Assembly: GCA_004335835.1 (NCBI GenBank)
Contig: RWJK01001560.1
Location: 106,586 to 170,585 of the forward strand
Length of the DNA stretch: 64,000 nt
From: Scenedesmus sp. ARA3
Taxonomy: Eukaryota > Chlorophyta > Chlorophyceae > Sphaeropleales > Scenedesmaceae
Direction of reading: 5' to 3'
Shown here: positions 1 through 64,000 of the stretch, piece by piece
Numbering within the stretch: the stretch's first letter is position 1
Layout: each line of letters opens with the position of its first letter
Program-made: the position numbers and the translations under genes
Notes under the pieces: model-generated
Database searches by the model: none
What the model was told of the DNA's origin: nothing
What the model saw: only the letters and a program-made list of their open reading frames with translations

Positions 1-310
1 CAGCACCTGGTGTCATTGCAGCACATCATCCTGTGGCGCACCCAGAGTACAAGCCACAACAACAGCAGCAGCAGCAGCAGCAGCAGCATGCTGCTCCTCT
101 CTCCTCAGGCCACCAGCAGTTGATGACCCCAGGCACCCACCTCTTCCCACCATCACCCAAGCAAGCGCCAGCATCACACACACTGCAGCTGCCGGCAGCA
201 GCAACTGCAGCAACAGCAGCAGCAGCAGCAGCAAGCATGCCTGCTTCGTTCAGCTCCATGCTCGATGCTGCAGCAGCCTCAGTGAACATCAGGCACACCG
301 CTGCACTTGC

Positions 311-345
<35 letters not shown>

Positions 346-827
346 TGATGCCAGCCAGTGACAGTGTCCTCTTTGTGACCCCAAAAGCCAAGCCACCCAG
401 CTACATGCTTGCCACGCCTGCTGCTGCACTGGCAACACCAGCTCAGCTCGCCAGCAGCACCAAAGCAGCAGCACCAGGCAGCTGCTTGACTAGCCCTGGC
501 TGGGGTGCAGCAGCAGCAGCAGCAGCAGCAGCGGGCGGCAGCCCTGCTTCGGTTAGTGCTGCAGGCCCAGCAGCAGAGGCAGCAGCAGCAGCAGGGGGCG
601 CTGCAGGTGACACTGGTGCGTCTGGCTTCCTCACTCCAGCCAGCAGGAGGCCGCCAGCTCGGCAGTTCCTGCCAAATGCAGGCTCCACTGGCGCGCACAG
701 CAGCAGCCTGATGAGCCCCTTCCAAGCAGCAGCTGTCAGCAGCGCTGCTGCTGCTGCTGCTGCCAGCTCAGCTGCTGAGCTGCCACCTGACAGCTTCATC
801 CAGACCCACACGGGCAGCCTTGCTGGC

Positions 828-859
<32 letters not shown>

Positions 860-2315
860 AGTGACAGGTTTCCTTGCTCCTGGAGCAGACGCCAGCTGGG
901 CAGCTGCACAGCCAACAGCAGCAGCAGCAGCAGCAGCAAGCTCTGTGCCCAGCTACGCCGCACTACCTCCACAGCCTCCAGCAGCAACGGAGCCACTGCA
1001 ACAGCAGCAGCAGCAGCAGCAGCAGCTGGGCAGGGCCCGCCGCGCGGCCTCTGTCATAGCTGGTGCCGGCGCGCGGCTTGTTGCTGCTGCCGTGAGTGCT
1101 GCGCAGCCCCAAGAGAAGGAGCTGCTGGCAGCAGCAGCGGCAGCAGCAGAGGCAGCAGCAGCAGTGGCAGGGCAGGGTGCTGCTGTGCCTGAGGCGCGTC
1201 TGCCCAGTGCTGTGGCTGCAGGCAGGGCAGGCAGTGACATCTTCAGTGGGGCTGAGCTGCTGCTGGGGCTGGCAGCAGCAGAGATGGAGCCTAACTCTGC
1301 AGCAGCAGCAGCAAGCGGCGCAGCTGCTGTGGCTCCTGCGAGTAATCGGCGGCGGCGCAAGAGGCAGGCAGCAGCAGCAGCAGCAGCAGGTGTGGGCGGT
1401 GCAGATGCTGCTGCACTTGAAATCAGTCATCAGATTCCGGCAATTTCACCTCCTGTTGGCGCTGAAGGTGCAGCAGCAGGCACTGCTGTTGATGCCCAGC
1501 AGGACAACATAGCAGCAGCTGCAGCGCTGTTGCCGGAGCACCTGCTGCCCTTCAGCAGCAGCGCAGACCCCCTGTGGCAGCCAGGGCAGCAGCACCAGCG
1601 CAAGCGGCGCAGCAGCGGCACCGGCGGCAGCGGCAGGGGCAGCAGGCGGCAGCAGCCGCTGAGTCCTGCAGCAGCAGGGGCACGCAAGCGGCTCGCATTC
1701 GCTGACCACCCTGGCTCAGTCATCACTGCTGCAGAGGAGGGCGCTGGGCAGGTGGATCAGCAGCAGCAGCAGCAGCAGCAGCAGCACGTTGTAGGGCTTC
1801 CAGGGGCAGCAACAGGAGCAGCAGCAGATGATGGCGCACCTGCTGAGTTTGGCATCAGCAGGCACAGCGTGCTGCACAGCGTGCAGCTGGATCCTGGGGC
1901 AGCAGCACCACCAACAGCAGCAGCAGCAGCACCCGGGCTGACTGACATGCTCATCCAGCCCAGGCAACTGGCTGCTGCTGCTGGCAGGGCACCTCGCAGC
2001 AGGCGCAGCTCAGCACGCGCGGCTGATGCTGCTGCCACTCCTCCTGCTGCTGCTGCTACTGCTGTGCCTGGCTTGCTGCCTGCATCCCTGTGGCCTGCTG
2101 TGGAGCTGCTGTGTGTGAAGCATGAAGCCTTCAGCCTGCCAGGTAGCATGCTGGACATGCGGCAGCAGCTGCTGCGGCAGCTGACAGCCAGCACAGAGCA
2201 GCAGCAGCAGCAGCAGCATGCAGCAGATGCTGGTGCTGCTGCAGTTGAGGCGCATGTGACAGCCAGCGCTAAGCAGCTGCAGCAGCAATTGCGAATGGAT
2301 GAAGATGAGGCAACC

Positions 2316-2349
<34 letters not shown>

Positions 2350-2695
2350 TAATGCGCAGGCAGCCTGGTGCCGCAGCCGCTGCTGGGCCTGCCTCAGCAG
2401 CTGTGCAGCATGCTGGGCCGGCCGCAGCTGCAGGGGTGGTTGCTGCTGCATTCCCCGCTGTTGCTGGTCTGAGGATCGCGAATGTACCAGCTCAGGAGCA
2501 GCAGCAGCAGCAGCAGGTGAGAGCAGCAGCAGAGCACCTGCCAGCCAGTCGCCTGCAAGTATCCGGCACAGCAGCCCCAGCGGCTGACCAGCACAACGCA
2601 GCAAAACCAGCAGCAGCAGCAGCAGCAGCTGGTGAGGGTTCTCCTGGCCCCGCTGCTCAGCTAGACGCAGCAGCACCTCCTGAATCACTCCAAAG

Positions 2696-2739
<44 letters not shown>

Positions 2740-4530
2740 TGCAGTTTCAGCCCTTTTTCATCGACCCTGACGCGCCTGATGTAGTGCGTGCCAGGCCCAA
2801 GCGCGCCGCTGCTCGCGACGCAGACAAGCGGCGCAAGCAGCTGGGGGCAGCAGTGCCAGCACTGCCGTCAGCTGGCAAAGCAACAGGCAGTAGTCAGGCT
2901 GGCAACGTCACAGCAGCAGCAGAAGCAGCAACAGCAGCAGCAGTGTCTGGATCTGAGCAGCAGGGGGCAGGCAGGAAGCGGGGAAGAACCACAGGGCCTG
3001 CAGGCAACCCACCACCACCAGCAGCAGCGGCGGCGCCGGTTCTGCATGGTAACAGCAGCAGGCGGACGCGGAGTGGCAGCCGCAGGGCTGCAGGCGTGCG
3101 GCGGCGCGACACAACAGGCAGCTCAGCGGCTGGCAGCAGCGGCCAGGCAGCAGCGAAGCGGCATAAGGCGGGCCCTGCTGCTGCCAGCAAGCGGCAGCAG
3201 CACCAGCAGCAGCAGCGGGGAGCTGGCAAGCGCCGCGCAGCGGCCAAGAAAGCTGGCAGTGAGGACAGGGACAAAGAAAATTCAGACTCGCAGCAGCAGA
3301 GCAGCGAGGGCAGCAGTGATGTGGAGAGTGATGATGAGGGCTTGCTCAGCAGCAGCAGCCCAGAAGTGTCCAACATGAGCGACAGCAGCAGCGAGTGGGC
3401 TGGCAGCGGCGACGATGGCAGCGACAGCGACAGTGACGCTGCTGCTGGCGGTGACAATGATAGTGAGGAAGACAGCGACTACGGCCAGGCAGCAGCAGCA
3501 GCAGCAACAGGCAAGCAGGGATCAAAACGCAAGCAGGGATCAAAACCAGCAGCAGCAGCAGCGCCGAGCAACAAGCGCAAGGCTGCCAATCAGCGCCAGG
3601 GCACACCAGCTGCTGCCGACAGCACAGCAGCAGCGGCTGCTGCCGCAGCCGCCAGCGGCGGCAGCAGCGGCAAGAGCTTGCCTGCTGCGGTGCGTGCAGC
3701 GCAGGGCGCAAACCCAAAGGGCGGCAGGCCGCTTGGCAGCGGCAACAGGGGCCAGATGGTGCCTCGCTACAAGGACCCTGGGGGCCAGCTCAAGTTTGGC
3801 TGCAGGTCCACGAGCTACACGGGGGTGTACCGCTGCAAGCGCAACACGGTGCGCTGGCGCACGCAGTTCAGCTACGGCGGCAAGGTGAGGGGCCAGGGGA
3901 TTGGTTGGGTTGGTGCCTGGACATGATGCTGGGGGTTGAGAGGCTCTGCTTGTGCTGTGAGCCTGCATGGCAGCGCAGTGCTGGCTGGAAATGCTGCGCT
4001 GGCAGGGGCAGCTTGGCGGAGGCTGCCACAACAACAAGGCCGCCACGCACCGCACAGCTGTAGATGTGTCCACCCTATCTGTAGATAGATGCAGCATGTC
4101 GTTGTTATGCAGTGTTGTAGCCGTCCAATGCTGGGCAACAACACTCTCGCCTCATCATATCAGTTTTCTGCCCTCTTTTCTGCGCCTGCAGGTGCTCAAT
4201 GTGGGCAGCTACAACACCGAGGCAGAGGCTGCGCAGGCCTGGAATGCAGCAGCCATCCACTTCAGGGGCCGCGCCACGCTGCTGAATGCAGTGCAGCCGC
4301 AGCTGCCTGAGGATGGAGGCGTGGCTGTGGCCACCAGCCTGCCGCAGCCGCCCTGGGGCTCTCAGCTGCTCAACAGCATGCCGGGAGAAGGGGAGGAGGA
4401 GGGAAAGGAGGGAGAGGAGGAGCGGCAGGAGAGGGAGGAGGATGCTGAGGCAGCAGCAGCTGGGGCGGCCAGTGCTGCACAGCAACAGCAGCAGCAGCAG
4501 CAGCAGCCGGCTGCAGGCGTTGATGGGTGA
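1..4530 (+). CDS. AP2-domain transcription regulator with long polyQ/polyA region, 5' end outside the window
   Basis: Two exons, 3-3884 and 4192-4530, are joined by a phase-0 intron (donor after AAG at 3884, acceptor CAG at 4191). The frame is open to the window edge, so the N-terminus is missing and at least 1406 residues are visible. Most of exon 1 is low complexity: about a dozen glutamine runs from CAG, many alanine runs from GCA, then basic RKR/KRKR patches (possible nuclear signals), and a Ser/Asp/Glu-rich acidic stretch around 3258-3482. The only recognisable fold is one AP2 DNA-binding domain split by the intron: YTGVYRCKRNTVRWRTQF ends exon 1 and VGSYNTEAEAAQAWNAAAIH opens exon 2, followed by FRGRATLLN. 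The YxGVyR, WRtq and AA-A-HFRG elements are the family hallmarks. A Glu/Arg-rich tail and a final polyQ follow. A nuclear DNA-binding role is inferred from the domain; target genes cannot be read from the sequence. Confidence 0.9.
312..344 (+). repeat. (CAG)11 tract, polyQ-coding
   Basis: Eleven uninterrupted CAG triplets in frame in the AP2 gene, giving 11 glutamines. It is one of roughly a dozen such tracts between 60 and 4504. Confidence 0.95.
2697..2738 (+). repeat. (CAG)14 tract, longest polyQ run of the AP2 gene
   Basis: Fourteen pure CAG triplets coding for glutamine. Pure runs of this length usually vary between strains, so length polymorphism is likely here. Confidence 0.95.
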
Positions 4531-5242
4531 AGTCAACCACCGCAGCGTCTGGTCACCTTGCGTCGGCAGTCACGGCAGTCACGGGGCTGCGGGGTGGGCA
4601 TATGGCCACTGGCAGCTGCTGCTGCAGCCGGCTGTCATAACGGGTTTTGAACAAGCTGTTACCTGGGTGGGGGCAGCGGCGCCGTGCAGGACCTGTTGGG
4701 GTCCTTGCATGGCACAATGCTGCGTGTGTTGGGATGTACAACAAGTTTGGAGTTTCTAGTGTGGAGCCTGAAGGCGCCGAAGCATGCTTGAGCAGAGTAG
4801 AGCACGCACGTGTCTGTTTGCACCCCGTCTGCAATTGGTTCAGGACTTTGGCAGCATGCTTGACCCCTCCCATCTGCATTGCACGAACATGCAGACTGCA
4901 AATGGACTGCAATGTCTGCTGGCAGCAGGCATGGAATCTCGAGTGGGTGGGCATTGATCTCTGTCTGAATTCCCTGCTCTCTTGAGGGCGAGCTGCAGTC
5001 TTCAGCTTCACATGTGTGATATGTGTTTGCACAAGTGTGTGCATGCGTGTGAGCAGCATATGTGCTCATCTCTTCTGAGTGGCTGTCGTGTTTCCTTCTT
5101 GTTTCCTCTAGCGCTCCATGTACAACAGTGATACCCTTGCAAAGTGTTGCAGGTGCACACTTGCACGCCTGCTCTGCACCATCTGGCCGTGTGCCAGCGA
5201 GGCATGGCATCATGACAAGCACGCCATGCATGCCATACATGG

Positions 5243-5290
5243 TGATCTCTTGATCTGCTTGATCTGCTTGATCTGCTTGATCTGCTTGAA
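5243..5290 (+). repeat. 9-bp minisatellite, unit TGATCTGCT, about five copies
   Basis: Four to five tandem nonamers with a slightly degenerate first copy (TGATCTCT), directly visible. No coding context. Confidence 0.9.
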
Positions 5291-6163
5291 TGGGCTTGCT
5301 TTGAGAGCTGCCGAACTTGCACTGCAGGATTTAAGGCTGTGCCATGGCAGGGTGCAGCGGTGTCACTGATCAATGGCTTAGCCAGACATGCCATGTTGAC
5401 AGTGTTTGAGGGGTGTTTGCCTTGTCGCCTGCTGATGTCTTTGAACACGCCTTGCATGCTGTCCTTTGTCATGCGTTGCTTGCAGCTTAATTGCTTCCTT
5501 GGTGCCTTCATGCATTTGAGTTGTTCTTGCACTGCATTGCACATTGATGTTGCGCTGCATTTTTGATCCACTTGAAGTCGCTCCTCATTTGCATGTTGCA
5601 CTGGTGCAGCTGCACCAAATGTTGGGGTTGCATAGAACGACCAGAGGAACAGGCTGTGGAAAGCGTCAGCTGTGCAGGGGCAGCAGCAGCAAGCTTGCCA
5701 GCAGTTTTCAGTGGCAAGGTTGCCAAGCATTTCTTGCAGTAGTTGCATGTTGCATTGATGTGCCATGCAGCATTGGGCAAAGCCATGCTGCGCCCTTTGC
5801 TGAGTGGGAGAAGCTTTTGTATTCTGCATTATTGATCCGCAGCAAGCCAGTCGGCAGCAATGCCCACCTTCTGCTGACTGTCCCCACAGCACGTGTGACT
5901 GTATTGAACCGGGAGCAATGCAAGCCACCATGGGTGGTCGCAAGTCGGGTGTCGTGTGCACCATACTGCACCAATTGGCAGCAGCATTGCGCGCATTTCC
6001 AACATCTTGAGTCAGCCTGGCAGGCCTGCTGGCCATCTGCTGTTGATGGCGCAAGCATTGTAACGATGTGTGTGTAGGTTTAATCCTGTGTGTTTGCAGT
6101 AAGTCCTGGTAGCTGAACTTTGATGTCATCAAGTCATTCGGCTGGGGTGGTAGCAGGGCTAGC

Positions 6164-6208
6164 GATGTGCGCAGAGCAGATGTGCGCAGAGCAGATGTGC
6201 GCAGAGCA
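6164..6208 (+). repeat. 15-bp minisatellite, three copies
   Basis: The unit GATGTGCGCAGAGCA is present three times without mismatch, in intergenic sequence. Confidence 0.93.
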
Positions 6209-6701
6209 GCTGCTGCTGTCGTGCTGCAGCACCAGCTGGTGACTAAACTGTCAACAAAGTAGCAGTTGGGAAGCGTGCACGTACGGTTACGTGCTTTCTG
6301 ATAGTGTAAGGGACATATCATGGCTGGTCAATTCATAGCTATGTGAAGCCTACAGGCTGATCAGCGGGCACTGTAGCACTGCATCCGGTTGACAGCAACA
6401 CCATCCGGCACCCGAAGTACCTTTTCAACATGATTCTGAGCTTGTTTTCGTGGCAGTCGAGGGGGTACCGTGGCCAGATTGTTGCTTTTCAGGCACCATG
6501 AGCTGGATCTTGACCGGCGATGTGTCAGTGCCACTTTCGTCTCGTCCGTCGCCCAGCTATGCTTATTTCTGGCGCATATTACAGACAGCACATTCGTAAA
6601 GCTACTATCACTAGCCTTAATCATCTTAGTGCTTCTAGTGTGTCTGTGCGACCAGCCTGACATCGGGCAAAGTCCAGCAAGCAGGTCCTGACAACGTCAC
6701 C

Positions 6702-9105
6702 ATGGCCTTCCGTGCTATTGCTCTGCTCTTTGCGGCCGTTTTCGTCGTTTGTGCGACGTCCGCGGCTGCACAGGCCACCCCCAACCATCGGGGCAAGTCC
6801 CCAAAGGGGACCGGCTGTGGCTTCAGACACATCGAGCTGTCTCTTCCCGTGAGTGCTGATACGTTTCTTCTCAACGCAGGGCGGTCGCTCAAGCAGCTGC
6901 TGCAGTAGCCCACCCGCCAGCTCATGAACTCAGCAAGATGCATGCTGGAGACGCAGGTCAGCTGACAGCATTGTTTATCATCGTTTTATATGCCAGTTTG
7001 TCTCTCACTGTTAATAATTGGAACGCAAGGCTGCCCCTTCGCACACCGTAGGAGGGTCGCACACAGCTTTCAAACGGCTCTGCCCTGCCACGGCAGGCAC
7101 GTAGCCCCGCTCGGTTGACTAAATCTCTCTTAAAATCAGCTTCTATTACTTGTGATGCATGAGCTCAGTCACCCAGTTTCACAGCACTGTCATCGACTCG
7201 GCCGTGACTGACCTCTCGGGTTACCCTGCCCTGCCTGCCTTGCAGTTCACCCCGATTGCTGCGGACCGCATCTTCCCCGCAACGCCAGCCATCAAGGATG
7301 CTCCCATCGCAACAAGCATCGTGCGCTCGTGAGTGCTTCCTGAAATGAGCAGCTGCCTGACACACTGCTGCTGCAGACTTGGCTTTTCTGGTTGCGCAGC
7401 GTGTGCTGGCACCTACATGCATCGCCACTCAATTTCACAAAGCAGCCTTATGTTGTCCTCAAAAAATGCATTGTTTTCCCTCACCTGCAAGCTGGCTGCC
7501 CACATGCCTGGTTAGTCAGGGACCTGCATGCTGTGTGGCATCCCAATAAATGGTCTTGACCTGCATGCTGTGCTACGACACACATTACTGCAATTGCCTG
7601 CCAGAGGGGTAATTTATCCCCTACAACAGCAGTACACCACAGGAGAGCCGAGTGCCCGGAGAACAACTTGTGAAAGAAGATGCCACTTTACGAAACCTGC
7701 AGTCAAAGCGTGCACAGCCCTCGTGCTGCTACTCATAATGACCACCTGGTGTCTGCCCCCGCTGTCTTGCTGGTGTGCAGCTTCTACCTGCGCCCAGAGG
7801 GCAAGCCAGACGGCTCCAACATCGCCATCGCCACCGTCAATGCCATCACCATGCAGCCTCCCACTGATGGCAACCAGCGTGTCGTCAACGCTGCTGTCAA
7901 TGCCAAGGTGGGTGAAAGAGAGCGTAGACACTTTCAACTTTTAAGGTGGGTGATGCTGCTGGCATGATGTGACAGCACATCCTCACCCTTGCTGCTGCTG
8001 CTGCTGCTGCTGTGGTTGTCATTTCGTTGCCTTAACTCGAATCACCGCCTGCTGCTGCCGCCGCCGCTGCCATCACCGCTGCAGTTCGCGTCCACAGCTG
8101 ACAGCCAGTACAACGGCTGGGTGACTGGCCAGGGCGTTCTGAACTACGACTTTGCTGGAGCGGTGAGTGGCACAGCAGGGCCTGGCGCTTGCCCTGCCGC
8201 CTGCTCGATGACAATGCTGTGGACCAGTCATTTGTGGCGTGTGTGCGACACACCTAGGTCACAGCACGACTTGCATAGGAGCCCTGTTGTGCTGCACGTT
8301 TTGAGGGACGCCTGCATCCCTTTCGCCGTGTGTTGCATTTCAGGCCTCTGTCCTGGATGCTGTCAACTAGCATGCATCCCGGATACAATGTGCAGCATAA
8401 AGGTGACCTGCGTTGTCGTTGCTGCTGTTGCATCAACGTCCTGTAGCCAGCACTGCTGTTTGGGCTTGTGCAGCAACTGCGCTGTGGCTGGCCTGAGCAA
8501 CTGTGACATCTGCTGCTGCTGCTGCTGCTGCTGTTGTTGTGGCGATGCAGGCCCCCGCTGTTTCATCTGACTACGCCATTACTGGCGGTTCAGGCGACGT
8601 GAGTGGCAGCCGCAGCTGTAATTCATGTGCTGACAAGCTGGGCTGCTGCACCACCTATTTACATCTGCGATTGCACCGTATGGATCACACACGCTAAACA
8701 TGCCAATCACACCATGGGCCACATGCATCTGCATGACAGCTTCACCACTGCTTATGCCATTGTTGATAGATTGTCATCAAGGAAAATGTTTTGTACCTTC
8801 TGGCAGCAGCTTCATATGTCATGCACCTCAAAAATGCCATCTGTGTCCAGTCTGCCTGTAGCTCTGTGTGTGCTGCATGCACTTTGGCATGCGCTTTCCT
8901 AGCTAAAGGGACGCTAACTGCTGCAGCCACAACATAACTCACCACCTCACACTGCACACGGGTGCTGCTGCTGCTACTACTGCTGCTGCTGCTGCTGCTG
9001 CAGTTCCTTGGAGCTATCGGCACCCTGACCTCCACCATCATTGGCACGCAGGGAGCCCTTGTGCTGAAGCTTGATGTGCCTATTAGGCAGTGCTTCAACG
9101 CCTAA
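6702..9105 (+). CDS. Small secreted protein, possible dirigent/allene-oxide-cyclase-like barrel
   Basis: Seven exons give a 233-residue protein: 6702-6848, 6909-6956, 7177-7328, 7781-7907, 8085-8162, 8551-8598, 9004-9105. All phases agree and the ATG sits in a good CACCATGG context. The 48-bp exon 2 is the least certain; it is supported by AG/GT borders and frame. The protein opens with a clear signal peptide, MAFRAIALLFAAVFVVCATS, with predicted cleavage near residue 25, so it should enter the secretory pathway. The mature part has alternating small hydrophobic and polar residues typical of beta strands and ends YAITGGSGDFLGAIGTLTST then VLKLDVPIRQCFNA. The TGGSGDFxGAxG pattern recalls dirigent and allene-oxide-cyclase barrels, but this is a motif resemblance only. 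Two cysteines near the ends (GCGF, RQCF) could pair. Function is not known. Confidence 0.72.
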
Positions 9106-9306
9106 GCACCGGCACGCGTCTTCATGCAACTGGTTGTACGCCTGTACACGTTGCTAGGTGCCGAACCTCAGCGCACTCAAGCACAGAGCTGCAGTGCAAA
9201 ACGTTTTTGCAGCGGGTCCACCTTCCACCACTGCCAAGGGGGCTCCCACATGATTTACGCAGCATTGATGAAGAGGCACCACAAGTGTGGGATGGCAAGA
9301 AGCGCA

Positions 9307-9435
9307 TGTTTTGGGTGAAGTACGGATGGTGAATGAAGTACGGATGGTGGGATGAAGTACAGTTGGTGGGTGAAGTACAACTGGTGTGTGGAATACAGAT
9401 GGTGCATGGAGTGCGCTTGGTGGGTGCAGTACATT
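9307..9435 (+). repeat. Degenerate minisatellite, about seven units of 17-19 bp
   Basis: Units follow the pattern GTGAAGTACGGATGGTG with frequent substitutions (TGAAGTACAGTTGGTGGG, GGAATACAGATGGTGCAT and so on). The decay suggests an old array. Confidence 0.85.
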
Positions 9436-9616
9436 TGGGTGTTCCTTGACAAAGGTTAATAATTGCAGAAAACATTCATGGGGACGGCAGTGCTGTCGGC
9501 CTTGGGATGGTGAGGCTCAACTGACATCGCATACACAACATGTTGCCTGTACAGGCGCCTGTGTGGTCTGTTCTGCACGTGGGGCATGGGTCTGCTGGCA
9601 GCTGCAGCAGCGGCGG

Positions 9617-9960
9617 ACTTGGCACAAGAGTTCACGGCGGATGGTTATAACGGTTATGACACACAGCTCGTTTTGAGACCTTCACACAAACGCATGTTGG
9701 GGCATGACATGAGCATTGCGCTGGCACAGCCGGGACATGCCAGCTGCATGTTGGCAATGCTTCTTGAGTATAGGCCCGGCAGTTTGTTACTTGGCACAAG
9801 AGTTCACGGCGGATGGTTATAACGGTTATGACACACAGCTCGTTTTGAGATCTTCACACAAACGCATGTTGGGGCATGACATGAGCATTGCGCTGGCACA
9901 GCCGGGACATGCCAGCTGCATGTTGGCAATGCTTCTTGAGTATAGGCCCGGCAGTTTGTT
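9617..9960 (+). repeat. 172-bp tandem duplication
   Basis: The segment beginning ACTTGGCACAAGAGTTC at 9617 is repeated from 9789 with a period of 172 bases. I see one substitution (GAGACC versus GAGATC), so the duplication is recent or homogenised. The unit carries no recognisable gene. Confidence 0.95.
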
Positions 9961-10081
9961 GTACCTCCTACTACTGCACTGGTTTGACTAGTTCAAGAAC
10001 TGACCTGCAGCCTGCGCTGCGCTTGCACGTCTGAGAGCATACACTGTCAGGCTCTGTGGCAGAAGGGGGCTGCACGGTCGC

Positions 10082-10115
10082 CCTAACGCAGGCAGTTTAT
10101 AAACTGCCTGTTAGG
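10082..10115. repeat. 34-bp near-perfect palindrome
   Basis: AGGCAGTTTATAAACTGCCT is a perfect 20-base palindrome flanked by CCTAAC on the left (with a 2-base bulge) and GTTAGG on the right. It could be a mobile-element end or a cruciform-forming site; no coding context. Confidence 0.85.
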
Positions 10116-10172
10116 TATGACGGGTCTTGGCCGCACTGTGTGTGTGGCATACCCTGACCAAACAGTGCACTG

Positions 10173-10190
10173 GTGCCACGTGGCACGGTG
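10173..10190. repeat. 18-bp element with perfect 14-bp palindrome, copy A
   Basis: GTGCCACGTGGCACGGTG, containing the palindrome GTGCCACGTGGCAC (a CACGTG G-box core), is identical to the copy at 62842-62859. Confidence 0.8.
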
Positions 10191-12522
10191 ACATTCACTG
10201 TTTATTGTGCGCTGTTGGCAGTTGGGGCGAGTTTGCCCTTGCCTCAGTGTTTAGCAGTCGCCTTGTACCTCGTTAATCCTGTTAACGCTGTTCGCCTATG
10301 CCTAAGCCAGCTGCAGTTCCAGGAACAAGGGTCTGAGCAGCAGCTAGGCTCTAACTCGGAGTTGCAAGATAGTCTGCTACTTTGATACGCATGCAACGGC
10401 AATGGCTTTACTGAACAATGCAGCAAACGCAACAAGCGAGAACAATAGAGGTTTTGAGAGAAGGGCAGTTACACGTGGAAACCATGCAGGACAGCGAGTC
10501 AAAATTTGGATGACTATGCTCAGCAGCCAACCAGGAACACCCAGGCTAGCCATGCACCAATCAGGGGGCGTGGGCGCTGTCCCAACAGTACCACGATGTC
10601 ATGCCACGAGAAGCAAGCAAATCATTTGCAGAGTCGCACAGGGCACAGCCCTGCGATCAAACATAGATACATCCAACACTGTGAGGCCCCAAGCACTGGG
10701 CAGTCACACACACCTGCATCAAGCCTGCGAGTGCAACCACAAGCAGGGAGTCTCGTCAGATACAAGCACACTAGGGCGCGCCACAGCAGTGTCAGCGCCA
10801 GTCACAGAAGCATACACCACATGTCCCAACACACAGCGGCACAGCAGGCTGCTGATGCCGCTGCTGCTGCTCCCATGCCTTCAACGGCAACCGCACGCTG
10901 CCACCATCAGCCGCAACAAACGAATGAAAAGCTGCCCGCCGCAATCGCAGCAGCCGCACCAACGCTTTTCTTGTTTTTAAATTTCACAATCGGTAATACA
11001 CATCAACAAGTGGGGCGCAGGCAGCGTCTCCGTGCACCTGGGGCGTGCTGTCAACCCCTTGTCAACCCCGGGTGACACATGCAACATGATAGCTGGGCGT
11101 CACATGCCCTTTACCTGAACCTTCAACAAAAGGCTCACAAGCCAGTGTTGCCGCCGCCCGGCAACAAACACCACCAGTCTGCCCGTTGCGACAGCAACTG
11201 CAACCAGCAAGCTCCCTGCAGTCACTCCACCCCCAGCACACATGCCTGCTGCATACAGCAAGCCCACACACATGGTATGTTTGCCAACACACACGCGCAC
11301 ACATGCACACTCCCGAGATGTACCCATGTAACAGCCGGCCACTCCAACAGGGCGACCGCTGGACACACGTCAAGCAGGCTGCCATGCTGCAGCCGCACAC
11401 CACCGCCAGCAGACGTAACATAGCCTGCTGCTGCTGTTCCACCTCCATGCACCACAATGCAACTGTCTGATGACATGCGGCCTGCTAAGCAGCGAGGCCA
11501 CACTGCTGTCACGTTGACAATCAAAGAGCTAATCCAGAGCCAGGCAACACAGCTCTTGACGTGCGCGCAACCCATGCAACACAGCCGCATCACAATGCAT
11601 GCTCTCTACTGTCACTCCGCCCTGCACATGCTTCCAGGACTGCTGCAGACTGCTCCATTCAGAATGCACAGCTGCCATGCTAGGCCAGCAATGCTGCACG
11701 AATAAGAGGCCAGCCTGGCAGGGGCACTGAACAACACAGAGGCACAGCAGACGCCAGCGCGCCTTGCCACCCTACAAGCTCCGTGAAAAAGAACTGCGTT
11801 GGTGTTGGTTGACGGCATCCCACACCCTGCACAACAGCGAACTTCTCTCTGCACGCACAATCTCTCTGCACGCACACAAGAGGATACTGCAGCAGACAGA
11901 CGTGCCCACAACACAAGCCTGGCAGCCGACAGCTGCCAGCCACATTGTCAAGACTCCGTCATACAATGCTCAAAAACAGACCAAGCCGACACTGCCAACA
12001 CGTTTGCACACCACAAACGTCAAGCATGTTCACTAGGCAACATAAAGATATGTAGGACCCAGGCAAGTGGGCAACATGCTGCATTGAGCAGGCACACATG
12101 CAGCGCAACCTGCTCTGCTGCTAGCTCCACTTGACTTGCGCCTACACCACCATGCCAGCACACCAAACACACGGTCAAGCTACACTGGCTGCAGCAGCTG
12201 CCGCTGCTTGCTGCTGCCTGCTGGCCACAGCCGCTGCGTAGCCAACACGCCCGCATGTCTAGCCGCCAACCCGAGCCCTGCCAACAAAACAGATTGCGCA
12301 AGACCCTACACTCCTGCGTCCACAGCCGGCCATGTGGAGACCCAACCCCAGCCCCAAACCAGCCCCAAGATACCAGACACCATCATGGCTGACGCAGCAC
12401 GAGACCACCCGCTGATCTGTCACTTCAAGCCAGCTAGCTGTGCAGGGGCAGCGCAAGGCAAGTGCCAGCTAAGGCCCCAGCCCCGCAGCTGCCGCCCCGC
12501 TGCACACTGCTGTTGCACCTGC

Positions 12523-14587
12523 TCACTGCGCCATTGCTACCACTTCGAGGCTGGCCCTGTGGAAGGCCCTGGGCCTGCACTCCACGCCCTCCATCACCTC
12601 CAAGCTGTTGCTGCGCCGCTTGCGCTGCACGCCCACCACCAGCTGCTGCATGAGCTGCTGCTGCTGGTGCTGCAGCACGTGCTGCCCATGCACCGCAGAG
12701 CCGGGGCCCTCCCAGCAGGGCAGCTGGATGCTGGGGTGCACCAGCATGCCAGCACCACCCGCCATCAGGCCCAGCCCTGCCGCGCCGCCAGCAGCCATGC
12801 CGCAGCAGCTGCTGTACGCAGCCGCCATTTGCATGGCCAGCCTGCCGCTCTGCGCATCCAGCAGCACCGCCACGAGGTGCTCGGGAGTCACAGCCAGCTG
12901 GAAGTCCAGCAGCTGCAGCATCTCCAGCTCCAGGCGGTTCAGCTCTGCTGTGGACACGCCACCAACCTGCGAGGGAGCACAGCAACACATAGCAAGCATG
13001 CAAGCAGTAGGTGTCGTGCGAAGGTTCTCGCGCAACCTGCGTGCTGCAGGCGCGTGTGCAGCGCTTCACAACCCATATCGCTGAGCACCACGCGAGAGGA
13101 GTGCGGGCAAGCCGGTCACACCCCAAAAAGCAGGCACGTGTGTCATCTAATGATATTAATGACAAATGCAGGCAGCCACCAAGAGGAGAAAGGGAGTTCC
13201 CTAACAGCATGCAACTGCAACCTGCAGGTGGTGCACTGTGCAACGCTGTCGGCTTGCATGCCGCTGTGCCTGTCACGGCTGAAGCTGGGGCAAAACATAC
13301 GGCCTTCACCGCGACAAGAAGATAAACTGCTGTGTGAGCGCAGCACTGCTTGCACGACTACACACAAGACAGCAACAATGGATGCAGCAGCAGCTAAGGC
13401 AGCAGACACAGCACGCGGGCCGGCGCTGCCCACCTTTGCGTAAAAGGCATTGTTGAAGTAGCGGTCGTCCAGGAACTTGGCAGAGATGAGCACACCGGTC
13501 AGCAGCAGGCGGTGCACGTTGAGGCGCGTCGGCGCAAAGCTCGCGTCGTGCTGCGCCAGCTTCAGCATGTGCACCATGCTGTGCACAAAGCACGCCGGGC
13601 TGCACTTAGCGTACTTGGCGATACGCACCAGGTACGCCTCTATGCTGATGGGCGGCGCGCGCAGGCCGTGAAAGACAGTCAGCTGGGGCCCTAGCCCTGC
13701 TGCTGCAGGACCCTGGGGGTGAGGTACACACAGGTGCGCAGCGGCACGCAGCGCATGAGCACATGCCAGAAGCGTAGATGCATGCTTGCAGGAAGCAGCA
13801 ACACAGCTGATCTGAGCACTGAACAACACACCATGAGCTGTCCTGCGACCTTTGCAACACGACATGCTGTGCTGGTGCTCTGCAGCTTGTGTTGACTTTC
13901 AAGCACATGGCTGGTGCGAAATAAAAGACTGGACAGGCCATGCCATGCAGCAGGTGCCTAGCTTGCTGAAACAGCATGCAGTCAACCAGCAGCCCACTGG
14001 CGATGCAGACAGAGCTGCAGACTGCTTGCTATGAGCCCAGCTACTGTGTGGCCCCTGTAGGTCCTCAGCTCCTGCTGCTTTGCTGTTGGGCGGCAACCCC
14101 ACCAACAAACGGTGCACCTCAGCCCCAGCTGCAGCAGCTATCCCTGTCGACGGCGCATATCGATCGCTTCATGCTGGAAAGCCTAGCTATGGCTGCCGGC
14201 GGACCGCTGCGTTATGCTACTGAGTCGAGCAGCTTCTCCAAGCGTCTGCAGCCTGGCCTACATGCATGCGGCGTCCAGGCCGCATACCTGCTTAAGACGG
14301 AGGTGCTCGCGCTGCTCGGTCTGCTCAACCATGCTCTCCAGCGTGGCCGACAGAGTCTGCAGCAGGCGAGACTCCTCAGGGACGTCCCCCACAGGATTCT
14401 GTGGCAGCAAAAACCAGCCATGTCAGCATCTGAGGTGTCTTAAAGCATACAGGGCAGCTGGCGGTCCAAGACCAGGCAGCACGCGCACCAGCAGCGACAG
14501 GCAGTCCTCCAGCACTGCTCGGCTGGAGTCATCCACCACAGACGCCACAGCGGGAAACCCACTGTAGACGTCCGTCTTGACAACCAT
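12523..14587 (-). CDS. P/U-type (PHO80-like) cyclin
   Basis: Minus-strand exons 14587 to about 14489, 14398-14288, 13712-13434 and 12966-12523 give about 310 residues. The first exon end is uncertain by two codons. Exon 2 holds the helix preceding the cyclin box (PEESRLLQTLSATLESMVEQ). Exon 3 holds the box start: FHGLRAPPISIEAYLVRIAK, then FAPTRLNVHRLLLTGVLISA and KFLDDRYFNNAFYAK. Exon 4 continues VGGVSTAELNRLELEMLQLL. The FHG-xxxPxISIxxYLxRI and NVHRLLxTxVLxSAKFxDD-xxNN-xYAKVGG series is diagnostic for plant P-type cyclins, which bind CDKs and are linked to phosphate signalling and proliferation. After the box the protein runs on for about 100 residues of Ala/Gly- and Gln-rich sequence, longer than the roughly 200-residue plant proteins. 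It is divergent with the gene starting at 15000. Confidence 0.88.
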
Positions 14588-14999
14588 ACTGTCTGCCCAA
14601 GCACCCGCAAGCGGAAGAAGCCCTCGAGGGTGATTTGTGACCCAGCTGCTGCGGCCCCTGGAAGGAGGACGCTGCAAGCTGCCACGGGGATATCACCCAA
14701 CCGTGGTGGAGTAGCCACTCACACGCTCCAAGGGGCACTCCCCCGCTGCTCTAGCAAGCCATGTCTATTTACTAGGGGTGCAATACTTGACAAGCAAGTA
14801 CTAAAAGTTTTGAAGCAGCTGGTAAGGCTGCCACGAACATGGGCCGGGGAAACGGTGACTGCCCCAGGTGATAAGGAGGTGGGCGCCCCCGCAATAACCT
14901 GCACCGCAGGATTATGACAAGCCAACTTGCCTGCACCTCTTCACTCGGAGAGCAGCTATTCCGCTTCAAAAAGTCATAGTTTAACAAAAGGGCTGCAGC
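14588..14999. promoter_or_regulatory. Shared 412-bp region between divergent genes
   Basis: This separates the presumed start codons of the minus-strand cyclin gene and the plus-strand plastid-protein gene, so both promoters and 5' UTRs must fit here unless upstream non-coding exons exist. I recognise no TATA box or named motif. Confidence 0.5.
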
Positions 15000-16220
15000 A
15001 TGAAGCCGTGCCAGCACTCTGGAGCCTGGGGCATGCGGGCACCAGCCCCAGCACCAGCAGGCAGATCACTCCAGCACAACCAGCAACATCAGAAGCATTG
15101 TGACCTTGGTAGTTTTAAGACTCAGGCCACAAAACATCCTGTTCGGTTCCATGGCAGCAGGGCTCGGCGTTTGGTGGGTGCTGTGTGAGCCTGTATGTCG
15201 TGTGAAGCTGGAACGACAGCAGCATGCGCAGCTTGGATGACATGTCGCCAGGGCATGACAATCGCAACAATGTAGCAGTAGTTACATTCATCCCTACCTA
15301 GGGATAGTATCAAATGGATCCCCTGCTTCCGGAGCTGACGAGGGGACATAATAGCATTCATGCAGCAGCGTCAACACATGCGCAGCTATGCATTCACCTT
15401 TTGCAGTCTAATGCAGTCTAGTGCAGTCTAGTGCAGTCTAGTGCAGCGTAGTATCATCATGCTACATGCAACATGCAGGGCCACTCTGTCTGTAGTGCTG
15501 GTCAGATGGTTGCAGCTCAACTCTTGGTCAGTGCCAGGAGGGTAAATAGCACTCAGACAGCAGGCGTGTCTCGCTGCAGGTCTCTCCAGTGGCTGCAGCT
15601 CCCTCAGACAGGGAGGATGCGCTGCTGCTGGCCTACTATGCGTCACAGAACAAGTCGCTGTTTGCAGCACAGTGCTTTGTAGAGACAGTGCTCGACAGCT
15701 ACACCCGTGGCGAGAACGTGGATGAGCTGCAGACAGCACTGCAGCTGAGAAACATGCAGCAGAACGGCGAGCTGCTGAACCCGCAGGACCAGGACCTGCT
15801 GCTGTCGTGGATCATCATGGTCATGCTCACAGCCAAGGAGGTCGGCTTGGCGCAGCAGCAGCAGCAGCAGCAGCAGCCGCCGCAGGAACAGCAAATCAGC
15901 AGTGCAGGTGACGAACAGCAGCAGCCCGCAGCCGGCATCTCTCAGCAGTACTCTGCGCAGGTGCTGGGGCTGCTGCAGTTTGTGAAGCAGTCCACCAAGC
16001 TGTACTTTGAGGAGGGCTACAGTGTGACGCAGCTGCAGAGCCTGCAGGCAGCCGTGGCCTCAGACCCTGAGCAGGGCCGCAGCCAGTTCCTGCAAGTCAT
16101 GCAGCAGTACACGCGCCTGGTGATCATCAGCCTGGAGGTGGCAGCAACCTGCAAGCTGCCTACTGAGCGGGAGCTCAGCAACCCCACCTCGCTGAACTCG
16201 CCGGCCGGCTACACTGCAGC

Positions 16221-16259
<39 letters not shown>

Positions 16260-17176
16260 CGGCAGCGAAGGGCTCGTGACGGCTGCCGCAGTTGCGTGCA
16301 AGCGTGACGGCGAGCGCGCGCTGGCAGTGCGGCTGCTGACGGCCTTTGTGGGTGGCGTGATCGGCATGCCGTATTCGCTGCGCAGCTTCATTAGCTATGC
16401 GCTGGAGGCCTATGAGCGCGGCATCAGCGCTGGCGAGCTGTACCAGCAGCTGCAGCCCGCCGAGTTCCTGCAAACCGGCGGGCTCGTGCCGTCGCTGCCG
16501 CGGCCGGAGGTGCAGCAGGAGGTGAACCAGACGCTGTTTGGGCGCTGGCTGTCCATCGTGTACATGGCTGCAGCGCAGCAGGCTGCGGTGTTCCCTGCAG
16601 CAGCGGAGAAGTCGGGCTGGGCGTGGTATGGCGGAGAGGATGAGGTGCAGGCGAATGCCATGGCTGGCTTTGTGGGCAAGACGCTGGAGCGGCTGGCTGC
16701 TGATGCTGCTGAGGCAGCTGGGGCGGTGGATGCTGACAGGCCGCAGGAGGACGCGCTGGCTGCACGCATCAAGTGAGCAGTTGGGTGGTGCTGGCTGAGC
16801 AGTTGCCTGTGTGTTGCTACTGCAGCAGTCTCTGGGACTGTCAGCGTCATCTGCGTATACGTCAGCATCCTTGCCGGAGCGTCCTTGCATGCCACAGTGT
16901 GCATAACTGTGTTACTTTCCTCACTGCGCGCTGGTGTGCTTGCTGTGGCGCAGGTCGCTGCCTGACGGTGCCGCCAAGCTGCAGGAGGCCAGCAAGCAGC
17001 TGCAGCAGGAGTACCAGGAGCAGGGCACGCTGCGCGGCAAGGAGGTGCCGCCCATGGTGCGGGTGCTTGACCCAGAGCTTGAGGCGACGTCCAGCGCAGT
17101 ACTGGTGTGGCGGCAGCAGGTGGAGCTGGTGCAGGGCGTGTACGCTTACATGCAGGCGCTGCAGGCTGTCGCATGA
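15000..17176 (+). CDS. Unrecognised protein with plastid transit-like leader
   Basis: Three exons, 15000-15173, 15580-16772 and 16954-17176, have matching phases (0 and 2) and encode 529 residues. Exon 1 starts MKPCQHSGAWGMRAPAPAPA and is basic, Ser/Gln/Ala-rich and free of acidic residues until QHQKHCD, ending RARRLVSPVAAAPSDRED; this looks like a chloroplast transit peptide with a cleavage zone around residue 60. The rest is alpha-helical: LLLAYYASQNKSLFAAQCFV near residue 70, a polyQ insert, a polySer insert, then LLTAFVGGVIGMPYSLRSFI, and a helical C-terminus ending VWRQQVELVQGVYAYMQALQ. No catalytic motif or named family is recognised. It is probably a conserved green-algal protein, since the segments between the low-complexity inserts look constrained. 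Intron 1 contains the 15401-15450 minisatellite. Confidence 0.8.
15401..15450 (+). repeat. 10-bp minisatellite TGCAGTCTAG, five copies
   Basis: Five tandem decamers with slight variation at both ends, located in intron 1 of the gene starting at 15000. Confidence 0.92.
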
Positions 17177-17488
17177 CAGCCATGATTGAGCAGTCATTTC
17201 AGGGTGACAGTGATATCAGACAGACTGTAGTTGACTCGCTTGTGCCGGTGCAAGAGAGTGAGAGAGTGAGAGGTTGACAGCAATGACTGTTAGTGGCTCC
17301 TCAGCTGCCACAGCAACAGCATGGCTGAGCCAAGACTGTAACTTTTTTCAGCCACTGGATCGGCTTCATCAATCAATTGCCAAGCTGTGTGGGGAACCAG
17401 ACTTACGTGTAACTGGGTTTGGCTGGCGCGCATCAATGCAGCGACAGGCTTGATCAACACTTGCAGACACGATACATTGTCGAAACAT
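17177..17488. other. Short intergenic region, 312 bp
   Basis: Between two genes in the same direction. It contains the candidate polyadenylation signal at 17337-17341 and presumably the promoter of the AspRS gene. Nothing else recognised. Confidence 0.5.
17337..17341 (+). terminator. Candidate algal polyadenylation signal TGTAA
   Basis: TGTAA is the usual chlorophycean polyadenylation signal. This one lies 161 bases after the stop codon of the gene at 15000-17176. The assignment is by motif and distance only. Confidence 0.45.
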
Positions 17489-18863
17489 ATGCAAAGAGTG
17501 TTATACAGGATGATTGCGGGTGGTCAGCTGCTGCGTTCAAGCAGCCTTCGTTCTGCCAGGCCTGTGAGCAACACAGCCTTCCACAAAGCCGCGTTCAGCC
17601 CAGCACGGTTACGTCTGGGAGGTTACTCTCAGTTCAAGGGACCTCTTAGGCTCAATGCAGCAGCTGCCGTGGACGCAGAACCGCTGGATGCAGCAGCAGC
17701 AGGCTATGCCTCGTTTGCCCTGGACTGCCAGATGACTTGGCCATCAAGGACACATGGTGCAGGCGCAGTAACAGCTGCAGATGCAGGCAAAGAGGTTACT
17801 GTTTGTGGCTGGGTTGACCGCAACAGGAACCTCGGAGGGCTGGGGTTCATGGACGTCAGGGACCACACAGGGCTGCTGCAGGTGCGTTTGAGAAACAATG
17901 AGAACTTGGTGTGACAGCAGCAGCTGTCTGTCAGGCCACTGCAGCAATGCATCTGTGCTAGCTGGACTGTTTTGTCGAGTGGCAAGTGCTGTGTTGATGC
18001 TGCTTATGTGGAAGGTGTTGGCGCCTGCCAGGCAAGCCTGACGGTGCTGATGCCAGCAGTGTGCTGTTCTGCTGCAAAACTGCTGCTGCCAGCGCAGCAC
18101 ATTCTACAAGAAACGTTTGTAGGCATTACATGCCGTCCAAGCAGTGGCATGCACAAGTCACCAGGCACCTGCAAAGACCTTGTACCCAAGCCAGACACAG
18201 GCGCAACTGCATGCGGCTTCAGCAGCACTTGATTTTGCCAGCAACCGCAGCACCATAACAGACAGCACGAGCCCACTGTCGGCGCAGCCTGAGAGGTGTA
18301 TTTTGCTGCAAGCGCGCCAGTGCTCACAGCAGTGGAACACCTTGTGTGTGCTTGCCTGCAGGTTGTGTTTGAGCCGCAGACGCAGCCAGAGGCCAGCAAG
18401 CTGGGGGCGCGGCTGCGCTCTGAGTGGGTGGTGTGCGTGAAGGGCCAGCTGAGGCTGCGCAAAGACCCAAACCCCAAGATGCCAACAGGTGGGGAGGACC
18501 AGCAGCAGCAACAGCTGCTGCTCATGGGCAGCGGCAGCAGTGGCAGCGTAGCAGCTCTTACAGGCATGATGATTAATGTGACCGGCAACGACTGATGGGA
18601 TTTTAGGGTGCAGCAGGGTCTCAACACGCAGTCAGCACTGCTCCTGCTAATCATACCTGCAGCATTGGTTGTACATACATACATCAAACATGTGGCGCTG
18701 TCACGTGTCTGCTGCAGGTGCTGTGGAGCTGCTAGCCAGTGAGGTGACTGTGCTCAACACAGTGAGCCGGCCGCTGCCGTTTGCTGTCAGCGACGCAGAG
18801 GAGAAGGAGCAGGCGCGTGAGGAAGTGCGGCTGCGGCACAGAGTGCTGGACCTGCGGTGCGTT

Positions 18864-18902
<39 letters not shown>

Positions 18903-21900
18903 CAGGCTGCGGGGAAGTACAAGAAATGAGCTGTGTGCGATGTGCTGGCTGTGCGTCAAAGCCACAGCTAGCAGGAGCAGGAGCAGTCGCAGCAAGGCGT
19001 GTTGCTGGCTGTTCCTGGCAATGCTGTAGACTGCAAGGTTATCTGCTGGTGATGGCCATGGCTTGCGCGGTGTCTGTCCTGCAAGCATTTTCTCAGAAAC
19101 CCCAACACTCATTGCAACTGCCCCGCACGCATGCGTCACATCATCCTCATCTAGTTATAAGCTGCTGTATCCTGACCTGCCGCACCTCACCTCACCTGCC
19201 GTGCCATTCCTCAGGCGGCCGCGCATGGCTGCCAACCTGCGCATGCGCCACGCGCTGGTGCGCTGCATGCGGCGCTTCCTGGAGGATGACCAGGGCTTCA
19301 TAGAGGTGGAGACGCCCATGCTCACGCGCTCCACGCCGGAAGGGGCACGAGACTATTTGGTGCCCTCACGCCTGCAGGTGCGTGCGTCTGACACATAAAC
19401 ACAGGTGCATATGTGTGCAAGTGCCAGATCGTGGGTTGGTCTACTCATCAGTGTGGCATCAGCATGGCAGCTGCTGTCGTGTGCTTCTGCCTTCTTTGCA
19501 GCATGCGGACTCGTGGCAGTGAGGCTTATGCACTCAATGACGTCCGCACCCTCACCCTGCCTGCTGCTGTGCTGACTCCTGCACACCTCCAATGCCCTCC
19601 TGCAATCCCTTCGCCAGGCTGGCGAGTGGTACGCGCTGCCGCAGAGCCCGCAGCTGTTCAAGCAGATGCTGATGGTGGCGGGGTATGACCGCTACTATCA
19701 GATCGCGCGCTGCTTCAGGGACGAGGACCTGCGGGCAGACCGGCAGCCTGAGTTCACGCAGCTGGACATGGAGCTGGCATTTACGGATGCTGACGGCATC
19801 ATGGCGCTCATGGAGCAGCTCATTGCGCGCTGCTTCAGCGAAGTGCTGGGCGTGCAGGTGCGAATTTAAGCTCCCCTGCTGGCAGTTGCAGTGGTGTTTT
19901 GAGCTGTGAATCTAAGCACGTATGTGGGGCTGTGTGTACACACTATGTTGGTGGCTATTGGGCGTGCGCGGCTGCAAAGATGTGCCGCCAAGGAACAAGC
20001 TGCTTCAACGTCTACTGAGATCAAGTGTAACATGTGCGCGCTTGTGCATCTCGTGTGCTGCTGCTGCAGGTGCCGCTGCCGCTGCCGCGCATGACGTATG
20101 CTGATGCCATGGCCAAGTATGGCAGTGACAAGCCGGACCTGCGGTGAGCGTGCTGGGTGCCAGCTGCTGCTTGCACATGCTGTGTTTGGCCTGATAGTGA
20201 TGTATGCGAGAAGCACACGGCCTGCATATGCAAGTTTCCTGCAAGCTGACAAGTTGCAATTTGCAAGCAACGTGTTGCTGCACTGTACCAGTGCAGAGCT
20301 GTGTTCGACGCGTGCTACGCGGCAACTCTGCGAGTGTGCCAGCACTGTTCTGCTCATCTACGTCCCGCCCTGCCTGCCCATTGCCTGCTGCTGCGTGCAG
20401 CTATGGCCTGGAGTTCATCGATGTGAGCCAGGCTGTGGCTGGCTGCTCCTTCCGCGTGTTTGCCGGCGCGCTGGCTGATGGCGGCTGCGTGAAAGCTATC
20501 AGGGTGCCGCAGGGCAGCCGCGTCAGCAACAGCAGGCTCAAGCCGCCAAAGGGAGATATTGTGAGCGAGGCCATCGCAGCAGGTGAGGAGTTGATTGGTG
20601 TTGGTTTGTACTGCTGGTGGCAGCCATGTGAAGGTGCAGGGTGCGGCCTTGCAGCTAGGTCAGTATGCCGGGTTGTCGGTATGGCAGCCGCTGTGTCGCC
20701 TTTTAGTGCAGCTGCCGCTACCTTCGGTTGGAAATGGCTGCACTAGGGGTTGGCAGACTTTCCGCTCAATGTTGCGATGCTGTCGATAGTCACATATCAC
20801 ACACACTGCTGCTGCTGCTGCTGCTGCTGCATGGCAGGCGCTGCTGGGCTGGCGTTCATGCGGGTGCAGGCTGGCGGCGCCGTGGATGCAGCCAAGCCCA
20901 TCAAGGAGGGCCTGGATGAGCAGCAGCTAGCGGCGCTGCTGGCAGCAACGCAGGCAGAGGAGGTGAGACACACAGGGAACGCACAGATGCACAGCAGCTG
21001 CTTGGTTTTGCATGCCAGGCTACGAAGCTGCCTTTGGTTGCAACAGCCTTCATACCACATAGCTGACTTTACCATCTGCGCTGCTGCCTGCTCTGCTGCC
21101 ACCCCTGCGCTGCATGTAATGTCGCAGGGCGACCTGCTGCTGTTTGCAGCAGGCCCCACCCCCACTGTCAACAAGGCCCTGGACCGCGTGCGCCAGTACC
21201 TCGCCAAAGACCTAAACCTCATCGACAGCAGCGCACACAACCTGCTGTGGGTGACTGACTGGCCCATGTTTGAGTTCAACGAGGATGAGCAGCGGCTGGA
21301 GGCGCTGCACCATCCGTTTACAGCACCCACCCCGCAGGATGTGGAGGCAGCGGGTGGGGACCTGCGCGGCGCGCGTGCGCAGGCGTATGACATGGTGTAC
21401 AATGGCGTGGAGATTGGCGGCGGCAGCTTGCGCATATACAGGTGTGCTCAAGGAGGGATGGCATCTGTTTGTGCAGTGTTTTGGGCAGCAGCTAACACGT
21501 TAGCACCAATAATTGTGGAAAAAGGCGCTCAAGGTGCTGTGCTGCATCACTAGTGCACGTAGTGCTGCATTGTCACAAAAGAGAGTGAACTGTTCTGACA
21601 GGGACACCATCTGGAAGCTGCAGTGCACAAAGCTTCACTGCGCCCGTCTACAACCATGGAATCTGCAGCACCGTGCTTTTCATGGCAGCTGCGCGCACCA
21701 TCCCTGCGTTGCCCCCACGTTACGCCTCGTCTTGCCCTTGCTGCACCTTGCCCCACCTTGCCGTGCTGCGCTGCTCCTGCAGGCGTGACATCCAGCAGAA
21801 GGTGTTTGACGCCATAGGGCTCAGCCATGAGGAGGCGGAGGCAAAGTTTGGCTACCTGCTAGACTGCTTCGAGCTGGGTGCACCGCCCCACGGCGGCATT

Positions 21901-22128
21901 GCATTCGGCCTAGACCGACTGGCCATGCTGTTTGCGGGGGCACCCAGCATACGTGACGTCATCGCGTTTCCTAAGACCACGCAGGCGCAGTGTGCGCTGA
22001 CGGGCGCGCCTGCAGCAGTGGCAGATGCGCAGCTGGGTGAGCTGCATGTGGCGGTTGTGCGGGGGCATGCGGCAGCTGGCGACGTGGCAGCGGCGCAGCC
22101 TGACATCGTTGTGAAACACCAGGCGTGA
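17489..22128 (+). CDS. aspS: Aspartyl-tRNA synthetase, bacterial-type, organellar
   Basis: Ten exons with consistent phases encode 700 residues: 17489-17881, 18362-18488, 18718-18856, 19215-19377, 19618-19857, 20070-20143, 20401-20582, 20838-20962, 21128-21441, 21783-22128. An alternative start is the ATG at 17510. The enzyme charges tRNA-Asp with aspartate. The order is a targeting leader rich in Arg/Ser (about residues 1-80), the OB-fold anticodon domain ([20 protein letters not shown]), then the class II core with [12 protein letters not shown], the flexible loop [11 protein letters not shown] (about 280-290), motif 2 [17 protein letters not shown] (about 306-321), the bacterial-type GAD insertion ([11 protein letters not shown] onward) and motif 3 [15 protein letters not shown] with its ATP-binding Arg near residue 630. 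The GAD domain separates it from the cytosolic eukaryotic enzyme. Plastid and/or mitochondrial location is inferred from the leader. The Ala-rich tail after [15 protein letters not shown] is slightly longer than in bacteria. Confidence 0.96.
18863..18902 (+). repeat. (GCA/CAG)n tract just after a splice donor
   Basis: About 13 triplets begin seven bases after the donor GT at 18857 of AspRS intron 3. It illustrates the 5'-intronic CAG pattern described in the findings. Confidence 0.9.
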
Positions 22129-22617
22129 TACACCACAGACATGTTGTAGTGCTGTGGGATGGTTGCGGTGTCTGTTGAAGCTGCTGTACTCAGCCTGGCG
22201 GTTGACTTCAAGTTGTTGGCTGCAGCCAGCTGGCCTGACAGGCAGCATCACATGATTGGCGGCATTGAACATCGCTGCTGGATGTCTTGGTTGTCATGCC
22301 AGCCCAAAATGTGCATTGTGGCTAGTTGAATTTCTGCTGCAACCCGTCATTGACGCTCTCTCCGTGTATGTGGGGCAGTGTGTGCAGCGTGTGCAGCGCT
22401 GACTCCCATTGACCATGTAACTGAGTATGTCCTAGGTCTCAGTGGACTACAGCCTCGCTGAGTTGAGTGGGTGCTATCTTCGAGCCACTGACACAATGCA
22501 CTCAACACTGCGCATTTGTGACTGTTCAACCGCTTCGGGCGTCAAGCACACCGGCAAGTCCTCACATCCGGTGTTCAGTCTGGTCAACAATTTCGCGGCC
22601 GAACCACCTTGTCAAAC
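22129..22617. other. Intergenic, 489 bp, with candidate TGTAA signal
   Basis: Between AspRS and the J-domain gene. A TGTAA at about 22416 could be the AspRS polyadenylation signal, nearly 290 bases after the stop. No other feature seen. Confidence 0.45.
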
Positions 22618-24062
22618 ATGGGAGCTCACGTCTGGAAACGAGAAGCTGGTGCTTCATCACCGGGCGCAGCTCAGCAGCAACCGGGGCAACAGCAGCAGCA
22701 ACAGCAGACAGCAGCAGGTGATGGCCCCCCACCCAAACGACAACGTGTAGAACCCGCAGCAACTTCAGCACATAGCTCCAAGGAGCCTCATGTACAGCAG
22801 CAGCACAGCAATAGCAAAGCAGGTGAGGCGCTGCTGTGCGAGCTTCTGTTCCAGCAGCCTGCAGGCACACAGAAGTAGCAAGGCCATTGCATGGTGAAGC
22901 TGCTAAGCATGCAATGCATCCTAATTCGCACCCAGTATGCAATCCTTGCTGTGAATGTCCTTTGTCTATCCCAGCACTCCAGCTATGATGTTGCGGACAT
23001 GGCAGCTTCAGCAGTGCACAGCAGGCTGCTGCACAGCTGCCCTTGCAACCCACTGAACCGGTGCAACTGTCGCTGGTTCAATCATTGCCTACAGGTGCAG
23101 CACCCCCTAGCAATCCCAACGCTTTGCAGCAGCAGGAGGGGCATGTTGCTGCTGGCCAGCAGCATCAGTTTGGCAGGCGAGGCGGCCGAGGGCCAGGCAG
23201 GGGCAGCTTTGCAGGAAGAGCAGCAGGCGGCAGGCACCACCCAGCTGCAGCTGCAGCAGGCCATGACAGCAGCAGTGCCAATGCTGCACACGTACAGCCG
23301 CCGGCAGCAGCAGCAGCAGCTGGCGCAGCAGATGTGGTGCAGGCCGGAGCAGGCAGAGGTACAGCAGCGAGCCATGGCAGGGCCCGGGGCTCTGGCAGGT
23401 TTCACGGCCCTGCCAGGGGTGGTGCTGCTGCTGCTGCTGGAGGTGCTCCGCGTGGCAGAGGTAGAGGCGGCCGGCATGCAGCACACCACCATGGCTATGG
23501 CCAGCCCGTGAATGGCGAACCAGCGCCAAGCCTGGCGCCTCAGCAGCAGCAACAGCAGCAGCAGGCTAAGGAGGAGGCGCTGAAAGCGAAAGAGAGGGAA
23601 CTCGAAGCATTGAAGCAGAAGATACAGCAAGAGCAGGCCAAGAAGGACGCCCTGCTTGCAGCGCAGCACCTGAAGCAGCAGCAACAGCAGCAGCAAGCAG
23701 AGCTGGAGCAGCGCAAGAGCCGGCTCAACAATGCATTTGGCTCTGCCTTCGCAAGTGCTGCGAAGGCACGGCAGGAGCAGCAGGCCAAGCAGGCAGCTGC
23801 AGTAGCAGCAGCAGCAGCCGGCCCAGCCAGCAGCGCAGCAGCAGCAGACGCAGATGAGGCCGAAGTCAAGCGGGTGCTGAGCAGCAAGAATGACTATGAG
23901 GTGCTGCAGCTGAAGCCGGGCTGTGATGCAGCAGCGCTGAAGAAGCGCTATAAGGAGCTGGTGGTACGGCTGCACCCTGACAAGTGCAAGGCGGCTGATG
24001 CCACGCTGGCGTTCCAGCGAGCACACAAGGCGTACCAGGTGCTGCAGGGGCATGTGTCATAG
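22618..24062 (+). CDS. J-domain protein with RGG-rich and coiled-coil regions
   Basis: Exons 22618-22822 and 23095-24062 (phase-1 intron, acceptor CAG at 23094) encode 390 residues. The N-terminus MGAHVWKREAGASSPG is followed by a Gln-rich part with PPPKRQRVEP, a likely nuclear signal. The middle is full of Arg-Gly motifs (GRRGGRGPGRGSF, PRGRGRGGRH), typical of RNA-binding low-complexity regions. A Lys/Glu/Gln helix (KEEALKAKERELEALKQKIQ) should form a coiled coil. The last 57 residues are a J domain, NDYEVLQLKPGCDAAALKKR then LVVRLHPDKCKAADATLAFQ; the HPD motif near residue 363 activates Hsp70. The domain stops soon after AHKAYQVLQ, so it is short and terminal, unlike classic DnaJ with an N-terminal J domain. 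It is probably a nuclear/RNP-linked Hsp70 co-chaperone; the client is unknown. Confidence 0.9.
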
Positions 24063-26252
24063 CGCAAGCTGCAGGCATGCTGTAGTGGGGGATGTTGCGG
24101 CGTGAACTGAGCCCTGACGCAGCTGTCATAGCACGCTGAAGCTGTGGCTGCACCTGCTGAGCGGATGTGCTGTGCTGTGCAGATGATGGTTGGGTAGCAG
24201 CGTAGTGTGTGTATGATCGCGAGACGTTACATCATACTGTGAGTCGTGTTGCACTTGGGATGGGACTTGGTTATTCTTCAGGATAAGAGCAGGATGATTG
24301 CCAAACAAATGCATTCGTGAGGTGTCTGCTTGCGACATTTGGGGCTTCGTGCATGTTTTGATGTAGCTGTGCTGTTACAATGTCATTGTTAAATCATTGC
24401 ACAGGCTGCTGGCTCCTTGGCCTGCTAATATGCATCGTGTGCTCCGCCCAGCCATTGCTGCGGTGCTGCTGTTGTTGCAACCATCCAGCCGTCACTGTGC
24501 ATCTGCTGCTGATACAACAGCTGCAGTCCGTGCTTTTTGGTGCTGGCGTGTTGACAGGCTAACCAGGAGCCGGCTCTACCTATGCTTATAGAGTGTGTGT
24601 GGTGACGTTTGGCAGCAGCATGCGTGGAGACAACACGCGCGGCGCCTGCGCTGGCAACGTTGCCATGCTGTTGTTGACATGCCCTGCAGGATAGCAGGTG
24701 CAAGGGGTGGGACATATTGTGTACTAGCATGCGTGTGGCTGAATGCGGCATTGTGGGTACTTTCATTTCCTGCATGCAACACTGAAACCAATCACTGCTG
24801 GTGCATTGCACTGCTTGGACTGCGCATGCAAGGGTGCTGCAGGCTGCAAGTATGGCTGGCAGCATTCCGTTAAGCCGCCATTCTGCATTCAGTGATGAAC
24901 TTGTTGTTACAAGACTAGCGTGACAAACGCCGTCGTTATAGGAGGCTAGTTGCTGCTACGGCCGAATGGTAACGTGATGATCATAAAGAAGAAGCCAGCA
25001 GTCCTTTCTGATTGACTGCGAGTCATGCCTACGCATGATGGAGAACTAGCTCTCAATGTCACAACGTATCTATCTATCTATGCGTGTGTCATGGGGAGCA
25101 CCAGACGGCTGTGTGCCCGTGATACATTTATGGCCATCACCTTCTGTAACAAAAAACTCTGTCCGCCCACTGCTGCCTGCATGCCTTGCACACCATATAC
25201 ACCACTGCTATGTGATATCTNNNNNNNNNNNNNNNNNNNNNNNNNNNNNNNNNNNNNNNNNNNNNNNNNNNNNNNNNNNNNNNNNNNNNNNNNNNNNNNN
25301 NNNNNNNNNNNNNNNNNNNNNNNNNNNNNNNNNNNNNNNNNNNNNNNNNNNNNNNNNNNNNNNNNNNNNCGCAGCTGTGCATGACCAGCGTGCTTCGGCA
25401 TCCTGGCTTTGTCTAGAATTCGTCATTTTACAACACAGGCAGTCAAACACCGTGTGGGCATGTGCAGATGCTATGTAACCAAACAAGATCTGGAAGGTCA
25501 CCAACAACCTGAACTAAGCTACACTTCACAAAGCGCAAATCTCAAAAGAGCATATCCCAGCAACCTGTTTGCCAGGTGTTGAGCACCTGGTGGTTGTCAT
25601 GCTGTGGGCCTGCTCACTCGTGCACTTCCCATGCGACCAGGTGGCTGTCAGGCCTCAGGCACTGCAGTCTGTATGCTTCTAGCGCGGTGCCATCACAGCA
25701 AAACCACACGATTTCTTGAATGTGCCAGTTCCTCAGCTGGTGCTAGTGAAGTAGCCTGGCTGCCATCACCACGACTTGTGTGTTACACGGCGGGAACACA
25801 GCCCCGTGCCACATCACACTCCCGTGCCAATGCTGTTGTGTCTACAGTTTGGGCGCTTGAGCATCATTGCAGACTGCGCAGCAGCTGCACAGCAACTGCA
25901 GCAACTGCATAGCACCCCAGCCCCACAAAACAAAGACGTATTGCACCATCTCCGCTTCACTTCCACCCCACGGTTGTAAAAGACATGCTGTGCACCAGCA
26001 GGCAGGCCAGCGGCATTAAGCCGCTGCAGCATGGCTTACTGCAACTGCTGCATGCACCACCTCACCGCAATCACCACCACAACCATCTACACGGAAACTG
26101 ATGTACACCAACATATGTAGACATCCACCGAGTCTTGAGCACTAGGTTATGATGTACAACGACTCTGCTATTACGTGCCACCTGCTGTGCCTGCTGCCTG
26201 CTGACTCCAAACAGCAGCGCAGCAGCAGCAGGGTCACGCACACACTCAGCCG
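24063..26252. other. Intergenic region with assembly gap
   Basis: No supported gene in about 2.2 kb, of which 149 bases are unknown. GC content is lower than in the coding regions, and I find no ORF with recognisable protein features or repeats of note. Confidence 0.6.
25221..25369. other. Assembly gap (149 Ns)
   Basis: A run of unknown bases. Real distance and content are unknown, and ORFs crossing it are meaningless. Confidence 1.
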
Positions 26253-26879
26253 TCAGCTCAGGTGTGCTGCAGCAGCTGCTGTAGCAGCTGCTGCTCCAGG
26301 CTGGCTGGCAAGCCACGCCATTGCTGTGCGGCCACCCGGCATACGCACCCACCTGAGGTTTGCTGCTGCTGCTGCTGCTGACTGGCCGCGCAGAGTCAAC
26401 AGCAGCCTCTCCGCGTGCTCAGCAGCCAGCTGCCTACCAGCCAGCAGCTCGAACACTGGAGTGACAAATGCCACTGACAACAGCCCCTGGGTCTGCATTG
26501 CCTGCTGCGCTAGCTCCACCACAGCTGCTGTTGCTATCTGAGCAGCTGCCGGCAGACTGCACAGCTGCTGCATGATCTGCGGCCAGGCATCTGCCATCAC
26601 AAGGTTGGTAGTTCTGCCGTGTAACTGCACAGCCAGTCGCAGCAGTGCCTCCACTGCTGCTGCTGTCAGCTGGGGCGTGGCAGCGTATGCAGCGTATGCG
26701 TAGGTGGACTGACAGAACACATCGGTGATGTTGAGCACTGTCTGGTAGTTGGCGGGTGTCAAAGGGTCGCGGTGCGGGCGCCTGTATGCTGCCACGTTGA
26801 AGGCAACAGCGAGCAGGTCTGATGTGCGGGCTGGTGTCAGCTGCGTTGGCAGCAGCAGTAGCAGCAGCAACAGCAACAT
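26253..26879 (-). CDS. Possible secreted hypothetical protein (doubtful, perhaps a fragment)
   Basis: A minus-strand frame from the ATG at 26879 to a stop at 26253 gives about 208 residues. It begins with a leucine-rich signal-peptide-like segment, [20 protein letters not shown], partly encoded by a CTG/TTG repeat. It continues as an Ala/Leu-rich helical sequence containing NYQTVLNITDVFCQSTYAYA and LVMADAWPQIMQQLCSLPAA. The composition is more protein-like than neighbouring ORFs, and the Ala/Leu helical style is reminiscent of extracellular algal multi-repeat proteins, but no family is recognised. It may have a downstream exon, since coding-like sequence lies near 26140-26240 in another frame. 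The end at a polyAla run is suspicious, and it may be a pseudogene fragment. Confidence 0.35.
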   Translation of the reverse strand: MLLLLLLLLLPTQLTPARTSDLLAVAFNVAAYRRPHRDPLTPANYQTVLNITDVFCQSTYAYAAYAATPQLTAAAVEALLRLAVQLHGRTTNLVMADAWPQIMQQLCSLPAAAQIATAAVVELAQQAMQTQGLLSVAFVTPVFELLAGRQLAAEHAERLLLTLRGQSAAAAAANLRWVRMPGGRTAMAWLASQPGAAAATAAAAAHLS

Positions 26880-29141
26880 TGTTGATGGCAGTGGACTTGA
26901 CGTGCTCAGTATGCGCAGTACGAAGGTCCTGTCACAGGACACACGGTGTGTACACTGTACACATACTGTCCCTGGCAGGGATACACACGGTGTGTACAAG
27001 GATGACCAGCGCAGGAACATCAGCCAACTGAAGACCAGTTTGCAAGTGCTGGTTTGCAAGGGAAATTCAGCAGTGTTGGCGTCTATAGCAGAGTAAATGG
27101 TTGGACACTACTACTGCATGGCCCACAATTTGCAAGGGAAATTCAGCTGCTGGCCCATACACGCATAACATCCTTTACATCAAGGTGGTGTTGAATACAG
27201 ATGTCCAGCGCTGCTCGCGCTTGCCGCTCGTGCTCAACACTTGCATCTTGCTGCTCGTTGGTGCGCTTGCTGCCTCTCAGCATGCGCAGGAGGCAGTGCC
27301 AGCAAACCGAGCGCTGCAGCATCTCAATGAGTGTTGAAAACATTTTAAGGTGTATAAAGCGAGCTCAGGTGGGCTATTCTCGACCGCGATGCAGCTGCAT
27401 GGGGATCAGCAGCTTCTGCAAGCTCTTGCAGCTGCTGCACCTGCCAGATGTTGGGCAGTCCGCGTGTAGCCGTGGCCGATTAGCATAAAACAGTAATTGT
27501 TTTTATCAGATACGAAGGGTGCAAGGGCAATTGTGAGGTAACGCGGTATTGCGATTAACAGCAGCACCGGTGCCTCGGCCGCGCGAACTTCCTGACGAGA
27601 TGGCACAAGCTTGCAAAACACATGCTGAGTGAAGTTAACGGCTCGGTGAAGTAACCAGGAAGTATTAGGGATAGCCTTGCAAGCATGGGAGTTCAGTAAC
27701 GTGCCCACGCAACTCCAAGGTTTCCAGCTGTATAAAGAACTGCAGGTAACACACATTTCTGTTCTTATACGGCAGCAGGAGAGTCGGTATGGTATATAGA
27801 GGTGCAGGACAGTCTACAAGAATCCAGGTAGCATCAGCATTACCTACGCGCTGCATAGCGTGTCCACCAACAATCAGGCCAGACTCATCTATGAGGTGCA
27901 CTGCACATGCAGATCAGGCAGGCCACAAGTGCACCCGTGCGCCAAGCTAGCGCTGCTGGACCTTTCAATGCATTCATGCTGGACCTTTGAACCTCGTCAT
28001 TCACGCACACCAGAATCACTCTGCTATCTGCACTCACGCTGACAGCAGACAGAGCGCCGTCTTATCACAGACTGCAGCTTGCAGGCAGTGCTCCTGCTGA
28101 GCAGCAGTGCAACAGCTGCTGTTGCATGCAGGCGCACCAGCAGTTTGGTGCGTGGCGTGTCACAGCCACTGTCACCTGGGGCTAGAATCGCCAACATAGC
28201 AGCAACACCAGGCTCCACAGGCATGCACATCATTGGCAAGCAGCCATAAAGCAGTCATCCTAGTAACGCCACGTGAAGTTCAAAACAACTGCCAGCAGTG
28301 CATGAAAGGACCATGTTCCTGCAGGCCATGTGAAGCCCTGTGGGTTCAAGTGTCAGTTGGCAGCACTTCCTGGCAAAGAACCTAGACATGGCTGGGGGCC
28401 TGCCCCTGCTGCATCAGCAGTGCAGGCTGCCTCTTGTACTGCTGCCGCTCTTGCTATTGTGCACTACTCCGTGCTGCCGTAAAACTTTCAAGTTGAAAGG
28501 ACCAGAGAATGAGCGCCAGAAGCATCGAGGATGACGCAACAACACAACACACAGATGATCATCGTAGGTGCACTGCCTCCTGTGTAAAAGCGTGCACAAT
28601 CTGCTGCATGCTGCAGTGGCTCCAAAGCACAGGCAACGACAGCACCCTCCCATAACACTAAGTAGGCAACTCACTGCTAGCAGCTCCAGCCGCTGGCAAC
28701 TACAACCACTGGCACAGAATCAAAGATCCAAGCTACTGAGCTGCATGCAGTTGCACACGCCCCAGTGTTGATGCAAACGTCAAGTGCGGTCCTGTGGGTG
28801 TCATATCAGACCAGATGCGACAACTGCCTCAGGCTGACTGGCACGCTCACATAGCAGTGTCCACTGCTTATTTTGACCAGGCATTGCAGCCTTGGAACCA
28901 GCAGAATACCAGAAGATATGCATGCCACACTGTGACAGAATCAACTTTGATTGGGGCATGATGGCTGCTGATTCATTGACGTAAATCAAAGAGAATCAAA
29001 GAGAGCTGGAACTCTGGCACCGTTGCAGCCGCAAGCACCGCAGGGACTTGCTTATCACGCCAAGAGATAGCAGGCCAAGCCAAATGCTGTTGTCAGGGGC
29101 TCACACTCCACCACTCCCACATAATACATGTACCTAACTCT
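26880..29141. other. Intergenic, 2.3 kb
   Basis: No supported gene. It holds two copies of ACACACGGTGTGTACA (about 26939 and 26983) and two copies of TTTGCAAGGGAAATTCAGC (about 27053 and 27129). The 27460-27800 part is noticeably AT-richer. A 71-codon minus-strand ORF at 28024-28239 is not convincing. Confidence 0.5.
27053..27147 (+). repeat. 19-bp direct repeat, two copies 76 bp apart
   Basis: TTTGCAAGGGAAATTCAGC occurs at about 27053 and again at about 27129 without mismatch, in intergenic sequence. Confidence 0.8.
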
Positions 29142-30587
29142 TCACGGCAGCTCCATGTGCTCCCTGCCAGCCCAGTATGCACGCCCGTAGTTGTACAGCA
29201 GCTCCTCACCCGGCCTGATGTCCCGCGCAGCAAAGAAGGCCACCCTGCCCTGCCCCCTGCTGTAGTAGCGCAGCACGTTGGGCCGCTGCCTGCTGTGGTT
29301 CATGTGCACCGGGTGGAAGGTTGAGGTGCAGGCCACGTGATCAGCTGCATCGATGACATAATCCTGGTCAATAGCCATGGAGTAATCGCCCTGCAGCCGC
29401 ACCAGCAGCAGAAGCAGCAGCAGCCGTGGTAAGGCGCACATGCGGTCTGTGAGTGCAGGCAGCCCGCAGGGCAGGTGCTGCACCTGCTTGCGAGTAGTCA
29501 CGTGTGCTGTGTGCTGCCCTTGCCCATGCTGGGCACTGTATGTCTCTAGTGCAAGTCTCATGAGCAGGTACGGCAGCAGCCCTGAAACTCAAAAACACGC
29601 TGCTGCAGTTAACAAGAGCATCTGCAGCTGTACTCATGCCCACAGTTCACTGCATTCCAGCAATGCAGCTCACGCATGTCGCACTGTTGTCGCACAATGC
29701 ACAACAGCCTCAGCCTCTGCCGCTCACCACGCCATCAGGGTACTTTGCAAAGAAGCTGCCCCTGTCTAGCCACTCCCCGGAGTAGTCAGCAATGTGGCTG
29801 CCGGCAGGGATCAATTGTGTTGCGTATGCGCCGTTGCCCCGCACGTCGCCTGTGGGCTTGGTCTCTATGCATTCTGCTGGGTTGATGGCTGGCCCAGAGC
29901 TGGGCACGCCCAGCTGCGCATACAGCCGGCCCCTGCAGCAGCAGTTGAAGGCGTCGGCTGAGGTTGTAGCAGAGTTTAGGGCGTATCATTCGCCTCATGA
30001 CCAAGAGCACCCTGTTTTCCTTGCCTGACGTGGCAGCATTGATTGTCAACACACCAGCTGTACATGCAAAATAGCCTAAGTGGGTGTGGTCTGCATCGAA
30101 TTTTGCCATACATTTGATTTAAAATGCCACACACTGCATTATGGCAAGACAGCATGCAGCTGCTGCTTCTTGCCACTCACTTGTGCCACTCCAGGTGGAA
30201 AGTGTCCCGCCACAGCAGCTTGGCGGAAGCTAGGGCGCCAGCTGAGGCAACACCCGCTGCTGCAGCTGCCTGTCCCACTGTGTCAATCACGATGCTCAGT
30301 GGAGGCAGGCTGGCAGACGACAATACTTGATAGGTGACACCTGAGAGCCCAGCCAGAGCGAGCACTGCCGCAGAAGCAGCAGCTGCACTGGGGCGTGGTC
30401 GGACCTGGCTGCTGCTGCTGCTGCTGCTGCTTGCTACGGTCACAAGCTTCCTAGCACTTGAACTCTCTAGAGGACCTAACCTAACCAATCTGCTGCATCC
30501 AGTGCTAGGAGCCCGCTGTGTTCTACCAGCACAACTTTGGCGCCGTGGGCCTGCTGCTGCTAAGAGCGGCTGCTTGTGTGGTATCAT
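29142..30587 (-). CDS. SET-domain protein with transit-like and hydrophobic N-terminus
   Basis: Minus-strand exons 30587-30181, 29932-29728 and 29390-29142 (phases 2 and 0) encode 286 residues. Residues 1-70 (MIPHKQPLLAAAGPRRQSCA onward) are basic and Ser/Arg-rich without acidic residues before PLESS, as in a plastid or mitochondrial transit peptide. A hydrophobic Ala/Val-rich stretch follows (about 75-125), possibly membrane-associated. The SET fold runs from about 160: GNGAYATQLIPAGSHIADYS (cofactor-side GxG), GEWLD, then NHSRQRPN near 235 and GEELLYNYG near 265, matching the canonical NHSxxPN and GEELxxDY-G elements. SET enzymes methylate lysines using S-adenosylmethionine. There is no post-SET cysteine cluster, no pre-SET and no Rubisco-LSMT-type substrate domain, so the substrate is open. 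The usual Asp in the DYG motif is Asn here. Confidence 0.85.
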
Positions 30588-31721
30588 GACTGCGTTGCCC
30601 AAAGAATACCGAGAGCTCCTTTGTCAATAGTTTGACCTCAGCGGGCAAGCCAATGAGCGGGTTCTATCGCGTATCCGTAGTCTGTGGCTGTCAGGTGCTA
30701 AACTGCTTGCTTGAGAACTCCGATAATGATGGTATCTGTTGCTTTGCGTAAAAGGTTTACATGTGCACATCGCTCCTGCGACGACATGTGCCGGAGGTCA
30801 GCGTAACCTTGAGCACGCATGACGCAAGCAGTGCCATGAACATCTGTGACAAGACCTTCAGGTTTGACACCGCTGATGTTTTGATTTGAATTGTGATGCA
30901 GTGAATACCGTGAAAACGCCGATTCAAGCTATTGCTGACCGCAATGCGCCAGGCTGTTCCAAGCTGAAAAGCAGCAATTGCCATTTCAAACTGTCATGAT
31001 CAGTCCGACCAGTCAGGATCACAACACCCATCAATCAGATGGTGGTTCACAGAGTGACCGCGACACCGGCTGTTTGCAGCACAACAGTGTGAAACACTGC
31101 GGGCATTGACCGTCAATGGGGCTCGCCAAGGTTCAGCCTGAAGCCACTGAGTGGCCCTGTCACGGGGCTGCTCATGCACAAGGCACGTGTCAAATGCCAC
31201 CAACACATGGTTCACGGCCAGCCAGTGCCTGCAAAACATTAGCATTGTCTCATACATCCGCATATAAACATCGCTTGCATGTCTGTGCATACCGACCTAC
31301 AGTGACGATCAGCAAGAAACTAAAAGTGTACTGTCAAAGCAATCCTGTGATGACAGCACTTACGCCAAATGAGCAGACGCTGTCTTGCACACTAGCATCG
31401 ATGCAGCATATTCATGTGCTATGCATGTCCATTGCACAATCAAACAGCACACATATATATGCCAATCACACCAGCAGTGTTCAAGTTGCAGTTGTATATC
31501 AAGCAGCAACAGCAGCGGCATGAAAATCACACTCTGGCTCTCCATCAAGCCAGCAGAGCTTGCTCCTTCCCCGCTCTGCAGCCTCCTTCAGCACACATAC
31601 GAAAGCTAATCGTGCACTGCCTGTCAGCGGCGCCGCGGTGCAGCGCCGCCAGCATGCCACAGCGCAGGCAGTGCTGCTGCCATCCAGCTACACCAGCAAT
31701 GCCCCCAATCCCCACATGCTG
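30588..31721. other. Intergenic, 1.1 kb
   Basis: Between the SET gene's start codon and the 3' end of WAPL, so it holds the SET promoter and the WAPL 3' UTR. No gene or repeat recognised. Confidence 0.5.
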
Positions 31722-34700
31722 TCATGCGCAGCTGTTCAGGTGCTGCAGCAGCTCCTCGAGTGTTACTTTTGTGTGCTCCGTGATCGCCCCCGTGGACACA
31801 TAGAAATGCAGGCAGCGCTGCACCGCCCCCACCACAGGCTGCAGGCTGCCGCCCTCCAGCTGTGCTGCCACAACAGGCGCCAGATCAGCGCAGTCCCTCA
31901 CCAAAAACCCTAGCAGCATGCCGCAGTAAACCTCAATGATTGAGGCCTCGCCCGCCGCGCTGTTGCCGTCCAAATGGCCGCTGGCAGATCCACTGGCAGA
32001 CTCACTGCCCCGTGGGCTGCCCAGCAGGTTGAACGCTCCTGCTGCTGCTGCTGGCGTGCTGCTGCCGCCAGCGCCTGTGGCAGCGCCCTGCTGCTGCTGC
32101 TGCGCTGCATCCTTCTCCTCCTGCTGCTGCAGCAGGCGGCCCACAGCTGTCATCACAGTGCAAAGCAGCGGCACCAGGCCCTCACATGACACACCCTGCT
32201 GCTGTGAGTCTTCCTGCAGGTCTGTGTCCATACAGTCGCTGCCAGCAGCAGCAGCAGCAGCAGCTGCTGCTGCAGGGTCCAGGCCCGCCAGCCTCCTGCT
32301 GTTGCCTGGCTCGCCTGACACCAAGTTGATGAGCACGCCCAGCGCCACACTCAGCAGCTCAAGGTGCTTCAGCACCTGCAGGGATGCAGACAGAGCCATG
32401 AGCATCAATATAGGTGGCAGCAGCAGCAGCAGCAGCTGCACAACAGGTGGAAGAATAGAACCTGAAGGCTTCAGCCGCAGCAAACAGCCTGCTGGCGCCA
32501 GGATTGTGCGCACAGGCACTGCAGCAAGCAGCTGAAGCACTAACACCACATGTTGTGTTGCAGCTGATCCTGCAGGAGACCCAAAGCACACCGCGCAGCG
32601 CTGCACAAGCAACAACACTATTCTTAGCAAAACACAGCAACCCAGGACGGGCTGCAGCCAGAGTTGATAGGATAGAACACAAACACACAACCATTGCCCA
32701 CCTGCTTGCACAGCGCCTGGTGTGAGTCCTGCCCTGCGTGGCCCAGCAGCTGCACGATGGTGGCAGCAGCAGCAGCCAGGCCACCAGCCGCGCTGATCAC
32801 TGCAGAGCCCTCAGGGTTCTGGTGGCTCAGGTTCATCAGCACTGACAGGCACACATGCAGCGCCTGCCGGCACTCGGGGTCGGCTCGCTGCGCCAGCAGC
32901 TGCTGCGCTGCAGACACCAGCACCGCAGGGAACGGCTGCTCCTGGCTAACTCCTGCTGCTGCTGGCATGGCTACCTGCAGCTGCACCAAAGTCGAGCCAT
33001 TTGCTTGGCAGGTGAATGTTGCGTTCTCCAGCACCAGCAGCAGCATGTGCAGCTCCCGTGCTTGCGCCGCTGCGTCGTGTGCTGCTGCTGCTGCCAGCTT
33101 GCCGAGGCGCTGCAGCGCCCCGTACTGGCGCATGTTGTGCTTGAGCTTCTCAACTGCTGCCACCTTGCTGGCTTGTTGGCTGCTGGTGGCTTGCTCCTGC
33201 AGGGAGTGCAGGGCAGCACCACAGCCATTGGCAACACAGCAACAACATCAGTTTAGGTTTGTGAGACACTACAACTGACACGCTGAAAGGAAGCGTGTTA
33301 CTGGCGCTGCGACTTGGCAGGCAGTGCTAGCACATGCTTCATACCCTTCCTATATACTGCAACCATACACAATATGTGTTGACACGTATGCACCATCGCC
33401 GCGCACTAGTGTGATGAGCAGCAGCTCCCGCTGGCTGCTGACGCCCGTGCTGGCCAGCAGCGTGCACAGCGGCCGCGCCTTGAGCAGCTTGGCCAGCTTG
33501 GCCCCTGAAGGTCCGCAGGCGCACGCCTCCTCGAAAGTGCTGTTGCTCTGCGGGTGATGAGATAGATCACAATCAGAGGCAGCAAAGTCAGATGCATGCA
33601 GCACGGGAGGGTCTGCTGAAGCACCATCCCCGCAGGGTAGCCAGCTGCAGCTGTCCTGCAAGCAGCCATGCTGGGGCTTTCTGGATATATATGTGGCAGC
33701 AGCCTAGTCCGCGATGCATGCTGGGGCTTACTGGACTCTGCCAACACACAATGCAACAGCAACCGCGGGTAGGGTGCTTGCTGGAGAACCATCATGGTAC
33801 AAGGTTGCAAGGATGCAGCAGTAGCCGCACCTGCAGCAGCTGCTCGATGAGCACCGCAGCGGCAACAGATGCCAGGTAGGCTGGGTGTGCGTCCTCCGAG
33901 GTCAGCATGAGCAGCGCCAGCGTCGCCGCCAGCCCCAGCACGCCGTCCTTGGCTGCCTTGAGCTTGGCCAGGCTGGACAGCACCTGCTGCGCAAGGCCGT
34001 CGGCACTGCGGGAAGGACGCAGCAGCAGCAGCAGCAGCAGCAGCACCAGCAGCAGCAGCATGCTGACTCAGCTAGATGAGTGTTGATGAGCCCTGGTTGG
34101 GCTGTGGGCTCGAGTCGTCAGGCGCGGTACAGTGTAACGTACATGTGGCATGCGGCAGTACTTGGCGGGCGCTGCTGCCATGCTGCTATCATGACTTTGA
34201 TTTGCTGAAACCTGTTGACTGATGTGAGCCCAGTCTATCTACAGCCGTTGCACGGTCAAACACATACATGTACTGAGCTACGTTACATGCACAGCAGCCA
34301 CCACCAACAACCATCCGCAGCCCAGGCAGCCAGGCCACACACGCACCGCAGCGCCATGCGCCCCCTGCGTGAGCACAGCATGTCGGTGAGCGTCACTGCG
34401 CTCTCGCGCTGCGTGTCCAGGCTGCAGCCTGCTGCCAGGCCATCCATGGCGTAGCGCGCATCGTCCTGCAGCTGCACCAGCTCCCCACGCTCCTGGGCCT
34501 GCAGCAACATCGACAGGTTGAGGGGAATGGTTTAGGTAAGGGAGGCATGTGCAGAGGTTGTAAGGGTTTGATGAGTCGTGCAGGCAGGAGATGACAGCAA
34601 GCCGCAGCACCAGGTGCAGCAGCAGCACACTCATTGTAATCACACCCCTGCCAGCGGATGGTTACACCAACAGGTGCACCAAGAGGCGTATGGCAAGCAC

Positions 34701-35800
34701 ATGATGCTGTTGTTGTGGCAAAATTACACTCTTTTTGCTTGCAGGAAACTGCACGCCGCATCACCTCCATGACAGTTTGTGCTGGCCGCCCTTCTGCTGA
34801 TGCAAGCAGGCCAGCCGCTGCAACCAACCCTAACGGCCGGCGAGGGGTGGGCAGGCTCACTGCAGGGGTCCTGCTGCCCTGCTGCTGCGCCTTGTCGTTG
34901 CCCTGCTGCTGCTCAACGGGTGATCCTGCTGCCGCTGCTACTGCCGCTGCTGTGCTAGCTGGCTGGCTCTTCGCTGTGTTGTTGGGACTGCCTTGCCTGG
35001 AGCGCTTGCCTCCACCGCTTGCTGCTCTGCCAGCGCCACTGCCTGCCACTGCAGCCGCTGCTGCCTTTGCTAGTGCGCCGGAGCCCTGCCTCCTGGTGCC
35101 GCTGCTGCTGTTACCGCCCTTGGTTGCTTTGCCGCCACCCCTGCCACTACCTGCGCCACTGCCAACAGCCGCGCCTCTGCCACTGCCAGCTGCTGCCACC
35201 TCAGCGCCACTCGCTGCTGCCCGTGAGCTGTTGCTTGGAGGGGATGGGCGCTTGCTGTTGCCTGCAGGAAGTGCTGCTGCTGCTGGTGCCTTGGTTGCTG
35301 GTGCAGCAACTGCAGCCTCTGTTGCTGCGGCTGCTGCTGGTGCTGCGGCTGGCGCTAATCGTGTGCGCTTTGGAGGGCTAACGTGGTCGTCAGTGTCTGC
35401 AAATGCCGGAGGGGAGGTCTTCCTGTTGTGCTGAGTTGCAGACGCTGTTGTTATTTCCTGCTTGACCTGAGGCTTTGCTGCTGCACCCGATGCTGCGCCT
35501 TTTGGTGCCTGCAGGATGCCATGCAAACAAGCAGGAAGATGATGAGCTTGCACCTTATGAAGGGGGTATTAACCGTTTGAAGCTCTGGTCACAGGAACAT
35601 ACCTTGTGAACTGCTACTGTTGTTGGCTGCGGTGCTGCTGCTACAACTGGCAAATCATCATCAGGGAAGCTGTATGCGTCCAAGCTGGGGCCTGACGCCT
35701 GTTGTTGAGCCTTGAAGGTTTGATCTACGTCGCCTGAGCCGTTCTGTGACTCCGAACCGCTGGCCTTTGAGGATGCCCTGCGTCTAGTGAACTGCTTCAT
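31722..35800 (-). CDS. WAPL: WAPL, cohesin-release factor
   Basis: Seven minus-strand exons give 852 residues in one frame: 35800-35603, 35508-34765, 34498-34347, 34005-33831, 33547-33407, 33196-32702, 32375-31722. WAPL opens the cohesin ring in the nucleus to release sister chromatids. The first third is disordered, Ala/Gly/Ser/Lys-rich, with PPKRTRLAP as a likely nuclear signal. The conserved WAPL domain starts at the exon 2/3 junction, RPAQTVME-AQERGELVQLQD, then YAMDGLAAGCSLDTQRESAV; plants have a very similar TLMEAQE...FALDGL...QR-ASLL stretch. It continues through LCISVL-like CLSVLMNLSHQNPEGSAVIS, LELLSVALGVLINLV and the terminal IIEVYCGMLLGFLV helix. The last exon carries a 120-residue Gln/Ala/Ser-rich insert between those two helices, longer than in plants. 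The N-terminus lacks the FGF-type cohesin-binding motifs of animal WAPL, as in plants. Confidence 0.92.
34021..34060 (-). repeat. Sense-strand (CTG)n tract before a WAPL splice acceptor
   Basis: On the coding strand this is a run of about a dozen CTG triplets ending some 15 bases before the acceptor of exon 4 (exon starts 34005). It is an example of the CTG-before-acceptor pattern. Confidence 0.85.
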
Positions 35801-38800
35801 TGTTCAAACCACCAGCAGCAGGGGAGCATCCTGCGACGTCTCTCACAGGTCCTGCTAACACAATCTAAAGTGATGGGTGCTTATGCTTTGCGGACGTGCC
35901 ACTGATGCAACAAAACGTGCAATCCCAGCATCCAAAGTTGATGCCGAGGCCTGTAGCGGTCCAGCCTGCAGTTAAAACGATGTAAAAACGATGCGGGTGC
36001 TAGATTATCGCGTCTCCGAGCAATGAACAGCGATAACTCGGAATTGCACGCTGAATTCGCTTGACATACTGACATTGTCATGCTCACTTTTGAAATTTAC
36101 CTCATGATCATGGACATGACAATGTGGATACATACATTCACCATGTATGTTATCCGGCAGGGCTTTAAGAAAAGCAGAGCAGAGCAAGTTCAAGTTGACT
36201 GCAAGCAATGTGGCTAGCCCAGCCTGAGCTGTTGCCTCCGGCTGTGGACCATCAGATTGCCAGTGGCACTGGCACATAGGTGGCACCCACGTGCACATCA
36301 CTGATGAAGCTGTTAAGGTAACTCTATACAGAAATGCAGGTAACACATCGCAGCAGCATTGTTGATGCAGCATATTGCGTCACTCACATGCCTAGAAGTG
36401 GTGCTGACAGTGCCCCCCAAAGGCCGCGTGGCACCATGTCTCGACAACAACAGATCTGTTGAACCGCAGTTGTGACTCGTGTGTTGTTGCACCAAGAGGC
36501 AGCAGCGCACAACACGTGTCTGATGTTGTACACGTTGATATCAGTTGGCACCTTCAAACACGCCATCCAGCTGCGATTAAAAGACGCTGTGCATGTGCAG
36601 CCAAAGCCCAGGTGGAACTTCCTGTAAAAACACAGGACGCCAGCCCCCACCGCACTCTGACCGCAGCAGAGCCTGCCAGCACAGCCACTGCTGGCAGCCA
36701 GCACTTCCAAACAACACGGCACAGCATGCCAGTCGCACCAGCCGCACTAGCACGCACTTTCACCGGAGTGTAGAGCACATGGGCAGTACATATGCGCACG
36801 TGTCCTGCCTGATCTTAGAGGCACTACCGTCACCAACATGATGCATGATGCAGGTCAGGTGCCAACAGGTGAAACCGCTACAAGCAAATGGCAACAAGCC
36901 GTACGTGTACTCCACCACCCGAGGTTGGCCTTTTGAATACAATAGCAGATACTCAGTAGGCTAGCACCGGGTCAGTGCTGGTTGCTAGTAGCAAGATTCT
37001 TGAGCACTGCACCCTTTCAGCTGCAGCAACAGCAGACCACAGCTGCATGGAAGCTGCGAGTCCCGCAACACGTAGAACCTGCATATGCATCAGCCCAGCG
37101 CTGCTGGCCTGAAAATAGCAGTGGTGCTAGCACATGCCAGAGCTCGACAGCAAGTGCGCCAAGTCCTCCGACACCAAAGGCTAAATCAAGCCTGGCACGA
37201 CCAAAGGCCGAAACCAAGTCTGGCAGCATCAAACGGCTGAACCAAGCCTGACCACACCTAAGGCCTACACCACAGTCTGGCATAACCGAAGGGCTAAACC
37301 AAGTCCTGCAACACCAGAATATAACCAAGTCTGGCACGACCAAACGCCTAAACCCAGCCTGGTAACACCCAAGGCCTGTTCCAAGTCCTGCAGCACCAAG
37401 GTCTATACCAAGTCTGGCACCACCAGAGGACCAAACCAAACCTAGCAACCCTAAGGCCTGAACCAAGCACCCTCAATGCCTCGACCAAAGGCTCACACAA
37501 CCACAAGCCAGTTCCTGACAAGTTGTGCTGCTCACTCTGTTATGTTGCAAGCACCCCGCGCAGTAAGTAACAACACAACCAGGACGTGACAAATAGAACA
37601 CAAAATCAGAGCCGCGCATGGCATGTACTGATGCTAGTCAACAGTATGTGATGAGACAGCCATATTGCCGAGCAGGCAGTCACCCAGCAGAGCACAGGCT
37701 ATGGTTTGCAACCACAAACATGCAAAGCAAGGTTAATCAGCAAGCGAGCAGCAGCAGCAGCAGCAGCACCAGCAAAGCGCTGCCCTTATCACAATGTCAT
37801 GGTGTGCTGCCCGCACTATAAGCATCCGCTATGTCACTCAACACAAGCTCCTCTTCGCTGAGCGTCATGTGCTGTGCAAGTTCACTTTCAGGTGTAAGCA
37901 GTCCCTTTCATTCTGGCAGAGTGCAGGAGGATCCCAACGCCCATGGCTGTTCACAACCATCGCTGATGCTGGCGGTTGAAAAGAAACAACCAGCAGAACC
38001 AGAGCTAGACCCCAACATCCAAATCCACAATGCACAGCAGGAATCAGGCACACAACACAAAAGCAAGCCCCGCAGCAGTGCAAGCGTGCAGCAAGCGTGA
38101 GCACACAGTGCACCATTGCCAAGTTGCAGGTGCTTCGCATTACTAATGGTGTCGAAGCAACAACCAGCACTGAGCTCAGCAGCCAGACAAGGGGGCCACT
38201 GCCGCACATGTGTGTCGCATACTGCCAGTGCCACAGCAACTGTTGGCTTGTGTGCAGCTTGCTTGGCTCACTGCAGCAGAACAGCAGATGCACAGCTCAA
38301 GGCAGCCAGCGCAAAGCTAGTCTGAGGCAGAAGACAGTTTTCGCTGCAGGCAGGGAAGCCACAGAGCCAAAGAGAGGGACAACAAGAAAGTGAGCAGTGC
38401 TACACAAATGGCTGCAGCAGCATGCTGCAGCAGAAGCACAGTTAGCAAGACGGCGCCGTACATGGCTAAGCAATGCATGTACCGCATCTGACAATGCAAC
38501 GCAAGCCCACGCATGCTCCCTGTCACTCCCAAAAGTGCGCTCCAACTTTATAGCAGAGACAAGCAGACGCTTCTTCCCAGCACCAGTCAGCAGCAGCCCA
38601 CACGCGTGCAGGCCTCCAGTTCGCACCACATAACATGCCCGTTCATCAGCAGCCGTGCTGAATGGCACTGCTCAATGGCAAAGCAGGCACCCCCAAGAGT
38701 TGCAACGCGCCCTCGGCAAGGCAGGAGCTCAGCTTGCAATGCACAACCCCAACAATCCAGTGCACGCGCACTCAACCATGAAGCAGCTTGCAGCTTGCTG

Positions 38801-39166
38801 GAGTGCAGTGCGTGCCGGGGCAATGACAAGACACGGATGCTTTCATGCAGTATGCAGACTGCCTGACTGTAGCGATCACGGCGTGCTGCACCAGAGTCTC
38901 AACCCGTTAGAGACTGGTAGGTATGACATGACGATGCAGGTATGGATGAACATCAACCGGCAAGCGCGCGGCAGCTTTGTTTTGACACCACACAAAGTGA
39001 GCAACACATGCAAGTCCGTGCAGCATATGCAACATACATGAGAAGCACTGCATACCTGCGGCTGCCCTCAACACACCAGCAGCTCATGAAACCCCCTAGC
39101 ACCGACATGCTGACATGTCGAGCATCCATCAGCACAGCACGGCTTCCCAGTAGTGCTCATCTCCCA
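35801..39166. other. Intergenic, 3.4 kb
   Basis: No gene supported. The left part includes the WAPL promoter. A degenerate tandem repeat lies at about 37165-37490. From about 38000 the + strand is CA-rich, as in the 3' flank of the cyclin gene, and is probably the 3' UTR of the minus-strand gene ending at 39167. Confidence 0.55.
37165..37490 (+). repeat. Degenerate tandem repeat of about 30 bp
   Basis: About ten units on the pattern AAACCAAGTCTGGCACCACC followed by AAAGGCCT vary in length by a few bases. The reverse complement reads as a Leu/Val/Gly-rich ORF (37017-37466), which is a by-product of the repeat. Confidence 0.85.
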
Positions 39167-41752
39167 TCACAACTCGCTGATGTTGCACACCTCCAGCTTC
39201 TTGCGCACCAGCGACGCCCGCTTTTTGGAGAACACCGTCGGCTGGTGGCGCTTCACATACCTCAGCCCATGCTGCTGCTGCTGCTGCTGCTGCGAATGGT
39301 CGAGCTCCAGCATCTGCTGCTTGTGCATCTCAGAAATTGTCAGCCCGTATGTGGTCCAGTTCACAGGGTACGCCAGCAGCACCATCAGCCGAGCCAGCTG
39401 CGGTACCTCCAGCACGCCGCCAAGCAGCTGACCCACACCCATCTTGATCATCGCATCCTTCTGCAGCAGCACACTCAGGCGCGCTAGCTTCTGCGCCTTG
39501 GCGTCAGACTCCGTGAGGTGCTTCAGCATGCTGCTCAGCGGCTGCACCTCCGCCTCAGTCACCCTGCTGTTGCTGCCGCCGCTGCCGCCGCTGCCGCTGC
39601 TGCTGCTGGAGGTATCTGCCATGCTGCGGCCGCCGTAGATCCCAAAGGCGTTGCTGCTAGCGCCAGCGCCGGCGCCGGCGCCAGCAGTTGTGCCAGCCGG
39701 CTGCAGGCTTAGCTCAATCTGCAACTCCCGCAGCTGCGCAGCAACCGGCGCATAGATGCGCTGGAATACCTTCGTCACGCCGACTGTGTCAGCCACCTGC
39801 TCCGGCGTGAGCTTGATCTGCTGCAGCGCCCAATTGTAGCGCTCCATGTCGTGCTCGGTGCGCGACTTGCCTGTCTCAGGGTTGGCCAGGCAGAAGGCGG
39901 AAAGCACGTGGTTGCGCCCAGCCAAGATCACTGACACCATCATGTGGTTGTGCTGCAGCAGGATGCGTCCCATGCGCTCATATGGGTCTGCCACTGCATC
40001 TGCGCTGTCGGCCTCCTGCTCTGCTGGTGCGTTCGCGCCGTTGCTGCGGGGCGCAGGGGCGTGGCCGCTGCTGCCATTGTCGACTTGGTGCAGCAGCATG
40101 CTCAGCTCGCGCAGGCTCTGCAGAAGGGCGGCAGCAGCAGCAAGGGTTGGCACAGCATGCGTCAGTGCTGCTGCGTGGCGAGAGGTAAAGTGCTGGGTGG
40201 AGCAGTGATGCTGCAAGCATGCATGCATGTATGTGTGTGTGTCTGCTGCAGGACGCTGTGCATGGAAGCGCTGCCACGGTCGCTGCCGTAATCAGGCCAC
40301 AACCAGCCACTGCTGCGCCAAGTATGCTGTGCATGCCAGCTTACTGCTGGGTGTGAGCAGCTGCCAGCCTCCGAGCACGCGTGATGGGACTAAAGCTGCG
40401 GCCCACTGTTGTTGTGAATGTCTGTCTGTCAATGTCATGGTTTCAATGCCAAGCTTTTGCTGCCACGCTGTCATAGCTGTGCCGCAGGTGCCATGCTGCT
40501 GCTGCTGCAGCAGCTGCTGCTGCTGCAGCTGCTGCTGCTGCTGCAGCTGCTGCTGCTGCTGCAGCTGCTGCCAGTGCCTACCTTGGCATAGCGCTGTGTC
40601 AGCTGCTCTGCAGTGATGGTGTGTGCCTCAGGGTGCAGCGGCTGCAGGTGCACAGCCACAAGTGCACAAGTGCACCAGCAGCAGGGCAGCAAGGCAGCAA
40701 GGCAGCAAGGCGTCAGAGGAGAGGACACTGGGCCAGCACGTCCTGGTGTTATATGCAAACAATGCACTGCGCATGGCTTCTGGACAGACCCAGGCAAGCG
40801 TAGCTGTGAGCATGGCAGTGTTCGCATCGCGGCATGTGACAGAACAGATGTTCGCAGCATCAACACATAGACAACAACACGGCCAGTCACAAGAGCCACT
40901 GCTGCTGTGGAAATTAGGGTGGAGGGTTGCCTAGGCCAGCATAACTCCACACTCCACTGTGCGTTGATTGCAGGTGCAACGTCTTTTTCAACACCGATGC
41001 CAGCATGTATGGGCGCTGTCATACATAGGCCGCACCTGTGCCAGCAACCAGCGCAGCCAATACATGAGGTCACCCGGCGAAGCGATGCGCCGCTCTAGGT
41101 TGCTTGCCGCCTCCTCATCCTCATCATCCTGCAAGCCTCTACCCTTTGGCTTTGCTGCTGCTGCTGCTGCTGACCCGCTTCCTGCCGCGTGGCTGTCACC
41201 GCCACTGTACGGCAGGTAGCGCAGCTGATCAAGCAGCAGCAGCTCGCTGGTGTTGCCCAGGAGCGAAGCCAGCGATGGCTGCTGCTTCTGCTTCTGCTGC
41301 TGCTGCTGCTGCTCCTGCTGCTGTTCATCGCTTGCTTTTGCTTTTGTGTGCTGATCTCTCAGCCAGCCCAGCAGGTCGACAAAGGAGACCAGCGCATCAT
41401 GCTGCACGGGGCACCGGGCACGACGACATCAACACAGGACAACACATCAGGTACTCTGTGCTGGCCTACCAGATGCAATGCCATGCAGGCTACAGTACTG
41501 ACACATGCTGTGCCTAACACGCCCTGGTGCAGCTGCTCCTGCAGCTTGTGCCGCTGCTGCTGCTGCTGCTGCTGCTAGATACAGCATGCCCTTGCTGCTG
41601 CTATTTGCGGTTGATGAAAGCGGTTAGAAACCACAACCCACCTGCATTCGCAGCTCCCTCTGCTCTTGTTGCAGCAGAGACACTTGAGACAGCCGTTGCT
41701 GCACTTCGGCTTGCAGCTCACGCAACTCTTTTGCAGAGTCCTTGCGCGGCAT
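39167..41752 (-). CDS. Unrecognised coiled-coil protein, possible regulator
   Basis: Five minus-strand exons, 41752-41642, about 41574-41521, 41401-41036, 40641-40582 and 40117-39167, keep frame 0 throughout and encode about 513 residues. The exact start of exon 2 is ambiguous because it begins inside a CAG run, where every CAG is a possible acceptor. The N-terminus MPRKDSAKELRELQAEVQQR then LSQVSLLQQEQRELRMQ is a heptad-like coiled coil resembling a leucine zipper without an obvious basic region. A helical core follows (SFVDLLGWLRDQHTKAKASD; PGDLMYWLRWLLAQ; AEQLTQRYAKSLRELSMLLH; MGRILLQHNHMMVSVILAGR; PVNWTTYGLTISEMHKQQML), with Ser/Gly, Ala/Gly and Gln inserts. The end is basic (KRHQPTVFSKKRASLVRKKL). 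A transcription-regulator role is a guess from the architecture; no named domain is recognised. Confidence 0.8.
40494..40571 (+). repeat. (CTG)n/(CAG)n compound tract in an intron
   Basis: Blocks of CTG interrupted by single CAG triplets repeat about every 15 bases between exons 4 and 5 of the 39167-41752 gene. On that gene's sense strand it is CAG-rich and lies just inside the intron after the donor at 40581. Confidence 0.85.
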
Positions 41753-43761
41753 TTTTATTAAGGTTTTTTGAGAACCGGCTATGTGGTGGTGTGGTGCCGG
41801 TCAGTTCCTGGTCGAGCAAGCGTAAAGACACACAAGCATGGTGCTGCATCATTCAGAACAGCACTGCATCTTAGAGGACATTCACTGTTGATATAAAAGC
41901 ACTGCACTCCGTATATTGTAGTGATGGCACAAACACGGGCTCTGCTTCAGGGGTTGCAAGCCTTGAAGGGTTTTGATGACAGTGACACAAGTGCCATTTT
42001 TTCTAGAGCGCATGGCAGTTGCACCAGCTGCTGGCAGTGGTCCCTGCACCCTCTGCAGCACCTCTGCTGTCCTGGCCCAGTCGTTGGTGTAGCAAGGCGC
42101 TGCAGAACAGAGGCAGGTGTGGTGTGCATGGTGAAGTTCGAACTTCTGCTGAATTCAGCAGGGTGTGTGCACATACAAGCGATACTTGAGACAGCCATGC
42201 CTGTGGGGAAACCACCGACTAACAACATTTCAAGGCGTCGCTCGACACTATCTACAGCACAGGATGATGCAGTAGGCCATGAACTGGGTGGGCACGAAGG
42301 TGGGCGGCCTAGCCTGCCAGGCTGGCTGTAAATGACAAATTATAGACAAAGCCAGGATCCCGAAGGACGCTGGTCATGCACAGCTGCGCATCTTCAAGCA
42401 ATGCTGAGCCAGAAGACCCCCGCCTGGCTGTACATTAGTCCCAAGCAGAGGCAGTGATCAGGCAGTGTGCCGCTGACGCTCAGCTCCGCAGTGGAAATTG
42501 CTCAGCGACGGTTCCACCAACAAGAGCTGCGTGCCAAAAACTGCTCGGATGACACCGCGACATGTCCCACGGCGCGCTGCACCGCATGCCATGACTGCTC
42601 TGCGTCTGTCTACAGAGCCTTTGTTGTGACTGAGGCGGCCGGCAGCACTGTTCCTAACTAGCCTGACTGAGATGCTCACCACAGCACACAGCACTGCTGC
42701 ATGTCCCAGCCTGCAGGAATAAGGTAGGCCCTCAGGCCATGCCAGCACCAGGGGACGCTGCCTCAGCCATGCGAGCCCAGGCTCCCAACTGCAAAAACCA
42801 TCATGGCAATGATTGCTAGCACCAGCACTTGCCCGGTGCTTGTCACTCCGCCTGTTTGTGTACGTGACCCACAGACCTGCATGTCTTTCACGGCACATGC
42901 TACATCGCACATGGGCTGGGCAGACGGATTAGCCGGCAGGCTCAGCAGCAACGCTAGGCTAGCCTTGCACGAGCGTGTGCAGCGCTCTTCCGTTGCAAGC
43001 TCTTTCAATGCTGTGAGGCCTGAAGGCCAGGAAGCTCAGCAAGGCTCTGCATCACAGACGTCAGTTCACACTGTTTCCCAACCGTAAACAAACATCAGCC
43101 TTTCCGGTGTACGCGTGCAAAACGTGCCTTGGTCAACCGCCTGAGTCTAGCTGTGAATGAGCTGATCAGCTCATGAACTCTGAGAACATGAACTGCCTGA
43201 CTGTGATGAGCTGAACAGCCTGACAGCCATCATCCCCCCCCCCCTCTACTCCGGAATAGGGACAATAAATTCAGCAATGCCATGGTATCACGGCGGCCAA
43301 CTCACGTCGCTGTCCAGGCAATGTACAGTTTCCACATGGGCTCCATGGGGTGGGACCTCAACTGACCGATCATCATGCTGGCATGGGATGACACCGGCTC
43401 TCTGACGTCTGATCATCCTCATCTTGTTCTGTAAACACATTATTGCATTGGTTAAACGTGAAGAGCTGCTGAAATGATGCTCATGCGATGTACACAGCTC
43501 CCTCCGCATTAGAGGGTTGCACATGCCGCGAAAGCTCTACAGGGCAAGGAAGCCCTGGTTTGCTATGAAAATTGCATAGGCTGAAGATGGTTCGATGGTG
43601 CAAAGTGGTCCCCAGAGGGAGTTAGTCAGACTCTACCATGCTCTCCTACCTCGTGGCCCCTACATAACAGCGTACTTGAGCCTTCAAGTTGTGGCCGTTT
43701 CTGGAAGCCAGCCTGTTGCCGTGTCGTTCTGCACTTAACCAAAAGACGATCAGTGGTCACC
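41753..43761. other. Intergenic, 2.0 kb, between divergent genes
   Basis: It holds the promoters of the coiled-coil gene (-) and of NADP-MDH (+). A run of ten C at about 43232 stands out. No ORF here shows family resemblance, and no regulatory motif is recognised with confidence. Confidence 0.5.
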
Positions 43762-46700
43762 ATGCAGCTCGCGGGCAAACAGACAGCAGCAAGTGAGCAC
43801 CATCCTCCCACACAATTGCAGCTGGCGCATTCGGTTCAATTACATGAAACAACTAAACTAATGGCTTTGTCTTTTATGCAGGGCCATGTGCGCCTCGCAC
43901 AGTGCGCGCAGCAGGCCGCGCTAGGGTGGTGCTTGTCAGGGCAGAGGCTGCTGCAGCACCGACAGCCACCCCAGCCACGGCAGCCAAGAACAATGAGCAT
44001 GAGGAGCTGAAGCGCTATGGCGTGTTTAAGCTTGCCTATGACACTACCAACGTGAGTGGGGTGCCTGGCGCCCTTTGGCTTTTCGCACGCAGCTATTGAC
44101 GGTCGCTGGGCGTGTGTACTGATCGGCGCTCGTAAACGTTGCAGGAGGACCCATCTCTGACCCAGGCATGGCAGAAGACCGTCAAGGTGGCAGTGACTGG
44201 CGCCTCTGGCCAAATCTCCAACCACCTGCTGTTCATGGTGAGCCTGGGCTTGCATGCATACATATCAGGGTGCCGGAGCATAAATTTGTTTGCAACAAGC
44301 GTTTGACGGTGCTGTGGGGGTGTTATACATGGCCTGAGCCGTCGCTGCGCTCACAATTGCTGTATAACGCCCTGATGCAGCGCTGCTGCGCATTCAGTAC
44401 CTGCCAATCTCTACTACACCAGTTTCACAGTCCTGCAGCTTGCCTTTTGCTTGCATCATTTGTGACACCCTCTGCGCACGTCTCAAACAGTGTATGCTTG
44501 CTCTTCTGGTGCTTCCTGCTGCGCAGCTGGCCTCCGGCGAGGTGTTTGGCAAGAACCAGCCAGTGGCACTGCAGCTGCTGGGCAGCGACCGCTCCTTTGG
44601 GGCACTGGAGGGTGTAGCCATGGAGCTGGAGGACAGCCTGTACCCGCTGCTGCGCGAGGTGCGTGTTTGCTGCTGCTTTGGCATGTACACACTTGATACG
44701 TGTCACATGCATGCACATGCTCGATTAAGTATGTGCACGTGCCATCTGCTTTTCTGCTGTGCCTGTTGTCCTTTTGCTAGCTGCCGCTGTTGTATATTAC
44801 GCAGGTGCAGCAGCGCACATCTGATGTGCAGCAAGCCAACTAGTTAACCCTTGCAGGATAGGGGCTGGAAGGCGGCTCTAGAGTTCACTTAAGTTCTGTC
44901 TTGCAGCTCGCTTTCGGGTTCTCACGACGCGTGAACTGAAAGTAGGAAGAGTTACCATTCAACACCTTGAGTTAATAGCTTTCTCTCCCCTCTTAACAAG
45001 CTCTTTGCAAGAAGGCTTGCAGGACAGCTGCGTGTCGTATCTGCTTCTTGTTGAGCGCCTGTTACTGCCGTGCTGCACTATCTGCTGGCGCTGCGCAGGT
45101 CAGCATCAGCACAGACCCTTTTGCAGTGATGAGTGATGCTGACTGGGCGCTCATGATTGGCGCCAAGCCCCGCGGCCCCGGCCAGGAGCGCGCAGACCTG
45201 CTGGACCAGAACGGCCGCATCTTTGTGGACCAGGTGCGGATGGATATCTGGTGCAGGGGACGTTCGTTTTTCTTGGGATTACCTTGGGTGTGAGGCGTGC
45301 AGGGCCTTCTGATGCATAGAGTACGAATGTTTGACACACGCGATCAGTGGAACTGTGATGCATCAAGTTTGCAGCTACGCATGTGTGTGGTGCATTGTGT
45401 ACATCTGCACTTAATGATCAAGCCATCTACGCACACATCAATGCTCTGCATGTGAAGCTAGCTGGTGAATGCTGCTCACAGCTTGCACGCTCCTGGGTGC
45501 TGAACACTGTGCTTCAAGTGCGGACCTTTCAATGGTGCAGCAGCTGTAGCAGCACACCCAGCTGCTGTACACATGCAAGCAGCACCAGTGCTGCCTGCCC
45601 ATCTGCAAGCAACTCACCCCCGTCCTCCCTGCTGCGATCGCCTGCTGCTGCCAACCCACAGGGCAGGGCCCTGAACGAGGCTGCCGGCCGCAACTGCAAG
45701 GTCATGGTGGTGGGCAACCCCTGCAACACCAACGCACTCATTGCCATGGAGAACGCGCCCAACATCCCACGCAAGAACTTCCACGCGCTCACGCGCCTGG
45801 ACGAGAACCGCGCCAAGTGCCAGCTGGCGCTCAAGGCCGGCAAGTTCTACACCAACGTGTCCCGCACCGCCATCTGGGGCAACCACTCCACCACACAGGT
45901 GCGTGTGGCGCGTTGCGTGCTGCGGAGCAGTAGCGCACACACAGCACCTTGCATTGCCTGTAACTCATTATTGACATGCTGCTTTGCTGAGGTGCCATGA
46001 CCCAATCCCCGCAATCCCCGCCTCCTGCTCATCCTCACTCTTGCCAACGCTTGCAATTCTGTCCACTCTGCAGGTGCCTGACTTCATCAACGCGCGCATC
46101 GGCGGCCGCCCCGCCATCGACGTCGTGCAGGACATGAAGTGGTTCAAGGAGGAGTTCACACCCACTGTCGCAAACCGCGGTGGAGCCTTGATCAAGAAGT
46201 GGGGCCGCAGCAGCGCAGCCAGCACGGCTGTGTCCATTGCAGATGCCATCAGGAGCCTGGTGACGCCCACAGCGCCGGGAGACTGCTTCTCCAGCGCCGT
46301 GTGCACTGACGGCAACCCGTACGGCATCAAGGAGGGGCTCATCTTCAGCATGCCCTGCAGGTGTGTGTGCGGCTGTGGATGTGAAGGCTGTTTTTGTCTG
46401 CGTGCTTGTTGGCAACAAGGGGTACAGGGCTTGATGTACAAGCAGCAGCAGCAGCAGCTGACCTGCGTGACGCTGCACTGCTTGATACCTTGCCACGACT
46501 GCCAGTGAAACTTGCTTGTTGGCAGCTGTTGTGTGTACGAGGCGAGAAGGGCTCAGCATACTTGCGCTATGTGGCACACTTCCTAGGTGCTGCCTGGAGC
46601 ATGCAGCGCATGCATCTGCGTCGTCCAGCTGTCGGCTGTGTGTGACATGCTCTTCTACGTCGTCTTGAATCCATGCCCACTGCGTTGACCCTTATCCTGT

Positions 46701-46915
46701 CTACTGCTTGGCACTCATCCTGCAGGTCCAAGGGCGACGGCGACTACGAGATCTGCGACGACTTCATCATCGACGACTGGCTGCGCAAGAAGATCACCGC
46801 CACGGAGGAGGAGCTGGTCAAGGAGAAGGAGTGCGTGGGCCACCTCATCGGCATCACCGGCGCAGCATGCAGGATCGGCCCAGGCGAGGACACCATGCTG
46901 CCCGGCGAGAACTAA
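43762..46915 (+). CDS. MDH: Chloroplast NADP-dependent malate dehydrogenase
   Basis: Eight exons give 424 residues with all phases matching: 43762-43792, 43882-44051, 44145-44237, 44527-44658, 45099-45233, 45662-45898, 46074-46360, 46726-46915. The enzyme reduces oxaloacetate to malate with NADPH in the stroma and exports reducing power (malate valve). The leader [20 protein letters not shown] is a typical algal transit peptide. The Rossmann motif is [13 protein letters not shown]. Substrate and catalytic regions are [31 protein letters not shown] and WGNHSTTQ (catalytic His near 262). The C-terminal regulatory extension has Cys398 and Cys410, twelve residues apart as in plant NADP-MDH, and ends [11 protein letters not shown]. 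The N-terminal regulatory Cys pair of land plants is absent: RYGVFK stands where plants have CFGVFC. Thioredoxin control should therefore act mainly through the C-terminal bridge, as known for Chlamydomonas. Confidence 0.96.
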
Positions 46916-48337
46916 GCAGCAGCTGGCTGTGATGTGGCAGCCAGCTGCTGCTGCCTGAGTGGCGAGCCGCAGCTGCTGCTTGTTGCTGCTGCGGGGGCGG
47001 CGATGCGCTGGGTTGGTGCATTGCTGGCCCGCTGGTTGGTGCGCTGGAGCACGTGCAGGAGGGTGCCTTGTCAGTGGGCACGCAGCTTGCGTATTTGGCT
47101 TGATTGGCAGTTGGCAAACACTGATAAGTTGCACAGCAGCACCCGAAGGCTGGGTGTGGAACTGCAGCGCATGTGTTTAGCATAGAGGGCTGGCAGGGCT
47201 GGTGGGGAGGGTGATGGGTTGGGCGGTGGATGGACACTTGACGTCTGCATGCGGTTTGGCAAACACACAGTGCATTGCGCGCTGCGTGTGGGCCAGCCGC
47301 ATCAGACAGGGCCGAATTCAAACATCTGATGTGTGCATGTCATGTCCGCAGTTGAGCCCCTACATGCATATGCGCACACGGGCCCGCGCCTGCTGCTGCT
47401 GCACATTGAGGCGAGTGCTGAGTGGTGTTGGCGCGCCTGCATTAGCTTGCTGGCTTGTTTTTTGATCCCGCTGCCCAGCCTGTTGCACCAGGGCCTGGAC
47501 GGTCCACGTGCAGTGTGAAAGGACGTGGCACCTACGTGCGGGAGGGCAGGTTTATACTGGGAGTTGAATGTGTGTTTTCTGGAGTTGTTACATGACTGTT
47601 ATGTGGCAGCAACCCCGGGCCCTTGTGTGCCTGCAGCTGGCTGAGACAGCAGGCAAGCCTGTGTGGCGAAGAGGGAGGCCAGCATAGTGTACATTTTCTG
47701 TCTGCTGTGGGTGGGTGCAATGAAGCAGTTGCTCTCAGCCAGACCCTGTGTTGGTGCGAGTGAGCGATTTTTGCCAGGGCTGCTACTGCTCCAGTTTTGT
47801 GAGTGCGTGTGCCAGAGAAGAACAAATGTTTCAAGGCACCAATAAGCGCGTTGTCGCTGCTGTTGACAACCACAACATCAGCAGGGCACAGCGAGTGTTC
47901 AAAGCACCTGGTGTGCACTGAATACAGCTGTGGATGTAACTGCTCTCTTTGTTTGGCGCGTGTCAAGCCCCGTCTTGTGACATCATCTTGGGCCTTTACA
48001 TGCAGATTTTTTGTGCCAGCTGCTGGAGCGAGCAGGGTGGGCAACAAACCCAGCTTCCTCCAAAGCTTGATAAGGGGACCGTGCTGGTCGGTCACTATGA
48101 AACGGCTTCTGCAAGCAGCTGCAAAACTCAGAACCCCAGCAGGGTCTAGGGCGCACCATGGTGAGGTGTGCAAGGCCAGCTCGCTGTGCTGCTCCATGCT
48201 CCCCAGACACCAGGCACGGCGATTTGGTTTGCAAAAGCCGTTATACCAGCGTTTAGCACCGCTTCATTGCCGATCAACACTGTGCAGCTGCTGTTGACAA
48301 GTGTGCTTGCTCTTCCTTGCACTGCTTGGCTGCTAAA
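46916..48337. other. Intergenic, 1.4 kb
   Basis: 3' flank of NADP-MDH and 5' flank of the RRF gene. A minus-strand ORF at 47532-48197 has no protein-like features. No repeat recognised. Confidence 0.5.
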
Positions 48338-51242
48338 ATGAAGTGCCTGACCCACACGTCTTCGACATGCTCGGTGAAGCCTTTCACACATAGCGGCAGC
48401 TCGATGCTGCCAGTGCGAGTGAACGTCAGGCGGTCCACACCAGCACCTGTCACCCGGCAATTGCTGCAGCATCAGAGGTGAACAAGGCAGTTTGCATGCA
48501 TAGTTCGCATAAGTTCATGTCGCTTACTGAGAGCTGCCGCCCTGCACAGCAATGGCGTATGTTGGGATGGCAGAGCAGCAGCAGCATGGCAGCAGTACCG
48601 ATTTCAGATGTAATGGCAGCATGGCCAAGCAGCCTCACTACCTCCAGTAGGCTTTCCAGCATAGACCTTCCACAGATGAACCCATCTGGGCACCAATGTG
48701 CTACCAGCAGCACTGGCGTCATGTAGTATGACAGTTGCCCTGCGCCGTGGCTGTGTGCTGGGTGCGGTTGCTGTGCCTGCGCAGCCCACTGCAGCAGCGG
48801 CTAGCTCCCCTGCAGGCCAAGAAGCAGGCGGCTGAGGCAGCTGAGGATGTTGACCTGGACATGGTGGCGCTGGAGGCGGAGTCAGATGCGGTGAGCCAGC
48901 AACGCAACTAGGTAGATGTGTACTCAGCATGCCACACTCTTTGTTACAGAGCCTCGCACTAGAGATGCTGGCAGAGGTGCTGGCAGGATGCTGGTGGAGC
49001 TGCTCGCAGGAGTGGCACTGAAACTTGGAGATGTTGGCAGACTAAGCAGCTGTTATCAGGACAACAGTGAGAGCAGCCAGACGCCTGCCTGCAAGTCTGA
49101 CTGCAGAGCTGCTGGTTGCATGCATGCGCAACTGCACAGTTTTGCAACGGCTGGTGTTGCCAGCATCAGCGTGGCTTGTTCCAGCTCTGCTGTCAACCAG
49201 CTTGTTTGTGTCACGGCGCGCATGCCTGCAGGAGGAGCGCATGCAGAAGGCTGTGAGCGTGGTGGCAGACAACTTCAACACCATGCGCACGGGCCGCGCC
49301 AACCCAGCCATCCTGGACCGCATCCAGGTGCGGCACCAGCACAACAGCAGCAGCAGCGGCAGCAGCAATAGCGGCAGCAGCAGCACCAGTCCGGTCAGCG
49401 TCTCAGTGACTCTGGCATGTAGTCGGCAAAGACGTGCAGTTGGCAGTACAGCCCGCAACCTTGTTTAGGCCTGAGGGGCAGCAGCAGTGCGCAGCCAGCC
49501 TTGCAGTTCGCAGCAGCCCGTGATGGAGCCTGATGAGAGCTTGTCCGCCAGCGCTTGCCAAGCTCTCTTCTTACCCTTGTTTTGTCAAAACCCTGCATCA
49601 AACCGCGGAACTGCTTCTTCTATGCCACCCGTCACCACACCATCCACGCCGCCAGGTCGACTATTACGGCGCCCCACGCCCATCAAGAGCCTCGCCTCCA
49701 TCGCTGCTGATCTCTCAACCCATCCAACCCTCAACATTGTAACTGTTTCTCCCGCACCTCACCCAACCCAACCACAGCCAGGTCGACTATAACGGCGCCC
49801 CCACACCCCTCAAGCGCCTCGCCTCCATCGCTGCTGATCTCTTAACCCTTCCAACCCTTCACCTTGCAACTGTTTCTCCCGCACCTCACCCCACCAAACC
49901 ACCGCCAGGTCGACTACTACGGCGCGCCCACGCCCATTAAGCCTCGCTTCCATCTCTGCCAAGCTCTTCATCCATTCAACCCTTAGCTTTGCAACTGCTT
50001 CTCTGTCCCTCTATCCGCACACCACACACCACCCACACCGCCAGGTCGACTACTACGGCGCGCTCACGCCCATCAAGAGCCTCGCCTCCATCGCTGTGCC
50101 TGACGCCAGCACGCTGACCATCACGCCTTTCGACAAGGGCAGCATCAAGGACATCGAGAAGGCGCTGAACGAGTCAGACATCGGCATCAACCCCAACAAT
50201 GATGGCCAGAAGATCCGGCTCGTCATCCCGCCCATGACACAGGTGGGGGGCAGGGGCGCTGCTGGAAGGAGTTTATTGTTTGCTCCGCTCTGTGGGGGTG
50301 CAACAGCTGGCAGGTAGTAGCGAGGACGTCTGACAGCGCGTGCAGCAGCTGCCTGGCAGTGGTTTGGCGTAGCACTTGGTACTCTGATGTGAGGTGGGGG
50401 CACTGCATTATGAGACGGCCAGAAGATGCGGCTCGTCATCCTGCCCATTGCGCAGGTGAAGGGTGCAGCACTTGAGGCTGCAGGTGGTGTGTTGTGGCAG
50501 CTGTGTAGACGTGCAGCAGCTGACAGGCAGCAGCGTGGCATGCGATGGGTAGCAGCAGGGGGTCGTGCACGGCACAAGTTGCGTGTTTTGTACTTGGTGC
50601 TGTGCTCTGCTGCTTGCTGTGCCTGGGAGGTTTTATGACCGTAGTCATGGGTCTGCCAGTAACTGCGCAACATAATGTTTTTTTGCTGTCAGCAGCATGC
50701 TTGTGCCACTGTCATCACCTGCTGCTGCTGCTGCTGCTGTGCTCGCCTTGCAGGACCGGCGCAAGGAGCTGAGCAAGAAGGTGTCCAAGATGGGTGAGGA
50801 CGGCAAGGTGGCGGTGCGCAACGTGCGCAAGGACATCCTCAAGCGCCTCGACAAGTGAGGCGCTGCTTGCACTGTTTCTGTCTACAAGCCACTGCTTTCT
50901 GTGTATGTGCAAGTTTGGTGCGTGTTTGTATCTGCAAGGTGTTTGTACACTGTGTACCCGCCGCAGTCTAGTGTGGGGTTGGATTGCTCCTTTGCTCTTA
51001 GCGCCCTGGCATTCCTGTCTGCTTGTGTGGCATGAATCATTTACCACTGCACAAGCTACACATGCCAGCTGTCCTCAGGCTGTCGCTCGTTTTGATTGCT
51101 GTTGTAACGCATCTTCAGGTACGACTTCCCCAAAGACACCAAGAAGGACCTGGAGGACGGCATCCAGAAGCTGACGGACGGCTTTGTCAAGAAGCTGGAT
51201 GAGATGGTCAAGGCCAAGAGCGACGACATCATGAAGGTCTGA
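48338..51242 (+). CDS. RRF: Plastid ribosome recycling factor
   Basis: Six exons give 254 residues: 48338-48477, 48785-48890, 49232-49327, 50045-50242, 50754-50854, 51119-51242. The factor splits post-termination ribosomes with EF-G. Exon 1 is a transit peptide beginning [20 protein letters not shown]; its phase 2 end fits exon 2 exactly, giving ...[16 protein letters not shown]. The RRF body has the long-helix start [32 protein letters not shown], then [60 protein letters not shown] and [19 protein letters not shown], all family hallmarks. The conserved Pro of the YYGxP loop (inter-domain hinge region) is Leu here (codon 50063-50065). Intron 3 contains three partial copies of the start of exon 4, and intron 4 one copy of its end. 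A TGTAA lies 78 bases after the stop. Confidence 0.94.
49656..50080 (+). repeat. Four tandem copies of the RRF exon 4 acceptor region
   Basis: Each copy begins CCAG|GTCGACTA, with exon-like starts at 49656, 49782, 49909 and the real exon at 50045 (spacing 126, 127, 136). The copies include 30-45 coding bases and the pyrimidine-rich intron end. Copy 1 lacks one base and copy 3 several, so both are frameshifted; copy 2 stays open for about 20 codons. Confidence 0.95.
50195..50455 (+). repeat. Duplicated 3' end of RRF exon 4 with its donor
   Basis: GGCCAGAAGATCCGGCTCGT with the donor at 50243 recurs as GGCCAGAAGATGCGGCTCGT with a donor at 50456 (spacing 213). The following intronic sequence, including a GGCAGGTAG-like segment, is also recognisably copied. 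Confidence 0.9.
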
Positions 51243-52664
51243 GCAGCAGCAGCAGCAGCAGCAGCAGCATCAGTGGCAGAAAAAACAGCAGGGGTGGCAG
51301 TGGTGCAAGGCGATGCTCATGTAACAGCGCGTTGGCAGCATGCTGGTCGCATCGGCAGCAGTCGGTGTACGTGCACGGCGGCAGAGCAGGCTCAGCGCTA
51401 GCCGGTGCATGTGTATGCTGACATGGTTATGGAGAGAAGAGTTTGCACAATGCAGTGCGAATGCAAGTCCCGCCCAGGTGATGCATCATGCATCGGTTGC
51501 ACTTGCACATACCCTTGAGGAAAAGCTTGCACGTCTGAGGGCTGGTACTGCAGCGCGCTGCAGCAGGTTTGTTTGCTGCCGCAGCGCCTGTGCGGCTAGC
51601 CTGCAGTTGCGCTAGGCTTGGTGTTGCGCGTGCACTGCTCCCTGAGTGCTGCCGGCACACCTGGGTTGGGTCCTAGCCTTGCGGACAACCCCGAGCTGTG
51701 CAGCATGCAGGTGGAGGCGCACCCGCTTGACGAACGCACCATGCCGCTTTGCAGAGCCTATCATAGGCACAGTATGCGTTCACGCACCATATGATGCATG
51801 GCGGCACAGGCTCTGAACCCACCAGATTGAGACTGCTTGCGCTTGTCCGTTGGGGGTTGTCTTTGTTGTGTAAGTTCTGTGTACACTATCATGCATGGTC
51901 TTAAAGTCTCAGCACAAAATACTGCTGAAACGGCGCCCAGCGCGTCACTGTTACAACGCCATTCGGAAGACAGTATGTATCATGTTACAATCAGCAGCGA
52001 CCCTAGCTGACTGTACAAAAAACATTAGGTATTCAACATCACCAGGCCTTGACAAAACAACGCCGCAGCGCACAACATCCAAGTCCTACAGCCATACAAA
52101 TACAGGCTGGTGTGAGGCTGGAACGCACACAGCTGGCGGTCCATTTGGGCACTTGCAAGTGCTCAGAGTACAGCGGGTAGATATGATGGACGGTGCCCGA
52201 GCCCCTTGCATGCCTGTGCTGCAACAACACAGCATGTGCATTTACCATGCCTAAACTTTATTTGAATTTGTCATTTTACAGCATGTACCGTCATGTACCC
52301 AACATCTTCATCCAGGTAAGGGTCGCCAGAGATCACCAGCTGCAACAGCAGCCGATGCAAGAGGTGCTCTCCAGTCATCAGCGCACTACACCATGGTGTA
52401 CATCTGCTCAGGTAAAAGAAAAAAAGAAGCGCCGGACGCATGATGCTGAGGCACTCGTCAAGTACGTGTACACCCAGCCGCCCCTTCACCAACTCGACAA
52501 CATGTAGCTGCAAAAGCAGCTGAAAGTTGATACATGTACAGGCACCAAAGTGCTGCCAGCGCTGCAGAGCTGCATGGCAGCATACGCTGCACAAGCAGCG
52601 TCAACTCCTCAAGCCCCACACAGCAATTCCATCCCACACACCCACACACCAGCAGCGCCCACAC
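51243..52664. other. Intergenic between convergent genes, 1.4 kb
   Basis: It contains the 3' UTRs of RRF (+) and the MFS gene (-), a (CAG)8-9 tract right after the RRF stop, and otherwise no recognised feature. Confidence 0.5.
51320..51324 (+). terminator. Candidate algal polyadenylation signal TGTAA
   Basis: It lies 78 bases after the RRF stop codon, just beyond a (CAG)n tract at 51244-51269. Motif and distance fit; not otherwise tested. Confidence 0.5.
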
Positions 52665-55600
52665 TCAATGATACACCGCCACACCCGTGTCGCTGCCACC
52701 TCCCCACGTCTTTGCCATCGCCTTGTCCTTTGCATAAAAGAAGTGCAGCACTGTGTAGAACACCAGGCACAGGCTCCACGGCAGTGCCATGCAAGCCAGC
52801 AGGCTGCTGCCAAGTGCTGATGCATTGTGTGCTCGCAGCTGCTGGTCCTGCAGGGCCTCATCACTCAGGGATCCGCTGAAGCCAAAAGCTCGCTCAGCCA
52901 GCAGGCCAACCACGGGTGCGGCGCAAGCGGCGATGGAGTTCTCAAAGGACCTGGCAACAGCAGGAGCAGCAGCAGCAGCAGCAGCAGCGGCGGCGGCGGC
53001 GGCGGCAGTATGAGAAGTAGCGACAGGAGGCAGGGGGGTGAGAGACAAGCAGAGGCACAGCAGCCGCATGCCGCACAATGCGCCATATTTTTGTCTCTCA
53101 GCGCACACCAGCAGCCACAGCCAAAGATTGTCCAGGCGCAACAGGTATATGCATGCACCAGCATGCTCACCAAGGGCACTGTTCGGTCTCACCTGTAATG
53201 GACTCACCACCACAGGAACACACCACAACAACCCAGCAGCAAACACCCCAGCCAACACCACTTCACCAGCCACACCTGCAGCTGGCCTCACCTGTCAAAC
53301 GCATAGACGGCGGAGCGCTGAACACTGCAGAATCCAAGCAACGCACAGAGCCAACGCAACTTCAAAATCCCAGCAACAGCAAAGGCAGCAACACTTTGTG
53401 GCCTCACCTGTCAAACGCACAGATGGTGGAGCGCAGCTCGTCAGGCACAATGGCTCAAGCCACTGCAACATTCCAACAGCAGCAAATACCAAGGCCACTG
53501 CACGACTTGTGTGTTGAAAGACGCTGCTGGGCCTCACCTGTCGAACGCATATATGGTAGAGCGCAGCTCGTCAGGCACTATCTCCGCAAAAATCGGGCTG
53601 TTGCAGCCCGCACCAGCCCATGTACACGTCAGCCCCATGACAAACATCACCACGCCATATGCCACAGGAGTGGCAGCTAAGCTGCTACTGGGCAGGCCCT
53701 TTAGCAGCAGCCAGGTCAGTGGGATGCCGCAGAACACGGAGATCTGTGCGGTTAGGATGCGGCCGTTGTTGGGTAGGCGCTTCGCCATACGGTCGCCCAC
53801 TGCACCGCCCAGCAGAGCGCCCTGTGAAACACAGCAGAAGACGATCCCAGCGCAGAAGCAGCAGCAGCAGAAGCACTGTAAGAGTGGGCTTATGAGTATT
53901 TTTTCACTTTGCAGCAGCTTCTGCAGCGTGCAGCATACAAACATCCCAGGATCATCTGCAGATTTCATGCAGTGCACCGGGGGCAGACGGGCAGGATACG
54001 CCGTGAGCAACACTGTACAACCGCCCACAAGCACCAGCCACCAGCAACGCCAATCAACACGTCCCTGCTGCCTTCAGTTAGCGTTGCTGCTTCCAACAGC
54101 ACCCAGCCAGCACGACAGACCCAACCACGGCACGAACCCATGCACAGCAAAAAACCGGGTTTAACACGCACCCCAGCCACGCCTGCGCCAAACGTTGCCA
54201 CCAGCAGGCTTGCTGTGGTGTCGTTGAAGCCTGTGAGCTGCAGCCACAGCGTGAAGAAGACCATGGCCTGCCAGGGGAAGCAGCCCACGATGCCCTGCAG
54301 CACGATGGCCTGCACGCCAGAACGGCACAGCATGGCGCAGCACGGCATAGCACGGCGCGGCACAACAGTCAGTAGACAGAGGTCAGTCAGCAGCCACTGG
54401 ACATCAGTGTAGGAGCTGTCAGAGGGAAATACATGTCAGGCCGGAGCCAGAGTGCTGAGCTGTTGGCAAACACTAGCATGCACTCAGCAGCAGCAGCAGC
54501 AGCAACCACCAGGCAGGAGCTGCGATCGCAGCCACACAGCTGTTGACAAGCTGGCCAGACATCCAGCAGCAGCAGCAGCAGCAGCAGCAGCGCCGAGGCC
54601 TCACCTGGAAGGTGCGGATTTGCAGCATCCAGCAGATGTCTGCAACCACGCCCCGCTTGCGGCCCTTGAAGCGGCCCCGCACATCCACAGGGCTATCACC
54701 ATCACCACCAGCAGCAGCAGCAGCGCCTTTCAAGACAGCAGGCCCCAGGGTGCTGTGGTCATGCTGTTGCGAGTGCTGGTGGTGGTGGTGGTGCTGCTGC
54801 TGCTGGCTGCCGTACTCGTGTGCTGAGGTGATACTGTGCTGGTTGGCCAGGTCGCTTTTGAGATGTGGCTGCAGCAGCTGCTCGCCAGCTGCAAGAGAAA
54901 GACACAGCAGCACGGCGCACAGATACAGTATGTCAAACAGCGCGCTACGCAATTGTGGCATGTGACAGCACCAACGCAGGCGTTCTCTGACAACATCTGA
55001 CAATCATTGTGCAGTAGCGATATCAGCATTCCAGCGATTGTGGTGCCTGCATTTGCACTGTGCGACCGACCTTCACCCACATGTAACTTCCCTCTATCTT
55101 CACGCAACCGCAACAACGCATACATCTGTGACATCAACCTGTAGCATAGCAACGGAAACAAGCCACCCCCACCAGCCGTTGCTTTTTCATTTGTGACTGC
55201 CCCTCACCTTTGCCATTGACGGCCACCGCCACATGGTGGGGCCTGAACACCAGCGCCCTGCTGCTGCCCCCAGCAGCAGCATCATATACATCAAGCCCTG
55301 GCTGCGTGTCACTCTGCCCACCACCAGCCTCGCCAACCAGCCTGCTGCTGCTGCTACTGTCCTGCATCCATCCCTGGCTGCGGCTGCTGCTGCTGCTGCC
55401 GCCGCCCGCATGCTTCTGCTGCAGTGATCGCCGCCTGTCAAGCAGCACACCAGCCATACCAGGCAATGCACTGCCACCTCCAGCAACCCAGCCGTTTGCA
55501 CCTGCTACTGCACCATCCCTACTGCTGTAGCTACTATAACCAATGTCAACATCATCACGGGCACTGCTGGCAGCAGCAGCAGCAGCCGCAACATGCTGCT

Positions 55601-57613
55601 GCTGCTGCTGCTGGGGGCTGCTAGGTCTGTCGGGGCTCCTAGTGAGCAGGCTGGCCACGTCAGCAGCAGGCAGCAGGCTGTACGGTAAGCCACGCCGCCG
55701 AGGGTCTGAGGCAAACAGCAGCGCCAGGCCACCTGCGCGGTGCGACACAGCAGCAGTGGCATTGTGCGTGTGAGCAATTGTGGTGCAAGCTGCCAGCCAG
55801 CAGGACTGTGTCGTGGAGGCAGTGCGCCGTACACAACTTGGAGCTGCACCTGCTGCACCACCACCACACAGCCCATGGCATTCACCCATAGTTACCCACA
55901 AACAGCGCTCAGCAGCACGATGCGGTATCTGCGACTACTAGCAGCAGACCCCAACACCAGCAGCAGCAGCAGCAGCAGGAACAGTTGCACTGTAGCAGCG
56001 CCGCTTCGCACTCACCCACGATCAAGCTGAGCAGCGCAATGCAATGAAAAGCCGCCCTCCACCCGTCAATGCCCAGCGGCCGCAGCCCGCCCATATTTGT
56101 AGCAAACACGCCTCCCAGCATGCCCCCTAGGCTTGCAGTCAGCTGCAGCGTGCCGAAGGCCCTGCCGCGCTGCTCTGCTGGGTACAGGTCAGCGATGAGG
56201 GACTGGCAGCAGGGCACCAGCAGTGCCAGGCCCAGGCCGTTCACGCCAGCAAACATCATGGCCTGCAGGTGCGTGCAAATGCGGCGCAAAATGCACATGC
56301 CTGCGTGTTGGGGGAACGTTTGGGTAGGCACAGCAGGCCGGCGGCACATAGCATGGCAAGGCATGGAGGCATCAGCGCAGGCCCATGAGGCTGCCGCTGG
56401 ATGCAACGCTGCATGCAACGGCGCAAGGGGACATGCCAGCAGCAGCGCTGGTTACGGGCTTCACACATGACGGCGCACCAGCAGCAGCGCAGCTACACGC
56501 ATTGTGAGCCTAGTCTTGCCGCACACTCGCACCCCGCTCACAACCCACCCAGGCCCACACGGCCGCCCGCCCCACCTGGTGCAGCGTGACAGTGAGCGCC
56601 ATGACGCTGGTCATGATGCCCCAGATCCGCACAATCAACAACACTGCATACAAGCAGTTCTAAGGTCTTGCCTCCGCTCCACCCCACCTGGTGCAGCGTC
56701 ACGGCAAGCGTCATGGCAGCAGCATAACAACACCAGCAGCACACACACACACGCACCTGGTGCAGCGTGACTGTGAGTGCCATGGCGGAGGTCATGATGC
56801 CCCAGATGAAGGCGCCAGTGCTCAGCACAGCCACGCGGTTGTAGCGGTCACCCAGGATGCCGCTCAGCGGGGAGGCCAGCGTCTGCAGCAGCAGCAGCAG
56901 CAGCAGCAGTGGCAGCAGCAGCAGCAGCAGCGGCGGCGCCGGCAGCAGCAGCAGCGGCGGCGGTGGCGGCGGCGGCAGCAGCAGCAGCGCAGAGATAATC
57001 AAAGGTGTTGCATGAGCAGGAGCAAGTACTGCTGCTGGCCAGCAACCTGGCGCGCCTTGGCCGCTACAACTTATGATACTCTATTACTGCAATGCACATG
57101 CACATTGGTTGCTGCTGCTGCTGCTGCTGCTGTTGTTGGCCTGCGTATACACCACGCCCCACGCACCTGCACCATTGCCCTGCACAGTGTCAGCGTGCCC
57201 AGCTGCACTGGCGTGGCATTCAATGAGCGGCCCACAAACAGGTACACTGCCGGCAGCACCTGCGCATTCACAATATACAGCACAGCAGGGCCAGCCAAGA
57301 GAGTGAAGGCTAGGACAAAGGAGCAAAGGATGACCTGGCCAGATGAACAAGTTCATACCTGTAGACAGATGCAAATCAATTCAGGCATACTACTGTCATG
57401 GCAGTGACGCTACCTCTGGAACAGCATGCAATGCATGCTGTGCATGCTTGTAGCCTGCCCAACCGCATCCAACTGCTGCTACTGCTGCTGCTGCCGCTGC
57501 TGCTGCTGCTGCTGCAGGCGCACCTGCTCGTTGGCCTGCTCCACCACCATAGCCAGGTTGACCAAGGCTACTGTACGCAACCGGGCATTAGGGACGCCTG
57601 CCATGCCTGTCAT
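52665..57613 (-). CDS. Major facilitator superfamily transporter, plant UNE2-like
   Basis: Nine minus-strand exons give 685 residues in one frame: 57613-57524, 57259-57167, 56882-56757, 56262-56016, 55732-55208, 54888-54605, 54294-54172, 53821-53538, 52950-52665. The first half has TLTLCRAMVQ, then SPLSGILGDRYNRVAVLSTG (the MFS loop 2-3 signature) and FAGVNGLGLALLVPCCQSLI, ADLYPAEQRGRAFGTLQLTA. The second half has GALLGGAVGDRMAKRLPNNG and VPDELRSTIYAFDRSFENSI. These match a plant family around Arabidopsis UNE2 (At1g78130), whose substrate is not known to me. The two halves are separated by a 250-residue loop rich in Ser, Gly, Gln and His runs (exons 5-6), far longer than usual. An alternative acceptor at 57335 would add 25 in-frame, strongly hydrophobic residues to exon 2. 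The protein is a multispanning membrane protein; the membrane cannot be told from sequence. Confidence 0.92.
53281..53570 (-). repeat. Three copies of the MFS exon 8 donor region
   Basis: Read on the gene strand, the real exon end (donor after 53538, coding STIYAFDR) is followed in the intron by two copies with donors after 53408 (STICAFDR) and 53292 (SAVYAFDR). Spacings are 130 and 116. All keep GACAG|GTGAGGCC. Confidence 0.93.
56573..56800 (-). repeat. Three copies of the MFS exon 3 donor region
   Basis: The real exon 3 end (donor after 56757, coding ALTVTLHQ) is followed by copies ending at 56688 and 56576, each with CTGCACCAG|GTG. The farthest copy keeps about 55 coding bases (GIMTSVMALTVTLHQ-like), the nearer about 35. 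Confidence 0.93.
56886..56995 (-). repeat. Triplet tract (sense CTG/CCG) before MFS exon 3 acceptor
   Basis: On the gene strand this is a 110-base run of CTG and GCC/GCT triplets ending directly at the CTGCAG acceptor of exon 3. Confidence 0.85.
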
Positions 57614-58433
57614 GGTGCTGCCTGCAGCGGACAAGGGCAACAGCAAACCTGTGAGCTTACAGAGCTTTTGTAACAGCTTTGCAGGGAAGCCACAGCTCCG
57701 CTGTCATGTTGTGGGCCTCAGCACACTGCTAGCTGAACTGTGTTGCAATGTAAACTGCAGCAAAAGCGCCTTAGCGCCCAACAGCACCATTGGAGGCAAG
57801 ACACAACACACAGTGCCTGTCCAACACAAGGAACATTGGCTAGCTCAATACCACCCATGCAGAGCCCATGTACGCCCAGCAGCAGAATATGTTGCACAAC
57901 TGACCGTTTCTCACCTTCAATTCAACGTCAAGAAGCCAGATGACCCTGCACCAGCGCGTGAGCGCCCGTCCTATACGGACAGGCCGAGACCGCGCGCGGC
58001 AGGGTGCCCAGAGCTCCTCAACCTCACTATCTATCCTACATACGCTGCAAAACCAGAAGATCGAGCGACTACATCACTAGAGAGAGCTTGCACATGAAGT
58101 GCCTGAACATATGACTCAAGGTGCATCGTTTGCGCAGCAAGCAGGTTCCATTGGTCTTGATCGTCTTCAATGGAGTATTGAAGGCCTTTTACAGTGTGCT
58201 GGCACGATCCAGACTCTGTTACGCTAACGTTGGTACTTTTCCTTGCAGACAACATCAGCTTTGGAGCAAGCTGTTTGCTTTAGATGTAAAAAACCTAGAC
58301 CATAAGCTGTCTATCGTACCTACATGATCAGGAACGTCAACTCTGTCGAACAAGGAGAGCAGAGCACAGCTGACATACACAAAGTCCGTCTGCTTATGCT
58401 GCAGACGGCTTGAAACGCAGCAAACCTAGCATA
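57614..58433. promoter_or_regulatory. Shared 820-bp region between divergent MFS and TGD1 genes
   Basis: It lies between the start codons of the minus-strand transporter and the plus-strand TGD1 gene, so both promoters are expected here. GC content drops compared with the genes. No specific element recognised. Confidence 0.5.
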
Positions 58434-59929
58434 ATGCAGCCGTCTAGCTGCTTGCCTGGACAGCAGCGGCACTGCAAGCTCAGCAGCAGCAGCAAAAGCA
58501 GCAGTAGGCAGCAAGCAGCAGCAGTAGCACGTGTGCGGCAACGGCCGCCACTGCTGTTGTGCCCAGGACATACACAGCAGCAGCAGCAAGTTATATGTAG
58601 GCAGCAGAGTGCAGCAGTAGCACAGGATGATCCGGGCGAGGGGGAGGCCATGGGTGAGTGCCTGCTGACAGTACAAGTACTGCCTACACAAGAAAGCAGC
58701 CTCGTTGTTGCAGACTGTTGTGCCTCCTCCTTTGCAACCGAGCAGCAGAGTGCAGCTGGATTTTCTCTCCTGTGTTGGCTGTTGCTGCCTGCTACAGCCA
58801 AGATTGGAAGCAGCAGCACTCCGCTCGCCCTGTTCCCGGCACCTTGGCTAACCTTGCAGCTGATCACAGCACGCATTCCACATATATGCGCCCTAGTTTC
58901 CTGCGAGCTCATGTGTTTCCCCCTGTGCTGCCCGCTGCTTGTTTGGTGCTGGTTGCAGCCACTGTAGAGATGATAGAGATGGCCAGCAGCGCCGCGCCGC
59001 CGCTGCAGATGCTCAACCGCTTCAACGCGCCGCGCTGGCTGTTCCGCACAGTGGCCTGCCTCATCCTGGGGGGGCAGGTGGTGTCGAGGATATGCAAGGG
59101 TGCGACCAGCAGCAGCAGCAGCAGATGCAGGGAGATGCAGATGCAGGCACAGATGCAGCAGGCACAGCAGCAGCAGCAGCAAGAGGCGGGGAGATGCCAG
59201 TATGTTACAAAAGCATACGCGCTTTAACAGCTAGCGTGTGGCTGAACAGGCTGTCACACACACAGGTCGTACACTGTACGCGGATAGCAGGAGCTGGCAT
59301 GTGCTGAACGCAGCAGCAAGCTCCGATCTGCTTGTTCTGTCCCACGCGCTAGGCAGCAGCAGGGCCGGGTGACTGGTGCACACCCCACCACGCCAGCAGT
59401 AGCACACCATCAATGCTCTGACATTGTCAACACGCTGCTGCTGCTGCTGCTGCTGCTGCGCCAGGCAAGATCCACTGGCGCAACACTCGTGACCAGCTGC
59501 AGCTGGTGGGGCCCAAGAGCCTGGGGGTGGCGCTGCTCACGGCCGGCTTTGTGGGCATGGTCTTCACCATCCAGGTGGGAGCAGCAGCAGCAGCAGCAGC
59601 GGCAGCAGCACGCGCTCAGCAGCAGCAGCGACAGCGCCACCACAAGCCCAGCGGCAACAGCAGCAGAAGTAGCAGTGATAAGTTCTTTTGCAACAGTGGC
59701 ACAACAGGTGTCCCATGTGGTACCACGGCCGTGCTGCAGGCTGTAGCAGCATGTGGGTGCAGCAGAAACACAGCAGGGGAGTCGGCGGGGACACGAGATA
59801 ACAGCTGGCTGTCAGCAATGCAGCAGTTTCCAAGTGTCTGCCCGTGAAGCAGCTATTCAGCAGCAGCAGCAGCAGCAGCATTGCCACACCAGCGCTAGCG
59901 CGGCACACCTGTTGCGTCTGCAAGGTGCC

Positions 59930-59975
<46 letters not shown>

Positions 59976-62106
59976 CCTACCCCACTGCCCCATGATAGCA
60001 CATGCAATGCTGATGCCAGCACCCTTCACCCCGTCTGCTGCTGCTGCTGCAGTTTGTGCGTGAGTTTGCCAAGCTGGGCCTCACCCGCAGTGTGGGCGGC
60101 GTGCTGGCGCTGGCGCTGGCGCGCGAGCTGACCCCTGTGGTGACTGCCATCATCCTGGCTGGCCGCGTGGGCAGCGCCTTCGCAGCAGAGCTGGGCACGA
60201 TGCAGGTAGGCGATGACGCGCTGCTGTTGCGCGTGCACAGCAATTGGTTTCTGCAGCGATGCAGAGCTGTATGTAGAGCTGGGCACGATGCAGGTAGGTG
60301 ATGACGCGCTGCTGTCACGCGCGCACAGGAATTGGTTTTTGCAGCGATGCAGAGCTGTTTGCAGAGCTGGGCACGGTGCAGGTGACTGGCGAAGTGCTGC
60401 TGTCGCGTTTGCATAGGGGTTGCGACAGTGCAGAGCGGCATGCTGGGGATGCTGTAGGTGCTGCAGAAGCTGGGCACCATGCAGATGCTAGTTTGCAGTA
60501 GGATCCTATTAAGCATATACATTGCAGCTGTGGGGTGTTTTTCTGCTGCCTTCTGCTGCCGGCCCTCTGCTACACTGCTGCTGCTGCTGCTGCTGCTGCT
60601 GCAGGTGTCAGAGCAGGTGGACTCGCTGCGTGTGCTGTTCACGGACCCTGTTGACTACCTGGTGACGCCCAGGGTGCTGGCCTCCATGATTGCGGGGCCC
60701 ATCCTCAACGTGCTCTGCTTCTGCATGGGTGAGCGAGGTTCTGGTTCCTCCTGCTGCTGACACACCTGTTGCTGAGGCTGTCTTGAACATGTTGGTGCTA
60801 GGCTGCATGGCTGACTGGCACCGCCATGGGCCCCGCAGCTTCACTGGCGTGATCGCCTGGCCCTCGGCCGCCTGCGACTGGCCTGCGGCTGTTCCCAGCC
60901 CACCTATGCTCTGCAGACGTGTCGCCTGTGATGCAAACCTGCTAGGCATGGATTGATGTCATGCTGCACTTGCGCTGTTGCGCTGCAGGCATCGGCGCCT
61001 TGGTGCTGTTGGCCGACCTGGTGTATGACATGGCTGCAAACACTCTGCTTTACAACCTGATGTATGCTGGATTGGTTTGATCTCATGCTGGCTGGCTGTG
61101 CAGGCATCGGCGCCTCAGTGCTGCTGGCGGACCTGGTGTATGACTTGCCTGCAAACAGTCCACCTTGAGATCTAGTGCTGGCTTGATGTGGCCACATGCT
61201 TGGTGTTTGTTGCACTGCAGGCATTGGCGCGTCAGCGCTGCTGGCCGACCTGGTGTGGGATGTGCCTGCTTGCAAATGCTCTGCCTTGAAGCCTAATGTT
61301 TCAATAACTCATGTCTTGTAATCGTATGCTGGCTGTGCAGGCATTGGTGCCTCGGTGCTGCTGGCGGACCTGGTGTACGATGTGCCCGCCAACGTGATCC
61401 TGGACAGTGCGCGGCGCGCGCTGAGCGGCTATGACGTGATCACCAGCTGCATCAAGGCCTGGGTCTTCGGGCTCATCATCAGCACGGTGAGTGAGGGGGC
61501 AGGATGCAGCAGGCTGGAAGTTGCAAGTACTGTGTTGCCAGCACTGTTTGCTCTGTGGGGGCCTGGGCTGACTCTGCACACCTGGCTGGGTGTTCGGGCT
61601 CATCACCAGCACGGTGCGGCGGCAATAGGATGTATGCCTGCAGCAGGCTGCAGCAATGTCTGTTGGGCATGAGCCAACCCTGCACTGTGAAATCGCAGTA
61701 GACGTCTGTGTGGTTATGAAGAACCCCATTGCGAGTGGCACGACGTCATTGATGCATGCAGCGAGCGTACGTATGCATCCAGCTTCAGCCTGTGCCTGCC
61801 GGTGTTGGCTGGCTGATATCAGCCTTACAGGCCAGTGAGCAGGCAGCAGATGCAGGCCGCCCCAAAAGCACCCAAACGTATGTCTTCCTGCTGCCTAGCT
61901 GCACCGTGTTGCTGCATGTTTTGCCCCTGTGCCACCTGCAGATCAGCTGTGCGTGGGGCTTCACCACCAGTGGTGGCGCCAAGGGTGTGGGTGAGAGCAC
62001 CACCAGTGCCGTGGTGATCAGCCTGGTGATGATCTTCGTGGCAGACTTTGTGCTGTCATTCCTGTTCTTCCAGGGCCAGGGCGACGCACTTAAGCAGCTC
62101 AAGTAG
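58434..62106 (+). CDS. TGD1: TGD1-like ABC permease, plastid inner-envelope lipid import
   Basis: Seven exons give 352 residues in one frame: 58434-58653, 58959-59099, 59465-59574, 60053-60205, 60605-60728, 61341-61486, 61942-62106. The protein is of the MlaE/TGD1 permease family; in plants TGD1 works with TGD2 and TGD3 to bring ER-derived phosphatidic-acid-type lipid into plastids. Exon 1 is a Ser/Gln/Arg-rich transit peptide (MQPSSCLPGQQRHCKLSSSS). The conserved body starts FNAPRWLFRTVACLILGGQV, GKIHWRNT, VGPKSLGVALLTAGFVGMVF, then FVREFAKLGLTRSVGGVLAL, ELTPVVTAIILAGRVGSAFA, AELGTMQVSEQVDSLRVL, DYLVTPRVLASMIAGPILNV, and ends AWGFTTSGGAKGVGESTTSA with FFQGQGDALKQLK. These are near-diagnostic for TGD1. 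Three introns contain tandem copies of adjoining exon edges, listed separately. Confidence 0.95.
60118..60381 (+). repeat. Three 88-bp copies of the TGD1 exon 4 donor region
   Basis: GAGCTGGGCACGATGCAG|GTAGG ends at 60205 (real donor), 60293 and, with GCACGGTGCAG|GTGAC, at 60381. The period is exactly 88 and the intronic part (GATGACGCGCTGCTGT, GGTTT-TGCAGCGATGCAGAG) is copied too. Confidence 0.96.
60976..61385 (+). repeat. Four copies of the TGD1 exon 6 acceptor region
   Basis: GCAG|GCATCGGCGCC-type starts lie at 60989, 61104, 61221 and 61341 (the real exon). Spacings are 115, 117 and 120. Each carries about 45 coding bases (GIGAxxLLADLVxD) before diverging into stops, and each has an intact AG acceptor. 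Confidence 0.96.
61458..61650 (+). repeat. Duplicated 3' end of TGD1 exon 6 with its donor
   Basis: TGGGTCTTCGGGCTCATCAT with the donor at 61487 recurs as TGGGTGTTCGGGCTCATCAC with a donor at 61614 (spacing 127). The downstream AGGATG-CAGCAGGCTG segment is also repeated. Confidence 0.92.
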
Positions 62107-62709
62107 CGGCTGCAGGAGGATTACTAGCCGCAGGAAGCTGTTCAAAGAAGTGTGTAGCAGATACTTTCGTGTTGCTTCAGTGTTAACGGCGACATGCATC
62201 GAGTCGTGCGGGGCACGTGCACACCTGGCATACTATGTCGTAGTACCACTGCAGCTGTGGTGCGAGCAGCAGCCAAATTGGCTGCATACATATCATGACG
62301 GTTCCTACAGCAGCTGTGCTGTGAGGCGCTGTTGAGCAGTTGCAGGGGGCCAGTGCATGCCTGCACTTCGGTGCAGTATCATATTGTTGCAACAGCGCGT
62401 GCAACAGCTTTCACACTTTGAGCTCAAGCTGTTTCACAAGTGCAGCCCGTCACCGCAGGTTGTTGTCAAAAGGATTGCATGTGGATGCATGCAAGCAGGT
62501 TGTGGACGGGCTTCTAGCTGCAGCTGCACGCTGCTGTGCGCTGCCAATGGCGGTGTCGCTGAGCAGCGCTGTACAGCGCCCGCTTGTCAAGGTACCATGT
62601 ATACATGTTACGTAACATAGCTATGCTGCGCCTCCACAGCCGCCACTTCATCATCATCATCATGTCACCCATCAGGCCATAGCATCAACGCCACTTGACG
62701 CCTGTATAC

Positions 62710-62727
62710 AGGCGTTACGTAACGCCT
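62710..62727. repeat. 18-bp perfect palindrome
   Basis: AGGCGTTACGTAACGCCT is its own reverse complement. It lies about 100 bases after a related TGTTACGTAACA sequence near 62606, suggesting paired element ends. Confidence 0.85.
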
Positions 62728-62841
62728 CATAACAATGGTATCATGTCGGTTTTGAGGTTGCAAGCAATGCAAGCGCTCAGCCACGTGGCAAACCAGCTCA
62801 GGGACTGCCAGTGTGTCAGACTGTAGGAAGCTGCCGGGAGT

Positions 62842-62859
62842 GTGCCACGTGGCACGGTG
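62842..62859. repeat. 18-bp element with perfect 14-bp palindrome, copy B
   Basis: Identical to 10173-10190 over all 18 bases; a partial relative, CCACGTGGCA, lies at about 62781. Confidence 0.8.
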
Positions 62860-63289
62860 CACCGAAGCTGACGGCACACCACTTTGCTCCACTGACATGC
62901 AACCATCAATTTTGAACTACGCATTGAGCCATCGCAATAACGCCACTCGACCACGCACCCCACTGGAGCGGCAGGAACTTCCTGCTTGTTTTCAAAACAA
63001 TTGACATGCAAGATGAAACCTTTTTGTCAAAACCACAGCGCCGCTACCCAGAGCACCAGCCCTCCTGTCCCACATGATCATCATGATTGTTGCTGTGTGC
63101 GCAGCCACTGCATTTCACGCGCCCCTGGTGTAAAAGAGAATGCTGTTGGTTGTCATGCTGCTGTCATCAGCAGCATGCACTTCACCCAGTAATACAGCCA
63201 CAGGAGCACCGCCATGCATACATTCTATGCACAAAGGTCGCAGCAATAGGCTGCGGTGGAGGCAGACAGTCATGCACTAGAGGCAATGC

Positions 63290-63370
63290 AATAGAGGCAC
63301 ACAGGGATGCAATAGAGGCACACAGGGATGCAATAGAGGCACACAGGGATGCAATAGAGGCACTCAGTGT
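63290..63370 (+). repeat. 21-bp minisatellite, about four copies
   Basis: The unit AATAGAGGCACACAGGGATGC is tandem and nearly exact, with a diverged last unit (GGCACTCAG). Confidence 0.95.
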
Positions 63371-63472
63371 GGGCCTGAGTGCTGAACCCTGATGCTGAAC
63401 CCGCCTTGCCGTCCCAGCCAGAGAGTTACAAGCACAACGCGCCACGACCACCCCTGCTACTATTGCAGCTGC

Positions 63473-63892
63473 TCAACTGCTGCTATTCAGCAAGCAATCC
63501 AGCCGGTCCAAGTCCTGATCACAAGCCTGCTCATCAGCTGCACAACACGTCTCAAGGTCGCACACAACAACTTTGCCATCAATCAGTAGGAAGTTGCTGG
63601 CACGCACATCACCGTGTGCAAACCCAGCTTTGTGAAGACCCTTCAGGCATGCTTTAGCAGCAGTGCCATGCTGCTTCAGCAGCTGCGTGCTCAAGGGCTC
63701 GCCCAAGCTCAGTGCCAGCACAGGCACGCCGCTGTGTGGCAGCCGACCCAGCGCCAGCAGCTTGGGCATGCATACTCCCCACTTTGCCTGAAGCATCACA
63801 TAGGCTGAAGCCTCTGCCACAAACGCCGACATGGCGTAGTGATCCTTGACATTGAATGTCTTGAGTGCGGCAGGCGATCCATCTACCAAGCC
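63473..63892 (-). CDS. Kinase-like protein, C-terminal exon only
   Basis: The minus-strand exon starts after the acceptor CAG at 63893 and runs to a stop at 63473, giving 139 residues; the 5' part lies beyond the window. It contains PKLLALGRLPHSGVPVLALS, then LKGLHKAGFAHGDVRASNFL and KVVVCDLETC. HGDVRxxN matches the catalytic loop of atypical (aminoglycoside/choline-kinase or RIO-like) protein-kinase folds, and DLE replaces the metal-binding DFG. Such HGDxRxxN kinase-like proteins are common in green algae. The protein ends soon after, without a full C-lobe, so it is either a reduced kinase fold or a pseudokinase. Substrate unknown. Confidence 0.75.
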   Translation of the reverse strand, partial: GLVDGSPAALKTFNVKDHYAMSAFVAEASAYVMLQAKWGVCMPKLLALGRLPHSGVPVLALSLGEPLSTQLLKQHGTAAKACLKGLHKAGFAHGDVRASNFLLIDGKVVVCDLETCCAADEQACDQDLDRLDCLLNSSS

Positions 63893-64000
63893 CTGCAATG
63901 CAGTGTGAAATAGACAGCATAAGCCTTGATGGCCGGGCCACACAAACTGGAACAGGCAAAGTGGCCCAGCTAGGCACGTCCCATCCCATCTCAGATGCTC

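Follow-up and report, generated by a model that had tools for sequence, protein, structure and literature searches.

The window analysed here, a 64,000-nucleotide stretch of Scenedesmus sp. ARA3 DNA lying at the end of its contig, carries three adjacent genes whose introns contain tandem copies of the neighboring exon edges: the 3' part of a ribosome recycling factor (RRF) gene, an MFS transporter gene and a gene for TGD1, an MlaE-type lipid permease (Table 1). The gene models are predicted, not transcript-based, and come from a simple gene-finding HMM trained on all 294 kb sampled in this study, which returned 40 genes and 465 exons with the splice consensus CAG/GTGAG at donors and CTGCAG/G at acceptors (slash, exon-intron border). 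The part of the RRF gene starting at 50045 matches PF01765 with an E value of 1e-50, and use of the exon-adjacent site yields a continuous RRF domain. In the MFS gene the first half matches PF07690 (MFS_1; E 1.6e-26), with the second half under the curated cut-off. TGD1 matches PF02405 (MlaE) with an E value of 5.9e-72. Its exon set was obtained by selecting the exon-adjacent sites among the calls of the gene finder, and the resulting 271 residues match a Tetradesmus obliquus database protein (P0001), possibly itself predicted, with 100% identity. This identity, observed for TGD1 as the one protein used for the assignment, indicates that the genome is probably that of T. obliquus or a very close relative.

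Table 1. Genes and junction-spanning repeats at the locus (window coordinates; working, the exon-adjacent site; decoys, its copies; spacing in bases)
Feature	Position	Strand	Sites or exons	Spacing
RRF (ribosome recycling factor) gene, 3' part	49232..51242	+	exons 49232-49327, 50045-50242, 50754-50854, 51119-51242	
RRF acceptor, four copies	49636..50096	+	first exon base: decoys 49656, 49782, 49909; working 50045	126-136
RRF donor, two copies	50201..50468	+	first intron base: working 50243; decoy 50456	213
MFS transporter gene	52677..57621	-	nine exons retained of 13 joined by the gene finder	
MFS donor, three copies	53283..53581	-	working 53537; decoys 53407, 53291; all read CAG/GTGAGGC	
MFS donor, three copies	56573..56807	-	working 56756; decoys 56687, 56575	69 and 112
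TGD1 (MlaE-type lipid permease) gene	58979..62102	+	exons 58979-59099, 59465-59574, 60053-60205, 60605-60728, 61341-61486, 61942-62102	
TGD1 donor, three copies	60185..60416	+	working 60206; decoys 60294, 60382	88
TGD1 acceptor, four copies	60949..61393	+	decoys 60989, 61104, 61221; working 61341	115-120
TGD1 donor, two copies	61459..61616	+	working 61487; decoy 61614	127

An earlier, sequence-only reading of the window had reported seven junction-spanning repeats between 49.6 and 61.6 kb, each of two to four copies spaced 69-213 bases apart. Self-comparison (blastn, E <= 1e-3) and a repeat-family search recovered all seven where that reading had placed them, as families D5, D11-D14, D17 and D19, with the same copy numbers and spacings and 21 copies in total. 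The AG or GT is present in 21/21 copies, most of these sites having been located with patterns that contain the site; by eye, a further degenerate TGD1 donor copy near 60460-60485 has lost its GT. At the MFS donor at 53537, the working site and its two decoys are identical across the ten bases scored. The decoy at 60294 was used by the gene finder for TGD1, while the 100%-identical protein is the one read from 60206.

Other repeats occur elsewhere in the window. Between 1 and 47 kb there are three (at 9312, 9617 and 37159), none of which touches a predicted exon, and therefore the contrast drawn within the window by the sequence-only reading holds. The repeat at 9617-9960, which lies in a predicted intron, consists of two tandem 172-base copies with 99.4% identity, and is the most similar of the 22 full-length pairs found in the sample. 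Minisatellites lie at 37159-37468 (unit about 28 bases) and 63286-63367 (unit about 21 bases), and CAG/GCA/CTG triplet runs are very abundant in the exons and introns of the window, for example at 40494-40571 and 56885-56992.

The spread of the feature was followed in a non-random sample of 294 kb of the 87.3-Mb genome (0.34%), consisting of 170.6 kb of the window's own contig, 60 kb from a contig reached via RRF, 10 kb picked through an AAA match, and 53.6 kb from six contigs chosen by number; 230 kb of this lies outside the window. The implication that the three genes are special did not survive, as 51 further arrays, 45 of them touching an exon, were found in the 230 kb outside the window. 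Self-comparison of the full 294 kb detected 61 local duplications: 49 span the end of one exon, three touch two exons, and nine touch none. Twenty-nine lead from an exon into the following sequence, two of them across a stop codon and not a donor, and 20 lead from an intron into the following exon. Exons are touched on both sides at L029:1727-2058 and L019:283-606, where the gene finder takes a decoy for the start of an exon and the structure is uncertain. Clustering by region is moderate (52 arrays in 30 segments weighted by introns; chi2 55.2 vs a null mean of 29.0, p = 0.006).

The same conclusion is reached by an edge test that involves no array calling, in which 50-base exon edges were searched against introns and a match was defined as a score of at least 40. 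A copy of the edge was found in the adjacent intron in 44/615 cases, or about 7% (17/311 for 5' edges, 27/304 for 3' edges), vs 4/446 in the opposite intron (1/222 + 3/224) and 1/301 for exon middles (Fisher p ~2e-7 and ~3e-7, respectively). Exon edges matched random introns in 1/3954 comparisons. The sequence-only reading had also suggested that the copies lengthen introns, and indeed, in introns no longer than 1000 nt, 12,523 of 118,924 bases belong to detected arrays. In introns free of border arrays, internal copies were detected in 6/1007 50-mers and in 3/219 introns.

The arrays have a narrow geometry. The smallest periods in the sample range from 59 to 394 bases, and 37/49 border-spanning arrays have a period of 87-141 bases, vs 1/9 intronic ones. 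In most border arrays with a period of 150 bases or less the unit comprises roughly 20-80 exon and 40-110 intron bases; the exon part has a median of 47 (5-95%: 21-77), and fewer than 40 intron bases are present in only 2/49. This copy-by-copy description includes seven of the 49 arrays (C1172:73632, C1172:74475, L028:7958, L028:4651, L017:1482, L019:654 and L027:7890) that were excluded from all decoy-level counts given below (GT/AG retention, codon divergence, indels and frame, site scores, decoy-decoy comparison), their junction being misassigned or lacking a splice site.

Of the explanations of the border-spanning arrays, one holds that duplication is blind to exon borders and selection acts on the products, and another that duplication is aimed at the borders. 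We prefer the first, with a probability of about 0.58. It proposes that head-to-tail duplications of short stretches, most of them about 90-140 bases long, recur in the genome irrespective of splice sites, probably arising by fill-in and end-joining of staggered breaks. Duplications within coding sequence would usually be harmful and lost. Those across one coding/non-coding border would leave the message unchanged, provided that the exon-adjacent copy keeps its intron-side signals and is used. Because selection on the protein would hold one copy, border-spanning arrays would stay recognizable longer than purely intronic ones, while the extra copies would be decoys decaying neutrally. In acceptor duplications a separate branch point and tract would have to be present in the exon-adjacent copy, and each of the 20 acceptor arrays has an intron part of at least 41 bases. 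On the donor side 27/29 arrays keep at least 60 intron bases; as the branch-point argument covers acceptors only, this counts against the explanation.

Such a filter involves no splice-site aim, and it predicts the same duplications at stop codons. Of the predicted coding 3' ends, 2/21 are copied in the 3' flank, a rate similar to that of splice edges (44/615; p = 0.66); among predicted coding 5' ends, a copy in the 5' flank was found in 0/17. One of the two stop-codon duplications (C1172:73632-73779) lies in a phospholipase D gene, and the alignment of the predicted protein with PLD alpha 1 extends, at the C-terminus, to the final residue of PLD alpha 1; the other (L028:7958-8210) lies in an RRP40 gene matched over residues 17-209 of 221, with about 12 residues remaining on each side. 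The stop-codon evidence thus consists of two cases, one of them partly CAG-rich. Duplication of borders that have no splice site, at a similar rate, favors border-blind duplication. Arrays were also ordered by age, restricted to pairs whose alignment covers 90% or more of the period (22/61 arrays). The ratio of border-spanning to intronic arrays is 1:2 at identities of at least 90%, a class with three members, 9:2 at 80% or more, and 19:3 at 65% or more; the border excess increases with age, in keeping with the prediction of differential decay.

The alternative closest to the sequence-only reading is that duplications start preferentially at exon-intron borders, for example because transcription or splicing exposes DNA to breaks. 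It draws on the observed border-spanning share of 49/58 (0.84; the two stop-codon cases counted in, the three two-exon arrays left out), on the narrow geometry described above, and on the rarity of copies confined to introns. Border-blind duplication was simulated for comparison. With equal mutation rates, 0.41-0.48 of the detected arrays spanned a border; with introns decaying up to three times faster the share rose to 0.55-0.72 (0.48-0.68 when at least 15 aligned exon bases were required); with an exponential size distribution, mostly with limits on the intron part, it was 0.17-0.68. The observed value lies above every simulation, with p = 0.02 against the most favorable one (0.72). With exons masked, 25/34 arrays still found are border-spanning, partly through decoy-decoy matches. 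The difference in period between border-spanning and intronic arrays and the lack of duplicated coding 5' ends (0/17) likewise count against border-blind duplication. Taken by itself, the equal-rate simulation would suggest a decisive junction bias; once faster intron decay and limits on size and signal are allowed for, the expected share varies between 0.17 and 0.72 depending on assumptions, and the simulations are therefore used as proof of neither reading. The suggestion of a process that duplicates exon-intron junctions thus keeps the support of a border excess that simulations under-predict, and is weakened by the 2/21 coding ends at which a stop-codon border was duplicated without a splice site, by the absence of junction bias among the youngest arrays (1:2, though only three exist), and by the need of a working acceptor for some intron part in any case. 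On balance we consider junction-directed duplication unlikely. Similarly doubtful is its stronger form, in which duplication aimed at exon-intron borders, with a unit of about 115 bases (about 45 exon and 70 intron), would be a main intron-lengthening force and arrays in which as many as seven intact acceptors compete with the working one would show that sites are chosen by pairing across exons, not introns.

A different possibility is that the decoys are themselves selected for a role, for example as regulatory decoy sites or alternative exons. The sequence-only reading had noted that the AG or GT is kept while the coding part of the copy decays, and the site is indeed intact in 73/77 decoys. 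It is unchanged from the working copy in 72/77, vs 310/377 control GT/AG dinucleotides in the same decoys (the two sets of 77 differ slightly in selection rule, the former count requiring that a GT or AG be present and the latter that it match the working copy); this excess is modest and no formal significance is attached to it. Divergence of decoys from working copies is 0.076 at codon position 1, 0.054 at position 2 and 0.161 at position 3, and 0.175 in the intron part. With codon positions 1 and 2 at 91-94% identity to the working copy, retention of the AG or GT needs little special force. An in-frame stop is present in only 3/79 decoys, and indels are few in their exon parts (31 events per 3891 bases) vs their intron parts (331 per 3751), a gap that exceeds that of neutral simulations. 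Both observations count against reading the decoys as neutral, and coding constraint on decoys was considered on their account. It was rejected on comparing decoys with each other: in the 19 multi-decoy arrays, the ratio of decoy-decoy to decoy-working divergence is 1.64 (95% CI 1.41-1.88) at codon positions 1 and 2 and 1.00 (95% CI 0.80-1.27) at position 3. An excess at positions 1 and 2 and not at position 3 is as expected if decoys are neutral copies around one constrained, exon-adjacent working copy. Moreover, the exon part is frameshifted in 19/79 decoys, distances to decoys are spread over the three frames (28/24/25 for 0/1/2 modulo 3), and use of the decoy would give an in-frame open insert in only 4/77. 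A selected role for the decoys is therefore improbable.

We regard as very improbable that the arrays record new introns, gained either by tandem duplication of AGGT-containing exonic sequence or through mobile introners. One array, L020:8080-8386 (C1250), in a gene that is WD40-like by eye, does have the AGGT layout: the end of the intron copies the end of the upstream exon with CAG/GT, making it a candidate AGGT-gained intron. In the AGGT model the unit is wholly exonic and the new intron lies between two copies of the site, whereas the seven window units hold intron and exon around one junction and each locus is all-donor or all-acceptor. The window arrays and others inspected each copy a single junction that was already there, together with the intron sequence flanking it, apart from L020:8080-8386 and two unclear two-exon arrays; the sequence-only reading had already remarked that the copies differ from AGGT-type gain in sitting at existing junctions, and this is confirmed. 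Introners would place similar sequence in many unrelated introns, and the 1/3954 matches to random introns at a score of at least 40 therefore indicate no shared element. Nor do the arrays resemble tandem exon duplication or mutually exclusive exons, each window unit covering one exon border and 19/79 decoys in the sample being frameshifted. An assembly artefact is scarcely credible: tandem repeats are hard for short reads and the assembly is in 1567 contigs with N runs, but the copies bear private substitutions and indels, the working exons encode intact conserved proteins, and collapse would hide copies rather than create diverged ones.

The arrays were also compared with known systems. Tandem duplication from staggered breaks has been established experimentally (PMC5730883; Schiml 2016 through PMC5103219) and produces small head-to-tail copies of adjacent sequence, to which repeated rounds add further copies; the algal arrays are likewise head-to-tail adjacent copies of tens to a few hundred bases (69-213 in the window, 59-394 in the sample). 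In contrast to the experimental duplications, which were induced by paired nicks, most algal breakpoints are too old to reveal the repair route; only three arrays are at least 90% identical over the unit. In potato RdRp (PMC4974935), a tandem duplication over an intron-exon border likewise includes branch site, acceptor and exon start, but the outcome in potato was a new intron, made by recruiting a cryptic donor from sequence that had been exonic, whereas the alga's copies remain decoys within an old intron, many times over the sample. The Rogers/Hellsten AGGT model (via PMC4974935) shares the head-to-tail copy that adds AG or GT sites and leaves the protein unchanged; unlike its units, those of the alga straddle an existing junction and yield no new intron, bar the candidate at L020:8080-8386. 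For neointrons of Daphnia (PMC4202315), break repair was proposed for intron growth and some direct repeats are shared with the adjacent exon, but the exon-shared repeats are 4-12 bp long while algal units, mostly of 90-140 bases, contain the exon edge together with its splice site. The direct repeats compared in PMC11782384 also lie close to exon-intron borders, the comparison there being between the two ends of one intron and the repeats 4-30 bp, and the tandem repeats counted close to the ends of introns of Chlamydomonas and Volvox (PMC3887541) are border-near but are discussed mainly as short motifs; in the available text of these two papers we found no description of copied exon edges with decoy sites. 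Judging from titles and the openings of abstracts, with most subscription journals outside the scope, we found no earlier report of arrays of copied exon edges on this scale.

The arrays bear on how splice sites are chosen. With a site-score matrix built from 359 donors and 366 acceptors, all outside arrays, 35/73 intact decoys equal or exceed the score of the working site, and such a decoy is present in 23/39 arrays. At the four-copy TGD1 acceptor, the ranks among genuine sites are 0.63, 0.36 and 0.56 for the decoys vs 0.35 for the working site. In the PFK gene (L017:5605-6657), eight decoy acceptors in units of about 117 bases, seven with the AG intact, precede the working one. Read past all eight decoys, PFK matches a Scenedesmus PFK (a database entry, possibly predicted) with 97% identity across the full 415 residues; the best relatives listed are Scenedesmus species, and no T. 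obliquus is named among the 120 matches listed. Because decoys are as strong and yet the conserved TGD1 and PFK proteins come from exon-adjacent sites, local site strength cannot be the whole rule of site choice. The simplest rule would favor whichever site lies closest to the exon, as in exon definition, which suggests that splice sites in these genes are paired across exons. A study of Volvox argued, on the basis of intron length, for splicing by intron definition in Volvox and Chlamydomonas (PMC4378016); a shortest-intron rule would choose the decoys in these arrays.

In summary, the feature is real and spread over the sampled genome, and ordinary tandem duplication with selection explains it best, though part of the excess at junctions is left unexplained. 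The mean intron length in T. obliquus is 462 bp, vs 230-302 in four other green algae (Table 1 of PMC5966456), and the arrays are a visible route of intron growth. Several decoys were called as exons by our HMM, and gene finders are readily misled by them, a matter of consequence for annotation. Provided that the sampled 0.34% is representative, and it may not be, thousands of natural competitions between near-identical splice sites would exist in the genome. The arrays thus provide a large natural experiment on splice-site choice, in which exon and intron definition are directly testable.
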